Shown here: positions 1-64,000 of the stretch, piece after piece | Layout: the number at the start of each line of letters is the position of its first letter | Position numbering within the stretch: the stretch's first letter is position 1 | NCBI RefSeq assembly: GCF_006517175.1 | Contig: NZ_CP041186.1 | Location: forward strand, 5,793,074-5,857,073 | DNA length: 64,000 nt | From: Persicimonas caeni | Lineage (GTDB): Bacteria > Myxococcota_A > Bradymonadia > Bradymonadales > Bradymonadaceae | Direction of reading: 5' to 3' | The notes under the pieces: generated by a model | Told to the model about the DNA's origin: nothing | Databases searched by the model: none | What the model saw: the letters and a program-made list of their open reading frames with translations, nothing else | Position numbers and translations under genes: made by a program

Positions 1-165
1 GATCTCTTCGTAGCTGAGCAACTCCTCGCGCGGGGCGAACGGAAGACCGTCGGCGGGCATGCAGTACACACACCGAAAGTTGCATCGGTCCGTGACGGAG
101 ATGCGCATGTAGGTGAGCTTGCGCCCAAATCGGTCCGTCAGCTTGTCGGATGCGGCTTCGTTCAT
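1..165 (-). CDS. moaA: GTP 3',8-cyclase MoaA, N-terminal fragment
   Basis: Only the first 55 codons are present; the gene runs off the left edge. The ATG at 165 opens a protein reading [15 protein letters not shown], followed by [19 protein letters not shown]. This is the radical-SAM CX3CX2C cluster motif in the context typical of MoaA ([17 protein letters not shown]). MoaA uses SAM and two 4Fe-4S clusters to convert GTP to the cyclic intermediate of molybdenum cofactor synthesis. The C-terminal second cluster lies outside the window and cannot be checked. The 5' end faces the lipoprotein gene on the same strand about 50 bases away. Confidence 0.93.
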
Positions 166-214
166 GGGAAAAGTCCCGGCCTCGTTTACGAAAGAGACCG
201 GGTCATTGCGAGTG

Positions 215-1099
215 CTACCACAGGTCGATGACGCCGTCGTCTTTCTTCTTTTTCGCTTCTTTCTTCTTCGCCTTCTTTGCTGCCTTTCGGCGCTTCGCGC
301 GTCGGTAACTCCGTCGGCGTTTGGCCTTCTTCTTGGCCTTGGCCGCAGCTACGGGATCGCTGAATTCTTCGGTGATGCGCAACACTTCGGAGTCGAGACC
401 CAACTCGATGTCGTAGCTCGGGCTCTCGGGCTTCATGACGAAGGTGTCGTCTTCATCGTCGTCGGCGCTGGGCTTGTAGGTCGGCGTCTCCAGGCTGACG
501 GTGACTTTGTCGCCGGGCACGCCCTGAAAGCTGAAATGAGCCTGACCCTCCTCGTCGGTATGCGCGACGACCTGGTCGTTATGCTTCACCGGTATGTTTT
601 GACATTTCTCGCTGCCCAAATATTTCCCACAATTCGTATCGAGCCAGACCAAGTAGTCCTTGCGGGCCGAGCGAACGGAGGTCTGCAGGGTGATAGGCAC
701 CGGCTTCTTCTTGCCGTCGAGCGATTTCGACAGCTTGAGCGTGCCGCCGGCGACGGCGTCCTCGGGGACCAGGTACTCGTCCATCTTGCCGATGGCCACT
801 TCCACCTGAGCGCCGGCTTGCTCGTTGATGACCGCCTCGAAGAGGCCGTCGCGATCGGTGAAGCCGACCGTCTTGCCGTCCAGCAGTACCGGTGCTTCGG
901 CGACGGGGCTGTCGTTCTCGTCGCTGACCGACACGTTGATTTCGAACTGATGGACCTTCGGAGCGGCTTTCTTCTCCTGTTCGCCGCAACCGGCGGTGAG
1001 CAGAAGGGCCAGCAGCACGGCGAGTGGGCCAGCCAGCCGGGTCCATTCGAGCCGGGACAAGCGATGAGCCGTCGAGTCGCGCAAAGTTGATGTCGTCAT
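215..1099 (-). CDS. Lipoprotein with carboxypeptidase-regulatory/PEGA-like domains and Lys-rich tail
   Basis: A protein of 294 residues. The ATG at 1099 is preceded by AGGAG with good spacing, so the upstream GTG is not needed. A signal peptide ends in a lipobox (LLLTAGC). Two beta-rich segments follow (phrases like [17 protein letters not shown] and [15 protein letters not shown]) that resemble the small regulatory-like domains found in bacterial surface lipoproteins. The last about 45 residues are an almost pure Lys/Arg/Ala stretch, ending [12 protein letters not shown]. The function is unknown. The basic tail might bind an acidic partner such as nucleic acid, LPS or teichoic-like polymer; that is inference. 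Confidence 0.8.
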
Positions 1100-1242
1100 A
1101 AGTGTCTCCTGCACCGCAGATTCCGTGGTTTCGAGCCGTATTGGCTGTTAACGCATCGGGCGGCCCATGGATCTAAATTGATTTGGCCAGCCGCTCTGCA
1201 GTACGCAGTGTCGTGCTCGAGTCAAAAGTGCGAGCGTCTCGT

Positions 1243-3414
1243 TCAGTCCTCGTCTTCGTCTGCTTTTTCCGCCGGCTCGTGCACGGTTCGCACCTCGGCG
1301 CTGGTCGCCCGATGGAAGAACCCGATCGCGTCTGCGCGATAGTCGACCGAGTGCAGTCGCTTGTACTTGAGCCTCGCTTCACCCACGGCGCCCTCAGCCA
1401 GCGCCTTGTCGATGTCCTTGCGAAGATCGTCGCGGAATTGGCGCACCTCTTTTTCGGAGGTGAGCTCCTCGAGCATCTTCTGGTCTTCGTCGTTGGGCTT
1501 TCCGCCGCTGAGGCGTACTGCGGAGGTGAGCTTGGTCAGCGCGGCCTTGTACTCCTCGAGCGAACCGCTGTTCTTGGCGTCTTTGAGGTGCTTCTGCGCC
1601 TCGGCGCGAAGCTTTTTGGCCTCGGCGGCCGCCTCTTCGTCGCTCATCTTCTTGTCGCCGCCGTCAGCGGGCGGGTTGGTCCGATAGCTGCTGACGATGG
1701 TCAGGCGCGGATCGCTCTGCACCGCACCGGGGGGCGCGACGGCACCGGCTGCGGCGGGCGCACCCGCTTCGCTACCTGCGCCGGCATTGCCGGCTTCCGA
1801 GCCCGCTGCCGGGGAGCCCCCGGCCGGTTGCGCCGCCTCTTGCTGCTTTTTGGCGATGGCCGCCTGACGAGCTTGCGCTTGGCGAGCCTTCTGCGCCTGC
1901 TGCTTGTTCCAGTACATGTAGCCGGCAAAGCCGCCCAAGAGGAGCACGGCAATGGCTGCCACGATCTTGATGTCGAGCTCGGCCGGGTTCAGGCTCAACC
2001 CGTCGAGCGACACGCCGCCGCCGGCTTTGAGGGCGTCGGTCAGCTCGCTGGCACGTTGGGGGCGCTCGGCCGGGTTAGCCGACAAGGCCGCTTCGAGCTT
2101 TTTGGCGAGCTTCTGGTCGTCGTAATTCGACAGCTTCTCGGCGTGGAAGGGCAGGCCGGTGAGCGCGGCTGCACCCACAGCGGCCAAGCTGAAGACGTCG
2201 GTCGCAGGCGACATCTGGCGGTCCTGCGGCGGACGCTTGAGCTCTTGGGCGCCGTACGGGCCCAGGTCGCCGCGCTTCTCGAAGCTGAGAAGGTCGAACG
2301 GCTCGAGCACGATGGAGTTGTCTTCTTGAATCCAGATCGCGTCGGGCGTCAGGTTGCCGTAGAGCAACTCGGCGTCGTGAATCAGGTCGAGCACTTCGGC
2401 GACCTGTTTCATCCAGTCGATGACATTCTCTTTGTCCTGGGGCCCGTGCTGCTGGAGGACCGCCGACAGTCGGTAACCCTCGGGCTTTTGCAGGTCGGCC
2501 CACAGGCCGCTCTGGGTGGCAAAGACCCCGTTGAGCTTGACCAGGCTGGGGTGCTCCAGAGCGTCGAGTTGGGCGATGCGCTGGCGAATATCCGGGGGCA
2601 TCTGTGACGGATCGCCGGCCCACACCTGGCGCAACACGACGGGGCGTCCCAGCGGATTCTGGGCAAAGATGAGGGTGACTTCGCCCTGTTGGATGGACTG
2701 CGGGCCGAACTGGTAGCTCTGGCGCAGCATCTGGTCGTTGGCGATATTCGTCGGCCCCTGCGGCCCCGACGCTTGCTGTTGCTGCGAGCCCTGCAGATCG
2801 TCGATCTGGATAAAGGCGGTTTTGCCCTCGTAGCCCGCCGAGCTGGAGTCGGGGGCGAATTCGGCGTTCTGCTGGGCGAAGTCGTTGATGTTGATGAAGT
2901 CGGTTTTGCCCTCATAGCCGCCGCCTCCGCCAGGGGCGAAGACCTGCTGGTTGCCGCCGTGGCTGGGGGCCGGGGAGGGCGACGAGCCGACCGACAACGC
3001 TTCGCGATGCGGCTCGGTGCTCTCTTCGACGCGGCCGGCGCCCTGCTGCAGGCCGTGCAGATCGACCATCTGGGTGGCCTCTTCGGCGAAGTCGTCGTCG
3101 GCGAAGTCACCGCCGGCGTGGATGCCGCCGCTGTTCTGGCCGCCGCCATTTGGGCCGCCGCCATTTGGGCCGCCGCCATTTGGGCCGCCGCGATTCTGGC
3201 CGCCGCCGTGGCCCGAAGGGGGCGCGGAGCGTTGGGGTCCGCTAGGCGGGCCCTGCTGCAGCCGGTCGACGTTGACCATCAGAGTCTTTTCATCCTCGTG
3301 AAAGTCGTCGTTGCCGCTGGCGGTGCCAGGTTGCCCCTGGTCCTGCTCGCGCTGCCGCTGCTTGTTGCGGTCGATCAGGCTGCGTCGCGCCTGCTTGAAT
3401 CTATCGTCGGACAT
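1243..3414 (-). CDS. Membrane pseudokinase with four N-terminal threonine motifs
   Basis: A protein of 723 residues. Residues 1-230 are low-complexity, with four copies of an acidic-T-x-hydrophobic-[VI] motif (KTLMV at T44, ATQMV at T114, KTDFI at T171, KTAFI at T199). Residues about 245-465 look like a protein-kinase fold: LEHPSLVKLNGVF, VLDLIHDAELLYGNLTPDAI, then PATDVFSLAAVGAAALTG and PAERPQRASEL. The catalytic HRD is replaced by LYGN and the DFG position by EPFD, and I see no VAIK lysine, so it is probably catalytically dead. A membrane helix lies at about 483-502. Beyond it is an Ala/Gln-rich coiled segment and a charged helical C-terminal part. It probably acts as a membrane scaffold in Ser/Thr signalling; the partners are unknown. 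Confidence 0.82.
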   Translation of the reverse strand: MSDDRFKQARRSLIDRNKQRQREQDQGQPGTASGNDDFHEDEKTLMVNVDRLQQGPPSGPQRSAPPSGHGGGQNRGGPNGGGPNGGGPNGGGQNSGGIHAGGDFADDDFAEEATQMVDLHGLQQGAGRVEESTEPHREALSVGSSPSPAPSHGGNQQVFAPGGGGGYEGKTDFININDFAQQNAEFAPDSSSAGYEGKTAFIQIDDLQGSQQQQASGPQGPTNIANDQMLRQSYQFGPQSIQQGEVTLIFAQNPLGRPVVLRQVWAGDPSQMPPDIRQRIAQLDALEHPSLVKLNGVFATQSGLWADLQKPEGYRLSAVLQQHGPQDKENVIDWMKQVAEVLDLIHDAELLYGNLTPDAIWIQEDNSIVLEPFDLLSFEKRGDLGPYGAQELKRPPQDRQMSPATDVFSLAAVGAAALTGLPFHAEKLSNYDDQKLAKKLEAALSANPAERPQRASELTDALKAGGGVSLDGLSLNPAELDIKIVAAIAVLLLGGFAGYMYWNKQQAQKARQAQARQAAIAKKQQEAAQPAGGSPAAGSEAGNAGAGSEAGAPAAAGAVAPPGAVQSDPRLTIVSSYRTNPPADGGDKKMSDEEAAAEAKKLRAEAQKHLKDAKNSGSLEEYKAALTKLTSAVRLSGGKPNDEDQKMLEELTSEKEVRQFRDDLRKDIDKALAEGAVGEARLKYKRLHSVDYRADAIGFFHRATSAEVRTVHEPAEKADEDED
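3127..3201. repeat. 15-bp tandem repeat inside the pseudokinase gene
   Basis: Five adjacent 15-bp units. The three central ones (3142-3186) are identical and the outer two are degenerate. They encode GGPNG-type pentapeptides in the disordered N-terminal region of the pseudokinase, so copy-number change would keep the reading frame. They probably act as a flexible linker between the second and first threonine motifs. Confidence 0.85.
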
Positions 3415-3511
3415 GAGCTCTTTGGGTTTAGCGTCACTTGTGGCGCGCGCGCCGGTCGGCGTGGCCCCAAAGGGAGCCGGCCGTGGCGGGAGCTTGCCTC
3501 GCCGGGGTCAA

Positions 3512-4609
3512 TCAGCGGCGAAACCAGCCCTCGTCGATCTTGATGCCGCGCGATTCGGCTTCTTCCATGAAAGTTGGCAGGTTGCCCACCGGCTCGAGTT
3601 GACCGATGACCGTGCCGTCGTCGTCGGTGCCGCGATGCTTGAACTCGAAGAGCGGGTGAATCTGATATTCGCCGTTGTCGGCCAGATCGAGCACCTCGAC
3701 GATATGCGTGATCTTGCGCGAGCCGTCGTTGAACCGGCTGGTCTGCACGATCATCTGGACCGCCGAGGCGACCTGGCTACGAAGCGCCTGAAGCGGCATC
3801 TCCACGCTCGACATCATCGCCATGGTCTCCAGGCGGCGCAACGTGTCGTCGGGGTACGTGGCGTGGGTCGTGGTCATCGAGCCGCCGTGGCCCGAGGTCA
3901 TCGCCTGCAGCAAGGAGAGCGCCTCGCCGCCGCGAATCTCACCGATGACGATACGGTCGGGGCGAAGACGCATGGCCGAGTGGAAAAGGTCTCCGATGGT
4001 CACTTCGCCGCGGCCGCGCGCGTCGGGCTTGCGCGCCTCGAGCATGAGCACGTGTGGCTGCTGCAGCTGCAATTCGGTCGAGTCCTCGATGACGATGATG
4101 CGGTCATTCGGGTCGATCAGCAGCGAAATGCAGTTCAGAAGCGAGGTCTTACCACTGCCCGTTCCGCCGGCGACGACGAGGTTGCGCTTCATCTTGACGC
4201 AGACATCGATAAAATCGACGGCGTCGCGGGTGACGCTGCCGAATTCGATGAGCTTCTCCATATTCAGCGAGAAGGTGCCGAAGCGACGAATCGCCACGCT
4301 GATGCCGTTTTGGGCGCAGGGCGGCAACACCACGTGCACACGACTGCCGTCGGGCAGACGCGCGTCCATGCGCGGGTTCATCTCGTTGAGGGTCTTGCCG
4401 ACGTACTGGGCGATGTTTTTGACGCCGCCCATCAAGTCATCGACGGTGTCGAACTTGGCGTCGGTCTTTTTGAGCTTGCCGCTGACCTCGATCCAGATGT
4501 CGTCCGGACCGTTGATCATGATTTCGCCAACGGAACTATCTTCCAGATAGGGTACGATCGGCTTGAAATAGCGCCGAATCGATTGTTCGAAGATTCGCTT
4601 CGGGATCAT
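3512..4609 (-). CDS. cpaF: CpaF/TadA-type secretion ATPase
   Basis: A protein of 365 residues, from the ATG at 4609 (MIPKRIFEQSIRRYF); the longer frame would need a TTG start. It has a Walker A (GGTGSGKTSLLN), an Asp-box region (IVIEDSTELQL), a Walker B region (MRLRPDRIVIGEIRGGEAL) and the His box SGHGGSMTTTHA. These are the signatures of the GspE/VirB11 superfamily, CpaF/TadA branch, which powers Tad pilus assembly. It is somewhat short because it lacks the long N-terminal extension of many CpaF proteins. No other tad/cpa genes (cpaB, cpaC, tadB, tadC, flp) occur nearby. Its neighbour on the same strand is the pseudokinase, about 100 bases downstream. Confidence 0.93.
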   Translation of the reverse strand: MIPKRIFEQSIRRYFKPIVPYLEDSSVGEIMINGPDDIWIEVSGKLKKTDAKFDTVDDLMGGVKNIAQYVGKTLNEMNPRMDARLPDGSRVHVVLPPCAQNGISVAIRRFGTFSLNMEKLIEFGSVTRDAVDFIDVCVKMKRNLVVAGGTGSGKTSLLNCISLLIDPNDRIIVIEDSTELQLQQPHVLMLEARKPDARGRGEVTIGDLFHSAMRLRPDRIVIGEIRGGEALSLLQAMTSGHGGSMTTTHATYPDDTLRRLETMAMMSSVEMPLQALRSQVASAVQMIVQTSRFNDGSRKITHIVEVLDLADNGEYQIHPLFEFKHRGTDDDGTVIGQLEPVGNLPTFMEEAESRGIKIDEGWFRR

Positions 4610-4844
4610 GGCAACAGCTTCGTCTGGTCCGGGTTGTGACTTATCCTTACCCTGCGGGAGTATACAGTAGCCCCTGTGGTCACGCAATCACGACGGCCTG
4701 AGAAAGGCTGGCGAGCGAGGCGGGGCCGCCACTCCGTTTGCGACCGCCCTAGACCGGGCCACCCCACTATGTTAATCGCTGGCGGGAATGGCGCGGGGCT
4801 CTGGTGCATTTTCTTGCGGAGATGCCTTTAGGCTCAAAAAAGCG

Positions 4845-5558
4845 ATGATTAAAGCAATAGACAAGTTCTTTCCGGCCCTGGTGGTGCTCACGGCACTGGC
4901 CACTCTGGCGGCGTTGTACCTGATCTTCTTTTACGCCCCCGTCGAAGCATCGATGGGCATCGTCCAGAAGATCTTTTACGTGCACGTGCCGTCGGCCATG
5001 GTGATGTACGCCGGCTTTACGATCACCTCGGTGGCCAGTCTGGTCTACCTGTTGAAGCCTAACCGCGGCTGGGATATCGCCGCGCTGACCGGCGTGGAGC
5101 TCGGGCTCATCTTTTGCGCCTACGTACTCATCTCCGGGCCGTTGTGGGCGTACAAAGCCTGGGGCGTGGCGTGGACCTGGGACCCGCAGCTGACCGCGAC
5201 CTTCGTGCTCTTTTTGCTGTACGGCGGCTACGGCTTGCTGCGCGCGTTCTCCGGAAAGAGCGAGCAAGTACGCAAAATCGCCGCTGTCTTGGCGGTCATC
5301 GCCTTTGTCGACATCCCGATCATTCACTACGCGGTCAAGAAATGGGGCGGGCTGCACCCGGTCGTCGAGCGAGAAGGCGGCGGCGGACTCGCCCCGGAGA
5401 TGAAGCTCGCCGCGTCGATCAGCATGCTCGCCTTTTTGGGAATCTTCTTGGTGCTTTTTTGGCTTCGTATGCGCGTGCGCCTGACCGAGCGTCAGGTCGA
5501 CCAGCTGTACTTGGACGTCGAAGACGCCAGCCACGTACTGGGCAAGCGCACCAACTGA
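4845..5558 (+). CDS. ccmC: Cytochrome c maturation heme-handling protein CcmC
   Basis: A protein of 237 residues; I chose the ATG at 4845 (MIKAIDKFFPAL) rather than the longer upstream frame. It is a multi-spanning membrane protein with the tryptophan-rich WWD-type segment WGVAWTWDPQLTATFVLF, then LLYGGYGLLR and DIPIIHYAVKKWGGLHP, which are characteristic of CcmC. CcmC presents heme at the periplasmic face for transfer to CcmE in system I cytochrome c maturation. It is the first gene of a short run with the CcmD-like gene 16 bases downstream. ccmA and ccmB are not adjacent; upstream is the divergent cpaF. The diheme cytochrome at about 30 kb is a possible client. Confidence 0.95.
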   Translation: MIKAIDKFFPALVVLTALATLAALYLIFFYAPVEASMGIVQKIFYVHVPSAMVMYAGFTITSVASLVYLLKPNRGWDIAALTGVELGLIFCAYVLISGPLWAYKAWGVAWTWDPQLTATFVLFLLYGGYGLLRAFSGKSEQVRKIAAVLAVIAFVDIPIIHYAVKKWGGLHPVVEREGGGGLAPEMKLAASISMLAFLGIFLVLFWLRMRVRLTERQVDQLYLDVEDASHVLGKRTN

Positions 5559-5574
5559 AATGGAGGCCGTACCG

Positions 5575-5844
5575 ATGAAATCGCTCGTTTCAGCTTCGAT
5601 CTTCGCGCTGGTCAACTTGGCATGGGCCGGCGTGGCGTTCGCCCAAGGGGGCGCCGGCTCGCTGGCCGGCCAAGAGACCTCCATTCCGGGAGGCACCCTC
5701 GCACTGGCTGCGTACATCGCACTGTGGATCCTGATTTTCGGTTTTCTGATGATCACGATGCGTCGCCAGCGCGCCATTGACAATGAGCTGACCGAGCTCG
5801 AGCGGCGCATGGACGAGGTCTTTGACGACTTGGACAAGAAGTAA
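5575..5844 (+). CDS. CcmD-like small membrane protein
   Basis: A protein of 89 residues. The ATG at 5575 follows a GGAGG at about 5562, which decides the start. It has an N-terminal signal-like helix ending VAFAQ. A second helix follows (LAAYIALWILIFGFLMITMRRQRAIDNELTELERRM), running into a charged C-terminal coil. CcmD proteins are short single-span proteins with exactly this helix-plus-charged-coil layout, next to ccmC, where they help release holo-CcmE. The extra N-terminal signal peptide makes this the longer CcmD-family type. Position and topology support the call; sequence motifs alone are weak. Confidence 0.75.
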   Translation: MKSLVSASIFALVNLAWAGVAFAQGGAGSLAGQETSIPGGTLALAAYIALWILIFGFLMITMRRQRAIDNELTELERRMDEVFDDLDKK

Positions 5845-5891
5845 CACGGCGACCGGGTGGTTGAGCCAGCGGTCGCCTGCGGAGGTACCCC

Positions 5892-6086
5892 ATGGGCATG
5901 TCTAGCGCCCACATTTTTTATATCCCGATCATCTTCTTCGTCGGCGTCTTCGCCGGGTTCTTCCTGGGCCGGCGCGCCGCCGAAAACGAGGCCCGCGAAC
6001 TCAAAAAGCGTCGCGCTCGCCGCAAGGCCGTGCGCGACCACGCCAAAGAAGAGCAGGGCGCCGACGAAACCAACGCCGCCTCCTGA
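5892..6086 (+). CDS. Small single-span membrane protein
   Basis: A protein of 64 residues. GGAGG at about 5880 precedes the ATG. One hydrophobic helix (IFYIPIIFFVGVFAGFFLGRR) is followed by an Arg/Lys/Glu-rich cytoplasmic tail. It is third in the ccmC run, 47 bases after the CcmD-like gene, so it may assist cytochrome c maturation. No family is recognised with confidence; it could equally be a generic stress-type small membrane protein. Confidence 0.6.
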   Translation: MGMSSAHIFYIPIIFFVGVFAGFFLGRRAAENEARELKKRRARRKAVRDHAKEEQGADETNAAS

Positions 6087-6149
6087 CCTCTGGCCTCGAG
6101 CTGGGCGGACCGGCACATCCTCGGCCGGTCTCTCAAGCTCTCGCCCCGC

Positions 6150-7205
6150 TTACTCTTCCCACCACTCTTTGGCCGGACCGGTATCGAAGCTTCCTTCTTT
6201 GACCGCGTGGCCAAGCATCTTCTTGAACTCTTCGATATTCTGGTGAGTCGCCGCCGAGATGGCCATGAACGGCAGGCCGAGCTCGTCTTCGAAGTAGGCG
6301 CGAAGCTCGTCGGCCTTTTCGGCCACGTACGGCAGGTCGATCTTGTTGAGGCAGACGAGCTCGGGCAGCTCGAGTAGATCCTCGTTGAACGCGCGCAGCT
6401 CGCCTCGAAGCGTCTCGAAGTCGGCGATCGGCTCGCGGCCGTAGGCCTCGGCCTCGGCCTCCGGGAGCACCTCGATGACGTGCACGATCAGGTTGGTGCG
6501 CTCGATGTGCTTGAGGAACTGGATTCCCAGCCCCTTGCCCTCGTGCGCGCCCTCGATGAGCCCGGGGATGTCCGCGATGGTGAACTCCTCGAGGGGATTC
6601 CACTGCACCACGCCCAGGTTGGGAGTAAGCGTCGTGAAGTGATACGCAGCGACCTTGGGGCGCGCGCTCGACAGCGTCGAGATGATCGTCGACTTGCCCA
6701 CGGAGGGAAAGCCGACCAGGCCGACGTCGGCGATCAGCTTGAGCTCGAGGCGCAGCATGAGCGACTCGCCGGGCTTACCCTGCGTCGACTTGCGGGGCGC
6801 GCGGTTGGTCGCCGACTTGAAGCGGGTATTTCCAAGGCCGCCTTTGCCGCCGTGGGCGGCCACGTAGGTCTGGCCTTCCTCGACCATATCGACGAGCAAT
6901 TCGCCGCTGGTGTCGTCGTAGACGAGCGTGCCGACGGGCAACGCGATCACCTTGTCGTCGCCGTTGGCGCCGGTGCGGTTGTTGCCCTCGCCGGGGCGGC
7001 CGTTTTTGGCGCGGATATGCTTCTGGTGGCGATAATCGCTCAGCGTGTGCTGATTGGTCGTCGCCACGAGCACCACGTCGCCGCCCTTGCCGCCGTCGCC
7101 GCCATCGGGGCCGCCGCGGGGCACGTATTTCTCTCGGCGAAAAGAGGTCACGCCGTCGCCGCCGCGTCCTGCTTCGATCTCAATTTTTGCTTCGTCGACA
7201 AACAT
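6150..7205 (-). CDS. obgE: GTPase Obg/CgtA, ribosome assembly
   Basis: A protein of 351 residues. I chose the ATG at 7205 (MFVDEAKIEIEAGRGGDG), preceded by GGGAAGATC. The N-terminal Obg domain is Gly-rich (GGDGVTSFRREKYVPRGGPDGGDGGKGGDV). The G domain has G1 GFPSVGKSTI, G3 ADIPGLIEGAHEGKGLG, and G4 CLNKIDL. Obg binds the large ribosomal subunit and couples assembly to GTP/ppGpp levels. It lies downstream of rplU and rpmA, the conserved order in bacteria. The C-terminal OCT extension seen in some Obg proteins is short or absent. Confidence 0.97.
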   Translation of the reverse strand: MFVDEAKIEIEAGRGGDGVTSFRREKYVPRGGPDGGDGGKGGDVVLVATTNQHTLSDYRHQKHIRAKNGRPGEGNNRTGANGDDKVIALPVGTLVYDDTSGELLVDMVEEGQTYVAAHGGKGGLGNTRFKSATNRAPRKSTQGKPGESLMLRLELKLIADVGLVGFPSVGKSTIISTLSSARPKVAAYHFTTLTPNLGVVQWNPLEEFTIADIPGLIEGAHEGKGLGIQFLKHIERTNLIVHVIEVLPEAEAEAYGREPIADFETLRGELRAFNEDLLELPELVCLNKIDLPYVAEKADELRAYFEDELGLPFMAISAATHQNIEEFKKMLGHAVKEGSFDTGPAKEWWEE

Positions 7206-7221
7206 GATCTTCCCAAAATGC

Positions 7222-7259
7222 AACGCCCCTGTACCACTGGAAACGTGGACAGGGGCGTT
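7222..7259 (-). terminator. Intercistronic hairpin between rpmA and obgE
   Basis: An 11-bp perfect inverted repeat with arms at 7222-7232 (AACGCCCCTGT) and 7249-7259 lies between the rpmA stop and the obgE start. On the minus-strand transcript it is followed by GCATTTTGGG, so the T-run is weak. It could be a partial terminator that lowers obgE expression relative to the two ribosomal protein genes, or an RNA-processing or stability hairpin. Seen in the sequence; its role is inferred. Confidence 0.6.
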
Positions 7260-7280
7260 CGATTCTCAGTCGCCGTAGGC

Positions 7281-7556
7281 TTACTCAGCCGCGGCCTGCT
7301 CGTCTTCCGGGATCACCGAGATGACCTTGCGGCCGCCGGCGACGTTGCGGAAGTGAACGTGGCCATTCTTCTTGGCGAAGATGGTGTAGTCTTTGCCCAG
7401 GCCGACGTTGAGACCGGCGTGGAACTTCGTGCCCAACTGGCGCACGATGATCGAGCCGGCTTTGACGTATTCGCCGCCGTAGGCTTTGACACCGCGATAC
7501 TGTGGATTCGAATCGCGGCCGTTACGAGTACTACCCTGTCCCTTTTTATGAGCCAT
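7281..7556 (-). CDS. rpmA: 50S ribosomal protein bL27
   Basis: A protein of 91 residues starting [19 protein letters not shown], the conserved bL27 N-terminus that reaches the peptidyl-transferase centre. It continues [21 protein letters not shown]. There is no cleavable N-terminal extension of the Firmicutes kind, so no Prp protease is needed. It lies between rplU (67 bases upstream) and obgE. The C-terminus carries an acidic extension (PEDEQAAAE). Confidence 0.98.
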
Positions 7557-7623
7557 TGGAACGCTCCGTTAATGCTCGTGTGAAATTCAGTGCGCCAGCT
7601 TCGTCGCTTTCGCCTCGTCCGAT

Positions 7624-7941
7624 TCAGCTCGCGCTGACGTCGGTGATGCGAATGCGGGTGTAGTGCTGACGGTGGCCGCGCTTCTTGCGATACTTTTTGC
7701 GCCGCTTTTTCTTGAAGACGATTTTCTTGCGGTCTCGGCCGTGCTCGACGATCTGAGCGGTAACGCTGGCGCCGTCGACCACGGGAGTGCCGACAGCCAT
7801 GTCGTCGCCGTTACCGACGGCGAGCACTTCGTCAAAGGTAATCTCGGAGCCGACTTCGGCATCCTTGAGTTTCTCGACGTTGAATTCGTCACCGGGCTCG
7901 ACCCGGTACTGCTTACCGCCGGTTTTAATCACTGCATGCAT
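7624..7941 (-). CDS. rplU: 50S ribosomal protein bL21
   Basis: A protein of 105 residues starting MHAVIKTGGKQYRVEPGD, the canonical bL21 N-terminus. The Lys/Arg-rich RNA-binding segment (KKIVFKKKRRKKYRKKRGHRQHYTRIRI) is near the C-terminus. It is the first gene of the rplU-rpmA-obgE run. The 160-base leader up to trmH presumably carries the operon promoter, but I cannot define -35/-10 boxes. Confidence 0.98.
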   Translation of the reverse strand: MHAVIKTGGKQYRVEPGDEFNVEKLKDAEVGSEITFDEVLAVGNGDDMAVGTPVVDGASVTAQIVEHGRDRKKIVFKKKRRKKYRKKRGHRQHYTRIRITDVSAS

Positions 7942-8105
7942 AGTTGAGCTCCTCTATCGCATCTTTGTGGGATCGCGCGGTCAGCAATGTCTCCGGCTGA
8001 CGAACGGGCGCGACCCGCCTTGTATTCCTGTTCTCACGGGCCCCACGCATACCTAGGAGGACCGGGTTGAAGGACGCCGAACCCTACACGAGGGTTTAGG
8101 GGGCG

Positions 8106-8828
8106 TCAAGTCGCCCTCGCCAACAACTCCGCGAGATAGTCACGACCCCGATCGATCCCCCTCAAAAAGAAGTGGGCGCGCAGCAGTTTCTGCTCGCGCT
8201 CGCTCAGCTCACCCTCGCGCCCGAGCCGATCGATGCGCCAGCGGCGCACGTGATACAGGGTGAGCGCGGCGGCCACCGAGATGTTGTAACTCTGGGTGAA
8301 CCCGGCCATGGGGATGATACAGCGCAGATCGCTCGCCTCGAGCACTTCCTGGCTGACCCCATCTTGCTCGTTACCCATCACCAGAGCGGTGGGCTCGGAG
8401 AAGTCGATCTCGGCGATGGGGCGCGAGGCCTCCAGGTGGGTCGCGCAGATCCGATAGCCGCGCCGCTTTAGATCGGCGACGCACTCCTTCGGATCTTTCC
8501 ATCGGCGAATGTCGAGCCACTTTTCGGCGCCCTGGGTGACCCGGTTGGCCTCCTTGAACTTTTCCTGGGTCTCGATCAGGTGCACGGGTTGGATTCCCAA
8601 TCCTTCGCAGGTGCGCAGCACAGCCGACACGTTCCCCATGTCGTAGGGGCCGTCGAACACGCAGGCGATTTCGCAGGTGCGCTTGGCGATCACCTCGTCG
8701 ATGCGCTGCATCCGTCGTTCGGTCAACCGCGGGGCGAGCAACTCGATCACCTCGTCGGCTGACAATTCGTGCTCGCCGATCGTGATCGTCTCGTCGTGCG
8801 GGAAGCGGGGGTTGAGCGGGTCGGTCAT
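8106..8828 (-). CDS. trmH: tRNA (guanosine-2'-O-)-methyltransferase, TrmH type
   Basis: A protein of 240 residues from the ATG at 8828 (MTDPLNPRFPHDE); in-frame ATGs further upstream give only low-quality extensions. It contains the SPOUT methyltransferase motifs: LTERRMQRIDEVIAKRT, NVSAVLRTCEGLGI (motif 1), ALVMGNEQDGVS (motif 2), and IIPMAGFTQSYNISVAAAL (motif 3, knot). The order and the RMQRIDEV segment fit TrmH, which methylates G18 in the tRNA D-loop, better than the 23S RlmB branch. It is followed downstream by a gap of about 160 bases before rplU on the same strand. Confidence 0.88.
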   Translation of the reverse strand: MTDPLNPRFPHDETITIGEHELSADEVIELLAPRLTERRMQRIDEVIAKRTCEIACVFDGPYDMGNVSAVLRTCEGLGIQPVHLIETQEKFKEANRVTQGAEKWLDIRRWKDPKECVADLKRRGYRICATHLEASRPIAEIDFSEPTALVMGNEQDGVSQEVLEASDLRCIIPMAGFTQSYNISVAAALTLYHVRRWRIDRLGREGELSEREQKLLRAHFFLRGIDRGRDYLAELLARAT

Positions 8829-9042
8829 GGGTTTGATGGGGAACAAGGGCCGTTTGGGGCACATGTAGTTGGAGGATGTTTGGGTGGCAAGGCTTTTTGA
8901 TGGTGCGACTTGATGGTGCGACACCGGCGCACCGCTGCGCACACCGCCACACAAACACCTGACATGCCTTCGACAATCCGTTATATTGCCCGCGTTACTA
9001 CGAAAAACCATGTGGATCTTTCCTTTCCCGTCGGTGCCCACA

Positions 9043-11553
9043 ATGAATGTTTGGATCCAACAGCGTCTCCTCGTCCTCGCCTCCGCTCTCGTCCTCGCCG
9101 CCGGCCTGCCGGGGTGCAGCGACGATGCTGAGTCGAATAACGGCTCGAGCGGTCAGTGTCAGGCCGGCGAACAGTTCAACGAGCTCTCCGGTAAGTGCGA
9201 GGCGATTCGTGACCCCGGTGGAGATACCGGCTCCGACGCCGGCGGCGGGGAGGACACCTCCGGGCCGTCGGACACGGGCAGCGAAGATACCGGTAGCCCC
9301 CAAGATGCTCCCGTCGACGTGCCTGACGGCGTCTCGGAGCGCTGCAATCCCCAACTCGACAGCGACAACGACGGGTTGACCAACGCTTGTGAGTGTACCT
9401 TGGGGACGCACTCGTACTCCGAAGACACCGACGGCGACGGGTTAACGGACGCAGAAGAGGACGCCAACAGCAACTGCAGCTTCGACGCGATCGACGGCGA
9501 GACCGACCCGACCCAGGCCGACACCGACATCGACGGGTTGAGCGACGGCGACGAAGTCGCCAACGGCACGGACCCGCTGATCGCCGATAGCGACGGCGAC
9601 GGCGTCGACGATGGTCCCGAGGTCGCATCGGGCTGCATGGACCCGAACTCCGACGACACCGATGGCGATGGGTTGACCGACGGGGTCGAGGACAGCAACG
9701 GCGACGGGCAGATCGGTACATGCACCAACGGCTTCGACATCTCGTGCGCTCAGGGCGAATCGGACCCGTGCGCCGAAGACAGCGACGGCGACGGCACCGC
9801 CGACCAGGAGGAGGCCCAATATCGTGAGTGCCGCCCCGAGGACACGCAGAACCTCGCCCAACCTCAGTTCATCGAAGACGCCACCGCCGACTACAAACTC
9901 GCCGCCGAGAGCAGCGTCACGTCCGCCTCGGTGACCTTCGCATCCGGGTCGGCGACCGCACACGTGTTCGGCGATGCGTCTCACGGCTACACCGGTTTTG
10001 TCGCCTCGCTGACGCCGCCCAACAGCCAGGTCGACCCGTCGCTTCTGGCCGACGGCGTAACCACCGCGGTGCAGGGTGTCTATGCAAATGCATCGCGGCG
10101 CTCGTCGGGCCGCCAGGTCACCACCCACGACGGCTTCAAGGCCGTGGTCGGCTCGGTCGCCGATCTTCCGGCCGGCACCGACCTCGGCACGGCGCGCGAC
10201 AAAGTGCTCGCCGCCATCGCCGGCGTGCCCGAGGCCGATGTGAGCCACTCGCTCGGCGGTACCTTCGCGGGCGACGCGAACGCCCCCACGCTCTTTGTCT
10301 ACGAGGTGGTCAGCCGTTCGCAAAACCAGTACTTGGTCACCGGCGCCTTCGCCACGTTGACCGACTACGAGAACAATGCCGCCGAGACGGGCTTCCGGGT
10401 CGATGATCTGACAGGCGGCCCCTCGCTGGGTCGTACGAGTGATACGCTGGTCGCCGACTGCGTCTCCTACAAGGTGACCGCGCGCCCCGAAGTCGACATT
10501 ATCATTTCTCTCGACGCCTCCGGCTCGATGGGCGACGAGCAAACGGCGCTGTCGAACTTCGCCACCGAGTTCACCAACCTGCTCAACCAGTCCAACGTCG
10601 ACTGGCGTGTGGGCGTGACCGGGGTCGACTGTGGCGGCATCGGCAGCGACAGCGAATTGTCCCAAGAGTACCGAAACCTGTGGCCGTCTTCGGGCGGTGG
10701 CGGCGGTTTCTTCCCCGATCCGGACGCGATCTGTCCGAACGTGCCGTTGCAAGGCGCCGGTAACGGCAAACTCGTCGGCGGAAACTTCAGCACCGATGCG
10801 GGCACGATCGCCAGCCGATTGAGCTCGGTCAGCGGCTCGAACTCCGAGTTTACGATGACCATGGGCGTCGCTGCGGTCGACCGGGCGCTGCCGCGTACCG
10901 CCGGGGCCGCCGACAAGATTCGCCCCGACGCCGCCATCATTGTCATCGCGGTGACCGACGAGGAGGATGAATTCTTCAAGGAGAAGCTCGACTTCCTCGG
11001 CGGCAGCGCGCTCACGCTGACCCAGAGCCAGCAGGCCGCCCTCGAGACCGAAACCCAGCCGTGGGTCGACTACCTGCTCAAGCCCGACATCGGCGCGACC
11101 GCCTTCGGCCTGTACTGGCCCCCCGGCGAGCAGTGTGGCACGGCCGCCGACGTCGCCCACGCGATCAACGAGATCGTCAACGAGACTGGCGGCAATGGTG
11201 GCTCGGTCTGCCAGGGCGACATCACGAACACGCTTCGCGGCATCGCCAACGCCACCGCCGGTATCGCCTCGGGGCTGCGCCTTCGCGGTGCCGCTGCCCC
11301 GCAGACGATTGCCGTCAAGCACGGCTCGGTCAGCACCGGCACGGTCAGCGACATGGCCCGAAGCCGCGCGGACGGATTCGACTATGATGCCATCGTCAAC
11401 CGCGTTATCTTCAGGGGGCCCAACCCGCCGCAGACCAATGACCGCGTGGTCATCCCGTATCTGCGCTGGGACGGCAGTGTCTTTACGTGCAGCTCGAACG
11501 CCGACTGCCCGCAAGAGCAAAAGCTCCAGTGTATCGACGGTGAGTGCCGCTGA
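9043..11553 (+). CDS. VWA-domain lipoprotein with TSP3 calcium repeats
   Basis: A protein of 836 residues; the ATG at 9043 gives a compact signal peptide with lipobox LPGC. Residues about 100-256 are Asp-rich thrombospondin type 3 repeats (DSDNDGLTNACEC, DTDGDGLTDAEED, DSDGDGVDDGPE), likely calcium-bound. A VWA domain follows, with the MIDAS motif DASGSMG at residues 491-497 (LDASGSMGDEQTALSNF) and later MGVAAVDRA and VTDEEDEFF. Its last codons overlap the next gene (TGATG), so the two are translationally coupled. Probably an outer-surface adhesion or assembly protein. Ligand unknown. Confidence 0.88.
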   Translation: MNVWIQQRLLVLASALVLAAGLPGCSDDAESNNGSSGQCQAGEQFNELSGKCEAIRDPGGDTGSDAGGGEDTSGPSDTGSEDTGSPQDAPVDVPDGVSERCNPQLDSDNDGLTNACECTLGTHSYSEDTDGDGLTDAEEDANSNCSFDAIDGETDPTQADTDIDGLSDGDEVANGTDPLIADSDGDGVDDGPEVASGCMDPNSDDTDGDGLTDGVEDSNGDGQIGTCTNGFDISCAQGESDPCAEDSDGDGTADQEEAQYRECRPEDTQNLAQPQFIEDATADYKLAAESSVTSASVTFASGSATAHVFGDASHGYTGFVASLTPPNSQVDPSLLADGVTTAVQGVYANASRRSSGRQVTTHDGFKAVVGSVADLPAGTDLGTARDKVLAAIAGVPEADVSHSLGGTFAGDANAPTLFVYEVVSRSQNQYLVTGAFATLTDYENNAAETGFRVDDLTGGPSLGRTSDTLVADCVSYKVTARPEVDIIISLDASGSMGDEQTALSNFATEFTNLLNQSNVDWRVGVTGVDCGGIGSDSELSQEYRNLWPSSGGGGGFFPDPDAICPNVPLQGAGNGKLVGGNFSTDAGTIASRLSSVSGSNSEFTMTMGVAAVDRALPRTAGAADKIRPDAAIIVIAVTDEEDEFFKEKLDFLGGSALTLTQSQQAALETETQPWVDYLLKPDIGATAFGLYWPPGEQCGTAADVAHAINEIVNETGGNGGSVCQGDITNTLRGIANATAGIASGLRLRGAAAPQTIAVKHGSVSTGTVSDMARSRADGFDYDAIVNRVIFRGPNPPQTNDRVVIPYLRWDGSVFTCSSNADCPQEQKLQCIDGECR

Positions 11554-11966
11554 TGTCTCGAAGTCTCATTCTTTTCGCCGCCGCTGCTTGTTTGGCGGCC
11601 GGGTGCGTACCTCCGGAACTGATGGAGGAGGACGCCCCGGCCGAGCCGGCGTCTTTCGAGCCGGTCGCAGAGCTTACTCGCGGCTCGTGCGCGGCGGTCT
11701 CGTCGTGTCACGGCGCCACGAGCCCCACGGCGTTTGCCGTCGAAGGCGACGGTGCGGCCACCGACGCGCAGGTGCGCGCGGCCATCGAAGGGGTGACGAC
11801 CAACGCCGACGTGCCGATGGTGGTGCCTGGCGAGCCCGAGCAGAGCGCGCTCTATTTGCGGTTGGTCGAGACCGGTCCCAAGAGGATGCCGCCCGTGGGC
11901 AACCTGACCGAAGAGCAGATCGAGTCCGTACGCGTGTGGATCGCCGACGGGGCGCATTATGAGTAA
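11553..11966 (+). CDS. Cytochrome-c-like (PSCyt1-type) lipoprotein
   Basis: A protein of 137 residues whose ATG shares one base with the preceding stop (TGATG). The signal peptide has lipobox LAAGC. The mature part contains SCAAVSSCHG, a CHG motif with a longer-than-usual Cys spacing. Then come PGEPEQSALYLRLVE and RMPPVGNLTEEQIESVRVWIADGA, typical of the small planctomycete-type cytochrome c domain, where the Met of MPP is the distal heme ligand. The spacing C-x5-CH is not CxxCH, so covalent heme attachment is uncertain. It sits between the VWA lipoprotein and a barrel protein, all overlapping. Confidence 0.75.
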   Translation: MSRSLILFAAAACLAAGCVPPELMEEDAPAEPASFEPVAELTRGSCAAVSSCHGATSPTAFAVEGDGAATDAQVRAAIEGVTTNADVPMVVPGEPEQSALYLRLVETGPKRMPPVGNLTEEQIESVRVWIADGAHYE

Positions 11967-12810
11967 GAAGCGCGTCATCGTGGCGACCCTCCTCGCGTTT
12001 GTGAGTTTCAATGCCGATGCCGACGCCCAAGAGGCCGAGGCGAGCGGCGAGGTCTCCGTCGAACCATCCACCGAGTCTGCCGCCGGGGAGGCGGTCGAGC
12101 CGGCCGGCGTCAATTTGTCGATCGGCCCGCACGTCATCAGCCGCTCGATGCAGTTTCGCCTAGGCGACAACGCAGTCGACCACAGCCCGGGGGTCTATAT
12201 CGGCGGCATCGCCCACATCTCGGTGGAGGCCTACGATTTCGACTCCCTCGACGCCAAGCTTCTGATCAACGCCGAGGGCGGCTACGCCGGCACCAAGAAC
12301 AGCAAGGTCGCCGCCGAGTTGAACCGTCAGCCGGTGACCGAGTGGTCTCAATTCGCCGCGCGCGCCACCGTGCGTCGCCCACTGACGGACGCACTGGACC
12401 TCGATGTAGGCTTGGGCGCCGTGGCTAACAGCTTCATCGTCGAACCCAACCTCACCTACACCGGCCACCGCTATATTGCCGCCGAGTTTCGCGTCGGCCT
12501 CGATTGGGCGAAGCCTGCCGGCTCGTGGGTCTTCGGCGCCGACGCCAGCGCCTACCCCGTCCTGGCTGTCAACCAGTCGAGCGGCGCCTACGGCGACAGT
12601 TCGGCTTTCGGTGCGCGCGCCGGTGCGCAGGTGGGCTACAACGTCTTCGCGGTGTCCTCGACCGACAAGTACGCCGGCGGACGCGTGCTGCTGCGCTACG
12701 ACTTCACGCGCTTTCGCAGTCAGTTTCCGCAGGGACGCGTGGCCATCGGCGGCGGGGTGTCAGAGGACGATATGCACGCGCTGACGTTGATGTTTGGCTA
12801 TTTTATGTAG
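11959..12810 (+). CDS. Outer-membrane beta-barrel-like protein
   Basis: A protein of 283 residues; the ATG at 11959 overlaps the previous gene by 8 bases. It has a signal peptide (VATLLAFVSFNADADAQ), a short acidic linker, then alternating amphipathic beta strands ending in an aromatic residue and Met (LTLMFGYFM), as in outer-membrane barrels. No named family is recognised. As the third gene of a coupled trio with a VWA lipoprotein and a cytochrome-like lipoprotein, it may anchor or export that complex. Confidence 0.65.
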   Translation: MSKKRVIVATLLAFVSFNADADAQEAEASGEVSVEPSTESAAGEAVEPAGVNLSIGPHVISRSMQFRLGDNAVDHSPGVYIGGIAHISVEAYDFDSLDAKLLINAEGGYAGTKNSKVAAELNRQPVTEWSQFAARATVRRPLTDALDLDVGLGAVANSFIVEPNLTYTGHRYIAAEFRVGLDWAKPAGSWVFGADASAYPVLAVNQSSGAYGDSSAFGARAGAQVGYNVFAVSSTDKYAGGRVLLRYDFTRFRSQFPQGRVAIGGGVSEDDMHALTLMFGYFM

Positions 12811-12843
12811 CTTCTGATTCGTCTCGCGTCGGAGCGAGTGCAT

Positions 12844-15198
12844 CTACGCCTTCCAGCGCAAGATCCCGAAGCCAATCCCGGTCAAAACTAGAATCGACAC
12901 GATGGTGGCGATGATCGCCAACCCGTCGGGCAGCCGTTGCTGGCCGTCAGGCAGGGTTCCGGTGAGAACGCCGGCGTGGGTCATGACGTAGACACGCCCG
13001 TTGCGCAGGGAGACGCGGCGGATATCGTCGCGTTGCGACTGGGCGCTGGCCGGCCAACGCAGGGTGTACGAGGTGATCTTGGGCTTCTCCTCGTCGGTCT
13101 CGCGCACGCGCAGCAGGCTGGTGGTGTGGCCGGTGTCGAGCGCGAGCAGGTGGTTGCGTCGGTCGATGTTGTAGGCGAGCACGCGTGTGCCTTTCCACGG
13201 GCCGGGGATGTCGGTCCAGGAGTTGCCGCCGTCGAGCGATTTGGCGAAGCGGCCGCGGTGGGCCATGAACAGCATCTCGGGGTCGTAAGCCGAGCTGCGG
13301 GCGACGTAGACACCGTTGCGCTGTTTGTCGCGCGGCAGGCTCCACACCGCGTGCCAGGTGTCGCCGTTGTTGTACGAGCGCCACAGCTGCGCCGGCGCCG
13401 TGCCGTCGAGCGAGTGGGTCATCAAGTACATGCGCTCGCCGAAGTCGGTGGTGAAATTCGACAGGTAGGTGCCCTCGAGCGCGCTGCGAAACGCCGGGTT
13501 GAGCATCAGGCGGGTCCACGAGATGCCGCCGTCGAGCGACATCAGCGGGCCCTCTTGGGCGGACCAGGCGAACACGTGTTGGCTGTCGGGCCGTGAGTCG
13601 ATCGCGATGATCGATCGCGGCGGCAACTCCGTGCCGCGAAACCGCATCGGCCGGTAGGCGATGCTGTCGAGTTGGTCGAAGGGGGCGGCCTCGGCGGTGG
13701 TGGTCTTCCCGTCGGGCTCGAGGCGCACAATCGCCCCATTGGCGGTGCCGTTGATGATCGCGCCGCTGTCCGTCTCCACGAAGATGGTGGTGGTCGCCCG
13801 GTCTTGAAGCATCTGCCAGTGACCCTCGGTCGCCGAGCCGACCTGACGAAAGAGCCCCGCGTCGGTGCCGATGAGAAACCCGCCGTTGTCGTCCAGACCC
13901 ATGTCGAAGCCGCGCGTCGTACGAAGCTCGTCGTTGATCTGGTGCCAAGTCTGGCCGCGGTCGAGCGAGCGTAGAACGCCTGCGCCACGCGAGGCGGCCC
14001 ACACGCGGTTTCGCTTGACGCTGTGCACGAAGTCGGTCACCGGCCGGCGGTCGGCGTCGGCGGGGCGCACCTCGTTCCAATGCTGGCCGAGGTCCACACT
14101 GCGAAAGATCTCGCCGGTGTCGAGGGACAGCAGGACGACCGTGGGGGCCTCGTCTCGAGAGGGGAGGACCTCCAGCGCCATCCCTTCCGGGGAGGTCTGC
14201 GCGGGCTTGGGCAGCTCGATGGGTTGCCAGTCCTGGGCGCCGTCGGAGGTGCGGTAGAGCCCCTGCGGGGTGAGCATCAGGACGCCGTCGGAGCCCGGAA
14301 TCGGCACCAGGTCGCGGTCGGCGCCCGGGAGCGTCGCCACTCGGTTCCACTTGCCATCGCCGTCTCGGCGATAGACGAAGAGCTTTTCTCGAAGCACCGT
14401 GAGCAGCTCGAAAGGGCGGGCTTCGTTGGCCGGAAGGTAATGGCGCAGCACCGTCGGTAGCTTGATGTCGCCTGCCTTCGTTTCGAACTCGACCCCCTCG
14501 AGCTCGAGCGGCTCCCAGGGTTCCTTGGCGAGCACCGCGCCGGGCTCGGAGCTGAGCTTCCACAAATGGGTGGCGTTGATCAGGTAGAGGCCTTCGTCGC
14601 CGAAATTCAGCAGGCGCACGTGCGCAGCGGGGATCTCGGCGGAGGTTGTAGCGACCGATGTCGTGCCGGTCGCCGACGGAGCGGCGTCGTCATCGGAGCC
14701 TTCTTCGGCGCCGACCGTCTCGGGCAGCGCCACCATCCGCCAGGTGCGACCGACGTTGTCGCTGACCATCAACTTGGTGCCGTCGGGGCCGGGCACGCCC
14801 GTGACCATCCACAGCCGGCCTTCGTGGGCCGTGAAGACCTCGGAGTGCGGGAAGTTCAGGGAGTTGCCGGCCGCCTCCAAACCGCGCAGCGGCGCCGAGT
14901 GGCGTTCGGGCAGCTTTTCGGGCCAGCGCGGCGAGACGCGCTGCCATGGCCCCGAATCGTTTCGGTGCACGAACAGCCCGGCGCGCGAGGGCGCGACGAC
15001 GTCCAAGCGCGCCTCGTCGTCGAGCACCGCGACCGTGTAGACCGAGCCTCCTTCAGGCATCGGCACCGGGCTGAGCTCGATCGTCGTGTGCTCCTGGGCG
15101 CAGCCGCTCAGAGTCGCCAGCACTCCCAGAGTCGCGAGGACAAAGAGAGGCGCGAGGACTTCGAGCGCAGCGTTCGCATGGCAGGCGGGGCGCATCAT
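12844..15198 (-). CDS. Asp-box (BNR/sortilin-like) repeat lipoprotein with C-terminal membrane helix
   Basis: A protein of 784 residues. Lipobox LSGC follows a long signal peptide. At least seven Asp-box motifs of the form S-x-D-x-G-x-x-W occur (SDNVGRTWRMV, TSDGAQDWQPI, SVDLGQHWNEV, SLDRGQTWHQI, SLDGGISWTRL, SYNNGDTWHAV, SLDGGNSWTDI). They mark a multi-blade beta propeller like those in sialidases, sortilin and photosystem II assembly factors. The extreme C-terminus has a hydrophobic helix (GLAIIATIVSILVLTGIGFGIL) ending RWKA, unusual for a lipidated protein. Its start overlaps the stop of the OmpA/TSP3 gene by 4 bases (ATGA). Function unknown; a role in cell-envelope assembly or binding is likely. 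Confidence 0.82.
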   Translation of the reverse strand: MMRPACHANAALEVLAPLFVLATLGVLATLSGCAQEHTTIELSPVPMPEGGSVYTVAVLDDEARLDVVAPSRAGLFVHRNDSGPWQRVSPRWPEKLPERHSAPLRGLEAAGNSLNFPHSEVFTAHEGRLWMVTGVPGPDGTKLMVSDNVGRTWRMVALPETVGAEEGSDDDAAPSATGTTSVATTSAEIPAAHVRLLNFGDEGLYLINATHLWKLSSEPGAVLAKEPWEPLELEGVEFETKAGDIKLPTVLRHYLPANEARPFELLTVLREKLFVYRRDGDGKWNRVATLPGADRDLVPIPGSDGVLMLTPQGLYRTSDGAQDWQPIELPKPAQTSPEGMALEVLPSRDEAPTVVLLSLDTGEIFRSVDLGQHWNEVRPADADRRPVTDFVHSVKRNRVWAASRGAGVLRSLDRGQTWHQINDELRTTRGFDMGLDDNGGFLIGTDAGLFRQVGSATEGHWQMLQDRATTTIFVETDSGAIINGTANGAIVRLEPDGKTTTAEAAPFDQLDSIAYRPMRFRGTELPPRSIIAIDSRPDSQHVFAWSAQEGPLMSLDGGISWTRLMLNPAFRSALEGTYLSNFTTDFGERMYLMTHSLDGTAPAQLWRSYNNGDTWHAVWSLPRDKQRNGVYVARSSAYDPEMLFMAHRGRFAKSLDGGNSWTDIPGPWKGTRVLAYNIDRRNHLLALDTGHTTSLLRVRETDEEKPKITSYTLRWPASAQSQRDDIRRVSLRNGRVYVMTHAGVLTGTLPDGQQRLPDGLAIIATIVSILVLTGIGFGILRWKA

Positions 15199-17003
15199 TC
15201 GGCTGTGGAACTCGCAGTCTCCAGAATCGTGAACGCAACGCGTCGGTTATCGCTGCGGCCCTCGGCAGTCTCGTTGTCGGCGATCGGGTCCGACTCGCCG
15301 TAACCTGCCGCGATGAGTCGGTCGCGGTCGACGCCCTGTTTGATCAAGTACTTACGCACGCTGTCGGCGCGACGCTGGCTGAGCTTTTGGTTGTAACTCT
15401 CCGAGCCGCGGTCGTCGGTGTGGCCTTCGACGCGCAACAGCTTGATCTGCGGGTTCTGCTTCAACACCTTGGCGACCTCGTCCAAGATCTCGTAGCTCTC
15501 CTGGCGGATCGTGGCCTTGGCGGTCTCGAAGTGAACCTTGTCGGCGATGACGAGCTTATCGTTGGTGATCGTCACCTTTTCGGACGGGTTGTCCGGGCAG
15601 CCGTCCTCATCCTTGAAACCGTTGAGCGTCTCGGCTTCATCCGGGCACTGATCTTGGGTGTCTGGAATGCCGTCTTTGTCGTTGTCGACGTCGGGGCAGC
15701 CGTCGCCGTCTTCAAAGTCGTCGAGGTCCTCGGGATCTTCGGGGCAATCGTCCTTGCTGTTGGGGATGCCGTCGCCGTCGAGATCATTGTCGACGCAGCC
15801 GTCGGTGCGCACCGGAGTGTCGGGCGGGGTGCCCGGGCAGCGGTCGACCTTGTCGGGCACACCGTCGCCGTCATTGTCGGGATCGACGCAGCCGTCGTGG
15901 TCTTCAAAGCCGTCGTAATCTTCGACCTCGTCGGGGCACTGGTCGACCGAGCCGTAAAAGCCGTCACCGTCGTAGTCGAAGGACCACCGGCCGCCCGAAA
16001 CCCAATAGCCGCCCAGCCCGATAAACGCGCGCATGTCGGGCGAGCCGATGCCCTCGCCCAGGCTCGAACCCATGCCGAAGGTCACCGTCCAGTCGTCGCT
16101 GAGTGCGTAGCGGCCCGCCAATTTGACTTCGGTCGATACCTCGCCTTTGGAGAGGCCGCCATAGCCCTGGTCGCGGGCCAAGCTGATCGCGCCGTCGAAC
16201 TCGAGGATGGCGTCGAGTTCGCGCACGAAGAGGGGGGCGTTGAATGCCACGCCCCACAGGAATTCGTCACCCAGAGTGCTGTCGCGCAACACGGCGCGGG
16301 TGGGGCGGTAGCGGTAGCCCAGGTTGGCGCCCAGGCGAATGCCCCGCCACAGCCAGTAGTCGGCCGCCGCGATGAGCTCGCCGCCCACGCCGCCGTCGCT
16401 TGTCAGTGTCTCTTGAGTGGCCAGCGGGAGGTAGAGACCACCCACCACGGCCAGGCCCAGCGGATCGGTGAGCAGATCGAGGATCTGATACTTACCCGTC
16501 AGCCGCCAGTCGTTGAGTCCCATGATCGACAGATCGGTGCTCGAGCCGGCGCCTTGCGGCAAGATCGGCTGCAGCTCTTGACTCGTCTGCAGAAGGGTGA
16601 CCGGCAAGAGGATGCCCACCTCGAACTTGTCGTACAGACCGACGCTTCCGAGCAGCGACATCGTCGACTGGACGTCGACCGTCTCGCGAAACGGAAAGTT
16701 GCGCGTCGAGATCTGCATGGGGTCGTCGGCGTAGCCCACGTAGAAGCTCGCGTCCCACTCCAGGTGGTTGGGCACGCCGGTGCCGTAGACGTTCAGGTAA
16801 TCGGCCGGACCGGGCGCGGGGCGAAAGCGCTCGAGCTGCAAATCGGGCAGATCGAGATCTTGCGCGCGGCTCTCCGCCGGCTGCAGATACACCGCCAGCA
16901 GCGCCAACATCGCTACGCCCCAAATCGAAAGGCGCTGCATGGAGAGGCGGCTCAGGCCGAAGGGGAAACGCCGACGAGAGTGGCTTTGTGCGCAGGTGGT
17001 CAT
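15195..17003 (-). CDS. OmpA-family protein with TSP3 repeats
   Basis: A protein of 602 residues; AGGGA precedes the ATG at 17003. After a signal peptide, a beta-rich segment of about 290 residues resembles a membrane barrel (strands with YRYRPT, GVAFNAPLFVREL). Residues about 345-475 are TSP3 repeats (DGDGFYGSVDQCPDE, DNDGDGVPDKVDRCPG, and similar). The C-terminal OmpA domain (KVHFETAKATIRQESY, LLRVEGHTDDRGSESYNQKLSQRRA) binds peptidoglycan. This is the OprF-like barrel-TSP3-OmpA layout that links outer membrane to cell wall. It is translationally coupled to the Asp-box lipoprotein downstream. Confidence 0.93.
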   Translation of the reverse strand: MTTCAQSHSRRRFPFGLSRLSMQRLSIWGVAMLALLAVYLQPAESRAQDLDLPDLQLERFRPAPGPADYLNVYGTGVPNHLEWDASFYVGYADDPMQISTRNFPFRETVDVQSTMSLLGSVGLYDKFEVGILLPVTLLQTSQELQPILPQGAGSSTDLSIMGLNDWRLTGKYQILDLLTDPLGLAVVGGLYLPLATQETLTSDGGVGGELIAAADYWLWRGIRLGANLGYRYRPTRAVLRDSTLGDEFLWGVAFNAPLFVRELDAILEFDGAISLARDQGYGGLSKGEVSTEVKLAGRYALSDDWTVTFGMGSSLGEGIGSPDMRAFIGLGGYWVSGGRWSFDYDGDGFYGSVDQCPDEVEDYDGFEDHDGCVDPDNDGDGVPDKVDRCPGTPPDTPVRTDGCVDNDLDGDGIPNSKDDCPEDPEDLDDFEDGDGCPDVDNDKDGIPDTQDQCPDEAETLNGFKDEDGCPDNPSEKVTITNDKLVIADKVHFETAKATIRQESYEILDEVAKVLKQNPQIKLLRVEGHTDDRGSESYNQKLSQRRADSVRKYLIKQGVDRDRLIAAGYGESDPIADNETAEGRSDNRRVAFTILETASSTAE

Positions 17004-17009
17004 TGGTCC

Positions 17010-20000
17010 CTAACCTTCTTGGTCGGCCTGGAGGGCGCGAAGCGAGCGTCGAGCCGCGTCGAGTCCCTCGGGCGGTTCGTCTTGGTCTTGAACAACCGCG
17101 ATTGCCTCCGCAAAGAGCGGACGCGCCAGATCGGGGCGGCCGAGCTGCTCGGCGTGGAGCGTCGCAGCTTCGACTAGCGCCTCGAAACGGCCATAAGGAT
17201 CGAGCAATAGTTCAGCGTATGATTCGAGATCGTCGGCCAATTTGGTCGATTTGTCGAGAACGCGGTCGAGGGCGATGCGCCGCTCGAGGGCCTCGACGTG
17301 CTCGGGCCACAGCGAAAACGCCATGCCCCACAGGCCCCAGGCCAGGTTCTGGTCCTGGAGGTCTTCTTCGGCGATATGCGCCGCGTCGGCCACGATTTGG
17401 CTGGCGGGTACACGCACCGCAGGGCTGATATCGTTGGCCGACAAGCCGGCCATCTCTCGGGGCGACAGCCCGTCGGGTTTGCCGATGAGCAGGCCGAGCT
17501 CGTGGCCCAAGCTGCTCACGTACCCATGCCAGTCGCCGAGCGCCGCCTGGCACTGCTTGACGCCCTCGAGCGCCATGGCATCGCCGGGCGCGGCGTCGAG
17601 CACCTGCTCGAAGTGTTTCTGGGCGTCCTTGGGGCGTTGGAGCTCGTCGAGCAGCAGGTGGGCCAGCTCGCGCTCGAGCTCGACGGCGTCGAGTCCGCCT
17701 CCGGCGACCTGCAACACCGTCTTGAGGTGGCGAGCCGCCGCCTCGAAGTCGCCCTCGTCGCGGGCCATCTGGGCGAGCAGTCGATGAGCCGACTCGTGGC
17801 GCGGGTCGGTCTCGAGGACCTCGTCGAGCCAGCCGCGCGCGGCTTCGGAGTCTTCGCGCTCGTCCCACACGAGCTGGGCCAGGAGCAGCCGGTAGGTCGT
17901 GGCCATCTCCTCGGTGTCGGCGGCCTCCAGACGGGCCTGCAGGATGCGAACGCGGCTTTCGACCTCGCCGCTCTCCTCGTAGATCGCCTCGAGGGTGGTC
18001 AGCAGGCTGGACTTGGCGCCGAGTCCATCGGGATCTTCGTCGCGGACACGCTCCAGGTGCTCCAGCGCCGCCTGCGGCTCCTCGAGGTCGTAGTAGTAGA
18101 GCTCGCCGAGCTCGAGGCTCACCCGCATCAACTCGGCGTGGTCGAGCTCGAAGCCGATCGACGCGTCGAAGTGTTTTTCGACGAGCTCGGCGAGCGCCTC
18201 GCAAAGGAGCAGCGGGTTGTCCATCGAGCGCGCTTCGGCCACCTGCGCACGCAGGGCCTCGACATCGGTTCCGGGCACAGCCTCCGACTGTGTTGCCGGT
18301 GTCGTTTCTGCTTCCCTCTCTCGAGCTTCCTTTTCCTGTCGTTCGCGCTCCGAGCGTTCCTTGAACAGCGCCTGATATTTTTTGCGAAAGTTCGTCAGCT
18401 TCTTCTCGTCGACGTCGACGAGGGGATCGTGTCGGGGCGTTTCGGCAGCCGTGTCGACGGGGGAGGTCACTTCGTCCATCCCTTCGAGCAGCTCGTCGAG
18501 GCGCAGGTCGACGTCGACCGCCTCGGCCATATTCGCGCGGTCGAAGGCCTCGTCGGCACGACGCCGCGCTTCGTTGGCGCTGGCCTCGTCGCCGCGGCGG
18601 TCGGCCAACTCGGCCATGCGCTCGTAGGCACGCGCTTGGACCATCGGCTCGGGCTCGAGTTCACTGAGCTTGACGAGCACCCGCTCGAGCATGCGGTCGA
18701 CGGTGCCCGAGCCTGCCGGCGCGGCTGCGTCGAGCCCGTCGCGCTCGATGAGTTTCTCGAGCGCGTCGGCGAGCTTTCGCATCGCGTCGAGGTCCATCGA
18801 GCGAATCTGGACGGCCTCGAAAAACGCTTTGGCGGCGTTCTTGTACTGGTCGAGCTCGTCGAGCAGCAGGTCGCCCAGCGCCATCGACAATTCCCAGCGC
18901 ATGTCGGCGCTTCGCGAGCGCGAGAGCAGCCCCTCGAGCGTCTGGCGAAGCTTGTCCGGATGGCCCTCGGAGCGCATCAGCGCGATGAGCTTTTGGCGAG
19001 GCGCTTCGGCGGACGGGTCGATCTCGAGGGCGCGCTCGAGTTGCTCGGCGGCGTCGTCGATCAGATGGAGCATCTCGTAGACGTCGGCCATCTTCTGGTG
19101 GATGGCGATCTTTCGCTCCGGCGAGCGGATGCGCGAGACGAGGTCTGAGTAAAGCTCGATGAGTTGCTCGGGGCGGCCGGCCTGCCGATAGAAGCGCTCG
19201 AGATGGTCGGGGGCGGTCTGGTGCTCCGGGTCGAGTTCGATGAGGCGGCGCAGGTGGCTGGCGGCGGCCTCCGGGCGGTCACGTCGCTCGTACAGCGAGG
19301 CGAGTTGCTCGTGGGCGTTCGCCAGTCGGTCGCGAAGCTCCTCGGCAGACTCGGCGAGCGCGTCGAGCTCCTCGTCGGGCGCGCTCGACGGCGCACCGAA
19401 CGGCCCGGTGAATTGCTCGGCCTGCGGCTTTCGGCTCGACAGGGCGCGGGCGCGCTCGTCGAGCTTCTCGAGCAGGGGAATCGTCTCCATCCAGTAGTCG
19501 GTCGCCTCTTCGAGGCGCTCGCGCTCCTCGCACAGCGTCGCGGCGAACTCGAGCACCTGGGCGTGCTCCATCATCGACTGCGGATCGTCGCCCGACTGCC
19601 ACATGGACAGCGCGCGCCGGCAGCTCAACAGCGCTTGCCCCGTGTCGCCAAGCTCGTCGTGCCAGAGGCGAGCCACGCGGTACAAAAGTTGGCTGGCTTG
19701 CTCGGTCTGCCCGTTTGCTTCGGCCGCGCGGGCCGCCGAGCCGAACGCCTTGAGCGCTCGAAGCGGCTCGTCGCTCAGCACGTAGCTCTCGCCGAGCGTA
19801 TTGAGCGCCTCGAGCTCGGTCGGGTCGAGGCGCAAGACCTTTTCGAGGTAGAGTCGGGCTTCGGCCAACTCCCCTTCGCGATCCATCAGGTGGCGCGCCA
19901 GGCGAAGGTAGGTGTTCTTGAGCGTCTGGCGGTCGGTATAGACCCCCGTCAGCCGTTTGAGCACCTCTTCGAGGCCCGACTGCTCGCCCAAACGAGCGTA

Positions 20001-21251
20001 CAGGTCGCGAAGCTGCTCGAGCGCCACCCGGTTTCTGGGCGAGGCTTTGAGCACCTCGCGAAGTCGGGAGGCGGCCTCCTCGGGCTCGCGGTCCGCCAGC
20101 GTCTGAGCGGCCGCCAGTTGGCACAAAATCCAATCGCCCGTCTCCCCGCGCGAGCGCAGCGCGTGGGCCAGGCGGTCGAAATCTTCGATGACCTTCTGGG
20201 TGTTGCCGGCGACCAGGTCGATGGTCGGCCGTGCCAGAAGCGCGCGCAGGTCGTCGGGCTCCTCGGACTGGAGCTCGCGGCACATCGATTCGGCTTCGGC
20301 AATATTGCTCGGCGACGGGTCCGCCAGCAGGCAGTCGAGCGCGCGTTCGACGAGCTGGGTGTGTAGCCCGTAGATGTCTCGGTAGCCGGCCAGAAGCTCC
20401 ATCGCTTGGCGAATCTGGCCGTCGAACAGCGCTTGGTCGGCGTTGGCGAACAGATCTTTGGCCTCGTAGGAGGCCAGCGCCCGCGCACCTTCTTTGGTCC
20501 CGCTGAGCTGATAGCTGCTCGAACGTGCGTTGTGCCAATCCTCGTCGCGGGTGCTCGCCCGGATGGTGAGTACGCCGGGTCGGATACGCGCCCCTTCCAG
20601 GAGCACGCCCGACAGGTTCGGCAGCTTCCATCCTACGCGCGGAAAGATGTGCAGTAACAGAAGCTTGAGCGGTCGAAAGCTCAAGATGTCGCCGGCTACT
20701 CCGACGGTGAATGACTGGCCGCGACCCGGCGGGCGCAAGAGCGGTGTGTTCAACAGCCCCGTCATCAATTCGAAGGCGACGAGCCGGGCCGGAAAGGGCA
20801 GCGGGCCGAAGGCGCGGTAGTCGTACAACGACAGGTGGATTTCGTCGGCGCGTGCCGGCTCGGGTGGGATGAGCGCGGCGCGAAAGCTCACGTAGGTGTC
20901 CGAGCCGAACGCCTGCACGCGCACGCTGATGTGGACGGCGTCGTCCAGAAAGCGCACCTGCAGATCTTGGTAGCGGTCGAGTTGGTCGGCCGCCTGGCGA
21001 AGCAGGTCGCCCAGGCCCACCTCCGAGATGGCGAACTCGATCTCGCGCACCAGGCAACGCGTGTTGCGGAATCGGTCGAGACCGCCGCGCGCGTCGAAGG
21101 GGAAGCTGAGATCGGGGATCTCCATGCGCAGCGACTCGAGGGTGATCCAGTCGGAGAGTCGCTCGCGATTTGCCCACAGGTAGCCGCGCCCGAACATGAA
21201 GTCGAGGTTGAGGCCGAGGGGATTTGTCGTCTCCACGTTCGTGGGCTGCAT
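17010..21251 (-). CDS. Giant TPR-repeat protein
   Basis: A protein of 1413 residues from the ATG at 21251 (MQPTNVETTNPLGLNLDFMFG). There is no signal peptide, so it is probably cytoplasmic. Residues 1 to about 240 form a separate domain rich in beta strands (VRFLDDAVHISVRVQAFGSD, SFTVGVAGDILSFRPLKLLL). The rest is mostly TPR-like helical pairs (ALEQLRDLYARLGEQSGLEEVL, HLRRLIELDPEHQTAPDHLERFYRQ), broken by a charged segment around residues 975-1035 (KERSERERQEKEAREREAE). It lies 6 bases upstream of the OmpA/TSP3 gene. It is probably a protein-interaction scaffold; partners unknown. Confidence 0.85.
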   Translation of the reverse strand: MQPTNVETTNPLGLNLDFMFGRGYLWANRERLSDWITLESLRMEIPDLSFPFDARGGLDRFRNTRCLVREIEFAISEVGLGDLLRQAADQLDRYQDLQVRFLDDAVHISVRVQAFGSDTYVSFRAALIPPEPARADEIHLSLYDYRAFGPLPFPARLVAFELMTGLLNTPLLRPPGRGQSFTVGVAGDILSFRPLKLLLLHIFPRVGWKLPNLSGVLLEGARIRPGVLTIRASTRDEDWHNARSSSYQLSGTKEGARALASYEAKDLFANADQALFDGQIRQAMELLAGYRDIYGLHTQLVERALDCLLADPSPSNIAEAESMCRELQSEEPDDLRALLARPTIDLVAGNTQKVIEDFDRLAHALRSRGETGDWILCQLAAAQTLADREPEEAASRLREVLKASPRNRVALEQLRDLYARLGEQSGLEEVLKRLTGVYTDRQTLKNTYLRLARHLMDREGELAEARLYLEKVLRLDPTELEALNTLGESYVLSDEPLRALKAFGSAARAAEANGQTEQASQLLYRVARLWHDELGDTGQALLSCRRALSMWQSGDDPQSMMEHAQVLEFAATLCEERERLEEATDYWMETIPLLEKLDERARALSSRKPQAEQFTGPFGAPSSAPDEELDALAESAEELRDRLANAHEQLASLYERRDRPEAAASHLRRLIELDPEHQTAPDHLERFYRQAGRPEQLIELYSDLVSRIRSPERKIAIHQKMADVYEMLHLIDDAAEQLERALEIDPSAEAPRQKLIALMRSEGHPDKLRQTLEGLLSRSRSADMRWELSMALGDLLLDELDQYKNAAKAFFEAVQIRSMDLDAMRKLADALEKLIERDGLDAAAPAGSGTVDRMLERVLVKLSELEPEPMVQARAYERMAELADRRGDEASANEARRRADEAFDRANMAEAVDVDLRLDELLEGMDEVTSPVDTAAETPRHDPLVDVDEKKLTNFRKKYQALFKERSERERQEKEAREREAETTPATQSEAVPGTDVEALRAQVAEARSMDNPLLLCEALAELVEKHFDASIGFELDHAELMRVSLELGELYYYDLEEPQAALEHLERVRDEDPDGLGAKSSLLTTLEAIYEESGEVESRVRILQARLEAADTEEMATTYRLLLAQLVWDEREDSEAARGWLDEVLETDPRHESAHRLLAQMARDEGDFEAAARHLKTVLQVAGGGLDAVELERELAHLLLDELQRPKDAQKHFEQVLDAAPGDAMALEGVKQCQAALGDWHGYVSSLGHELGLLIGKPDGLSPREMAGLSANDISPAVRVPASQIVADAAHIAEEDLQDQNLAWGLWGMAFSLWPEHVEALERRIALDRVLDKSTKLADDLESYAELLLDPYGRFEALVEAATLHAEQLGRPDLARPLFAEAIAVVQDQDEPPEGLDAARRSLRALQADQEG

Positions 21252-21322
21252 ACTCGCCACACAGGGGGGCAAGGTTTGACGCGCTCGGGCCTGGTGTTTG
21301 GAGGCCCGGCAGCGCGGGGGCG

Positions 21323-21760
21323 TCAGTGTTCGGGGAACTCTTCGAGGGCGTCGTTCGCCTTCTGGAGCAGACGCTGGTCTTGGCGCCGCTCGGCTAGCGA
21401 CGCCAAGCTCAGCCACGCCACGTAGCGCGCGGCATGGGGAGCATCGTCGTCACTGGCGATTTTTTTCCACTCGCGAATCGCGGCCGCTTCTCGGCCGCGG
21501 ATGCGCTGGCATTCGGCGAGCGCGACAATGGACAGAGCGTCGAAGGGGGCGCCTGCTTTGCGCGCCGCGCTTCGAAACCCGTCGATGGCACCGTCGACGT
21601 CCCCGGACTGGAGCAGGAAGAGCGCTTCGAAAAACGCTTCCCGGTCCTCCTCGATGGTGTCTTCGTCGATGCTTCGCTCGACCAGCTTGCGCGTGGTCTC
21701 CAAAAAGGTGTCGGACAGGGTCGATACGCCGTTTGTCTTCTGATCTACCTGATCTGCCAT
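21323..21760 (-). CDS. Small all-helical TPR-like protein
   Basis: A protein of 145 residues from the ATG at 21760 (MADQVDQKTNG). Helices such as EALFLLQSGDVDGAIDGFRSAARKAG and ALAECQRIRGREAAAIREWKKIASD have the TPR spacing. It is cytoplasmic, with no signal. It is the first gene of the minus-strand run with the giant TPR protein 71 bases downstream, so it may be a partner or adaptor of that scaffold. No specific family is recognised. Confidence 0.65.
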   Translation of the reverse strand: MADQVDQKTNGVSTLSDTFLETTRKLVERSIDEDTIEEDREAFFEALFLLQSGDVDGAIDGFRSAARKAGAPFDALSIVALAECQRIRGREAAAIREWKKIASDDDAPHAARYVAWLSLASLAERRQDQRLLQKANDALEEFPEH

Positions 21761-21970
21761 AGTTTCCAATTGCTTTGGGCAAAAATTATGGCCTCTACAG
21801 CGTTTGCGGCCCCTCTCATCCCTTAGTTCGTGACAATACTTTGATGGGGGAAGGATGTAAACTGATATGGTTTTGGGGCCGGTGTCCGGTGTCCGGGAGC
21901 CGGGGGCCTTGCAGGGGAGTGGCGCCGGCTATTTGGGGGGTCGTCGCATCAACCACATATGGTGCATTGA

Positions 21971-22146
21971 CACGACCCTCAAATTGTTGTTCCGCGAGGG
22001 CGTTTTTCAGCCCTCGCCCCAAATAGCGGGAGTCGCGCGCCTGCAGGGCCTGCACCACCACGACCCCCAAATTGCTGTTCTGAGAGGGCGTTTTTCAGCC
22101 CTCGCCCCAAATAGCGGGAGTCGCGCGCCTGCAGGGCCTGCACCAC
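21971..22146. repeat. Two tandem 88-bp units with internal hairpin
   Basis: Copies at 21971-22058 and 22059-22146 are near-identical. Each contains GAGGGC...GCCCTC (6-bp arms around GTTTTTCA), then CCCCAAATAGCGGGAGTCGC and CTGCAGGGCCTGCACCACC. A diverged inverted relative lies just upstream at about 21895-21940 (GGGGCCTTGCAGGGGAG...GCTATTTGGGG). The core CGACCCCCAAATTG recurs in the 26.1 kb repeat. It fills most of the 384-base gap between the 145-residue protein and the KamE-like gene. Confidence 0.85.
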
Positions 22147-22153
22147 CTCGATC

Positions 22154-22927
22154 CTACGCCAACTTCCGCGCCACCAACTCCTGTGCCACAAAACTCGCCA
22201 CGTCCGGAGCGGTCGTGCCGGGGCCGAAGCCGGCGTCGAAGCCGAGCTCCAGGGCCAACTCGTGGGAGATGCGCGGTCCGCCGGCGACCACGATCAGGTG
22301 TTGGCGCAATCCCTCGGCCTCGAGCATGTCGATGAGCTCGGAGAGATTTTTGATGTGGATGTCCTTTTGGGTGACCACCTGGCTGACCAACAGCGCGTCG
22401 GCGCCCTTGTCGATGGCGTGGGCGATGAGCTCTTCGTTGAGCACCTGCATGCCCAGGTTGTGCGCATCGATCATCGGGTAGCGTTCCAGGCCATACTCGC
22501 CCGAGTAGCCCTTCATGTTCATGATCGCGTCGATGCCCACCGAGTGGGCGTCGGTGCCGGTGCACGCGCCCAAGATGGTGATTTTTCGGCCGATCTTGGC
22601 TTTGATGTAGTCGTTGATCTCGTAGAAATCCATCCGCTCGGTCTCGACCTTCGCGACGTGGATTTTGGTGTAGTCGACCGACTGCAGAAAGCGCCCGTAG
22701 ACGATGAAGTAGGTGTAACCCTCGCCGAGATCTCGACTGTGGTAGACCTGCGGTTCCTCGAGCCCCATCTTCTTGGCCATCTGCCGCGCGGCTTCGTCGG
22801 CCTCCGGGCCGTGAGGCACCGGCAGGGTGAACGAGAGCTGGACCTGTCCGTCGTCGAGCGTGTCGCCGTAGGGGCGGACCTGGGTGAGATCGGGTGGCGT
22901 GGCGCCTTTTCGGCCGGTGGTGGTCAT
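22154..22927 (-). CDS. kamE: Lysine 5,6-aminomutase beta-subunit-like B12-binding protein
   Basis: A protein of 257 residues from the ATG at 22927. It reads SFTLPVPHGPEADEAARQMAKKMG, then HSRDLGEGYTYFIVYGRF, as in KamE. A Rossmann-like cobalamin domain follows, with the base-off motif D126-A-H128-S-V-G131 (GACTGTDAHSVGIDAIMN), then LLVSQVVTQKD and VVAGGPRIS. KamD/KamE uses adenosylcobalamin and PLP to shift the terminal amino group of lysine in anaerobic lysine degradation. The length matches KamE (about 260). No kamD or other lysine-fermentation gene is adjacent, which is odd. It could serve a related aminomutase with a distant alpha subunit. Confidence 0.8.
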   Translation of the reverse strand: MTTTGRKGATPPDLTQVRPYGDTLDDGQVQLSFTLPVPHGPEADEAARQMAKKMGLEEPQVYHSRDLGEGYTYFIVYGRFLQSVDYTKIHVAKVETERMDFYEINDYIKAKIGRKITILGACTGTDAHSVGIDAIMNMKGYSGEYGLERYPMIDAHNLGMQVLNEELIAHAIDKGADALLVSQVVTQKDIHIKNLSELIDMLEAEGLRQHLIVVAGGPRISHELALELGFDAGFGPGTTAPDVASFVAQELVARKLA

Positions 22928-23069
22928 CGTTTCGAGTGTGCTACGTTCTGGGTTGTTGTCGCCCCCCATCCGCCTCGTGCTAAACCGCGCGAAGCGAAGC
23001 GTAGGGCGGATGGGGGCGCCGAGTTGCTACGCGTTACTGTACATAATTCCCACGCTTAAAAACCACAAC

Positions 23070-23558
23070 ATGCCCACAGAAATCGAACGAAAATTCCTCG
23101 TCACCGGCGACTCTTGGAAAGAACGCGTCGTCGCCCAAACGCCAATGCGCCAGGGCTATTTCGAGACGGGGCCGATGTCGACGGTGCGTGTGCGTATCGA
23201 GGGGGAGCGGGCGGTGTTGACGATCAAGGGGCCGACGGTGGGGATTTCGCGGGCGGAGTACGAGTATGAGATCCCGATGGAGGACGCCCGGCAGATGCTC
23301 GACATCTTTTGCACGGACCGACAGGTCGAGAAGGTGCGCTACGACGTCGAGTTTGGCGGCAAGCTGTGGGAGGTCGACGTGTTCGAGGGCGCGAACGCAG
23401 GGCTCGTCACGGCAGAAGTGGAGTTGGAGCGCCCCGACGAAGAGGTCGAGCTCCCCGCATGGATTGGCGACGACGTCTCAAAAGAGAGTCGCTATCGCAA
23501 CGCATGCCTGGCACGGCAGCCCTGGACCACCTGGGCCCCCGAATCCCGAAATCCCTAG
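23070..23558 (+). CDS. CYTH-domain protein (triphosphate tunnel metalloenzyme)
   Basis: A protein of 162 residues starting MPTEIERKFLV at 23070; EIERKF is the signature of CYTH enzymes. Further charged beta strands that line the tunnel follow (STVRVRIEGERAVLTIKGP, RAEYEYEIPMEDAR, KVRYDVEFGGKLWEVDVFEG, LVTAEVELERPDE). CYTH proteins hydrolyse inorganic triphosphate, or thiamine or nucleoside triphosphates, and in some cases make cAMP. The substrate cannot be told from sequence. It is transcribed divergently from the KamE-like gene and converges on the pentapeptide-repeat gene 15 bases away. Confidence 0.92.
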   Translation: MPTEIERKFLVTGDSWKERVVAQTPMRQGYFETGPMSTVRVRIEGERAVLTIKGPTVGISRAEYEYEIPMEDARQMLDIFCTDRQVEKVRYDVEFGGKLWEVDVFEGANAGLVTAEVELERPDEEVELPAWIGDDVSKESRYRNACLARQPWTTWAPESRNP

Positions 23559-23573
23559 ACCCCTAGACCCTAC

Positions 23574-24203
23574 TCAAATAACCCGGCGACGGCCCGTCTT
23601 CTCGACAAAGCCCTCGGGGAGTTCGGTGTCGGTCATTTCGACGCCCTTGAGGTAGCAGCTGGCTGCGTCGCACCCGGTCAGGTCGACGCCTTCGATGCTC
23701 ATCTCGCGCAGGGTGACATAGCGCAACTCGCCCGATTCGGCGTTGACGTTGCTCCAGTGGCCTCCCTTGAAGGTCATGCGCTCGAAGAAGAAGTCGCTGC
23801 CCGACAGATTCTTGAGCGTGCAGTCGTTGAGCTGCGAGTCGGTCCACTCTGGCATCTCGAAGCTGCAGTCTTCGAACTCGCACCGGCTCAAGGTGCACGC
23901 GTCGATGGCAAAGCCGTTGCCCTTGGCGCCCTCGAAGTGGCAGTTCAGCAGCGTGCAGCTGTGCATGTAGACGCCGTCGAGGGGGCACTCGTCGAAGCGG
24001 CACTCCGTGAGTGTGCACTCTTCGAAGGCTACGTTCGACAGGTCGATGCCCGTGAAGTCGAAGCCGGAGAGTTCGACGCCAGAAAAAGAGGCCATCTCCA
24101 AAGACGGCAACTCTCCGTGCTCCTCCTCGTGCTGCTGGACGGCGCGGTGGAATTTCTTGACGTTTCCCTTACGGACCAAATTGGTCAGTGCTTTCGAAGA
24201 CAT
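23574..24203 (-). CDS. Pentapeptide-repeat protein
   Basis: A protein of 209 residues from the ATG at 24203 (MSSKALTNLVRKG). After a short charged N-terminal helix it is a run of pentapeptide units (A[DN/E]LxX style: FSGVELSGFDFTGIDLSNVAF, TLTECRFDECPLDGVYMHSC, TLLNCHFEG) forming a right-handed quadrilateral beta helix. Many units carry Cys or Glu at the outer position. Pentapeptide proteins can mimic DNA and shield gyrase, or act as scaffolds; nothing here decides between these. It has no signal peptide. Confidence 0.85.
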   Translation of the reverse strand: MSSKALTNLVRKGNVKKFHRAVQQHEEEHGELPSLEMASFSGVELSGFDFTGIDLSNVAFEECTLTECRFDECPLDGVYMHSCTLLNCHFEGAKGNGFAIDACTLSRCEFEDCSFEMPEWTDSQLNDCTLKNLSGSDFFFERMTFKGGHWSNVNAESGELRYVTLREMSIEGVDLTGCDAASCYLKGVEMTDTELPEGFVEKTGRRRVI

Positions 24204-24442
24204 GGGCTCGCTGTTCCTCAGGTGTGAGACTCGGAAGTGATACGCCGGTGGCATTTTGCGGGTCGGGTACAATTATCATACAATCGCCGACGTACAACAG
24301 CGACACGGATTAGCGTATATGACGACCTCTCGTCCAGCCGTGAATCGTTGGCGTTGCTGATTCGTGTCCGTGTCCCGCTCAAGGTAAGCACGATCGGCGC
24401 GAAGGTGAATTGGCAGATGTGGAACTTTTCGAGTTGCTCCGA

Positions 24443-25258
24443 ATGACGAATCGAACCCTCCAGAACAGCTTGGCGGCTCTTGTGGCGCTCGTAGGGTGTG
24501 TGATCGGCACGAGCGCCTTCGCGCAGGAGTCCGAGGCGGCTTACGCTCGCTACTACGGCGACGGGCTTCGTCATTACGCCGAGGGCAACTTTTCCGCGGC
24601 CGTCGAGAATCTGTTTCGAGCCTACGCGGTCGAGCCCGAGGCGAGCACGATGGGGCTGATCGTGGCGTCGTACGACAAGATGGGCTTTTGCGACGCTGCC
24701 CTGCGCCAGATCGACGTGCACCGGCTCGTTCACCCCGACACCAAGATTCCGACGCTGCAACGCTGCAAGTCGACGGGCACCGTGACGCTTGCCTGCGAGG
24801 GCCCGGAGGCCGCAGTCATCGTCGATCGTCAGTTCGAGGTCGCTTGCGGCCAAGAGGTGACCCTGCCGGTGGGCGAGCACCGCTTGTCGGCCGAGCGCAG
24901 CGACGGGCCCAAGAGAGTCGACGTCGAGAAGGGCCGGGCCAAAGAGATCGCCCTGAAGTTTTCGCCGGCGCCCACACGTTGGAAGGCGGCGGTCAACAGC
25001 CCGAGCGTCTCGAAACTGTCCGATGGCAGCGCCAAGGTCGCTCGCCTGGAGCGGGCTGGACTCGGCTATACCGTGTTCCTGTCCAACGATGGCTTGTACC
25101 GCGTCTACATTCATCCCAGCGCCGGTGACGCCGGTCATGTGTTCTCGCTGCCGATGCGTCCCGACGTGCTTCGGCTGTGCGATTCGGGCGAGCAATTCGA
25201 CCGCAACGCAAGCGAGTGCGTGCCCATAAGCGGCATGCAGATCCAAAAGATGGAATGA
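24443..25258 (+). CDS. Secreted TPR protein with PEGA-like domain
   Basis: A protein of 271 residues from the ATG at 24443 (MTNRTLQNSLAALVAL), with a signal peptide ending TSAFAQ. A TPR pair follows (YYGDGLRHYAEGNFSAAVENLFRAYAVEPEA). Then comes a PEGA-like beta domain (VTLACEGPEAAVIVDRQFEV...LPVGEHRLSAE) and a C-terminal segment with a repeated Cys (LRLCDSGEQFDRNASECVPIS). It is likely periplasmic or outer-membrane associated. It stands alone between the divergent pentapeptide gene and secG. Function not recognised. Confidence 0.75.
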   Translation: MTNRTLQNSLAALVALVGCVIGTSAFAQESEAAYARYYGDGLRHYAEGNFSAAVENLFRAYAVEPEASTMGLIVASYDKMGFCDAALRQIDVHRLVHPDTKIPTLQRCKSTGTVTLACEGPEAAVIVDRQFEVACGQEVTLPVGEHRLSAERSDGPKRVDVEKGRAKEIALKFSPAPTRWKAAVNSPSVSKLSDGSAKVARLERAGLGYTVFLSNDGLYRVYIHPSAGDAGHVFSLPMRPDVLRLCDSGEQFDRNASECVPISGMQIQKME

Positions 25259-25460
25259 CTTCGACGGTTGATGTGCTCTGTAGCTGATGGATGGCACGCA
25301 CGAGGGTTGCTCCGTCGACGGGGTTGCATCGAGGGTGCCAGTACGCTATAGACATGCGTCTTGCGCCGTCGCCCTGCGCGGGCGCCGGTACCTAACACGT
25401 TTAAATTGATCACTGCGGGCCGTCTGTCGGTTCGCGTTACGAGAAGATACAAGCGGACTC

Positions 25461-25955
25461 ATGGAAACCGTTCTTATCGTCATTCACGTCGTCTGTTCGT
25501 TCCTCTTGGTCGTCGCCATCCTCTTGCAATCGGGCAAGGGCGGCGGTCTGGCCGCAGGCTTTGGCGGCGCGGGCGCCGGCACGCAGGTATTCGGTGGCGC
25601 AGGCGCCGGTGGCTTTTTGAGCAAGGCCACCATCGGTCTGGCCGCGATCTTCATGTCGACCAGCTTGGCGCTGGCCTACATTTCCAGCCAGCCGCGCTCG
25701 GCGATGTCGCTCGAGGGCGGCGCCGCGACCGGCAACCAGGAAGAAAAGATCATCGACCAGGGCGGCGCCGGCGGTAACGGCGCTGCTGCTCCGGCTGCAG
25801 ATGAGGCCGGACAAGACGAAGCTGGACAGGACGAAGCCGCGCCGATCATGGCCCCCACCGGCGATGCTCCGGCTGAGGGCGGCGACGAAGCAGCTGCTCC
25901 GGCCGAAGAGCCGGCTGCCGGCGATGAAGCCGCAGGCGAAGAGAACACCGAGTAA
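25461..25955 (+). CDS. secG: Preprotein translocase subunit SecG
   Basis: A protein of 164 residues: METVLIVIHVVCSFLLVVAILLQSGKGGGLAAGFGG, then GFLSKATIGLAAIFMSTSLALAYIS. The two helices, the LLQSGKGGGL loop and the FL-x-K-x-T motif are typical SecG. The C-terminal about 85 residues form an unusually long Ala/Glu/Asp tail (AAPAEEPAAGDEAAGEENTE), absent from most SecG proteins. It is followed by a strong terminator, so secG is monocistronic or the last gene of its unit. Confidence 0.95.
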   Translation: METVLIVIHVVCSFLLVVAILLQSGKGGGLAAGFGGAGAGTQVFGGAGAGGFLSKATIGLAAIFMSTSLALAYISSQPRSAMSLEGGAATGNQEEKIIDQGGAGGNGAAAPAADEAGQDEAGQDEAAPIMAPTGDAPAEGGDEAAAPAEEPAAGDEAAGEENTE

Positions 25956-25981
25956 GCCACCCTTCAAAGTGTGCTTATCGT

Positions 25982-26013
25982 AAAGGCTCCGCTCCCGGCG
26001 GAGCCTTTTTTTT
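25982..26013 (+). terminator. Rho-independent terminator after secG
   Basis: An 11-bp inverted repeat (arms 25982-25992, AAAGGCTCCGC, and 25998-26008) around a 5-base loop TCCCG, with a run of eight Ts at 26006-26013. It is about 30 bases past the secG stop. Confidence 0.92.
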
Positions 26014-26060
26014 GGCTGATACTTGGGCGGACGCGCCATTCGAGCAGACGAGCTATTTGA

Positions 26061-26176
26061 GCAGACAAACTACGATTTGCGGGTCGTGGTATTGCCAAGA
26101 GAGGGTTGTTGTCCCGACCCCCAAATTGTAGTTTGTCTGCGCCAATAGACCGACCCCCAAATTGTAGTTTGTCTGC
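26061..26176. repeat. One inverted and two direct copies of a 26-bp repeat
   Basis: The 26-bp sequence at 26115-26140 (CGACCCCCAAATTGTAGTTT followed by GTCTGC) is repeated exactly at 26151-26176, giving a 36-bp direct period. It is present inverted with two mismatches at 26061-26086. The inverted pair could fold into a long hairpin upstream of dapD. The core CGACCCCCAAATTG is shared with the 88-bp units near 22.06 kb, so this is a dispersed family. Confidence 0.9.
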
Positions 26177-26222
26177 GCCAATAGACCGCCGCTAACCAAA
26201 AACGACTGAATCTAGCAAGAAT

Positions 26223-27065
26223 ATGACCGATAAACTGCTTCAAGAAATCGATCGCCTGTTCGAACTGCCTGCTGACGAGCTCGGGGACGACGCCCGAGAG
26301 GTGTTCGACCAGTTTTTGGACCTGCTCGAAGCCGGCGAGCTGCGCGCGGCCAAGCCGCTGGGCGACGGCGAGTGGGAAGTCCAGCCGTCGGTCAAGCGCG
26401 GCATCCTGCTCGGCTTTCGCATGGGCGAGAACCAGCCGCTGGAGAGCGCAGGCCCGCTGCAGTTCAGCGACAAGCACACCTATCCGACCCAGACGCTTCC
26501 GACGAGCGAGCGCAATATCCGACTGGTGCCCGGCGGCTCGTCGGTGCGCCGTGGGGCGTACTTGGGCAACAACGTCACGATGATGCCGCCCGCCTACGTC
26601 AACGTGGGTGCCTACGTCGACGACGGCACCATGGTCGACTCGCACGCGCTCGTGGGCAGCTGCGCGCAAATTGGTAAAAACGTGCACCTGTCGGCCAGCG
26701 CCCAGATTGGCGGAGTGCTCGAGCCGATCGGCCAGACCCCGGTCATCGTCGAGGACGACGTGCTCGTGGGCGGCAACACCGGGCTGTACGAGGGCGTGCA
26801 TGTGCGCGAGGGCGCCGTCATCGGCGCCGGAAGCGTGCTCACGGCCAGCACCCCCGTATTCGACATGGTCAAAGAAGAGGTCTATCGCGCCACCAAAGAC
26901 CAGCCGCTGGTGATTCCGCCCGGCGCGGTGGTCATCCCCGGCACGCGCCCGGCGCGCGGCGTTTTCGCCGAACGCCACGGCCTGCACATGGCCGCGCTGC
27001 TCATCATCAAGTATCGCGACGAGAAGACCGACGCGAGCACCGCGCTCGAGGAGATGCTTCGGTGA
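26223..27065 (+). CDS. dapD: Tetrahydrodipicolinate N-succinyltransferase DapD
   Basis: A protein of 280 residues. The N-terminal helical domain is followed by a left-handed beta helix of hexapeptide repeats (NVTMMPPAYVNVGAYVDDGTMVDSHALVGSCAQIGKNVHLSASAQIGG). Then come VLEPIGQTPVIVEDDVLVGGNTG and GAVIGAGSVLTASTPVFD. This is the canonical DapD sequence, which transfers succinyl from succinyl-CoA to tetrahydrodipicolinate in the succinylase route to diaminopimelate and lysine. Its stop overlaps the aminotransferase start by 4 bases (GTGA). Confidence 0.96.
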   Translation: MTDKLLQEIDRLFELPADELGDDAREVFDQFLDLLEAGELRAAKPLGDGEWEVQPSVKRGILLGFRMGENQPLESAGPLQFSDKHTYPTQTLPTSERNIRLVPGGSSVRRGAYLGNNVTMMPPAYVNVGAYVDDGTMVDSHALVGSCAQIGKNVHLSASAQIGGVLEPIGQTPVIVEDDVLVGGNTGLYEGVHVREGAVIGAGSVLTASTPVFDMVKEEVYRATKDQPLVIPPGAVVIPGTRPARGVFAERHGLHMAALLIIKYRDEKTDASTALEEMLR

Positions 27066-28228
27066 ATGGTGTCTCGAAGATAGCGCTGGCCGTCGAGCCC
27101 ACGCTCATCCGTGAGCTTCGCGACCAGGCGCGCGATACCAGCCTCGACCTCGGCATCGGTCAGCCCGACTTGGCGGTCGCCGAGCCGGTGCGCGAGGCGA
27201 TTATCGAGCATATCGGCGCGGGCGTGGCTCCTTACAGCCACAACCTGGGTCTGTGGGAGACGCGCGAGGCGATCGCGGCGCATTATGGCGTCGACGCCGA
27301 CAACGTCATGGTCACCTGCGGCGTCCAGGAGGCGCTGGCGGTGGCCATTCTCGGGATGGTCGAGCAGGGCGACGAGGTGCTCGTGCCCGATCCGGGGTTT
27401 CCGGCGTATCCCAACCTGGTGCGCATGGCCGGCGCCACGCCCGTGCCGTATCGGCTCGATCCCGACGCCGACTTTCGGCTCGTCCCCGAGAACGTCGAGG
27501 CGGCGCTGACCGACGAGACGACCGCCATCGTCTTGAACTCCCCGTCGAATCCCACCGGCGCCACTCACGCCCGGGAGGACCTCGAAGCGGTGATGGCGCT
27601 GCTCGCCGAGCGCGGGGTGCGCTGGATCTCCGACGAGATCTACGAGGATTACGTCTACGACGGCCGCCACACCTCGGTGCTCGACTTCACCGACGGCCTG
27701 AGCGGCGGCGTCAAACTCGGCGGGCTCTCCAAGAGCCATCATATGATGGGCTGGCGCCTGGGGTGGATGATCGGGCCGGCCGAACTCGTCGCCGATCTGA
27801 AGCCCCTGCATCAGCATCTGGTGACCTGTGCGCCCACGCCGGCACAACACGCCGCCGTCGTCGCGCTCAACCGCCACGACGAGCTGTTCGCCCCGACGCT
27901 CGAGACCTTCCGCAACCGTCGCGCGCTGGCGTGTCGTCTCGCCGGCGATTTGCCCGACGTCGGCTTCGTTGCGCCACAGGGGGCGTTCTATTTATTTTTG
28001 GATGTACGTGCTTACACTGAGCCCGCCGGTGCGGGACTGCAGACCTCGTTGGCGCTGGCCGAGGCGCTCTTGGACAGCCACGACGTCGTCACGATTCCGG
28101 GCTCGGGCTTTGGCGCCGCCGGCGAGGGCTTTTTGCGCATCGCTTATACGGTCAAGGACGCCTTCATTGAAGAAGGCTTCCGGCGCATTGGTGAATTTCT
28201 GGAGCAGGCGAAGGTGATTCATGACTGA
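27062..28228 (+). CDS. Class I/II PLP aminotransferase, likely succinyl-DAP aminotransferase
   Basis: A protein of 388 residues, GTG start at 27062 overlapping dapD. It has the fold-type I marks: VTCGVQEAL, LNSPSNPTGATHAREDLE (N163), SDEIYEDYVYDG (D191, Y194), the PLP lysine in GLSKSHHMMGWRLGW (K224) and a C-terminal GFLRIAYT (R386-like region). Coupling to dapD suggests the DapC reaction (N-succinyl-2-amino-6-ketopimelate to succinyl-DAP with glutamate). Sequence alone would also allow another aspartate-aminotransferase-like specificity. Confidence 0.88.
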   Translation: MNGVSKIALAVEPTLIRELRDQARDTSLDLGIGQPDLAVAEPVREAIIEHIGAGVAPYSHNLGLWETREAIAAHYGVDADNVMVTCGVQEALAVAILGMVEQGDEVLVPDPGFPAYPNLVRMAGATPVPYRLDPDADFRLVPENVEAALTDETTAIVLNSPSNPTGATHAREDLEAVMALLAERGVRWISDEIYEDYVYDGRHTSVLDFTDGLSGGVKLGGLSKSHHMMGWRLGWMIGPAELVADLKPLHQHLVTCAPTPAQHAAVVALNRHDELFAPTLETFRNRRALACRLAGDLPDVGFVAPQGAFYLFLDVRAYTEPAGAGLQTSLALAEALLDSHDVVTIPGSGFGAAGEGFLRIAYTVKDAFIEEGFRRIGEFLEQAKVIHD

Positions 28229-29207
28229 ACAATCGATTGAAGAACTCAAGAATGCTGCCCTCGATACCTCCGAGCGCGCTCAGCCGAGTGTGTGGGAAGA
28301 GCGTTTCGAGACGCAGGTCAACACCTTCTTCGACGAGGCCATTGGGCGGGTGCCCGGCTTTGTCGACCGTCACCTGACCAGCTTGCGCCGCGTGATCGCC
28401 CGAAGTGTGGGGCCGCGTACTGGTATCGCCGACGTGTTCATCAGCGCGCGCAACATGGCCGCCGGTGTCTCGAAGGCCGTCGGCGGGCCCGACTTCTCGA
28501 CCTCGACCTACACCGCCGACAAGCTCACCGAGGCGTTCGAGCGCGAGGTTGTCAGCTCCGACGAGCTCGAGAGCCTGCTTCGCCGACTCTTCAAAGAATT
28601 CGAAGAGGACCAGTGGCAGCAGGCCTCCGAGCGTATGCCCACTCGCGCCGACGCCAGCGTCGAGGAGGTGCGCGAGCGCCTGCTCGAGAGCATGGAAGAG
28701 GAGATCGCCCACGATCCGCTCCTGGCCCAGGCGATTCGCTCCGGGGTCAAGATCGGCCTGCCGGCCACCTTGGGTTACGTCCTCTTCGGTAAATTCTCCT
28801 TCTTCGGCGTCGGTTCCGAAGCCGCCGGCGAGATCTATCGCTCGCGGCTCAACTTCTATAACCGCGCGCTCATGAAGCTCGGCCGCTTCCAGGTGCCCGG
28901 GTGGGTCGGCGCGGTCGGCCTGGCCGGCGGCGTGCTCGGCTCGTTGGTCATCGGCGGCGTCATGGAGTACGCGCTCAACTCCATTCGCGACGTCAAAGGC
29001 GCCTATATTCGCCAACTCAACGCCGCGCGTCACGCGCTCTTGTACGGCGAAAACCCCGAGGTGCCCGAAGGGCAGGGGATTCTGCACGTCGTGCGTGGCC
29101 TCGAGCGCCAGTTCGAGCGACTGCCCGAGGCGACCGAAGACCTCATCGAGATGCCCCAACAGGGGATTGGCGACACGCAGAGTGAACAAGAAGACAGAAA
29201 AGGGTAG
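28221..29207 (+). CDS. Membrane protein of unknown function
   Basis: A protein of 328 residues; the ATG at 28221 overlaps the aminotransferase by 8 bases. It is mostly amphipathic and charged helices (ELESLLRRLFKEFEEDQWQQ, VEEVRERLLESMEEEIAHDP), then two short hydrophobic stretches (ATLGYVLFGKFSFFGVG; WVGAVGLAGGVLGSLVIGGVMEYAL). No family is recognised. Its position between lysine genes and a PrsW protease (5 bases downstream) suggests that the last two genes form a membrane module, perhaps a substrate-protease pair. Confidence 0.7.
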   Translation: MTEQSIEELKNAALDTSERAQPSVWEERFETQVNTFFDEAIGRVPGFVDRHLTSLRRVIARSVGPRTGIADVFISARNMAAGVSKAVGGPDFSTSTYTADKLTEAFEREVVSSDELESLLRRLFKEFEEDQWQQASERMPTRADASVEEVRERLLESMEEEIAHDPLLAQAIRSGVKIGLPATLGYVLFGKFSFFGVGSEAAGEIYRSRLNFYNRALMKLGRFQVPGWVGAVGLAGGVLGSLVIGGVMEYALNSIRDVKGAYIRQLNAARHALLYGENPEVPEGQGILHVVRGLERQFERLPEATEDLIEMPQQGIGDTQSEQEDRKG

Positions 29208-29212
29208 CTGAT

Positions 29213-30205
29213 ATGGGCTCTGCCCTGATCGTCGTAGCCGTTTCGATCGCCACGTTCGTCATCTTCGGCTACCTGCTCTTTATCTGGTGGCTCGACCGCT
29301 ACGAGCGCGAGCCGCTGTGGATCGTCCTCCTCGCCTTTTTGTGGGGGGCGGTGGGCGGCACCTGCCTCGGCTGCCTTCTGAGCGCGCCGTTTGCGTTCAT
29401 CGCCGGGCTCATCCCCATCGCCGGGGCCCAGGAGGTGATCTCGGCGGTGATCGTGGCGCCGTTCGCCGAGGAGTTTACCAAGGCCCTCGTCTTCATCCCG
29501 CTGGTCGCCACCTTCCACTTCGACAATGAGACCGACGGGCTCATCTACGGCGCCGCCGCCGGCCTCGGCTTCGCGGCCGTCGAGAACCTGCTGTACTACT
29601 TTTCGGCCCTCGAAGGGGGCACCGGAGCCGTGCTCACGCTGGTGGTGATGCGCACGCTGTTCAGCGCGCTGGTCCACTGCACCTCCAGCGCCATTTTGGG
29701 CATGGCGATCGGCTACGCGCGCCACCGATCCGGCCCCGGCCGTTGGCTCAAGTGGCCGCTGGCCGGCTACCTGATCGCCGTGGCGAACCACGCCCTCTGG
29801 AACCTCAGCGCCACATTCGCCGGCTTCACCGGCACGCCGGACGTCTTGCGCGGCGGATTGCTGTTGCTGGGCATCCTGCTGGTGATCGGCGCCTCCATCG
29901 TGCTCTTCCTCCTCACCCAGATGTCCCTCAAGCGCGAGCACGAGGTCATCCGACGCTATCTGCACCAAGAGGCGGACAAAGGTACGCTCCCGCACGAGCA
30001 CGCGGACATCATTCCGTTTTGGCGAAAGCGTCGAAAGTCGGGGTGGGCGCCGCAGGGCGTCGATAAAGAGGAGTACATCAAGGCGGCGACGCTACTGGCG
30101 TTTCGCCAGCATCAGATGGAGATCGCCGAGGGCGACCGCCTGGAGCGGTATCGCAACGAAATCCAGGGGTTCCGAAAGCAGATTCGGATGATGTTGGGGC
30201 GGTGA
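29213..30205 (+). CDS. PrsW-family intramembrane protease
   Basis: A protein of 330 residues with about seven membrane helices. It carries the glutamic-type intramembrane protease motifs: FAEEFTKAL (E86, E87), FAAVENLLYYF (E124), LVHCTSSAI (H155) and VANHALWN (H193). PrsW cleaves anti-sigma factors in Bacillus; in this lineage the substrate is not known. The C-terminal about 85 residues form a charged cytoplasmic extension (LHQEADKGTLPHEHADI). It follows the unknown membrane protein by 5 bases and ends the run with a hairpin. Confidence 0.93.
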   Translation: MGSALIVVAVSIATFVIFGYLLFIWWLDRYEREPLWIVLLAFLWGAVGGTCLGCLLSAPFAFIAGLIPIAGAQEVISAVIVAPFAEEFTKALVFIPLVATFHFDNETDGLIYGAAAGLGFAAVENLLYYFSALEGGTGAVLTLVVMRTLFSALVHCTSSAILGMAIGYARHRSGPGRWLKWPLAGYLIAVANHALWNLSATFAGFTGTPDVLRGGLLLLGILLVIGASIVLFLLTQMSLKREHEVIRRYLHQEADKGTLPHEHADIIPFWRKRRKSGWAPQGVDKEEYIKAATLLAFRQHQMEIAEGDRLERYRNEIQGFRKQIRMMLGR

Positions 30206-30207
30206 AC

Positions 30208-30239
30208 TCGGTGCGAGCGCAGGGATGCGCTCGCACCGA
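30208..30239. terminator. Bidirectional hairpin between convergent genes
   Basis: A perfect 14-bp inverted repeat (arm TCGGTGCGAGCGCA at 30208-30221; right arm 30226-30239) with a GGGA tetraloop, placed exactly between the prsW stop and the convergent cytochrome stop. There is no long T-run on either side (AATATTA on the plus side), so termination efficiency is uncertain. Confidence 0.8.
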
Positions 30240-30243
30240 AATA

Positions 30244-31356
30244 TTACTGCTGCGCGCAGCTGCCTTCCATATTCGCGACCCACTCGGTCACCAAGTTGAC
30301 GCCAAACTCGTCGATGGTCCGCAGCGGCAGCTCGGGCATCTTGATCTCCGGGTCGTTCGAGTTCATCCGGTACAGCATGATCGAACGCTCCGGCTCGCCC
30401 GGGTAGATGTCGTAGGGGCGCCCGCCCGTGCCGCCGCCGGCGGCGATCGGCGTCTTGCACACGCCCCAGTGGTACGGATCTTCCTCGTCGATATTGAGAA
30501 AGAGCGCCGAGTTGCGCGCCGGGCCGCCCGGGCTGTGGCAGTGCGCGCAGTTGCCCTCGAGGTAGGTGCGGGCGCGTAGCTCTAACGGCTGGCTCTCATC
30601 CTGGGGATCGATGAGCTTGGGCAGGCTGTCGACCGAGGGCACCTCGCCGTCGAAGAGCCCCTGCTCGTTGAAATAGGCGATCTGGTTGACCGGCCCGTCG
30701 CCGTAGTCGTTCTCTCCGTTCAACTGGCGGGTGCGCGGGCCGAGCAGGGTGATCTTGTCGTTGTGGTTGTGACAGCTCTTGCAGTCACTCTTGGCCGGAA
30801 TCTTGTAGTCGACCGTCTGTGTCTCGCCGTTCTCGTCGATCCACTCGACGTCGACCGTCTGGCCGATCAGATAGTGCTCGGCGTCGGTCTGCTCTTCGTT
30901 CCACCGGTAAATCTCGGTGTCCCACTCGTCTTGCTTTTTGACGAGCAGGCGCGTCTCCAAGATCTGGCGGCCGGCCTCGGGCGAGCGGGCGTCGTTGGGG
31001 TAGTAGAACGTCTTGACCAGGATGGTGCCGACGGGGAAATCCCACTTGTCGGTCTCGTGGAAGCCGATCTTTTCGCCCTCGGGCAAGACGAAGAAGCGAA
31101 GCTTGTCGCTCTTGTCGCTGTAGAGCTTGGTGTTGACCCCGTAGGCGTAGACGCCCTCGGTGGGGTTGTGCTCGGCGAGGTCGCCCTGGAAAAAGCAGTA
31201 GTCGGAGAGCTTCTCGAAGGGCTCTCCGTCCTGCGGCATCTTCAACTCGCACGGCGCCGCCTCGCCTCCATCTTCACCTGCATCCTCTCCGCAGGCGGTG
31301 AGCGATAAGGCAAGGGCGGCAGCCAACGAGCAATACTTGAGGTGTCGGTACGTCAT
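30244..31356 (-). CDS. SO2930-family diheme c-type cytochrome lipoprotein
   Basis: A protein of 370 residues. Lipobox LTAC at Cys22. Two heme motifs: C192-KSC-H196 (SDCKSCHNHND) and C270-AHC-H274 (LEGNCAHCHSPGGPARN). The segments EGVYAYGVNTKLYSDKSDKLRFFVLPEGEKI and PVGTILVKTFYYP match the family known from Shewanella SO2930 and HNE_0200-like proteins. These are often encoded next to a parallel beta-helix protein, exactly as here (7 bases apart). It is a predicted outer-surface cytochrome; the electron partner is unknown. Confidence 0.9.
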   Translation of the reverse strand: MTYRHLKYCSLAAALALSLTACGEDAGEDGGEAAPCELKMPQDGEPFEKLSDYCFFQGDLAEHNPTEGVYAYGVNTKLYSDKSDKLRFFVLPEGEKIGFHETDKWDFPVGTILVKTFYYPNDARSPEAGRQILETRLLVKKQDEWDTEIYRWNEEQTDAEHYLIGQTVDVEWIDENGETQTVDYKIPAKSDCKSCHNHNDKITLLGPRTRQLNGENDYGDGPVNQIAYFNEQGLFDGEVPSVDSLPKLIDPQDESQPLELRARTYLEGNCAHCHSPGGPARNSALFLNIDEEDPYHWGVCKTPIAAGGGTGGRPYDIYPGEPERSIMLYRMNSNDPEIKMPELPLRTIDEFGVNLVTEWVANMEGSCAQQ

Positions 31357-31363
31357 CGGATGC

Positions 31364-32740
31364 TTACTCCAGAGTCACGCTGGGGAGCGGATCGTAGGTG
31401 CACTGGTAGTGACAGAAGTCGGTCCACTCGGTCGAGCAGTCGGTGATGTCGGCTGGCGCGTCGCTGCTATCGTAGTTGAAGTTCAAGAAGTCGGCGTCGC
31501 TGCCGTCTTCGGTGACGTTGGCGTCGAAGCAGTCGCGCACGTCGAGCCAGGTCGTGCCGTCGGGCAACTCGGGGTTGAAGACTCCGTCGACGAGCATCGA
31601 CGGCACCGGATTGCCGCCGTTGAGCGCCGCGGCGAGCTCGACGGGCTGGTAACCGTTATTCTCGAAGGTGTTGTCGTGGATGAAGTTCGACTCGGAGAAC
31701 GGATCGTACTCCGGATCTTCGATGTCTTCGCCGGTGATAAAGTAGCTGGCGATGCCCAATCCGATGGACTGGTTGTCTTTAACTTCGTTGTTGTAGATCT
31801 CGTTGTTATCGGTGGCCAACAGCAACAAGCCCACGCCCTGCGGCACGAGACTGACGATGGTGCCCGCCTCGGCAAAGTTCACCTGGTTGTTATTCTCGAT
31901 GAGGTTGTCGCGCACGATATTGTTGCCCCCCTCTTTGACCTGCAGACCGGGCAGGTTGAAGATGAGCAGGCCGCCGGTGTTCTCGTACAGGTGATTGTCG
32001 TGGACCTCGGCGTTGGTCGTGTTCTCGATCTCGAGGCCGGCCACGTTGCCGTAGGCGACGTTGTTGCGCGCGATGACCGTGTTCGACTGGCCCACGTAGA
32101 TGCCCGCGTCGGAGGCGTAGCTGACGTCGCAACCCTCGACGAGCACGTTCTGGTTGAGCACCGGGTAGACGCCGTAGGCGCCGTTGGAGGTGTTCGGCCC
32201 GCCGTCCCAGGTCACCGTCAGGTTGACCATCTCGACGCCGTCGCCGTTCTGGATCTTGATGCCGTCGCCGGCGGTATTCTTGATGGTCAGGTCGGCCACT
32301 CGGATATCGTCGATCCCGTCGACGAGGATGCCGTTGGCGCCACCGTCCTGGCCGTCGAAGTCGAGGATGGTGCCGTCTTGGCTCTGACCGCGAATCTCGA
32401 TGTTGGAGACGTTCGAGGCGTTCAGCGTCAGCTGCTCGGTCAGATTGTAGGTGCCGTCGCCCAGGCAGATGACGTCGCCTTCGGACGGCTCGACGAGCGC
32501 CGTGGTGATATTCTGGCGGTTCTCCTCGGCCGCCGCGGCCGCGTCCTCGTTCGTCGACGGCACGATCATCGTCGTGCAGTCTTCGCTGAACGGCTCGACG
32601 CCGGAATCTGCGTCATCGGTGCCGGCGTCGGTGCCAGCATTGTTGGTCGGGGTATTATTCGACTCGTTGTTATCATCTCCACAGGCAGCGCCGGCGAGAG
32701 CGAGGGCGAGTACCGACACGAGTAGTCTCTTCGACATCAC
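31364..32740 (-). CDS. Parallel beta-helix repeat lipoprotein
   Basis: A protein of 458 residues (start MMSKRLLVSV; the second Met at 32737 is equally possible), with lipobox AGAAC. The body is a right-handed beta helix of the carbohydrate-binding/SH type, with many N-rich turns (NVSNIEIRGQSQDG, NTVIARNNVAYGNVAGLEIENTTNAEVHDNHLYENTGG). A C-terminal Cys-rich segment follows (DITDCSTEWTDFCHYQCTYDP). It pairs with the diheme cytochrome 7 bases downstream, a known family association. No catalytic residues are obvious; it may bind or process a polysaccharide or act as scaffold for the cytochrome. Confidence 0.88.
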   Translation of the reverse strand: MMSKRLLVSVLALALAGAACGDDNNESNNTPTNNAGTDAGTDDADSGVEPFSEDCTTMIVPSTNEDAAAAAEENRQNITTALVEPSEGDVICLGDGTYNLTEQLTLNASNVSNIEIRGQSQDGTILDFDGQDGGANGILVDGIDDIRVADLTIKNTAGDGIKIQNGDGVEMVNLTVTWDGGPNTSNGAYGVYPVLNQNVLVEGCDVSYASDAGIYVGQSNTVIARNNVAYGNVAGLEIENTTNAEVHDNHLYENTGGLLIFNLPGLQVKEGGNNIVRDNLIENNNQVNFAEAGTIVSLVPQGVGLLLLATDNNEIYNNEVKDNQSIGLGIASYFITGEDIEDPEYDPFSESNFIHDNTFENNGYQPVELAAALNGGNPVPSMLVDGVFNPELPDGTTWLDVRDCFDANVTEDGSDADFLNFNYDSSDAPADITDCSTEWTDFCHYQCTYDPLPSVTLE

Positions 32741-32851
32741 GACTCCAGAGTCCGAGGTTGGTAAAGTTGCTCGGGCAAAATTGTTATTTTGTAGTTGATC
32801 GACACGATTGTAGCTGAATCGGCAGGTTAGTCAAAGTCTTCGACCGGTCGG

Positions 32852-33019
32852 TTAAGTAACTGCACGGAGATTGTGCGGGAAAGCTCGGCGAGCAATCGGC
32901 GGCAAGCACAAGGAGACAGCCCGCAGGCGATGCCAGCGGCATCGTCGAGGGATGGCGACGCAGTGATTGGCGTCGAGAGCCGCCGAGATGACCGGCAGAA
33001 TCTTCGTGTAGTTACTTAA
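32852..33019. mobile_element. 168-bp MITE-like element with inverted ends
   Basis: The left end (TTAAGTAACTGCACGGAGAT) and the reverse complement of the right end (TTAAGTAACTACACGAAGAT) agree over the first 20 bases with two mismatches, and the similarity continues a few bases further. The interior is too short for a transposase and includes a small hairpin (GATGCC-AGC-GGCATC). TTAA stands at both ends and could be the target site. The size and structure fit a non-autonomous miniature transposon; no parent transposase is in the window. Confidence 0.65.
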
Positions 33020-33060
33020 GAACGTGCCCCCGGCACGGCCGCCGCGAACGTGCACGTGCA

Positions 33061-33302
33061 CCTGAACGTCTGATCATCCCACACATCTCATTTGCCGATG
33101 CGGAGCCGGGGCTTGCCCGCTTGTTTTGCAAAGCAGGGGTTGGTCGGCGTTCAGGAATCGCACGCCCGACCCCAAGGCGAGCCTTGGGGCTGCACCGGCG
33201 AGGGCTCCGCGGGCAGCAAGCAGCCGCTCCGCGTGCCGCAACACGGTGCCTGACACCTCGTCGACGCCATCCCGCACATCTTTGTTGATGCGCTGCGTTG
33301 AC
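33061..33302. repeat. Gene-free leader of the tandem repeat block
   Basis: This is part of the gene-free stretch between the beta-helix gene and the pseudouridine synthase. It contains a 9-bp hairpin CCCCAAGGC-GA-GCCTTGGGG near 33172-33191. It also has the first copy (about 33238) of the motif ACAACACGGTGCCTGACACC, which recurs through the following block as GGTG[CT]CTG[AG][CT]ACC variants. The open frames on both strands are products of composition. I see no gene. Confidence 0.6.
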
Positions 33303-34276
33303 GGTCGGGGCGCGGTCGTCCCCGGCCGCCGGGGTCCGTCTCGGGCCCCGCACGTGTTTGGGCAAGGCGTGTGCCTTGCCTCAGACACGCGACAACACGG
33401 CGCCTGACACCGCGTCGACGGCTCCGTGATCGTGATCGTCGTCGTGATCGGCGGTTGTTGTTCGCGGCGAGACAAACGGCCGATCACGATCACGATCACG
33501 ACGACGACGGCCGCACAACACGGTGCCTGATACCTCACCGTCAACCCACCTCGTGGGCCTCGATGGACTGGTTCGCCGACCACAACACGGTGTCTGGTAC
33601 CTCGTCGTCGCGGGGTCCGTCTCGGGCCCCGCACGTGTTTGGGCAAGGCGTGTGCCTTGCAAAAGACACGCAAGCTGGGGCGGTGACGCCCCAGGGCGGG
33701 CGAGGACGCCGCGCGCCCCGGGCTGGTTGTGCGTGCAGCAAGGTCGGGGCGCGGTCGTCCCCGGCCGCCGGGGTCCGTCTCGGGCCCCGCACGTGTTTGG
33801 GCAAGGCGTGTGCCTTGCCTCAGACACGCGACAACACGGCGCCTGACACCGCGTCGACGGCTCCGTGATCGTGATCGTGATCGTCGTCGTGATCGGCGGT
33901 TGTTGTTCGCGGCGAGACAAACGGCCGATCACGATCACGATCACGACGACGACGGCCGCATAACACGGTGCCTGATACCTCACCGTCAACCCACCTCGTG
34001 GGCCTCGATGGACTGGTTCGCGGACCACAACACGGTGTCTGGTACCTCGTCGTCGCGGGGTCCGTCTCGGGCCCCGCACGTGTTTGGGCAAGGCGTGTGC
34101 CTTGCAAAAGACACGCAAGCTGGGGCGGTGACGCCCCAGGGCGGGCGAGGACGCCGCGCGCCCCGGGCTGGTTGTGCGTGCAGCAAGGTCGGGGCGCGGT
34201 CGTCCCCGGCCGCCGGGGTCCGTCTCGGGCCCCGCACGTGTTTGGGCAAGGCGTGTGCCTTGCAAAAGACACGCAA
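33303..34276. repeat. Two tandem copies of a ~440-bp unit plus partial third
   Basis: GGTCGGGGCGCGGTCGTCCC begins units at 33303, 33742 and 34187 (periods 439 and 445). The 6-base difference is one extra GTGATC in a GTGATC microsatellite. Each full unit has a perfect 10-bp hairpin (CGTGATCGGC and its complement, about 26 bases apart), a GCAAGGC-GTGT-GCCTTGC hairpin, and several GGTG[CT]CTG[AG][CT]ACC near-palindromes. Frames are open on both strands but show no protein-like features. No transposase or CRISPR-like spacers are present. Confidence 0.9.
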
Positions 34277-34464
34277 GCTGGGGCGGTGACGCCCCAGGGC
34301 GGGCGAGGACGCCGCGCGGCCCGGCTGGGGCGGTGACGCCCCAGGGCGGGCGAGGACGCCGCGCGGCCCGGCTGGGGCGGTGACGCCCCAGGGCGGGCGA
34401 GGACGCCGCGCGGCCCGGCTGGGGCGGTGACGCCCCAGGGCGGGCGAGGACGCCGCGCGCCCCG
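34277..34464. repeat. Four 47-bp tandem units, each a GTGA-loop hairpin
   Basis: Units start at 34277, 34324, 34371 and 34418 and are almost identical. Each opens with CTGGGGCG-GTGA-CGCCCCAG, a perfect 8-bp stem closed by a GNRA-type tetraloop, followed by GGCGGGCGAGGACGCCGCGC. The same hairpin occurs once in each ~440-bp unit (about 33675 and 34121). Four closely spaced identical hairpins would fold strongly in RNA. No gene covers them. Confidence 0.93.
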
Positions 34465-34736
34465 ACCCGGTTGTTCGCCTCCGCCATTTGTGTTGGATGG
34501 TGAGACCTGAACGTGAACGGCAGTTAAAGCTGCAATGAGCTCACCGGAGGCAAAGGGTGTGGGGGAGCGCGTGAGGACAATTCGAGCGGGTGTGGCTTTG
34601 TGAGCTCATTGCTGTGGAAAAGACCGTTCAGGTGCACGTGCACGTGCAGGTTCACGGCGCGCCTGCGGCGCGGACGAATGATATGCGTGTGTCGGGCGTT
34701 GAGGGGAGTGGACGACGTTGTTATGAAGAAAGGGCC

Positions 34737-35708
34737 ATGAGTGACGAAGTCGACGAGCAGGGGCGGTTGATCACCGAGAACGTGCGCGAGCGCGAATTCG
34801 AGGTGGACCATAACTTTCACGGGTGGCGGCTCGACCAGTTTTTGGCGAACCGCATTCCGCGGATCTCGCGCAGCTTTGCCGGCCGCATCGCCAAAGAGGG
34901 CGACGTGGAGGTGATTCCGCGGCGGAAGGTCAAGGCGGGCACGAAGCTTCGCGAGGATGACCTGGTCATCTTGCGCGAGGAGCTCGAGCCGGAGCGGGTG
35001 CAGGACCACGAGGTCGAGATTCTGTACCGCGACGAGGCGCTCATCGTGGTCGGCAAGCCTGCCGGCATGCTCGTGCACGAGAGCAGCAGCGTTCGGCTCA
35101 ACACGATCACGAAGTATTTGGAGCGCGCCGGTTTCGATGAGGGTGAGCCGGTGCACCGGCTCGATCGCGAGACGAGCGGAGTGCTCGTGTGCGCGGCCAA
35201 GCACAAGTACGTGGCCGAGCTCCGCGGTATGTTCGCGACGACGCACCCCGAGAAGGTCTACCGGGCGCTCGTGCACGACCCCGACGGCCGCTGGCAGGTG
35301 GGCGACAAGCGCACGATCACCGACCCCCTCGGCATCGACCCGGACAGCGTGCTCGACATCAAGATGGGCCACGGCGACCTCGACGCGACCACCCACGTCG
35401 AGGTGCTCGGCCGCGTCGACCATGCCTTCGGCGCGATGGCCGACCTCAAGGTGACCATCGAGACCGGCCGCCAGCACCAGATCCGCATCCACCTGGCCAT
35501 GCAGGGCACGCCGATTGCCGGCGACAAGCTCTACAGCTTGGATGATGAGTTCTTCATGGCGATCTGCGCCGCCCCCGACAACGAGGAGCTTTTGGCGAAG
35601 CTCCCGTTCGACCGCCACGCCCTGCACGCCTGGCAGATGCGTATGGCCCACCCGACCAGCGGCGAGATGGTCGAGTTCGAGGCGCCCGTGCCGTCGATCT
35701 GGCGGTAG
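34737..35708 (+). CDS. RluA/RluD-family RNA pseudouridine synthase
   Basis: A protein of 323 residues from the ATG at 34737 (MSDEVDEQGRLITENV). An S4-like N-terminal domain (GWRLDQFLANRIPRISRSFAGRIAKEGDVEV) is followed by the catalytic domain with HRLDRETSGVLV (catalytic Asp143) and GRQHQIRIHLAMQGTPIAGDKLYS. It isomerises uridines in rRNA or tRNA; the target site cannot be told. An insertion relative to short RluD proteins carries DDEFFMAICAAPDNEELLAKL. It begins directly after the repeat block. Confidence 0.93.
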   Translation: MSDEVDEQGRLITENVREREFEVDHNFHGWRLDQFLANRIPRISRSFAGRIAKEGDVEVIPRRKVKAGTKLREDDLVILREELEPERVQDHEVEILYRDEALIVVGKPAGMLVHESSSVRLNTITKYLERAGFDEGEPVHRLDRETSGVLVCAAKHKYVAELRGMFATTHPEKVYRALVHDPDGRWQVGDKRTITDPLGIDPDSVLDIKMGHGDLDATTHVEVLGRVDHAFGAMADLKVTIETGRQHQIRIHLAMQGTPIAGDKLYSLDDEFFMAICAAPDNEELLAKLPFDRHALHAWQMRMAHPTSGEMVEFEAPVPSIWR

Positions 35709-35873
35709 GAGGCAGCACTTCCAGCGCTGGTCGAGCGCCCCGGCGCCCGTTTGGCGGCAGCGCCTCCGATGTGAGTCGCCGGGTGTTCCACCCAACTCCC
35801 CTTGCGCATCTCATCTGCGTCGTTAATGTCTGTCACAAATAGAAGCGTTCCAAATTTCTGTACGGAGCTAAAG

Positions 35874-36653
35874 ATGCTTGTAGTGCTTTCGCCGTCCAAA
35901 TCGCTCGATTACGACTCGGCGCCCCAGACCGACAAATTCACCCAGCCCGACTTCCTCGACGAATCGCAGGAGCTCATCGACATCCTGCGCGAGTACGACG
36001 TCGACGAGCTGCGCGACCTGATGGATATCAGCGAGAAGCTCGCCGTGCTCAACGTCGAGCGCTACGACAACTTCAAGACGCCGTTCACGCCCGACAACGC
36101 CAAGCCGGCGATCACCGCGTTTACCGGCGACGTCTACCGCGACTTTCGCCTCGACGAGTACGACGCCGAGGACTTCGACTTTTTGCAGGAGCACGCGCGC
36201 ATCCTGAGCGGGCTGTACGGCCTGCTCAAGCCGCTCGACCTGATGCAGCCGTATCGCCTCGAGATGGGCACGCGCCTGGAGAATCCGCGTGGCAAGAAGT
36301 TGTACGACTTCTGGGGCAACAAGATCACCGACGCGGTCAACGCCGCGCTCGACGCGCAGGGCGACGACGTGCTGCTCAACCTCGCCTCGAACGAGTATTT
36401 CAAGAGCATCGACACCGACAAACTCGCCGGGCGCATCCTGAACGTGAACTTCATGGATCTGCGCGACAACGGCGAGTACAAGACGATCACGTTCTACCTG
36501 AAGCGCCTGCGCGGCACGATGACCGACTGGATGGTGCGCAATCGCGTCAGCGCCGCCGAAGACCTCAAGGGCTTCAACGAGCGCAACTACTACTTCAGCG
36601 ACGAGCACTCGACCGAAGACGAGTACGTCTTTTTGCGTGATGAAAAGCCGTAA
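35874..36653 (+). CDS. yaaA: YaaA-family peroxide stress protein
   Basis: A protein of 259 residues starting MLVVLSPSKSLDYDSAPQ at 35874 with GGAG upstream; the longer frame lacks conservation. SPSKSLD, ILSGLYGLLKPLDLMQPYRLEMGTRL and NLASNEYFKSID are family signatures. YaaA protects E. coli against peroxide damage by limiting free iron and binds DNA in some species. It is a single-gene unit here. Length matches the family (about 258). Confidence 0.95.
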   Translation: MLVVLSPSKSLDYDSAPQTDKFTQPDFLDESQELIDILREYDVDELRDLMDISEKLAVLNVERYDNFKTPFTPDNAKPAITAFTGDVYRDFRLDEYDAEDFDFLQEHARILSGLYGLLKPLDLMQPYRLEMGTRLENPRGKKLYDFWGNKITDAVNAALDAQGDDVLLNLASNEYFKSIDTDKLAGRILNVNFMDLRDNGEYKTITFYLKRLRGTMTDWMVRNRVSAAEDLKGFNERNYYFSDEHSTEDEYVFLRDEKP

Positions 36654-36694
36654 GCTACTGTGCTGATTCAACCACTGCAGCCGAGGAGGCGACG

Positions 36695-37153
36695 ATGCGC
36701 CCGATGGGAAAGATGTTTCTCGACATTTGTCTCGTGACTTTCGCAGCCGTTGCGCTGCTCGGCTGCCAGACCGGCGGCGAGCCCAAAGAAGATCCGCAGG
36801 CTGCTCAGGCGACCAAACAGCAGGAGCCTACAGGTCCGGCGGTGACCGGCAACCTCGCCTCGCCGCCGGTCTCCGGCCTCGGCTTCCAGCGCGCCGTCCT
36901 GTCGCTCGAGGTCGCCTCCAGTGGCCAGGTGAGCGGGTCGTTCGAAGGCGGCTACGAGGAGAAGCCCTTCGAGGTGCCCGTGACCGGCGAGGTCGCCGAC
37001 GGCACGCTCGTCGCCACCGGCAAGTCGCCCGACGGGGCGGTCAGCGTGAGCGGGCCGCTCGAGCCGAGCGGTTTTTCGGGCGAGGTCACCGGCGAGATCT
37101 TCACCGAGCAGTTCAGCCTGCCGCTGGCCGCCGAGCCGGCGGCAACCGAATAG
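36695..37153 (+). CDS. Small lipoprotein
   Basis: A protein of 152 residues. GAGGAGG precedes the ATG at 36695. Signal with lipobox LLGC (LVTFAAVALLGCQTGG), then a Gln/Glu/Pro linker. The C-terminal domain is beta-rich (RAVLSLEVASSGQVSGSFEGGYEEKPFEVPVTGEVADGTL...). The repeated [VT]SG-x-[FL]-x-G pattern suggests a small beta sandwich or barrel-like fold. Function unknown. Confidence 0.75.
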   Translation: MRPMGKMFLDICLVTFAAVALLGCQTGGEPKEDPQAAQATKQQEPTGPAVTGNLASPPVSGLGFQRAVLSLEVASSGQVSGSFEGGYEEKPFEVPVTGEVADGTLVATGKSPDGAVSVSGPLEPSGFSGEVTGEIFTEQFSLPLAAEPAATE

Positions 37154-37168
37154 CCTATCGTTATCGTA

Positions 37169-37660
37169 CTATAGGTGCTCGGGGCGGATGACTTCGTGGA
37201 GTTTCCACTTGTTCTGACGAAGCGCGTCCGCCCACGTTTCTCCCTCTCCCTCCAGCAACACCGCGGTGCCCGGGCTCATGCGCACCGCCGTCCCCGACAG
37301 CCAGTGCACCAGGTTCTGCCAGCCCGGGTTATGCCCGAGCACGGCCACCTCGTGGACGTCTTCGGGCAGGGCGAAGAGCGCGTCGCACACCGCGTCGACG
37401 CCGGCCAGATAGAGCGAGTCGGTAAACGTGACGTCGACCGACGCCTCGAAGACCTCGTCCAGGTGCTGCCAGGTCTGCCTGGTGCGCGTGGCGTCGCTCG
37501 ACACCACCGTCTGGGGCGTCCAGCCGAGCTGCTGGATATGCGCGGCCACGCGCAGCGCGTCGCTCTTGCCCTGCACGGTCAGCTCGCGTTGGTGGTCGGT
37601 CTGTCCCGACTGTTGATGTTTGGTCTGGGCGTGACGAATCACGAGTAGCTTTCGTTTCAC
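37169..37660 (-). CDS. sixA: Phosphohistidine phosphatase SixA-like
   Basis: A protein of 163 residues; AAGGAGG ahead of the GTG at 37660 (VKRKLLVIRHAQTKH) fixes the start rather than the longer frame. It is a histidine phosphatase with the RHA motif (RHAQT), the second Arg region (SSDATRTRQTWQHL) and the later HNPGWQNLVHWLSG. It is short (about 160 residues), as SixA proteins are. SixA removes phosphate from phosphohistidine of relay proteins such as ArcB or PTS Npr. Confidence 0.88.
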   Translation of the reverse strand: MKRKLLVIRHAQTKHQQSGQTDHQRELTVQGKSDALRVAAHIQQLGWTPQTVVSSDATRTRQTWQHLDEVFEASVDVTFTDSLYLAGVDAVCDALFALPEDVHEVAVLGHNPGWQNLVHWLSGTAVRMSPGTAVLLEGEGETWADALRQNKWKLHEVIRPEHL

Positions 37661-37722
37661 GGTTGGCCTCCTTCGACGTATGATGGCTACCACGTTCTTA
37701 CAACACGTAGAGGCACAGGGCC

Positions 37723-38274
37723 ATGGAACTCGATTTGGAACGTTGCACGGTGCGCAGTTGGCGGCTCGACGATATGGAGTCGCTCGTCCGCCACGCCAAT
37801 AACCGCAAGGTCTGGCGAAACCTGCGCGATTCGTTCCCCCACCCCTACACCCTCGAAGACGCCGAAGAGTGGGTGACCATCGCCGGGGCGCAGGACCCGG
37901 AGGTCAACTTCGCCATCGCCGTCGACGACGTGGCCGTCGGCGGCATCGGCTTCGAGCTGCAGACCGACGTCTTTCGAAAGAGCGCCGAGATTGGCTACTG
38001 GCTCGGCGAGCGCTTCTGGGGGCAGGGCATCATGACCGAGGCGGTGCGCGCGGTGACGAGCTTCGGCTTCGCCACCTTGGGCTTCGAGCGCATCTACGCG
38101 GGTGTCTTTAGCTGGAACCCCGGCTCGGCCCGCGTGCTCGAGAAGGTCGGCTACGAGTTCGAGGCGAAGCTTCGAAACGCCATCTACAAGGAGGGCCACC
38201 TCCTCGACGAGTACATCTACGCGACGTGGCCGGACCGCTGGCAGCCCGATGAGGTACTGGTCACTCCGCCTTGA
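37723..38274 (+). CDS. GNAT N-acetyltransferase, RimJ/RimL type
   Basis: A protein of 183 residues: ELDLERCTVRSWRLDDMESLVRHANNRKVWRNLRDSFPHPYT, then the acetyl-CoA region IGYWLGERFWGQGIMTEAVRAV and the end region YAGVFSWNPGSARVLEKVGYEFEA. This is the typical ribosomal-protein-N-acetyltransferase-like arrangement; the actual substrate is unknown. Its end overlaps the convergent metallophosphoesterase gene by 14 bases. Confidence 0.92.
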   Translation: MELDLERCTVRSWRLDDMESLVRHANNRKVWRNLRDSFPHPYTLEDAEEWVTIAGAQDPEVNFAIAVDDVAVGGIGFELQTDVFRKSAEIGYWLGERFWGQGIMTEAVRAVTSFGFATLGFERIYAGVFSWNPGSARVLEKVGYEFEAKLRNAIYKEGHLLDEYIYATWPDRWQPDEVLVTPP

Positions 38275-39394
38275 CCCGCACCACGCCCACGCTCTCGATG
38301 CCCTGGTCGGGGTTGTAGTCGACTGTCAGGTAGTGACGGTCGACGCCGTCGAATTTCTCGGGCAGCGCGCCGCCGCCGCCGGAGATATAGACCGGGATGG
38401 TGGCGTTCGACTCGGCGTAATACGAGTGGATATGGCCGTAGAAGCCGACGTCGACGTCGTGCTGGGCGAGCATGTTGAGCAGCTTGGCGGCCTCGGCGCG
38501 GCTACCGAACGAGCCGTTTCGAATCCCCTTGGGGTCGATGGGCGGGATGTGGGTCAAGAAGACGTGGGTGCTGTCTTGGCCGTTGTCGAGCCACTCCTCG
38601 AGCCAATCGTAGGCCATCGGATCGACCGTGGCGTTGGCCGAGTCGATGAACGTGAAGTAGACGTCCCGGAACCGAAACTGGAAGTTCACGCGCCCGTACA
38701 ACTCGTGGAAGCCCTCGGGGGAGGCCGGCCCGATCTCGTGGTTGCCCACGGTGGTGTAGAACGGGATATCGAGCTCCTCGAGTTGCTCCATGAAGAACTC
38801 GAGCTCGTACATCTCGCCGTTTTGGGTGATGTCGCCGGCCGAGACGACGTAGCGCAGCGACTCGTCGCGGTTCATGCGCCGAAAGATGAGGCCGACGTCG
38901 TCCATCTCGTCCTGGATATCGCTGAGCACGCCGAAGCGAAACGGCTCGTTGCTGTCGGCGTCGGGCGGGGCGATGCGCAGCCGCGAGGTCTGGCCCGACT
39001 GCAGGTCGAGCCTCCAGGTGACCTCGGTCGGGTCGACCTGCTCACGCGAGGAGACCTTGAAGTTGGCCTCGCCGTCGGCCAGCGAGGAGATCTCGGCGCG
39101 CGGCATGACGTTTTCGACGGTGAGCTCGAAGGTCTGCGGGGCGTCGGGCCCCGCCTCGAGGATGACGTCGAGCACGGGCGCCTGCGCCCACAACCGGAGA
39201 CCCTGGTCGTCGAAGGTGCGAATCGCAGCCAGCCCGTCGACCACCTCGACGCGAAGGTCGTTCGCGAAGGCCTTGCCCACCAGCGGGTCGAGGTCGGCCC
39301 GGTCTTCAGCCGGCCGCACACACCCCGGAGAGACGAGCACAGGTACGATCATCGTCATCAGTACAAACGCCACACGCCACAGCGACCGAGTCAT
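38261..39394 (-). CDS. Secreted lipoprotein metallophosphoesterase
   Basis: A protein of 377 residues; GGAGGT precedes the ATG at 39394, which shares one base with the upstream gene's stop (TGATG). Lipobox SPGC. Calcineurin-like metal-binding motifs: LSDIQDEMDDVGLIFRR, VVSAGDITQNGEMYE, TTVGNHEIGPAS, VFLTHIPPID and YGHIHSYYAES, in the canonical order (D-x-H variant, GD, GNHE, H, GHxH). A preceding beta domain may bind substrate. It is probably an outer-membrane phosphodiesterase or phosphatase. Coupled to the barrel-like protein upstream. Confidence 0.88.
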   Translation of the reverse strand: MTRSLWRVAFVLMTMIVPVLVSPGCVRPAEDRADLDPLVGKAFANDLRVEVVDGLAAIRTFDDQGLRLWAQAPVLDVILEAGPDAPQTFELTVENVMPRAEISSLADGEANFKVSSREQVDPTEVTWRLDLQSGQTSRLRIAPPDADSNEPFRFGVLSDIQDEMDDVGLIFRRMNRDESLRYVVSAGDITQNGEMYELEFFMEQLEELDIPFYTTVGNHEIGPASPEGFHELYGRVNFQFRFRDVYFTFIDSANATVDPMAYDWLEEWLDNGQDSTHVFLTHIPPIDPKGIRNGSFGSRAEAAKLLNMLAQHDVDVGFYGHIHSYYAESNATIPVYISGGGGALPEKFDGVDRHYLTVDYNPDQGIESVGVVRVKAE

Positions 39395-40569
39395 CAATTA
39401 CCTCCGTAGCGAAACGTAAGGCCGCCCATCGCCGTATAGGTCGAGCCAGCCTTGAAGTCGGCAAATGCGCCCCAGTTGTCACCCAAATAGAAGAAGCCTT
39501 CCGCGCCCACGTGGCCCATGACCCCGTCGACCTGCGAGGCGAGCCCGAGGCCGCGCACGAAGCCGTCGTGGCGGTGGTCGTAGTAGACCTTCGCCTCGCC
39601 GTAGCGGTCGGCCGACGGGCCGAAATAGACCCCGAAGGCCGTCTCCATCAAGAGCAGCGCCGATAGGTCCTCGCCCAGCTCGGCGTCGGGGGCGTCGTAG
39701 CCGAAGAATTGGCCGCCCAGGCCCAACGACAGCTCGTAGAACGAGCCCTGCAGCACCGGGCTCAACCGGCGCAGGTCGTAGCGGCCGGCCAGGGAACTCT
39801 CCACCACCAGTGATTTGAAGCCCTCTTCGAAGCTGTGATAGGTGACCGCGCCCTCGAGGTCCAAAAACGAGCCGTCGGGGCGGGTGGCCCGCTCGCCAGC
39901 GCGCGGGCCGAACAGTCGGCCGATGCCCTCGAAGCGCAGCTGCTGGTTGTCGTTGTCGAGCGAGATCCACGCCTTGGGCACAAGGCGCACAGGCTCGAGG
40001 CGCACCTCGGCCTCGGCGTAGGTGAAGTGGTCGTAGTCGAAGACCGGATCGTGCACGTACATATAGCCGGCGCGCGCCTCGATGGGCGCCAGCGCCTGGC
40101 GCGCGCTGGCGGTGCGTCCGCCGACTGACGAGCCGTAGATGTCGGCGAACCACGGCATCACGAACGCCGACACGCCCACCAAGCCGGGGTAGGCGAAGAG
40201 TCCGATGGTGTCCTCGGAGGCGCCGGTCGCGTAGACGCCGACCAGCGACAGGGTCGTGGTGACCAGGCCGATGGCTTGCACTCGCGCCACCTCGTAGGCC
40301 GCGTCGTCGGCCCCGGCGAGCCACAGACCGCTGCCGTGGAACAGCACGCCGGGAAAGACGGCGGCCGCCGTGGGCCAGAATCCGGGGTCGAATTCTTCGG
40401 GCAGCTCGACCTGCTCGGCGACGGCTTCCTCGTCGCTACGCACCACCGGTGACTCGACCGCGTCGGTCTGTTGGGCAAAAGAGTGGGCCGGTACGATGGC
40501 CAAAATCAGCGCGGTGAGCAGGGCGACGGGCACGGTGAGCGCCCGCATTTGCCCGCGCGGGCGAGACAT
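39394..40569 (-). CDS. Outer-membrane protein coupled to the metallophosphoesterase
   Basis: About 391 residues if the ATG at 40569 (MSRPRGQMRALTVPVALL) is used; starts at 40587 or 40548 are possible. The signal peptide ends AHSFAQQ. The first half includes hydrophobic helices (IGLVTTTLSLVGVYATG, TIGLFAYPGLVGVSAFVMPWF). The second half has alternating beta strands with aromatic girdles, ending GGLTFRYGGN, barrel-like. No family is recognised. Its stop overlaps the metallophosphoesterase start, so the two probably work together at the outer membrane. Confidence 0.7.
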   Translation of the reverse strand: MSRPRGQMRALTVPVALLTALILAIVPAHSFAQQTDAVESPVVRSDEEAVAEQVELPEEFDPGFWPTAAAVFPGVLFHGSGLWLAGADDAAYEVARVQAIGLVTTTLSLVGVYATGASEDTIGLFAYPGLVGVSAFVMPWFADIYGSSVGGRTASARQALAPIEARAGYMYVHDPVFDYDHFTYAEAEVRLEPVRLVPKAWISLDNDNQQLRFEGIGRLFGPRAGERATRPDGSFLDLEGAVTYHSFEEGFKSLVVESSLAGRYDLRRLSPVLQGSFYELSLGLGGQFFGYDAPDAELGEDLSALLLMETAFGVYFGPSADRYGEAKVYYDHRHDGFVRGLGLASQVDGVMGHVGAEGFFYLGDNWGAFADFKAGSTYTAMGGLTFRYGGN

Positions 40570-40834
40570 ATTGCGACACGTATCCATTGAGCGATGCCCC
40601 CAAATAGCCAGATGCAGCAAGCCAGATGCAGCGGGTGTGACTTCAAACCTTGCCACAAACGAAAACGTATCTAGTCCAATGACTTCTGCGACGGTGAAAT
40701 AATCGCAGTGAGAGTGGAATTGTTTGGTGATAGCGGAATTCAGCTCGGCTGGATCTCGTTTCGAACCCTGTAACCGATTGTGCCTGCAGCAGTATCGCAG
40801 CTTCTCAGTAAGCAGTTCCAGACACGGATCGACG

Positions 40835-42070
40835 ATGTATCAACGCAGTATCCTCCTCGCAGCTTTGCTTGCCGTTGCAGTTGCTACCCTCGCCGCGTGC
40901 GGCGCGGCCGTAAATACCGACACTTACACCTGGTCGCAGGAGCAAGACGCACCGCCGCATATGCGGGTGGTCTTTTTGGAGAATCCTGCCGAGGAGATGG
41001 CCGTTTCGTGGTCGACGCGCGGCGCCGAGACCAACGTGGTCTACTACGACACCGAGCCCCACGACGGGGATCTCGAAAAGTACGCCCACAAGGCCGAGGC
41101 GAATCTGTCGGGCACCTACGAAGACCAGAGCGCGTACTACCACCACGCCTATCTGACCAACCTCGAGCCGTCGACGACCTACTATTTCGTGGTCGCCAGC
41201 GACGACCGGGTCTCGCGCGAATATCACGTGGTGACCGCGCCGGCCGACGACGAGGAGTTCAAGCTGCTGTACGGCGGCGACTCGCGCTCGGACCGCAAGA
41301 TGCGCCGCAAGATCAACCGCTCGCTGGCCGATCGTCTCGAAGAAGATCCGTCGATCATCGCGCTCGTCCACGGCGGCGACTACATCTACGACGGCGACGA
41401 CTTCGAGCTGTGGAACCGTTGGCTGGAGGACTACCAGCTCACGACCACCGAGTCGGGCCGCGTGCTCCCGATCATCCCCACGCGCGGCAACCACGAGGGC
41501 GACGGGATGTACTACAACGAGATCTTCGCCTTTCCGGGGGGCACCGAGGGAGACTATTTCCGCACTCAGATCGGCGACCGCGTCTCGTTCATCACGCTCG
41601 ACACCAACAGCACGATGTCCGGTCGCCAGCGCGACTGGTTGACCGCGCAGTTGGCCGACTCACAAGACTCGCGCTGGCTGATCACCAGCTACCACCGCCC
41701 GGCGTTCCCGGCGGTCAAGTCGGCCGGTGAGGCCCGCGACCTGTGGGTCCCCCTGTTCGAGCGCTTCAACGTCGACCTGGCCTGCGAGTCCGACGGACAC
41801 GCCTACAAGCGCACCGTGCCCATCCGCAACGAGCAACACGACGAGACCGGCGTGGTCTACGTGGGCGAGGGCGGCCTGGGCGTCGGCCAGCGCAGCCCCA
41901 AAGACCGCTGGTACCTGCGCTCGCCGGGCGTGGCCGCTAGCCTTCACCACGTCCAGTTGATCACGTTCAACCCCGACGAGCTCAAGTACGAGGCCCTCGA
42001 CGTCAACGGGCGAGTGTTCGACTCGTGGACGCGCACCCCGCGCAACCGCGGCGCCATGGCGGCGAACTGA
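40835..42070 (+). CDS. Purple-acid-phosphatase-like lipoprotein
   Basis: A protein of 411 residues from the ATG at 40835 (MYQRSILLAALLAVAVATLAAC), with lipobox LAAC. An Ig/fibronectin-like N-terminal domain (MAVSWSTRGAETNVVYYDTE...YLTNLEPSTTYYFVVASDD) is followed by the phosphatase domain: YGGDSRSDRK, HGGDYIYDGDD, PTRGNHEGDGMYY, TSYHRPAFP and SDGHAYKRT. This is the layout of PhoD/PAP-type secreted phosphatases. It is transcribed divergently from the barrel-metallophosphoesterase pair, giving two secreted phosphatases in one locus. Confidence 0.9.
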   Translation: MYQRSILLAALLAVAVATLAACGAAVNTDTYTWSQEQDAPPHMRVVFLENPAEEMAVSWSTRGAETNVVYYDTEPHDGDLEKYAHKAEANLSGTYEDQSAYYHHAYLTNLEPSTTYYFVVASDDRVSREYHVVTAPADDEEFKLLYGGDSRSDRKMRRKINRSLADRLEEDPSIIALVHGGDYIYDGDDFELWNRWLEDYQLTTTESGRVLPIIPTRGNHEGDGMYYNEIFAFPGGTEGDYFRTQIGDRVSFITLDTNSTMSGRQRDWLTAQLADSQDSRWLITSYHRPAFPAVKSAGEARDLWVPLFERFNVDLACESDGHAYKRTVPIRNEQHDETGVVYVGEGGLGVGQRSPKDRWYLRSPGVAASLHHVQLITFNPDELKYEALDVNGRVFDSWTRTPRNRGAMAAN

Positions 42071-42093
42071 GGGAGGGCGTGTCTCGTCAGCGA

Positions 42094-42430
42094 GGCCCAC
42101 TCGACGCCGAGTGGGCCGTCGCCGTCGTCCGGGAGGCTCACTCGACGTCGAGCGGGCCGTCGCCGTAGCCCGGGAGGCTCACTCGACGTCGAGCGCGCCG
42201 CCCCCAAAGGTCCGGCGGCTCGCCCACTGACTGGCGAGCCGTTGCAGGTGGTTGCAACGGCTCGCCGGCTGCAAAGCGGGCCGACCGCGGCGTCCGGAGA
42301 GCCCACTCGACGCCAAGTGGGCCCATTCAGACGTGCGATCGGTTCACTCGACGTCGAGCGGGCCAATGCAACGGCATGCAACGGCTCGCCAGATGTCGGG
42401 CGGCCCAATGCAACGGCATGTAACGGCTCG
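42094..42430. repeat. Palindrome array with ~41-42-bp spacing
   Basis: The stretch between the phosphatase and the acyltransferase holds at least five variants of [CT]CACTCGACG[CT]C. The first (42094-42117) is a perfect 10-bp-arm palindrome GGCCCACTCG-ACGC-CGAGTGGGCC. A 14-bp perfect hairpin (arm GGCGAGCCGTTGCA at 42233-42246, complement 42253-42266) lies in the middle. CAATGCAACGGCATG repeats at 42364 and 42406, 42 bases apart. No coding frame is convincing; a regulatory or decayed-repeat role is open. Confidence 0.85.
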
Positions 42431-42525
42431 CACGAAGTGAAGTGAGCATTTCGCTCCTTTACCTGGAAAGCATCTCCTGCGATCAATGGGCTACTTCGAA
42501 CTCATGGGTGCGCAGGAGTGTTGCG

Positions 42526-43932
42526 ATGAAGAAGCTCGATCCATCGATCGTGCAGGCCCAGCCGCTATCGGGAGCCGATCACGCCTGGTTGCGGATGGAC
42601 GAGCCGACCAACCGGATGATCATCACCGGCATGCTCTCCTTTGACGAGCGCCTCGACGACGAGCGCCTCGCCGCGAAGCTCGCCGAGGATTTGCGCCCGT
42701 TCCCGCGGCTTCGCCAACGGCTGGTCACCGACGGGCGCGGCCACCTCGAGCCCGACCCCAACTTCAGCTTCAGCAATCACCTCGAGCGCGTGCGCCTCGA
42801 CGAGCGCGGCGACGCCGCCCTGCAGGCCTACGTCGGCGAGCTGATGTCGACGCGGCTCGACCCCGCCCACCCGCTGTGGAAGCTATACGTCGTCGAGCAG
42901 CCCGACAGCGGCGACACGCTGGTCGCGCGCATCCACCACAGCCTGGCCGACGGGTTCTCGCTCATCTACCTGATGCTGGGGCTCGTCGACCTCGACACCC
43001 CCGTCGAGCTCCCCTTCGGCAGCGTCAGCCGCCCGCCGCGCGGCGACGCCCCGCCGCCCATTCGTCGCGACGCGCTCGAGCAGACCCTCGACCTGGCCGG
43101 GCACTTGGCCATGAACTCGGTGCGCGCGCTGAGCAACCCGCGAAGGCTCGCGTGCCTGGCCGGCAACTTGATCGGCCTGGGCGGCCGCTCGGTCTCGGCG
43201 GTGGCGAATCTCTTGACGATGTCCGACGAGCCCGACACCAGCCTGGTGGGCGAGTTGGGCGTCGAAAAGCGGGTCAGTTGGACGTCTGTCATCCCGCTCG
43301 ACACGGTCAAGCAGGCGTGCCGCGCGCTCGACTGCACCGTCAACGACGTCTTGCTCACCGCGCTGTCGGGCGCGTTTCGGCGCTACCTCGAGGCGCGCGG
43401 CGAGCGCGTCGACGGGCGCGACTTGCGCACGATCGTGCCCATCAACCTGCGCCCCCTCGACGAGCGCACGGTGCAGCTTGGAAACGAGTTCGGCCTGGTC
43501 TTTTTGCAGCTGCCCACCGGTCACGCCGAGCCTGCCGACAGGCTGCGCGTGCTCAAAGAGCGCATGGACGCGCTCAAGAGGAGCCCGGAGGCCGGGCTGA
43601 CCTACCTCACCCTGCAGGCGCTGGGGCACCTGCCTGTGGCCGCCCAGGAGCTCGTCTTGAAGCTCTTTCGCGGCAAGGCGAGCTCGATCATCACCAATAT
43701 GCCGGGGCCGAAAAACCAGCTTCGGCTGGCCGGTCACCTGGTGCGCGACATGATGTTCTGGGTGCCCCAATCACAGGGCGTGGGCGTGGGAGTGAGCATC
43801 TTCAGCTACAACGGCGGGGTGCGCCTGGGCGTGGCGGCCGACGCCGGACTCCTGGCCGAGCCGCGCGCGCTGGTCGATGCCTACGAGGCGGAGATGAGGG
43901 CGTTGGCGGGCAGGGTGGAGCTGCCCGCCTGA
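42526..43932 (+). CDS. Wax ester synthase/diacylglycerol acyltransferase (WS/DGAT)
   Basis: A protein of 468 residues from the ATG at 42526 (MKKLDPSIVQAQPLSGADHAW), with AGGAG upstream. The condensing motif HHxxxDG is at H137-H138-SLA-D142-G143 (RIHHSLADGFSLIY). MIITGMLSFDERLDD and the C-terminal SIITNMPGPKNQLRLAGHLV are family segments. These enzymes join fatty acyl-CoA to long-chain alcohol or diacylglycerol, making storage wax esters or triacylglycerol at the membrane. It is a solitary gene. The intron and repeats begin right after its stop. Confidence 0.94.
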   Translation: MKKLDPSIVQAQPLSGADHAWLRMDEPTNRMIITGMLSFDERLDDERLAAKLAEDLRPFPRLRQRLVTDGRGHLEPDPNFSFSNHLERVRLDERGDAALQAYVGELMSTRLDPAHPLWKLYVVEQPDSGDTLVARIHHSLADGFSLIYLMLGLVDLDTPVELPFGSVSRPPRGDAPPPIRRDALEQTLDLAGHLAMNSVRALSNPRRLACLAGNLIGLGGRSVSAVANLLTMSDEPDTSLVGELGVEKRVSWTSVIPLDTVKQACRALDCTVNDVLLTALSGAFRRYLEARGERVDGRDLRTIVPINLRPLDERTVQLGNEFGLVFLQLPTGHAEPADRLRVLKERMDALKRSPEAGLTYLTLQALGHLPVAAQELVLKLFRGKASSIITNMPGPKNQLRLAGHLVRDMMFWVPQSQGVGVGVSIFSYNGGVRLGVAADAGLLAEPRALVDAYEAEMRALAGRVELPA

Positions 43933-43944
43933 GCTCTCGCAGAC

Positions 43945-43996
43945 GAGGGCAAGATGCCCACGCACCGAAGTTGACGAGGGCAAGATGCCCACGCAC
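43945..43996. repeat. 31-bp hairpin repeat, left part (intron target)
   Basis: Unit 1 (43945-43975) runs GAGGGCAAGATGCCCACGCA then CCGAAGTTGAC. Unit 2 starts at 43976 and is cut after ...CCCACGCAC at 43996, where the group II intron begins. It resumes as CGAAGTTGAC at 45936-45945. Each unit has a GGGCA-AGA-TGCCC hairpin. The preceding CTCTCGCAGACGA also flanks the second array near 47.5 kb. Confidence 0.92.
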
Positions 43997-44393
43997 GTGC
44001 GCTGGAGAGTTTAGACAGCGCGATGGTGAGAGTCCATCCGGGGCAAGTTCCGCCCCGAAGTTGAAGGTAACTGCGTCGCCGCGAGGCGGGGTGGGAAGCA
44101 ACCGAGGTAACGAAGAACCAGTCCGTAGCGAAAGCGAACTCGATTCAGCCAAAGGCACTCGGCGAGCCTATGTGCGGCCGGCGAAGCCCGGATGCCGACG
44201 AGCGGTAAAACAGATACGGGAGAAGGGCAAAACCCGTACCCCAAAGCCCACGGCCCCGAACAGACACGGCTCGGTTCGAGGGAACGAAACAGGAGCGTAC
44301 GCTCGAAGGAAGCCACGCGCACCAAGGAACACACGGTGACGCGATGGGAGTGCATGGTGGTTGGAGACAGAATGGTTCTTAGTGGCTGTCTAG

Positions 44394-45855
44394 ATGAATC
44401 CAGGAGATCTGCCGACGGGTCAAAAGACGCCGGCAGAAGTCAGAGCATTCGTAGTAGCGAGGAAACCTGGGAAAGCAGGTGGAGCGAAGGGATGCAGGAA
44501 AGTGGAATCAGGAAGGAAAAGAGCGATGGAAGACCAATCGACGTCAGTGTCCTGCGGGACTAAACAAGTCGAAGACATCCCGACCCAATGGACGTGGGTG
44601 GAACCAGCGATCTGGACCGACCGGATGCTCGAGGCGCTCGAAAGGGGCGTCAAAGGAGGCAAGTGGTTCAGCCTGATTGACAAAGTCTATCGGGAGGCCA
44701 CGCTGATCCGCGCATGGGATGCAGTCAAAGCCAACGACGGAGCAGCAGGCGTCGACGAGATGACGATCGCCGACTACGAGCGACACATCGAGTCGAACCT
44801 GAAGCGCCTGAGCCGCGTGCTCAAAGAGGGGTCCTATGTGCCCCGAGCCGTCAGGCGAACCTGGATACCCAAGCCGGGTCGAGCCGAGAAGCGACCGCTG
44901 GGGATTCCGACCGTAGAGGATCGGATCGTCCAGACGGCGCTCAAGATGGTGCTGGAGCCGATTTACGAGCGAGATTTTGTTCGTCATTCCTACGGCTTTC
45001 GACCTCAACGGGGAGCCAAAGATGCGCTGCGACGCGTCGACGGGCTTCTCAAGCAAGGTTATCGGTGGGTGGTGGATGCCGACCTGAAGGGGTACTTCGA
45101 CACGATCGACCATGATTTGCTCATGGCGCGCGTGGAGGAGAAGGTCTCAGACGGACGCATTCTCGAGCTCATCAATGCCTTTCTTACCTGCGAGGTCGTC
45201 GACCAAGGGGAAAGCCAAAAGCCCCACAGAGGCACGCCACAGGGCGGTGTGATTAGCCCGCTCCTGGCAAATATCTTTCTCGATCCGCTCGACCACCTGA
45301 TGGAAGAGCAAGGGTTTGAGATGGTGCGTTACGCCGACGATTTTGTGATTCTATGCCGGGACAAAGAGCAGGCCGACAAGGCGCTCGACGTGGTCAGAAA
45401 GTGGGTGCAAGCCAACGAACTGACGCTACATCCGGAGAAGACCCAACTCGTCGACGAGTCCGAGGGAAGTTTCGACTTTCTGGGCTACGCCTTCAAGCGC
45501 GGGAACAAGTACCCGAGCAAGAAGGCCAAACGGAGGTTTCTTTGACCGGATTCGGCAATTGACCCCGCGCACCAGTGGCCACAGCTTGGCTACCATCATC
45601 GAGGCGATCAATCGCACCGTCCGCGGATGGTACGAATATTTCAAGCACAGTTATTTCAACGTGTTTGACAGCCTCGACGGCAAGATCCGTAGGCGACTGC
45701 GCGCCATTCTGCGCAAGCGCTTCAAGATCTCGGGCCACACCAATCACACCGATAATGTGCGATGGCCCAACGCCTATTTTGCCAACCACGGGCTTTTCTT
45801 TATGGCCGAAGCCCGACGGCTGGAACTCGAGTCCTTACGAAAAGGAACCCGCTGA
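44394..45855 (+). pseudogene. Intron-encoded reverse transcriptase/maturase, frameshifted
   Basis: The first frame (44394-45545) encodes an LtrA-type reverse transcriptase (AVKANDGAAGVDEMTIADYERHI, RPLGIPTVEDRIVQTALKMVLEPIYE, SYGFRPQRGAKDAL, PQGGVISPLLANI). It keeps the catalytic YADD (VRYADDFVILCRD). It stops at 45545 after KKAKRRFL. The maturase domain resumes in the +1 frame (FDRIRQLTPRTSGHSLATII) and runs to 45855, ending WPNAYFANHGLF. One extra T in TTTCTTT at about 45537-45543 explains it; removing it gives RRFFDRIRQLT without a break. No HNH domain follows. ATG 44394 or 44526 may be the start. Confidence 0.92.
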
Positions 45856-45860
45856 CTGGA

Positions 45861-45893
45861 AAGCCGTATGCGGGAAATCCGCACGTACGGTTT
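45861..45893 (+). ncRNA. Group II intron domain V
   Basis: Folds as AAGCCGTA paired with TACGGTTT, then TGCGG with CCGCA, a GAAA loop region, and the two-base CG bulge on the 3' side, the canonical domain V shape. The catalytic AGC triad is present (45862-45864). It lies 5 bases after the maturase stop codon. Intactness suggests the RNA could still splice with a maturase supplied from elsewhere. Confidence 0.9.
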
Positions 45894-45935
45894 GGAGGGA
45901 GGGGCGCCCGGTGAACCGGGGGTCCCTACCCCTAT

Positions 45936-45960
45936 CGAAGTTGACGAGGGCAAGATGCCC
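45936..45960. repeat. 31-bp hairpin repeat, right part
   Basis: CGAAGTTGAC (45936-45945) completes unit 2 of the array and GAGGGCAAGATGCCC starts a third unit, which is truncated before TGCCTCC. It marks the 3' exon flank of the intron. Confidence 0.9.
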
Positions 45961-45985
45961 TGCCTCCAAAGCTTTCGCGGCGGTT

Positions 45986-46354
45986 TTAGAAGATCAGCGA
46001 GCTGACCACCCACTCACCGACCGTGCCGATGAGCGACATCAGCGCGGCGGCGATCAACGCCCAACTGAAGCCCTCGATCTTGAGGCTGTCGGTCATCGCG
46101 TCGGTCAGCTTGAGCAAGATCGCGTTGATGATCCAACGCGTGATAAACGCCAACAACCAGGCAAGTCCCAACGTGCCGATGGTGAAGACGGCGAAGAGGA
46201 GCCAGCCCAAGAAGAAGTTGAGAATCCCGAACAGCGCCGCCACCCAGATGGCGCTGCCGAAGCTCTTGATGTGCACTTTGGGCAAGATGGCCGCCGTCGC
46301 CCAGACGGCGAAGGCCAAGACCAACCACGACAAAAGAAACTCGACGAACCACAT
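45986..46354 (-). CDS. Phage holin family (4TM) membrane protein
   Basis: A protein of 122 residues, almost entirely four membrane helices (MWFVEFLLSWLVLAFAVWATAAILP, AIWVAALFGILNFFLGWLLFAVFTIGTLGLAWLLAFITRWIINAILL, WALIAAALMSLIGTVGEW). The VHIKSFGSAIWVAALFGILN segment fits the Phage_holin_4_2 / YvlD family, common chromosomal proteins usually not tied to lysis. No phage genes are near, so the phage name should not be read as a prophage marker. Confidence 0.85.
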   Translation of the reverse strand: MWFVEFLLSWLVLAFAVWATAAILPKVHIKSFGSAIWVAALFGILNFFLGWLLFAVFTIGTLGLAWLLAFITRWIINAILLKLTDAMTDSLKIEGFSWALIAAALMSLIGTVGEWVVSSLIF

Positions 46355-46515
46355 AACCTACCTCCACAACTCTAGAAGGGGTCGCGGCGACGTACCGCAC
46401 CCAAGTGGTCGAATCACCCGCAAAGGTAGGCCGGTTCATCTACGGGTCAACTCGATGGGGCGCCGACCTCCAGCACGATGACGGCTGCGGCGTGTTATGC
46501 TAAAAAATTGGCCCC

Positions 46516-47154
46516 ATGGCCAAAGAAAAGACGCAAAAATCGAACGACGCCGCCGACAAGAAGGCAACCGACCAGAAGGTCAGCGAGCTGACGATGATGG
46601 GCGTCCAAGAGATGCTGCGTCGCGGCGAGCGCGGCGAGGACAAGCGCCATCGCTGGGGCTGCTGGGCCATCATCCTCGTAGTGCTCCTGCTCGTCGGCTC
46701 GCTCGGCTACTACATCCACCAGCGCGTCGACTCGTTGTCGACGGTGCCCGAGGCGGCGATGGACCTGGCCAACGACTGGGTCTTCCATCCCGTCGAAGAC
46801 GCCACCGCGCCGGACAAGGATCGCTTTTCCATCCGTGGGCTGCAGCTGCTGCTCGAAGGGGCCGGCTGGAAGCCTCAGGACGAGCCCGGGGTGATCGATA
46901 CCCCGACGACGCGCAAGGTAATGCAGCGCTATCGCCACGAGGAGCATACCGTGGCCGTGACGATCTACGATCTGCAGGAGCGCTCCGAGGTGCGCGACCT
47001 CCTCGAGCAAACCGACCCGCCGGCGCGAGCGATGATGTTCGACACCAAGGCCGTCGTCCTCGAGCCGGCCACCGAGGCCGACGCCGAGTACGTCGAGGGG
47101 CTGGTCATGCTCCTCGAAGAGTATCGGGCGACGGTGCTCGAAGAGGCAGAGTAG
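46516..47154 (+). CDS. Membrane-anchored protein of unknown function
   Basis: A protein of 212 residues. A charged cytoplasmic N-terminus (MAKEKTQKSNDAADKK) is followed by one helix (CWAIILVVLLLVGSLGYYI), then a mixed alpha/beta extracytoplasmic domain (FSIRGLQLLLEGAGWKPQ, KVMQRYRHEEHTVAVTIYDLQERSEVRDLLEQT). It transcribes away from the holin-like gene. No family is recognised. Right after its stop comes a histidine-kinase-like remnant in the same frame. Confidence 0.7.
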   Translation: MAKEKTQKSNDAADKKATDQKVSELTMMGVQEMLRRGERGEDKRHRWGCWAIILVVLLLVGSLGYYIHQRVDSLSTVPEAAMDLANDWVFHPVEDATAPDKDRFSIRGLQLLLEGAGWKPQDEPGVIDTPTTRKVMQRYRHEEHTVAVTIYDLQERSEVRDLLEQTDPPARAMMFDTKAVVLEPATEADAEYVEGLVMLLEEYRATVLEEAE

Positions 47155-47244
47155 ATGCGCCCAAGCTCGTCGGGGGAGGGCACGACGTTTCACGTGGATC
47201 TTCCCGTCGAGCTCACTTCGACGAGTCGGGAAGATAGCGTTTGA
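47155..47244 (+). pseudogene. Remnant: C-terminal end of a histidine kinase
   Basis: Immediately after the TAG of the previous gene, 29 codons read MRPSSSGEGTTFHVDLPVE and end SREDSV. SGEGTTFHVDLPV is the last conserved block of the HATPase_c domain (G-x-GTTF-x-x-x-LP). The rest of the kinase is absent upstream, so this is a remnant left by a deletion or rearrangement. It overlaps the opposite-strand remnant by about 30 bases. Confidence 0.7.
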
Positions 47245-47350
47245 CCACGTTCGACCACGACGACGCGTACGCCACCTCCACCACGGCCGCGTCGATCTGC
47301 GCCTCGAAGGGCGCGTTGTGGGGCAGCGCCAGGGCGAAGGGCGGCGAGAC
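47213..47350 (-). pseudogene. Remnant: C-terminal end of a family-3 solute-binding protein
   Basis: Reading the minus strand, about 45 codons give PPFALALPHNAPFEAQIDAA, then VVEVAYASSWSNVVKRYLPD and a stop at 47213. This pattern (FALP-x-x-x-P followed by a helix and W-x-x-x-x-x-RYL) is the end of SBP_bac_3 amino-acid-binding proteins. The upstream coding part is cut off exactly where the 31-bp repeats start, so insertion of the array or a rearrangement through it probably destroyed the gene. Confidence 0.6.
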
Positions 47351-47501
47351 GGCATCTTGCCCTCGTCAACTTCGGTGCGAGGGCATCTTGCCCTCGTCAA
47401 CTTCGGTGCGTGGGCATCTTGCCCTCGTCAACTTCGGTGCGAGGGCATCTTGCCCTCGTTAACTTCGGTGCGAGGGCATCTTGCCGTCGTCTGCGAGAGC
47501 T
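47351..47501. repeat. Second 31-bp hairpin array, five units, opposite orientation
   Basis: GGCATCTTGC starts at 47351, 47382, 47413, 47444 and 47475, a strict 31-bp period. The units are the reverse complement of those flanking the group II intron, and the outer flank (CGTCTGCGAGAGCT) also matches the flank at 43.94 kb. This copy has no intron. There are no variable spacers, so it is not CRISPR. Confidence 0.95.
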
Positions 47502-47544
47502 GGAAGCACTCGCACCGAAAGTCGAAACATTTCCGTGTCTGCAC

Positions 47545-49179
47545 TCAAGTCGGCTCTTCAAAACGCCCATCGATGTGGCGCGCAAACCGCCCCTTCGTGC
47601 GTTGGTGGACCGGGTCGTTCTCGCCCCACGGCCAGCCGCCGAACTGGGTGCGCTGGTAGTCGAGATACGCCTGGCGAATCTCCTGCTGCGAATTCATCAC
47701 GAACGGGCCGCGCTTGGCCACCGGCTCGCCGATGGGGCGGCCCTGGAGCAGCAGGATCTCGGTTTGCTGCCCGCCGGCGGCGAGTTCGATGGGGCCGTGG
47801 CCGTCGAGCTGGACGCGGCGGGCGTTGGGCACGTCGGTGTCGCCGACTCGGACGCCGGCGCCCTCGTGGACGTACAGGGAGCGCTCGGTCCCCTCGGAGA
47901 CGGCGGGCATCTGGAACGTCGCGCCCGCCTCCATCTTGATGGACCAGATGGCCACGTCGGCCTCGGCACGTGAAGCCCAGGAGTTCGGCGGCGGCGACGG
48001 CGGCGTGTGGTCCCCGTAGCCTCCGGCGGCCAAGGTCAGCTCGACGATCTTGCCGGCGTCGTCCTCCTCGACGACGCGCGGAATCTTCTCGTTCCACAGC
48101 ATCGTAAAGTGCGGGTCGACGAGCTTGTCGCTGGCCGGCAGGTTGAGCCAGATCTGGAACAGCTCGAGCGGGTTGGGCGAGTCCGAGCGCAACAAGGGGA
48201 ACATCTCGGCGTGCTGGATGCCCCCGCCGGCGGTCAGCCACTGCACGTCGCCCGCGCCGTAGCGCGCCGCCGCGCCCATCGAGTCGGAGTGGTCGAGCAT
48301 GCCCGTGCGCACCACGGTCACCGTCTCGAAGCCGCGGTGCGGGTGGCGCGGAAAGCCGGGCACCTCGCGGCCGTGGTACATGCGCCAGTTGTCCTTGCCG
48401 GCGAAGTCGCGCCCGAGGTGGCGCCCGGCGAGCGAGGCGTTGGGGCCCATCTCGTCGTTGCCCTCGGGGTACTCGTCGAAGTGGTGGGCGCAGAACAAAA
48501 ACGGGTCGCTCGTCTCGAAGTGCATGCCACCCAGCGGGGTGACCGCGCGCACGGTAGCCGTGGGCTGCGCCGTCGGTCGAGCCGACGCGGACGTCTTCGC
48601 CGACGCCTTGTCGACCCGGGGAGGGCGGTTGTCCCGCTCGACCTTCCGGCACGCCGCCAGCGGAAACACGCTGCTCGCCGCGAGCAACTTGAGCGCCGTG
48701 CGCCGGCGAATGGGCTGACTACCCACCCGACCCGGCGAAGGGTCGGTGAGCACGAGCTTGTCGCCCAGGCGCTCGTCGACCAAACCCAGGCGCGTGCCGC
48801 AGGCGTCGAGCAGCTCCCACGCCGCGAAGACCAGTTCGACGACACGCTCGGACCGCGCCGCGAGCGCCGCGTCGAGCGCGTCCGGCCCCTCGATGCCGGC
48901 GACCTCGGCGAGCAGCGCCTCCAAACGGGCGACGACCCGCGCAGCCTTCGGCGGGTTGGCCACCTTGGCGAGCAGGCGCTCGAGCGTGCCGGGCGCGAGC
49001 AACTCGCCCTTCGGCCCGAGGTCGAGCGTCGCATCGGGCGGCTCGGCGAGGGCGTCGAGCACCCACGCCACGCCCCTGCACGCCTCCTCGAAGGCCCAGG
49101 TGAACTCGTCGAACGTGATATTCTCGGTCGCCTCGTCGAGGTACGACTTGCCGCGTGTGAGCGCTTCTTCTGGAGTCAT
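47545..49179 (-). CDS. Pirin-family protein with extra N-terminal domain and internal Tat/lipobox signal
   Basis: A protein of 544 residues; GGAGAAG precedes the ATG at 49179. Residues 1-155 are helical with no known family (TPEEALTRGKSYLDEATENITFD...). Around 156-177 there is RRRTALKLLAASSVFPLAAC, an Arg-rich hydrophobic segment with a lipobox, like a twin-arginine lipoprotein signal but internal. The C-terminal part is pirin: HPHRGFETVTVVRTGMLDHSDSMG, GAGDVQWLTAGGGIQHAEMFP, ELFQIWLNLP, and later RSLYVHEGAGV. The His/Glu metal-binding set (HPHRG, HAEM) is kept; pirins are iron-binding quercetinases or regulators. Confidence 0.9.
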   Translation of the reverse strand: MTPEEALTRGKSYLDEATENITFDEFTWAFEEACRGVAWVLDALAEPPDATLDLGPKGELLAPGTLERLLAKVANPPKAARVVARLEALLAEVAGIEGPDALDAALAARSERVVELVFAAWELLDACGTRLGLVDERLGDKLVLTDPSPGRVGSQPIRRRTALKLLAASSVFPLAACRKVERDNRPPRVDKASAKTSASARPTAQPTATVRAVTPLGGMHFETSDPFLFCAHHFDEYPEGNDEMGPNASLAGRHLGRDFAGKDNWRMYHGREVPGFPRHPHRGFETVTVVRTGMLDHSDSMGAAARYGAGDVQWLTAGGGIQHAEMFPLLRSDSPNPLELFQIWLNLPASDKLVDPHFTMLWNEKIPRVVEEDDAGKIVELTLAAGGYGDHTPPSPPPNSWASRAEADVAIWSIKMEAGATFQMPAVSEGTERSLYVHEGAGVRVGDTDVPNARRVQLDGHGPIELAAGGQQTEILLLQGRPIGEPVAKRGPFVMNSQQEIRQAYLDYQRTQFGGWPWGENDPVHQRTKGRFARHIDGRFEEPT

Positions 49180-49533
49180 GGTTCTTCTCCGCCGGTGCAG
49201 TGTGCGCACCTCAGAATAAGCCGTCGCGTGGTGGAGCGAAAGCTGAGGGGGGCATGCTGGCGGGGAGATTGGCGAAACACTCTGTTTCCGGCGAGGCTGC
49301 GGGCACGGCAATCATTGTACACTGCGATGAGGAGGGGAGGGGGTTATCCGCGTCTTTTGTGGCTTCTTGTGTTGTTTGGCCTCGACTCTCATTAGAGGCT
49401 TTCTCCGGTCATTCGTCCTCTGGGGTGATACTATGGGGCTGTTGCAGATCCTTTTGAGATGCATTAGCATTCCCGATGTCAAACAAAGATGGATAGCCCG
49501 CCAGTGGAGGGGGGCCTAGTTGCTGGGTACGAT
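49180..49533. other. Gap between divergent genes
   Basis: 354 bases between the pirin and the secreted three-gene operon. Presumably both promoters lie here. I see no convincing gene, hairpin or repeat; one AT-rich stretch (CCTTTTGAGATGCATTAGCA) lies about 75 bases before the operon's ATG. Confidence 0.5.
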
Positions 49534-52197
49534 ATGAAGTTCAGACTCTCTCATCTGGTTGCGGCTGCTTTCCTGTTGAGTTCTACGTTCGCGTTTTCCC
49601 CACAAGCGCTCGCGTGGAACCGAGATTCACACCAGCGAATCACCGAACTCGCCTACGCCTATCTGAAACTCTACAGCATCTGCAAAGATGCTGATCTGAC
49701 AGAGGGCAAACGAGAGCTATACAACCGAGAGTTCGAGAATTGTGCGGGTGAGCTTCGCCACTCTTCGTCCGAGGGATACACGTGTGAGAGCGTGCAGGGA
49801 TATTGCGAGGCCAAATGCCGCAACCGAGATAGCTACGAAACGTACCTGTGCGTGAAGGATTGCGTGGATGCCAACCCGGAGGCCGAGGCGGCGGCGCAGG
49901 GCGAAGGTTGCGTAGAGCCGTACTATTACGACCCCGAACTAGCCGCAGAGATCGAGAGTGATGTGTGCGCTCCAGTGGCCTACGAACGCACGAGCGTGGT
50001 GTGGTCAGATCGCTGCTCGGTGCTGGGGTCGACGATGAAGCGTCTCGGCATCACCCCGGAGGATGCCGCGCGCACTGTCAGCTTCTATCAGAACTTTCAG
50101 TCAACCGCGTGTCCCCTGGCGGATTATCCACACAAGGACGAGCCGGGTTGCGCGCGCGAGGATCTCAACAATCCCAACGAGGCTCAGCCGCTCGGGCAGT
50201 GGGACAAGGCTGCCTACGAGAATCAGTTTATCGGGCGTGGATTTGTGAACGAGCCGGGGCCAAACCGCCTCTACAAGCCGGCGGTCGGCGAGTTGCTGTC
50301 GATCACCAACTGGGTCACCACCGACTCCAGTGACGTCGCGGTCGATCTCACCGGGAGTATTATCGGGTTTCATACTGGCGCGTTGGACAAATTCGCGGAC
50401 ACCTATGGGCTCTTTTTCGCCCTCCCTGTCCTCGAGGAAGCCCTGAAGACGGGCGCCGAGATCGCTGCCGGTGTAGGGGGCGGCGCGCTGGCACTCGCCG
50501 CCGCAGTCGGTGGCGCGATCATGTGCGCGGTCACGTGCCCCATTACCGCCTTCTTTGGCAAGTGTGACGATTGCTTCGATAAGACGTGGGACACGACCAA
50601 GGATATCTTGGAGGAGACCAAGGATGTCATCGACAGCATCGAGGAGGAAAACCTCTTTGACGTCAGTGATCACAAAACGGAGTTCTTCGGCGGTGAATTG
50701 ACGAGCATGTATCACTTCATGAATGCCAGCGACGACTATGACGATCGCGACGGATATGGAGTGCCGGGGGCTCTGGGGCCCGGGCTCGATTTGTTGTTCA
50801 AGAACCCGCTGATGAATGTGTTTCGGTTCCTCGTGCTCGACTTCAAGATCGATTACTCGATGTCGAAACGACCCCTGGAGAATTACTCCGTTCGCAATTC
50901 CGATGACCAGATGCGCGACAGCGCGCACCGCGGAGTGTTTTACTGGAAGCGCCTGGGCATTCAGACCTACACGTTTCCGCCAGTCGACAACCTTGCCTAC
51001 TACTGGTGGCACAAGTGGTTCGAAGGACGCTTGAATGGGCGAGCCGAGATCGAGCTTGGCGTCGGCGAGTATGGAGTGATGCCGCTGGGGGCAGTGTTGC
51101 ACGGTGTGCAGGAGTTGACGCAGCCATTCCACGCCTGGGGCATTACTCTGCAAGGCCACCTGCCCTACGAGGACTCGGTGTCCGACAATCTCGACCCGGT
51201 CGCCGCCTCCATGCGCAAGGTCAGCAACCCCAAGTTCTTCGTCAATTCTGCCGACCCGGATGGCGAGAAGAGGTTCCTCGATCGGGTGGGAGACTATCTG
51301 TTTCTGATCTATTGGAGTGGAATCGGCACGTGTGAAATTGGAACAACTGAGCCGTGCTATAAGGCGTTGAGAGTCCGGCAGTTGATGCATTTTCTGCGCG
51401 CCCAGACTTTCGGGGTCGACTCGGAGTGGGACTGGTCCAGTGATAAGCCGTGGACGTCATGGTGGGATTACGAATTATCCCGCGAGTATACCACGAACAC
51501 GGCGATGCCGTTGGCCGTGGCCTCTTCGATCGCGCTGCTGTACGAGGCCAGCCAGGATCCGTCGCGCTACGGGATGGTCATGGACCTGCAGCTTTCTTCC
51601 TTCGAGCACGCCGGCCCGGTTCCCGGCCAGCCGACTCCCAGTTCATTTACCCCCGTCGACTTTCCCGACAACTACGGTGCGGCTGCTCCTTCTTGGGAGT
51701 GCGCGACAGCGACGTCGCGTGGCGCAGACGCAGTCGAAAAGTATTTCAATAACGACATGACCGGTACAGAACTCCTCCAGGTCGCCTACGCCGAAAAGAT
51801 GCGCTGTGAGATCACTGCGGCGGGTTTGCCCGTACCACCCGATTCGGAGCTCGACGCCAATGCCAAGGCCCGCGTCGAGATTCTGCGCTCTTCGCTGGGC
51901 TGGCTCGAGCATGGAGACAACGTGCGCCTCGAAGAGGAATTGGCCTGCACCTATGCCGATTGGCCGGCCGAGATGGCCGTGGGGGCGCGCAATCGGTATC
52001 AAGAACGATGTGATGGACTCCTCGATTCGGATCACGACGGAGTCTATGACCAGAATGATGAATGTCACACCCCCGAGTCCCTGCTCGCCAAGGGCTACAC
52101 CGCCGGCTCGAACGGTTGTGTCTTTACTCATGAAGCATTGTCGCCCCCCCCAGTCAATCCGTTCTCGCCGGGCGCGATGCGAAGGACGAAGCCATGA
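49534..52197 (+). CDS. Secreted ZnPLC/S1-P1-like protein with TSP3 tail
   Basis: A protein of 887 residues; the ATG at 49534 gives a signal peptide cleaved after QALA, leaving mature N-terminus WNRDSHQRITELAYAYL. An N-terminal Trp with an early His (H33) is typical of zinc-dependent phospholipase C and S1/P1 nucleases, whose N-terminal residue binds zinc. H523-x3-E527...P531-x-H533 (LHGVQELTQPFHAWG) resembles their H-x3-[DE]...P-x-H zinc site. It has many Cys pairs, one hydrophobic segment (about residues 310-335) and a C-terminal TSP3-like DSDHDGVYDQNDEC. Its stop overlaps the next gene by 4 bases. Enzyme class is likely but substrate is not. Confidence 0.78.
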   Translation: MKFRLSHLVAAAFLLSSTFAFSPQALAWNRDSHQRITELAYAYLKLYSICKDADLTEGKRELYNREFENCAGELRHSSSEGYTCESVQGYCEAKCRNRDSYETYLCVKDCVDANPEAEAAAQGEGCVEPYYYDPELAAEIESDVCAPVAYERTSVVWSDRCSVLGSTMKRLGITPEDAARTVSFYQNFQSTACPLADYPHKDEPGCAREDLNNPNEAQPLGQWDKAAYENQFIGRGFVNEPGPNRLYKPAVGELLSITNWVTTDSSDVAVDLTGSIIGFHTGALDKFADTYGLFFALPVLEEALKTGAEIAAGVGGGALALAAAVGGAIMCAVTCPITAFFGKCDDCFDKTWDTTKDILEETKDVIDSIEEENLFDVSDHKTEFFGGELTSMYHFMNASDDYDDRDGYGVPGALGPGLDLLFKNPLMNVFRFLVLDFKIDYSMSKRPLENYSVRNSDDQMRDSAHRGVFYWKRLGIQTYTFPPVDNLAYYWWHKWFEGRLNGRAEIELGVGEYGVMPLGAVLHGVQELTQPFHAWGITLQGHLPYEDSVSDNLDPVAASMRKVSNPKFFVNSADPDGEKRFLDRVGDYLFLIYWSGIGTCEIGTTEPCYKALRVRQLMHFLRAQTFGVDSEWDWSSDKPWTSWWDYELSREYTTNTAMPLAVASSIALLYEASQDPSRYGMVMDLQLSSFEHAGPVPGQPTPSSFTPVDFPDNYGAAAPSWECATATSRGADAVEKYFNNDMTGTELLQVAYAEKMRCEITAAGLPVPPDSELDANAKARVEILRSSLGWLEHGDNVRLEEELACTYADWPAEMAVGARNRYQERCDGLLDSDHDGVYDQNDECHTPESLLAKGYTAGSNGCVFTHEALSPPPVNPFSPGAMRRTKP

Positions 52198-53429
52198 ATT
52201 ATCCGACAAGAGCCGCAATTCTGTTCATCTGCATCGTTAGCCTGGCAGGGTCTTACGGGTGCAGTGAGCCTCCCGCCGAGGAGTCGGTCAGTGAAACCCA
52301 GGGGGCGAAGCAGTCCGACTCCGAACCGAAAGAGGGGTCGCTGTGCTTCGACTCGTGCATGTCGGCGCGCATGGAAGAGTTTTCGACCTCTCGATGCTAC
52401 GACGAATGCGCACACAAGCGCGAGCAACTCGACTTGGACACCAGTGCCTGCGATGAACTGTGTGCAAGTGCAGTTCGGTCGCGCGAGCAACTCGCGGGGC
52501 TGAAGTGCAAGTCCGATTGTGTTGACCAGTCCGATGGCGATTCGGTCACCGATAGCTTGGATCGTTGCCCGGACACCCCGGCAGGCGTTCCTGTGACTTG
52601 GGACGGGTGTCCCGACGGTGATGGCGACGGTGTGGCTGACAAGCAGGACGCCTGTCCGGGCACTGCATCGGGCACAGACGTGACCGTCGATGGGTGTGAT
52701 GTCGTGGCGGCGTGCAGCCAGGGCAAGTGTGAGACCGCCCAGCCCACTTGTTCCTCCGAGCAGGCCTGTGACCGGCAACGCGAGATTCCCCTGTTGGAGT
52801 CGGCCCCGCTTGCCACGCGTCAGGAATGGATCATGAAGTTCTTGAAGCGACGCCACGCCGATATTGCGTGCCCCGATGACGAAACTGCTCCTCCACAGCC
52901 CCAGTTCCTGCAGCCCGAGGCGACCGTCGAGCCCGTTCAGGTCGGTCAGGCTTCGGTGTCGTTTACCAACGGGGCTGTGACTTCTGGCACGGTCGTTCCC
53001 CTCGAATTTGTTTGGGAGGAGGTCTCCGACCCTTGTGAGCCGGTGGAGTACAGCATCTACCTGGAGTACTACTACTGCGACACGATCACCGGTGTCGAAG
53101 AGCTGCATTCGTACCGCAACCAGGGCTGGTGCCGGTGGATGCCGCTCGAGTACCAAACCGTGCCCACGCTGTCTTATGACTTTCAGTTCGCGTTCGGCGA
53201 GCACCTCTACCGAATTCACCAGCCGTTCAGCGACGAGCTTCTTTGGAACCCTCCTTCCGACGGAACGTTCTATATCGGCTATCGCCCGTTCTGGCTGCGC
53301 GTGCGACTCATGGCGCATGACGGCAATGCCAACACCAGCGCGTTTGGCGTGCATGAAAGGCATCACTATCTCGTGCTATACCAAAAGGCGGCTCTCAGTA
53401 CGTTGTCGCAAATCCCTGTCGCGCCCTAG
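52194..53429 (+). CDS. Cys-rich TSP3 lipoprotein
   Basis: A protein of 411 residues; ATG overlaps the previous stop (ATGA). Signal with lipobox SYGC. An N-terminal helical Cys-rich part (CFDSCMSARMEEF, CYDECAHKREQ, CDELCASAVRS, CKSDCVDQ) has the C-x3-C pattern repeated. Two TSP3 repeats follow (DSLDRCPDTPAG, DGDGDGVADKQDACPG). The C-terminal half is beta-rich (SVSFTNGAVTSGTVVPLEFVWEE, YSIYLEYYYCD) and may be a fibronectin-like or lectin-like fold. It is the middle gene of a secreted operon; no family known. Confidence 0.8.
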   Translation: MNYPTRAAILFICIVSLAGSYGCSEPPAEESVSETQGAKQSDSEPKEGSLCFDSCMSARMEEFSTSRCYDECAHKREQLDLDTSACDELCASAVRSREQLAGLKCKSDCVDQSDGDSVTDSLDRCPDTPAGVPVTWDGCPDGDGDGVADKQDACPGTASGTDVTVDGCDVVAACSQGKCETAQPTCSSEQACDRQREIPLLESAPLATRQEWIMKFLKRRHADIACPDDETAPPQPQFLQPEATVEPVQVGQASVSFTNGAVTSGTVVPLEFVWEEVSDPCEPVEYSIYLEYYYCDTITGVEELHSYRNQGWCRWMPLEYQTVPTLSYDFQFAFGEHLYRIHQPFSDELLWNPPSDGTFYIGYRPFWLRVRLMAHDGNANTSAFGVHERHHYLVLYQKAALSTLSQIPVAP

Positions 53430-53462
53430 TGGGGTGTCCCGTCCGAAGAGAGAGAGGCTCGC

Positions 53463-54863
53463 GTGAGCGGTCGAACCAGTCATTACATGGACCATGCACG
53501 GTATGTTGGCTTGGGCCCCATCTGGTGGGTCATGCTAGCTTTGTGGGGCGTGTGCTCGAGCGCTTGTGGTGCAGGCGTGGGCGACGACTGCCGAGAGATG
53601 TCCGACTGCGCCGATGGGCTGGTGTGTGTGCGGGCCGAAGGCCGCCCGTATACCTGCCAATCCCCCCGCGAAATCGGGGAGGCGTGCGAGTATTTTCGGG
53701 AGTGTCGTCCCGGGCTGCTGTGTCAATGCCCTCCCGACACTTGGTCGTCGGGCGGTTGTGTGCAAGCGGCCTGTTTCGCCCCGCGCACCGAGGGGCAGAC
53801 ATGTGTGAGCTACCGCAACTGCGCCGAGGGATTGACGTGCAACTTTGCGACTTCGCCGGCCACCTGCCAGCAGCCGGGCGATGAAGGGGCGTCGTGCGGC
53901 GCGCACGACAACGAAGAGCAGCAGATGAAGCAGTGTGCGGGCTCGCTTCGGTGTAATCTCGGATACGGCAGGGGGCAATGTAGCGCGCCTTCGGCCGAAG
54001 GCGCGCCCTGTTGGCAGTCCGAAGACTGTGCGAGCGGACTGAACTGCCGCCAGACTTCGAGCCGTTGCAGGACCTGTGTGCCACCACTCGACGACGGGGA
54101 GCGCTGCGTCGTAGATGACGACTGCGCCGGTGATCTGGTGTGCAACCACGCGCTCGAGCCCAACCAGTGTACTCCGCCCGTGGCCCAGGGCGCAGCGTGT
54201 GTCGATGATTCGGTTTGCGAGCCGGGCTTGATTTGCAACGATGCTCTCGATCCGCCCACCTGCGCCGAGCCGGGCGCGGCCGGAGCCACCTGCGCCGAGC
54301 ATGGCGATTGTGTCGACGATCTGCGATGCAATGCCTCCACTGAACCAGCGACATGCGCCCATCCGGGCGAAACCGGCCAGCTTTGCTTTGGCGACGCAGA
54401 GTGTCCCGATGGGCAAATCTGCCACCATGCCGACGATCCCTTGTGGACTTGCAACGCGCCGAGTTCCCTTGGCGAGACGTGCGGGTGGGACTACGACTGC
54501 GCAGGCGAGTTAGTATGCGTGCGTGGCTCCTGCCGGCAGCCCATTGCCGAGGGGGAGGCGTGTGAACATTCCTTCGAATGCGAGAAGACGCCGCTGCGAT
54601 GCGGCAACTCCGCGGCGTCCGACTGTATTCAACCCCGGTATACTTGCAACGCTCATACCCAGACCTGTTTGCTCCAACAACTCGAAGGCGGCCCGTGCGG
54701 AGTAGACTTAGACTGTCGCCATGGCTTGGTCTGCAACACCGGTGTCCAGCCCTCGACGTGCCGGCCACCCGGCGCCGAGGGCGACCCCTGTAACGAGGAC
54801 AGCGACTGTGGCGAGCGATTGTGGTGCGACTCCGGCGCCTGTATGTACGTCAGGTGTCTGTAA
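53463..54863 (+). CDS. Secreted protein of 13 EB/Dickkopf-like Cys-rich repeats
   Basis: A protein of 466 residues, GTG start at 53463 (an ATG at 53487 is possible). The signal ends SSAC, possibly lipidated. Then 13 repeats of about 30-45 residues with the scheme G-x-x-C-x5-C-x-x-x-L-x-C...C-x-x-P (for example GQTCVSYRNCAEGLTCN, GERCVVDDDCAGDLVCN, GDPCNEDSDCGERLWCD). The spacing resembles EB-module and Dickkopf-type repeats common in animals and in large deltaproteobacterial secreted proteins. They are likely rigid, disulfide-linked and surface-exposed; a role in cell contact is inference. Confidence 0.88.
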   Translation: MSGRTSHYMDHARYVGLGPIWWVMLALWGVCSSACGAGVGDDCREMSDCADGLVCVRAEGRPYTCQSPREIGEACEYFRECRPGLLCQCPPDTWSSGGCVQAACFAPRTEGQTCVSYRNCAEGLTCNFATSPATCQQPGDEGASCGAHDNEEQQMKQCAGSLRCNLGYGRGQCSAPSAEGAPCWQSEDCASGLNCRQTSSRCRTCVPPLDDGERCVVDDDCAGDLVCNHALEPNQCTPPVAQGAACVDDSVCEPGLICNDALDPPTCAEPGAAGATCAEHGDCVDDLRCNASTEPATCAHPGETGQLCFGDAECPDGQICHHADDPLWTCNAPSSLGETCGWDYDCAGELVCVRGSCRQPIAEGEACEHSFECEKTPLRCGNSAASDCIQPRYTCNAHTQTCLLQQLEGGPCGVDLDCRHGLVCNTGVQPSTCRPPGAEGDPCNEDSDCGERLWCDSGACMYVRCL

Positions 54864-54954
54864 AGCTCGGTTACAACCGGTCACTGTGATAGCGAATGAG
54901 CCTCGGAAGCTTCGTTCGCTGTCGCTACGACCGTTCCCCCATCAGACGTGTGCT

Positions 54955-55731
54955 TTACTGCTCGCAGTCGTCCAGCGCGAAGAGCAGCCCGCAGCTTGCG
55001 ACAAACCCCACAAAGTCGGAGGTGAGGTGCGCGCACAACCGGCCGACCTCGGCGGCGAGCATCCAGGCGCCGGACTGGTGTTGGGTGGCCGCGGCGTCGA
55101 TGAGCGCGGGGAGCGCGGCCGACAAGCCGGTCAGCGCCCCGAAGACCACCATGATCGGCAGCCAATGGCGGCGCGAGACCGACAGCGTCCGGCCGATCGC
55201 CTCTCGGGCGCTCATGCGGTGAGCGGTGGCGTAGTATTTGGCCGGCTCGAGCAAGAAGGCCAGCGGCAAGACCGCCCACGGAGCGAGCGACGGGTCGACC
55301 GAGAAGGCGACCACCACGACCAGCGCCAAGAGCACGCCGATCTTGAGCGACAAGTTGACCAACGTGGGCAATCGAGCGGCGGCCATGCGCAACACCGCGC
55401 CCGCTCCCACTCGCTCGCCGTCGTTGACGAGCTTGGCCGGAAGATACAGGCCGGTCTGCACCAATGAGACCACAAGCACGGCCAACGCGATGCCGAGCAG
55501 TTGGTGAACGGAGGCGAGCTGGACGTCACCACTGAGCAGGCTGGCGACGCTAGGCATCGCTCGGTCCTGCCAGAATGAGAATGTGTAGATCAACAGGCTC
55601 AGTCCGAACCAGCTGGCCAACAACGCCATCGGGATGCGTCTCCAGAAGCTACGCGCGGCGTTTTCAATCTCTTCGAAGGTGATGCGACGGTCTTTGTGAC
55701 GGGCGGTGTGCGACTCTTCTTGGGGAAACAT
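54955..55731 (-). CDS. Multi-spanning membrane protein
   Basis: A protein of 258 residues with about six hydrophobic helices (MALLASWFGLSLLIYTF, LLGIALAVLVVSLVQTGLYLPAKLV, LSLKIGVLLALVVVVAFSV, APWAVLPLAFLLEPAKYYA, LPIMVVFGALTGLSAALPA, FVGFVASCGLLFAL). The N-terminus is charged (ARHKDRRITFEEIENAARSF). No recognised family. Convergent with the Cys-rich repeat gene. Confidence 0.75.
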   Translation of the reverse strand: MFPQEESHTARHKDRRITFEEIENAARSFWRRIPMALLASWFGLSLLIYTFSFWQDRAMPSVASLLSGDVQLASVHQLLGIALAVLVVSLVQTGLYLPAKLVNDGERVGAGAVLRMAAARLPTLVNLSLKIGVLLALVVVVAFSVDPSLAPWAVLPLAFLLEPAKYYATAHRMSAREAIGRTLSVSRRHWLPIMVVFGALTGLSAALPALIDAAATQHQSGAWMLAAEVGRLCAHLTSDFVGFVASCGLLFALDDCEQ

Positions 55732-55877
55732 ACTCTGTACTGCTTTTCTCAGAAGTATTGTGAGAACGCGAGTTTAGCAGGACTCTGCGCCGAGGTGTAG
55801 TGAGTTTGTGGTGAGTCTTATGCCGACGAAAGGAAGCCCAGATAGTTGCCCACTGCGAGCGCCATCGCTACGCTCTC

Positions 55878-56144
55878 TTGGTACCCAACCCCACCGCGAT
55901 CCAGGCGGCGTCGATGCTCTCCATCGACCAACCCGTCAGCCTCGCCCCCTTGGCCCAACTCCCCAAGCTAGAGACGGTCTGGATCGGCGGCGGCGCGGTC
56001 GTGGACGTCGAGGCCCTGCTCGATGCCCCCGCGCTCGAGGTCGTAGAACTCGGGCAGTACGTGCGAATCTCCGATGGCGAGCTCGACGACATCAACGAAA
56101 AGATTCGAGCCCGTGGCATCGCCACGAGTCAGCGGAAGGGCTGA
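55878..56144 (+). pseudogene. Leucine-rich-repeat protein fragment
   Basis: An 88-residue frame (TTG start) reads LAPLAQLPKLETVWIGGGAV then LLDAPALEVVELGQYVRISD, about two leucine-rich repeats, then a charged end. The frame is open back to a stop at 55812 and the earlier codons (KEAQIVAHCERHRYALLVPNPTAIQAASML) read like a continuing protein with no start codon or SD. So it looks like the 3' end of a larger LRR gene whose 5' part has been lost. Confidence 0.55.
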
Positions 56145-56234
56145 TTGGGATTCCCTGCCGGCTGAAACGTCCGCTGTTCAGGCCGCGGGGAGGTGCCGAG
56201 CGCTGTGCGCGAGGCGGAGGGGACCCCGCAAAAA

Positions 56235-56328
56235 GCAATCGTCGTGCTTGTTCAGTCGGAGTTGCCGGACACACATCGAGAGTCATCCAACCGGCTCTCG
56301 AGGCAATGTTCAGCGGGGATGAGGCGCG
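56235..56328. repeat. Dispersed 94-bp repeat, copy 1
   Basis: GCAATCGTCG...GGACACACATCGAGAGTCAT...CAATGTTCAG[CT]GGGGATGA matches 58047-58139 without gaps in the aligned part. The centre (GGACACACATCGAGAGTCAT then CCAACCGG) is identical. Differences are scattered, so this is an old duplication. Minus-strand frames in both give GWMTLDVCPATP but no start codon, so I do not call a gene. Confidence 0.85.
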
Positions 56329-56432
56329 CTTCGCCGGCCCACCGCAGCGGACCCCAGTCGGTAATACTTCCGCCACAGTCGTTGGCCTCCGTCGCGGGGC
56401 TAAACAACAGCCCCGGCGACGTCGTCCAATGC

Positions 56433-56473
56433 GGGCTGGCATCCCGCGCTCCCGTCAAAACAAAAAAGCCCGG
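56433..56473. repeat. Dispersed ~40-bp repeat, copy 1
   Basis: GGGCTGGCATCCCGCGCTCC followed by [CT]GTCAAA and an A-rich run to AGCCCGG. A second copy is at 59027-59067 beside the tRNA terminator, which shares the AGCCCGG end. Short remnant of a dispersed element. Confidence 0.75.
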
Positions 56474-56525
56474 CGAGGGCGCATGGTAACTGCCTGCAAC
56501 GGCGTGCGCCGGGGTTCGTGCATCT

Positions 56526-57455
56526 TCACTTCACGGAGATGTCGACTTGCACTTTGTCGAGCTCTTCACTGCCGACCGTATCCGGCTCGGCGCCACCAAC
56601 GATCGACTCGATCTGCTCGGCCGAAAGTAAGGTTCCGACATTCAGTGTGGCACGGCGCGTGTCGGTCTCGAAGATCGAAAATTCATCGTCGGCTCGCGGC
56701 TCACCGAACGCCGACGACAGGATGCGGATCACCGACGCGGCGACCTCACCGAGGAGGTCCGCGTCCCGGGCGGAAACCGTGAAGCCGACGCTTGTTACCT
56801 TACCGTCGGTGAGCTTCACGGTTCGGAGCGCACGACCTTCCGGCGAGTCCGCCAGAGTCACCTCGTGGGTGAACGCTGTCGTCGTTCCGTAGGGCCCGGC
56901 GATGGACCGATTTTCCCAACCGGGCTCGGAGCTAAAATCGATCGCAGGCTCGAGCCCGAGGCCGAGAGGGGGGGCCGCCGCGAGCTGCGACCAGTCGAGC
57001 AGCGTTTCGCAATCCGGCGGCAGCTCCGCCCACGGGGGCGGGGCGAGGGCCGTGTCGTACGGAATCGAACGTGTGAGATACACCCACTCGCCGCCCTGCG
57101 ATTCGATGCGCGACACGACGATCTCCACCCTCGGGTCTTCCGACTCGGTCCATGTCGCCTCGGTTTCGGTCAGCGAGTCCGCCTCGCCCTGGGCGTCGCG
57201 CACCATGGTGATGACGTTCGAGAAGGTGTCACCGAGGTCGGCGGCACGGTTGGACGCCTCGATTTTGATGCTCGTGAGCCGGCCGTACTGGTCGAATTGC
57301 AGGAGACGCTTGACGGTGACGTCGCCAACCGACTCCACCTTGAACGGCAGCACCTCATTCACAGCGGCCTCCTGGTCGCCAATCGAGATCTGTCCGAATG
57401 GCTTGCCGTCCGCGAACGCGGCCAACTTTCTGATCTCCAAATCGATATCGCCCAT
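56526..57455 (-). CDS. Protein of unknown function with a duplicated domain
   Basis: A protein of 309 residues; GGAG precedes the ATG at 57455 (MGDIDLEIRKLAAFADGK). Two halves look alike: VKRLLQFDQYGRLTSIKIEASNRAADLGDTFSNVITMVRDAQGEA and VKLTDGKVTSVGFTVSARDADLLGEVAASVIRILSSAFGEP (charged turn, beta strand, helix, V-x-[RT]-[IM]-[LV]-x-x-[A/G]F/Q-GE). This suggests a tandem or swapped duplication. No signal peptide. No family recognised. Confidence 0.72.
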   Translation of the reverse strand: MGDIDLEIRKLAAFADGKPFGQISIGDQEAAVNEVLPFKVESVGDVTVKRLLQFDQYGRLTSIKIEASNRAADLGDTFSNVITMVRDAQGEADSLTETEATWTESEDPRVEIVVSRIESQGGEWVYLTRSIPYDTALAPPPWAELPPDCETLLDWSQLAAAPPLGLGLEPAIDFSSEPGWENRSIAGPYGTTTAFTHEVTLADSPEGRALRTVKLTDGKVTSVGFTVSARDADLLGEVAASVIRILSSAFGEPRADDEFSIFETDTRRATLNVGTLLSAEQIESIVGGAEPDTVGSEELDKVQVDISVK

Positions 57456-58231
57456 TTTCTTCTCCTCACGCATGACCGGGGTGCACGCCCCAGCAGCGAC
57501 ACAGGGCCCGGGCCCCGGTCTGCTGAGACAGGCTGCAAGAAATCGTTGCGGACGATACTGCCACACAGTTCCAGAACGAGTAAACCCGCAGAGGCCGGTG
57601 GAACGTCGCTGTGTGTCATCTACGTTGGCCTGGACCTGTCGCAGCTCGCGCGCGGCTTGCAACCATCGGTGGAAGTGGCGGGTAGAGTGTGGCAGACCCA
57701 TCAGCATGTCTCTCCATATCGCGACACCTTTGAAGGTCTTGCTGGGGTGTCAAGCGCTTCATGTGCAGCCCCGATAAGGCCCACGGCCGTGCTTGCGGGT
57801 TGCCCGCTTCTATCGTCACACGAAGACCACCCCAGCTAGCCCGAATGGAGTCATTTTCTCCCGCACGTGGGTAGATCACATGATGGGCGGTCAGCAGACG
57901 CGTCGAGGAACTCAGAAGGCCGCTTCCGTATACACGCTGAACGTCATTGGGATCGCAAACCTCTTCGTCCAGGCGCCGGTGGACGCCAACATGAAGATCA
58001 AAAGGGCTACTATTCTAGCGTACCTCATCAACTAATCTTCATTGTTGCAATCGTCGCTCTTGTCCAATCGGCGTGGCTGGACACACATCGAGAGTCATCC
58101 AACCGGTTGTCGAGACAATGTTCAGTGGGGATGATGCGCTCCAGCCCCCCCCACCTCCCCTCGCGCTGGAAAGCGCGCGGGGGAGGGGATTGCGTCTCTG
58201 AACCGCCTGCCTTACCTGCAAGGAACTAGAG
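57456..58231. other. Decayed gene-free stretch
   Basis: 776 bases between the duplicated-domain gene and the 152-residue gene. It holds the second 94-bp repeat (58047-58139) and a GC-rich hairpin (CCTCCCCTCGCGC...GCGCGCGGGGGAGG, about 58153-58185). Short ORFs here lack SD sites and protein-like composition. I see nothing that qualifies as a gene. Confidence 0.6.
58047..58139. repeat. Dispersed 94-bp repeat, copy 2
   Basis: Partner of 56235-56328, with the same spacing (32 bases from GCAATC to GGACACAC) and an identical central 28 bases. It lies in the gene-free stretch. Confidence 0.85.
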
Positions 58232-58690
58232 CTAGGAGGGGGCGCCCAAAGTCTCGGCCACTCGGACGATTTGTTCATGGACCGACGGATTCAACTCCGG
58301 ATGGAAGTCTGCAGCGAGAAACTGCATCAAATCGGCGGCAGAGATCACCTCGAACTCCGGCCGCTCAAACGGCTCTTCCATGTGCACCCGAAAGGACATG
58401 GGCGTGTGATCGAAGATGCTCGTCGAATCCACCTCTTCGCTCGGATCGCATCCCGCGTTTAGATAGGCGCGCACGACCTGATGGTGGAAGTCGTCGGAGT
58501 ACTCGAGTTCGTCCATCACTCGCGGTTCGTACAGGCGACCCCAGCGGTTTAGCAGGTAGACCATCAGAAGGTTGCAGCCACTGTCAGCGCGGATACTCCC
58601 AAGGTCTTCGCCCTCGATGCGCTCGAGCTTTGCAGCGTCTTCGAAACAGCGGCCGAGTTGTTCGGCACGAAATACATGTTGCAGGCTCAT
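58232..58690 (-). CDS. Conserved-looking hypothetical protein, 152 residues
   Basis: GGGAGTT before the ATG at 58690 supports the start. The sequence is compositionally protein-like (LQHVFRAEQLGRCFEDAAKLERIEGEDLG..., VHMEEPFERPEFEVISAADLMQFLAADFHPEL), with balanced charge and no signal or membrane helix. Not recognised; may be an orphan of this accessory stretch. Confidence 0.65.
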   Translation of the reverse strand: MSLQHVFRAEQLGRCFEDAAKLERIEGEDLGSIRADSGCNLLMVYLLNRWGRLYEPRVMDELEYSDDFHHQVVRAYLNAGCDPSEEVDSTSIFDHTPMSFRVHMEEPFERPEFEVISAADLMQFLAADFHPELNPSVHEQIVRVAETLGAPS

Positions 58691-59060
58691 AACTCCCTCG
58701 CGATGCCGTATTTATCGACAGCGTGTAGATTCGGGCAATCGAAGCGGCGTAGCAACTAGAAAATCTAGACCCTTATGATCGCTGTGTTTGTCTGGTGAGT
58801 TTGACGAACAAGTGTCCTTTCGGTCGCGCTCCGCGATGTGACCGGCACGCTGATATCCCGACCCTGAAGAGGTTGGCCAAGACCCACGATCCCGTCTTCA
58901 TGATGGGGCTAGGCAATACCGCGCGTATCTGCCGACGAGTTCCGAACGCTCGGGGAGGGGCAGCGTCTCGAGCTCGTCGAGCATGAGGATGAGTCAGAGT
59001 GACTCGAGAACGGGCAGCGGCGGGTCGGGCTGGCATCCCGCGCTCCTGTCAAACGCAAAA
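58691..59060. other. Gene-free stretch before the tRNA terminator
   Basis: 370 bases with no convincing gene. It contains the second copy of the ~40-bp repeat at 59027. The only ORFs are under 90 codons with no SD. Confidence 0.55.
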
Positions 59061-59067
59061 GAGCCCG
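59027..59067. repeat. Dispersed ~40-bp repeat, copy 2
   Basis: Second copy of the GGGCTGGCATCCCGCGCTCC element; its AGCCCGG end runs into the tRNA terminator stem. Confidence 0.75.
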
Positions 59068-59089
59068 GGCGGCCAAACCGCCCGGGCTC
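59061..59089 (-). terminator. Terminator downstream of tRNA-Ala
   Basis: A perfect 12-bp stem (GAGCCCGGGCGG at 59061-59072, complement at 59078-59089) with a 5-base loop. On the minus strand it is followed by CTTTTGCGTTTG, and on the plus strand by TTTTGCTTTTTT, so it can act in both directions. It lies about 47 bases past the tRNA 3' end. Confidence 0.85.
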
Positions 59090-59135
59090 TTTTGCTTTTT
59101 TGCTCGTTTACTTCTTCGCACTTTCCCTACCGAAA

Positions 59136-59208
<73 letters not shown>

Positions 59209-59448
59209 GAAGTCGGACGAGAAATAACCATTTCTCGCCCGTTGGTCAAGTCGTTCGTAAGAACCCTGAGAACGCGCCAGGTATTTCGGTGGCGCAAGGC
59301 TCGTGCGTCGGTTGCGCGAATTGATGCGGCGATTGGCGGGGATATGTCAAGTTTGCTATAGCTCACTAGTTGTTGGGCTACTAGATGGATGAACGTGTCG
59401 ATGTGGCGGCCGGGTTCGGTCCCGCATGCTTGGGTCGTTGGGTGTCGG

Positions 59449-60399
59449 ATGGAAACTGGTCTCAGTTGGTTTTGTCGCTGTCTGTTGGTCACGCTTTGCG
59501 TGGCTGTCGGCGTGTCGTCGGTCCCCGCGGACGTCTGCGCTCAGGATGGGGGCGACGACGTCGCGGAGTCGGAGGCGCCGATGCCGTCATCGGAGCAGCG
59601 CAAGCTCAACGACGAGGCGGTACGCGCCATTGGGGCCAAAGACTACACCAGGGCCATCTCGTACCTCGAGGAGTCGCTGTACCTGGGGGAACTCAATATT
59701 ACCTACTTGAACTTGGGGCGGGCCTACCAACTGCTGGGTCAGTGCGCCAAGGCCAGGGCGGCCTATGCGAAGGTTGCGGAGGCTCCGGCGGTCAAAAAGC
59801 CTCGGGCAGCATTCGTCGAGTCGAAAGCTCAACAGTACCAGGCCGAGCTCGATGAGACTTGCCCCGAGCAGGACGAGGCGCCGGCGGCGGACGAAAGCAG
59901 CCAGACGCAAGCAGCGGACGACGTCGAGGCTTCGGAAGCCTCCGAGGTGACGGTCGGCGCGAAAGAAGGCGCGAACGAAAAGCCCCAGCAAGGGGCCGAC
60001 ACGGTCGAGCGGCCTGGCAATGCTGCGCCCCTTGGAGGTGCGGATGCCGGCGGCAATGCAGCCCTCGGCTGGGGGGCGACCGTCGGCGGGCTCGTATTGG
60101 TCGGCGGTGGCGTCGGGCTTCACCTTTGGGCGGAGTCGGTTCGTGACGAGGTCAGTGTGGAGCAGGCCCAGTTCGACGGGCAGCGCCGCGTCGTCAATAT
60201 TTCCCAGTCGCAGGTCTACGAGCATCAGAGCAAGGCGAACACGCTCGACACCGTCGGCCTGTCGATGGGGATCGTCGGCGGGCTGTCGACCGCCGCGGGC
60301 ATCTACTTGCTGGTGACCGATGACGCCGAGGACGGTGGTGCGGTGAGCGTCGGGCCGAGCAGCGACGGCGCGGGCATTGTGATTAACGGACGTTTTTGA
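59449..60399 (+). CDS. Secreted TPR protein with C-terminal membrane helices
   Basis: About 316 residues from the ATG at 59449 (METGLSWFCRCLLVTLCVAVGVSSVPADVCAQ), which gives a normal signal peptide; an earlier ATG at 59389 exists. A TPR region follows (KLNDEAVRAIGAKDYTRAISYLEESLYLGELNITYLNLGRAYQLLG). A long acidic Ala/Glu linker comes next, then a helix (ALGWGATVGGLVLVGGGVGLHLW) and a second helix (GLSMGIVGGLSTAAGIYLLV). This TPR-linker-two-helix layout is common in deltaproteobacterial envelope proteins of unknown function. Confidence 0.75.
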   Translation: METGLSWFCRCLLVTLCVAVGVSSVPADVCAQDGGDDVAESEAPMPSSEQRKLNDEAVRAIGAKDYTRAISYLEESLYLGELNITYLNLGRAYQLLGQCAKARAAYAKVAEAPAVKKPRAAFVESKAQQYQAELDETCPEQDEAPAADESSQTQAADDVEASEASEVTVGAKEGANEKPQQGADTVERPGNAAPLGGADAGGNAALGWGATVGGLVLVGGGVGLHLWAESVRDEVSVEQAQFDGQRRVVNISQSQVYEHQSKANTLDTVGLSMGIVGGLSTAAGIYLLVTDDAEDGGAVSVGPSSDGAGIVINGRF

Positions 60400-60456
60400 C
60401 GCCGAAGTCGCTCATCGCAAGAGGAGTGGCGCGTCGTCGAGGTTGAGGAGACGAAA

Positions 60457-61911
60457 TTGAAAGTCGTACGCCTTTGGAGCGCTTCGGTGCTGGTCACGTT
60501 AGCCCTGAGCGGGTGCCAGACTGAACTCGAGCTGACCCAGAAGACTTTCGTGTGCCGCAGCAGTGCCGAGTGCACCGACGGCTTCGAGTGCGTCGAATTG
60601 CCTGAGGAGCCGGGCACGAAGATATGCGTCGAGTCGGGGACAGTTCTTGACGGCCCCGACGCGCGGGACGCGGATCGAGCCGACGTCAGTGACGACACCG
60701 ATGTCGGCGGGGGGCCCGACGCCGACGATGGCCGAGACGTGGGGCCCTTGCCTGAAGGCGAGATTGTGGTGACCACGGGCAAAGACTTCTCGTGCGCCTT
60801 CATGCCCCAGGGAGATGCGTATTGCTGGGGCAACAACGCGGTCGGGCAGCTCGGAACCGGGACGGCTTCCGCGTCCCTGGTATTCGCGCCGACGCAGGTG
60901 GAAGTGCCCGAGGCGAAGTTCATCTCGACGCCGACTACCGTCGGCTCCAACGGCAAATTGACCTGTGCGATCGCCACGGATCGAACCGTGTATTGCTGGG
61001 GCGACAATTATTACGGCGGGGTCGACGCTACCTCGGATGCGCTCGAGATCGCCACCCCCACTCAGATCCCTTTCGACGGCGCTTCGCCGGTCTTCGAGCA
61101 GGTGTCCGTGGGTCAGACCCATGCATGTGCGTTGACGACTTCGAACGAGCTTTATTGCTGGGGATCGAACGGGAACGGAGAGCTCGGCGTCGGCAGCGTC
61201 GGAGACAACCAACCCAAACTCCCTCCCACCCGGGTCGATGACGCTCCGCTCGATGACCAGCGCAATGAGGTTTTCGTCCAGGTCGCCGCCGGCTTGGAGT
61301 TTACCTGCGCGCTGAGCTCGGAGAACCGCCTCTATTGCTGGGGGGACAATTTCAAAGGGCAGTTGGCCGACGGAACAAAGACGGGGTCACAGTATGTCCA
61401 AGAAGCCGCGCGTGGTGATTGGGTCTACTCCGACAATGTAGTCAGCTTGACGGCGGGAGCCTCGTCGGCCTGCATCGTGGGCGAGTCGGGCGCTGCTTAT
61501 TGCTGGGGAGAGAATGAAAACGGGCAGCTCGGCGTGGGAGACGTCAAGGCGTCGTACGCCGAGCCGACGGAAGTGGAAGGAGAAGCGCGCTTCGGTGCGC
61601 TTTGGGTCGGCGAGAAGCACTCGTGTGGGCTTTCCGGGGAGCAAAAAGCGATCTGTTGGGGCAGGAATTTCGATCTGCAGTTGGGATTTCCCAACTCCGA
61701 CGCCGACACCACCAATTACGACACGCCCGGGACGTCCGTGGACGAAGGGCTTGGCTTTCGACAACTGGCTCCCGCGATGTTCCATACGTGCGGGGTGAGC
61801 ATGGATGACGTGGTGTATTGCTGGGGCTCGAACGAAAACGCTCAGCGTGGCAACGGCGTCGGGCCTTCACCGCCGACCGATGTACCTCAACGCGTTGTGT
61901 TCGACCCCTGA
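60457..61911 (+). CDS. RCC1-repeat lipoprotein
   Basis: A protein of 484 residues, TTG start at 60457 supported by AGGAG seven bases upstream (GAGGAGACGAAATTG). Lipobox LSGC. An N-terminal Cys pair (CRSSAECTDGFECVELPE) is followed by a linker of Asp-rich sequence. Then six or seven RCC1 blades, each with a C-W-G-x-N signature (YCWGNNAVGQLGTG, YCWGSNGNGELGVG, YCWGDNFKGQLADG, YCWGENENGQLGVG, ICWGRNFDLQLG, YCWGSNENAQRGNG). RCC1 propellers mediate protein binding; in this lineage such lipoproteins are abundant and uncharacterised. Confidence 0.92.
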   Translation: MKVVRLWSASVLVTLALSGCQTELELTQKTFVCRSSAECTDGFECVELPEEPGTKICVESGTVLDGPDARDADRADVSDDTDVGGGPDADDGRDVGPLPEGEIVVTTGKDFSCAFMPQGDAYCWGNNAVGQLGTGTASASLVFAPTQVEVPEAKFISTPTTVGSNGKLTCAIATDRTVYCWGDNYYGGVDATSDALEIATPTQIPFDGASPVFEQVSVGQTHACALTTSNELYCWGSNGNGELGVGSVGDNQPKLPPTRVDDAPLDDQRNEVFVQVAAGLEFTCALSSENRLYCWGDNFKGQLADGTKTGSQYVQEAARGDWVYSDNVVSLTAGASSACIVGESGAAYCWGENENGQLGVGDVKASYAEPTEVEGEARFGALWVGEKHSCGLSGEQKAICWGRNFDLQLGFPNSDADTTNYDTPGTSVDEGLGFRQLAPAMFHTCGVSMDDVVYCWGSNENAQRGNGVGPSPPTDVPQRVVFDP

Positions 61912-61930
61912 ACAACTCGCCATCAGAGCA

Positions 61931-61965
61931 AAAAGGCCCGGACGCATGGAGCGTCCGGGCCTTTT
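61931..61965. terminator. Bidirectional terminator
   Basis: A 15-bp inverted repeat (AAAAGGCCCGGACGC at 61931-61945, complement 61951-61965) with loop ATGGA, flanked by A-rich and T-rich runs. It sits between the convergent RCC1 and dehydrogenase genes. Confidence 0.92.
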
Positions 61966-61987
61966 TTCGTCACGGGTTTGCTCTCGC

Positions 61988-63034
61988 TCACTCTCCGTAC
62001 AACTCTTCTTCGACGATGCGGTCGGCGACCACGCCCGTGGGGAGGTTCTCCTTGTCGGCGCGCTCGTAGATGGCCAGCATCGTGTCGAAGATGGCGCTGG
62101 TCTTCTCGCGGGCGGCGTCGGCGTCGTAGCCGGTGTACTCCTCGGCGACGTTGATGAGCCCGCCGGCGTTGATGGCGTAGTCGGGGGCGTACAGGATGCC
62201 GCGCTCCAGCAGCATGGCGCCGTGGCGGTCCTCGGCGAGTTGGTTGTTCGAGGCGCCGGCGACGATGTCGCACTTGAGGCGCGGGATGGTCTCGTCGTTG
62301 AGGATCGCGCCCAGGGCACACGGCGCGAAGATGTCGGCGTCGACGTCGTAAATCGACTCGGGGGCGACGCGCTCGGCGCCGAACTCGTCCTGGCAGCGCT
62401 CGATGGCTTCTTCGTTGACGTCGGTGACCGTCAGTTTGGCGCCGAGCTCGTGGAGCTCTTTGGCCAGATAATAGCCGACGTGGCCCACGCCCTGGACGCT
62501 GACGTGCAGGCCGTCGAGGTCGTCACGTCCGTAGCGATGCTTGACGGCGGCTTCGATGCCGCGGCGCACGCCGAACGCGGTGAACGGCGAGGGGTCGCCC
62601 GAGCCGCCCTCGGCGGTGCTGGTGCCGAGCACGTGGTCGGTCTGCTCGGCGACGACGTCCATGTCGCTGACGGCCGTGCCGCTGTCCTCGCAGGTGATGT
62701 ACTTACCGCCAAGGCTGTCGACGAACTCGCCGTAGACGCTGAAGATGCGCTCGCGCTGCTCGTCCGACAGGTTCGGCGGGCGCACGATGACCGCTTTGCC
62801 GCCGCCGTGCGGAAGCTTGCTGATCGCCGCCTTGTAGCTCATGCCGCGCGCCAGGCGCATCGCGTCTTGGAGCGCGTCGTCGGTCGAGCCGTACTCGATG
62901 AAGCGGCAGCCGCCGATGGCCGGCCCGCGCTTCAAGTTGTGAATCGCGACGATGGCGCGAAGCTCGATTTGTGGGTCGACCTTCAGGTGCAGCTCGCCGT
63001 ACTTGAGATCACTTGCGTAGTTGAACAGATCCAC
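61988..63034 (-). CDS. Leucine (Glu/Leu/Phe/Val-family) dehydrogenase
   Basis: A protein of 348 residues; GGAGG upstream of the GTG at 63034 (VDLFNYASDLKYGELHL) decides the start. Catalytic region PAIGGCRFIEYGSTDDAL, SKLPHGGGKAVIV (substrate Lys) and the NAD-binding Rossmann motif GVGHVGYYLAKEL. The length and RGMSYKAAI segment fit leucine dehydrogenase (about 350-365), which oxidatively deaminates branched-chain amino acids to 2-oxo acids. Substrate choice within the family is not proven. Confidence 0.9.
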   Translation of the reverse strand: MDLFNYASDLKYGELHLKVDPQIELRAIVAIHNLKRGPAIGGCRFIEYGSTDDALQDAMRLARGMSYKAAISKLPHGGGKAVIVRPPNLSDEQRERIFSVYGEFVDSLGGKYITCEDSGTAVSDMDVVAEQTDHVLGTSTAEGGSGDPSPFTAFGVRRGIEAAVKHRYGRDDLDGLHVSVQGVGHVGYYLAKELHELGAKLTVTDVNEEAIERCQDEFGAERVAPESIYDVDADIFAPCALGAILNDETIPRLKCDIVAGASNNQLAEDRHGAMLLERGILYAPDYAINAGGLINVAEEYTGYDADAAREKTSAIFDTMLAIYERADKENLPTGVVADRIVEEELYGE

Positions 63035-63456
63035 AGCGTCCTCCAAACGTGGCCGGAACGTCTCCTTTACGAGACGCGCGAGCCTACGACACAAAGGGGT
63101 GACTTCTTCAAAGGGCCTCGCCCATCGACGGCACATATAGTGGCGAAAGGGGGGGCGCGCAAGGGGAGAACTTGGCGTTTTACATGACGCTGTGCGTCAT
63201 ATTTTTCATAGGCTTAGAGCGTGTCGCCATCGATGGAATGTAACGGCGTGGCCCCTCTGTTCCAGTTCTCCCCCGATGCATGTGACGGAGTGTGAAATTG
63301 TGCTTTTCGTCCTTTGAGGGTGTTGGTTGTTTGTTCTACAAGGAACGTGTTAAACGGGGTGCCAGTTTTCTCAGTTCTGGCTCTTTTCTAGCCCCTCTCG
63401 AGCCGCTTACAAGCCGCAAGGCGGGGCGAGTTGCGAAGCATCATACCGAGGCCACT
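63035..63456. other. Divergent intergenic region
   Basis: 422 bases between the dehydrogenase and the pseudokinase. Apart from the palindrome at 63184-63200 I see no gene or repeat; promoters for both genes are expected here. Confidence 0.6.
63184..63200. promoter_or_regulatory. Perfect palindrome ATGACGC-TGT-GCGTCAT
   Basis: A 7-bp-arm dyad 150 bases upstream of the dehydrogenase start, directly followed by ATTTTTC. It could be an operator for a dimeric regulator (for example an Lrp/AsnC-type sensor of branched-chain amino acids), or a short plus-strand terminator. One copy only; role inferred. Confidence 0.4.
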
Positions 63457-64000
63457 ATGGCGACAATCATCTGCTCGAGTTGTGGAACTCGAAACCCTTC
63501 CGACAAAGAAGACTGCCGGCGCTGCGGTGAGGCGCTCGGCGACGTGATGCCGTCGACCGGCGGCGAGGTCTCGCCGATCGTCGACGGGCGTTGGGAAGTG
63601 GTGAAGCCTCTGCTCGGCACCGACAACCCCTATCTGTACATTGGGCGGGAGATGGAGTCGGGCCGCTCGGTGCTCATCAAGCGTTTGAGCCGCGCGGCGG
63701 CCCGAGACCGCACCGTGCGCGGCAAATTTGCCAAAGAGGCCGAGATTTTGGGGGCGCTGGAGCATCCGAACCTGGCGCGCATCGTCGACATGGTCGATGA
63801 CAGCGACACGCCGGCGATGATCTTGGACGCGCCGGGCGATATCACGCTCGCCAAGCTGCTCGCCCGCAAGGGGCGATTGCCGGTGGGCATCGCCCTCGAG
63901 TTCACCCTGCAACTCCTGTCGACCCTCGACTTTCTGCACAAGAACCGGGTCACGCACCGTCAGTTGATGCCGACCAAGATTCTGGTCGGCAGCGACGCCC
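63457..64000 (+). CDS. Zinc-ribbon Ser/Thr pseudokinase, N-terminal part
   Basis: Runs off the right edge after 181 codons. Starts MATIICSSCGTRNPSDKEDCRRCGEAL, a zinc-ribbon (CxxC...CxxC). Then a kinase-like N-lobe with the lysine kept (RSVLIKRLSRAAARDR) and LEHPNLARIVDMVDD. The catalytic loop reads VTHRQLMPTKILVG where active kinases have HRDLKPxNILL, so the catalytic Asp is Gln and the conserved Lys is Met. It is probably inactive or atypical. The C-terminal half cannot be seen. Confidence 0.88.
   Translation, partial: MATIICSSCGTRNPSDKEDCRRCGEALGDVMPSTGGEVSPIVDGRWEVVKPLLGTDNPYLYIGREMESGRSVLIKRLSRAAARDRTVRGKFAKEAEILGALEHPNLARIVDMVDDSDTPAMILDAPGDITLAKLLARKGRLPVGIALEFTLQLLSTLDFLHKNRVTHRQLMPTKILVGSDA

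Follow-up and report, generated by a model that had tools for sequence, protein, structure and literature searches.

Analysis of a 64,000-nt stretch of the Persicimonas caeni genome (the window) uncovered a full-length group II intron that is very probably a mobile element lying near but outside class C, retrohoming to a hairpin followed by an IBS1 sequence and producing its reverse transcriptase (RT)-maturase through an RF2-type +1 frameshift. The intron is 1939 nt long (43997–45935, plus strand) and splits a hairpin-repeat unit at CGCAC|CGAA, with junctions reading ...GGGCAAGATGCCCACGCAC|GTGCGCTGGAGAG...CCCTACCCCTAT|CGAAGTTGACGAGGGCAAGATGCCC. A neighbouring unbroken 31-bp unit on the same strand (43942–43972) carries the junction ACGCAC|CGAAG that excision of the intron leaves behind, and direct reading of this intact, empty unit upholds the exact ends and restored junction called in a first-pass annotation. 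The same annotation placed the insertion six bases past the hairpin GGGCA-AGA-TGCCC, and rightly so: the hairpin occupies 43978–43990 of the 5′ exon, followed by IBS1 at 43991–43996 and by the first intron base at 43997. Beyond the 3′ end, the remainder of the split unit is followed by a degenerate unit (together 45936–45966, plus strand) that has a hairpin at 45948–45960 and lacks an IBS1.

The element has the hallmarks of a group II intron. Its termini, GTGCG...AT, agree with the consensus GUGYG...AY, and domains V and VI are matched by the Rfam model RF00029 at 45859–45935 (plus strand) with 57.5 bits against a gathering threshold of 40. It encodes an RT-maturase IEP with RVT_1 and GIIM domains, matched by TIGR04416 at 408.6 bits once the +1 shift is applied.

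A search of the genome, which consists of one contig of 8,047,206 bases, recovered six copies of the intron: four are full, one is deleted, and one is split by transposons. All six occupy the identical repeat position, after GAGGGCAAGATGCCC[A/C]CGCAC and before CGA, and thus sit at CGCAC|CGA downstream of GGGCAAGATGCCC; none of the six found genome-wide lies at an unrelated sequence. Homing to a dispersed hairpin repeat, and the prediction that a genome search would place every copy at one position of the unit, are therefore both borne out. The window copy is identical to a second copy (L002), and two others (L003 and L004) share the same eight differences from it, giving two copy subfamilies, each an identical pair at unrelated loci. 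The deleted copy (L006, 1501–2334) has an internal deletion (667–1771) that removes most of the protein gene and keeps both ribozyme ends; it is possibly an ORF-less form. The split copy (L040) is interrupted by IS21-type (istA/istB) and IS3-type-looking elements at 2068–4429 and 4710–6289, and the genome holds six istB-like genes of equal score.

The target repeat is abundant in this genome, and its core was not found in the 57 related genomes searched. An 18-mer spanning the hairpin gave 456 genome matches at ≤2 mismatches (control 0), a 15-mer gave nine matches in the window at the same tolerance against 0.21 expected by chance, and 317 perfect empty target sites remain in the genome (control 0). 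Repeats with the GAGGGCAAGATGCCC core number about 450, spaced roughly 28–74 nt apart in tandem arrays of both orientations, and within the window they lie at 43942–43990, 45943–45960, and 47350–47488. The last of these is a five-unit array on the minus strand, opposite in orientation to the intron. It had been described as holding five empty sites; three are indeed perfect, but one of the others has its stem shortened to 4 bp by a base change and one lacks CGCAC. A hairpin stands directly upstream of the intron in all relatives and lineages examined, and the 5-bp stem of the window repeat is by itself not rare when judged in this single lineage (p = 0.085).

The first-pass annotation had proposed aligning the 5′ domain for EBS1/IBS1 pairing. 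Alignment of domain I from five lineages located EBS1 (44172–44177, plus strand, in the window copy) and revealed a pairing that covaries across lineages. In all five, which have unrelated targets, it is the same six positions of the loop that base-pair with the final six bases of the exon; EBS1/IBS1 reads GUGCGG/CCGCAC in the window family, GUCCGC/GCGGGC in relative G017 (which includes one G-U pair), CCCCCA/UGGGGG in relative G006, GGUCUG/CAGACC in Magnetococcales, and ACUAAA/UUUAGU in Burkholderiales. The window copy pairs at five of six positions (IBS1 ACGCAC), whereas the other five copies pair at all six (CCGCAC). The fully matching CCGCAC is a minority form, present in 23 of 91 sampled units, yet it is used by five of the six intron copies.

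Other genomes carry different hairpins. In relative G009, whose contig ends before EBS1 could be read, the intron follows a hairpin with 132 genome copies (control 0). This repeat (GCGGACGGGGACGTCCGCGCTC; L225–L234) is unrelated to that of the window, REP-like, and often arranged as inverted pairs about 50 bp apart. Among plasmids, 53 records contain the Burkholderiales target hairpin, but the 5′ end of the intron is present in only four of them. At locus L117 (1010–6011), a Paraburkholderia intron is flanked by tyrosine recombinase genes, and its hairpin, which is common to many Burkholderiales plasmids, may be a recombination site. These comparisons indicate that two host genomes and a group of plasmids follow one rule, in which the target combines a multi-copy hairpin specific to the host with a match to EBS1. 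The open-access literature searched holds no report of group II introns in dispersed palindromes.

The repeat hairpins could instead be intrinsic terminators, which would reduce the pattern to ordinary terminator targeting. Class C and related types do insert after terminators (PMC8919778, PMC4424553), and the window unit directly follows a gene end. However, the units have no T-run and are arranged in tandem, with as many as about nine in an array, in both orientations, and we consider a terminator identity unlikely.

In order to place the encoded protein, an RT-maturase tree was built with class C references comprising two solved structures, a Klebsiella integron intron, and two others. The references are monophyletic at 100% support and exclude the window protein, which groups with the proteins of G017, G006, Magnetococcales, and Burkholderiales at a support of 98. 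This clade is placed near class C at 94 in a quick tree whose fork is left open, and it probably adjoins class C. An alignment further showed that the C-terminal insert of class C, roughly 28 residues long, is missing from the window protein. The class C membership assumed in the first-pass annotation, which we had also adopted at first, was rejected on the basis of this tree and the C-terminal alignment. Among RNA models, RF02001 (IIC-type domain I) matches sister loci at 34–42 bits, above gathering, and the class C references at 129–137, while the best D1–D4 Rfam match of the window intron is RF02003, below gathering.

Several features are nevertheless shared with class C, including a hairpin upstream of IBS1, the absence of an endonuclease domain, a bias toward the lagging-strand template, a nearest solved RT that is GsI-IIC, and sister loci that reach RF02001, a model matched by class C references, at scores below those of the references. 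The window intron differs in its 6-bp IBS1–EBS1 pairing, compared to 3–4 bp for IIC (PMC7923331), and in targeting a dispersed repeat without a T-run, unlike class C introns, which insert after terminators (Robart et al. 2007, as cited in PMC4424553). By analogy, a class C-derived logic of hairpin targeting still fits. Types g6, U1, and U2 are described as branching near class C and sharing its insertion habit, often lying directly after terminator hairpins (PMC8919778); likened to them by description only, the window lineage probably belongs to these types. Class C-attC introns also insert inside a multi-copy imperfect hairpin, but theirs is the integron attC recombination site, entered at TTGT|T (PMC7923331), whereas the window intron enters a dispersed repeat at CGCAC|CGAA, and the window protein falls outside their clade.

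RF2-type slippage occurs at CUU UGA C, and a site of this form, overlooked in the first-pass annotation, lies at the RT/maturase boundary of the intron protein. The first IEP frame, which encodes the RT, runs from ATG 44526 to the TGA at 45543–45545, and the maturase (domain X/GIIM) and C-terminus continue in the +1 frame (45544–45855), all on the plus strand. Across the boundary lies an RF2-like +1 frameshift site, CGGAGGTTTCTTTGACC (45531–45547, plus strand), consisting of an SD-like GGAGGT (45532–45537), the slip codon CTT (45540–45542), and the stop TGA. At the sequence level, an SD-like element thus stands 3 nt before CUU UGA C where two coding frames meet. The site agrees with the prfB site of the host (CGGAGGTATCTTTGACC) at 16 of 17 bases and with that of G006 (CGGAGGTTTCTTTGACC) at 17 of 17, sharing with the prfB sites of this bacterial family the SD-like GGAGG, the 3-nt spacer, and CUU UGA C. 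The prfB site lies near the start of RF2, while that of the intron lies at a domain boundary in a mobile element; to our knowledge, prfB is essentially the only other place where RF2-type frameshift sites are known. Among genome matches to GGRGGNNNCTTTGAC, the form GGAGGT[AT]T is confined to prfB and the five IEP copies. The loose frameshift pattern has four further matches in the genome, none of which looked junction-like on inspection.

The two frames read as one protein. With the +1 shift, TIGR04416 gives a single continuous match at the 408.6 bits stated above, compared to 360.7 and 34.8 for the separate pieces. The GIIM domain starts at residue 336 and the shift falls at residue 339, and alignment with the nearest in-frame relative shows no gap at the joint. 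The protein gene is shifted at this boundary in all five copies that retain the region, and the shift is common to both subfamilies.

Such a shift might be a plain inactivating mutation, with the introns either dead or moved by a protein acting in trans. Its presence in every copy keeping the region is compatible with this, and bacterial introns commonly carry IEPs with frameshifts (PMC7923331, PMC8919778). The shift is also not conserved among relatives, because the IEPs of G017, G006, Magnetococcales, and Burkholderiales are in frame at this place, and it could be a tolerated mutation; pattern matches inspected for the same frameshift in relatives were either prfB (G006) or not junction-like. 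The SNPs between copies, few and mixed, show no clear synonymous bias. The maturase frame, however, remains open as far as its natural end, and a profile search of the genome turned up no further group II maturase that passed the family cut-off, on which ground supply in trans was rejected. Both subfamilies carry the shift as identical pairs at unrelated loci, which suggests that the introns most likely kept moving once the shift had arisen, although gene conversion could also have made copies identical. The site itself is a rare product of mutation: when single-base insertions were simulated in 60 codon-shuffled versions of the gene, only 1 of 317,520 created an RF2-like site, so that an insertion producing one in register is roughly a 1-in-300,000 outcome. 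The real sequence is more permissive (3 of 5292 possible insertions) because SD-like codons are already present. The simulation makes a chance origin unlikely, and we regard simple inactivation as quite improbable.

The RT and maturase could also be two separate proteins, the latter made by re-initiation at TTG 45559, 14 bases beyond the stop codon. TTG is a weak start, however, and initiation there would cut off the beginning of the maturase domain while leaving a near-perfect RF2-like signal unexplained, making this arrangement very unlikely. A programmed +1 shift joining RT and maturase is the reading we retain. On this reading, the protein seems to be the first from any group II intron to carry a programmed frameshift of the RF2 type, situated where its two domains meet; no RF2-type frameshift in any group II intron is reported in the open-access literature searched.

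The genomic distribution of the copies bears on how they spread. Four lie on the plus strand at 5.84–6.95 Mb and two on the minus strand at 0.74 and 1.92 Mb, and dnaA is found at 3.30 Mb, in agreement with the GC-skew sign change. From the dnaA position and GC skew, all six are held by the lagging-strand template, the reported preference of class C introns (PMC8919778), although over six copies this orientation bias reaches only about p = 0.016. Introns without an endonuclease reverse-splice at replication forks (PMC4424553). That repeat and intron were duplicated together, so that the site association reflects descent and not target choice, is hardly credible: repeat arrays could recombine, but the flanks of the six copies differ beyond the repeat unit, with copies on both strands, and relatives obey the same rule at other hairpins, with EBS1 covarying. 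The single repeat position of six copies, the EBS1 covariation, the G009 hairpin, and the lagging-strand placement together lead us to infer retrohoming into host-specific repeats by a hairpin and a 6-bp IBS1.

In the proposed mechanism, the intron RNA would reverse-splice into single-stranded target DNA, presumably by the retrohoming route, and insertion would enter the lagging-strand template. Recognition would combine a hairpin a few bases upstream, probably read as DNA, with six-base EBS1–IBS1 pairing. This host would offer the match in a dispersed hairpin repeat of hundreds of copies, so all intron copies would come to lie at the same repeat position. During translation, ribosomes would shift by +1 at the SD-like GGAGG, 3-nt spacer, and CUU UGA C, joining RT to maturase; the intron RNA and protein are presumably still active, and the supply of maturase may be modulated by the level of RF2. 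More tentatively, it is plausible that this level sets the choice between an RT-only stop and a shift that adds the maturase, tying splicing and mobility to the termination capacity of the host, and the RT-only product may also serve a separate function.

An intron review has raised, as speculation, the idea that frameshifting allows some split IEPs to be expressed (PMC8919778), and the window intron offers a concrete, testable case. Its lineage would add a new type of target beside terminators and attC sites, namely host-specific dispersed hairpin repeats matched by covarying EBS1 sequences, and targeting of such a repeat would make this intron a natural system for multi-site retrohoming.
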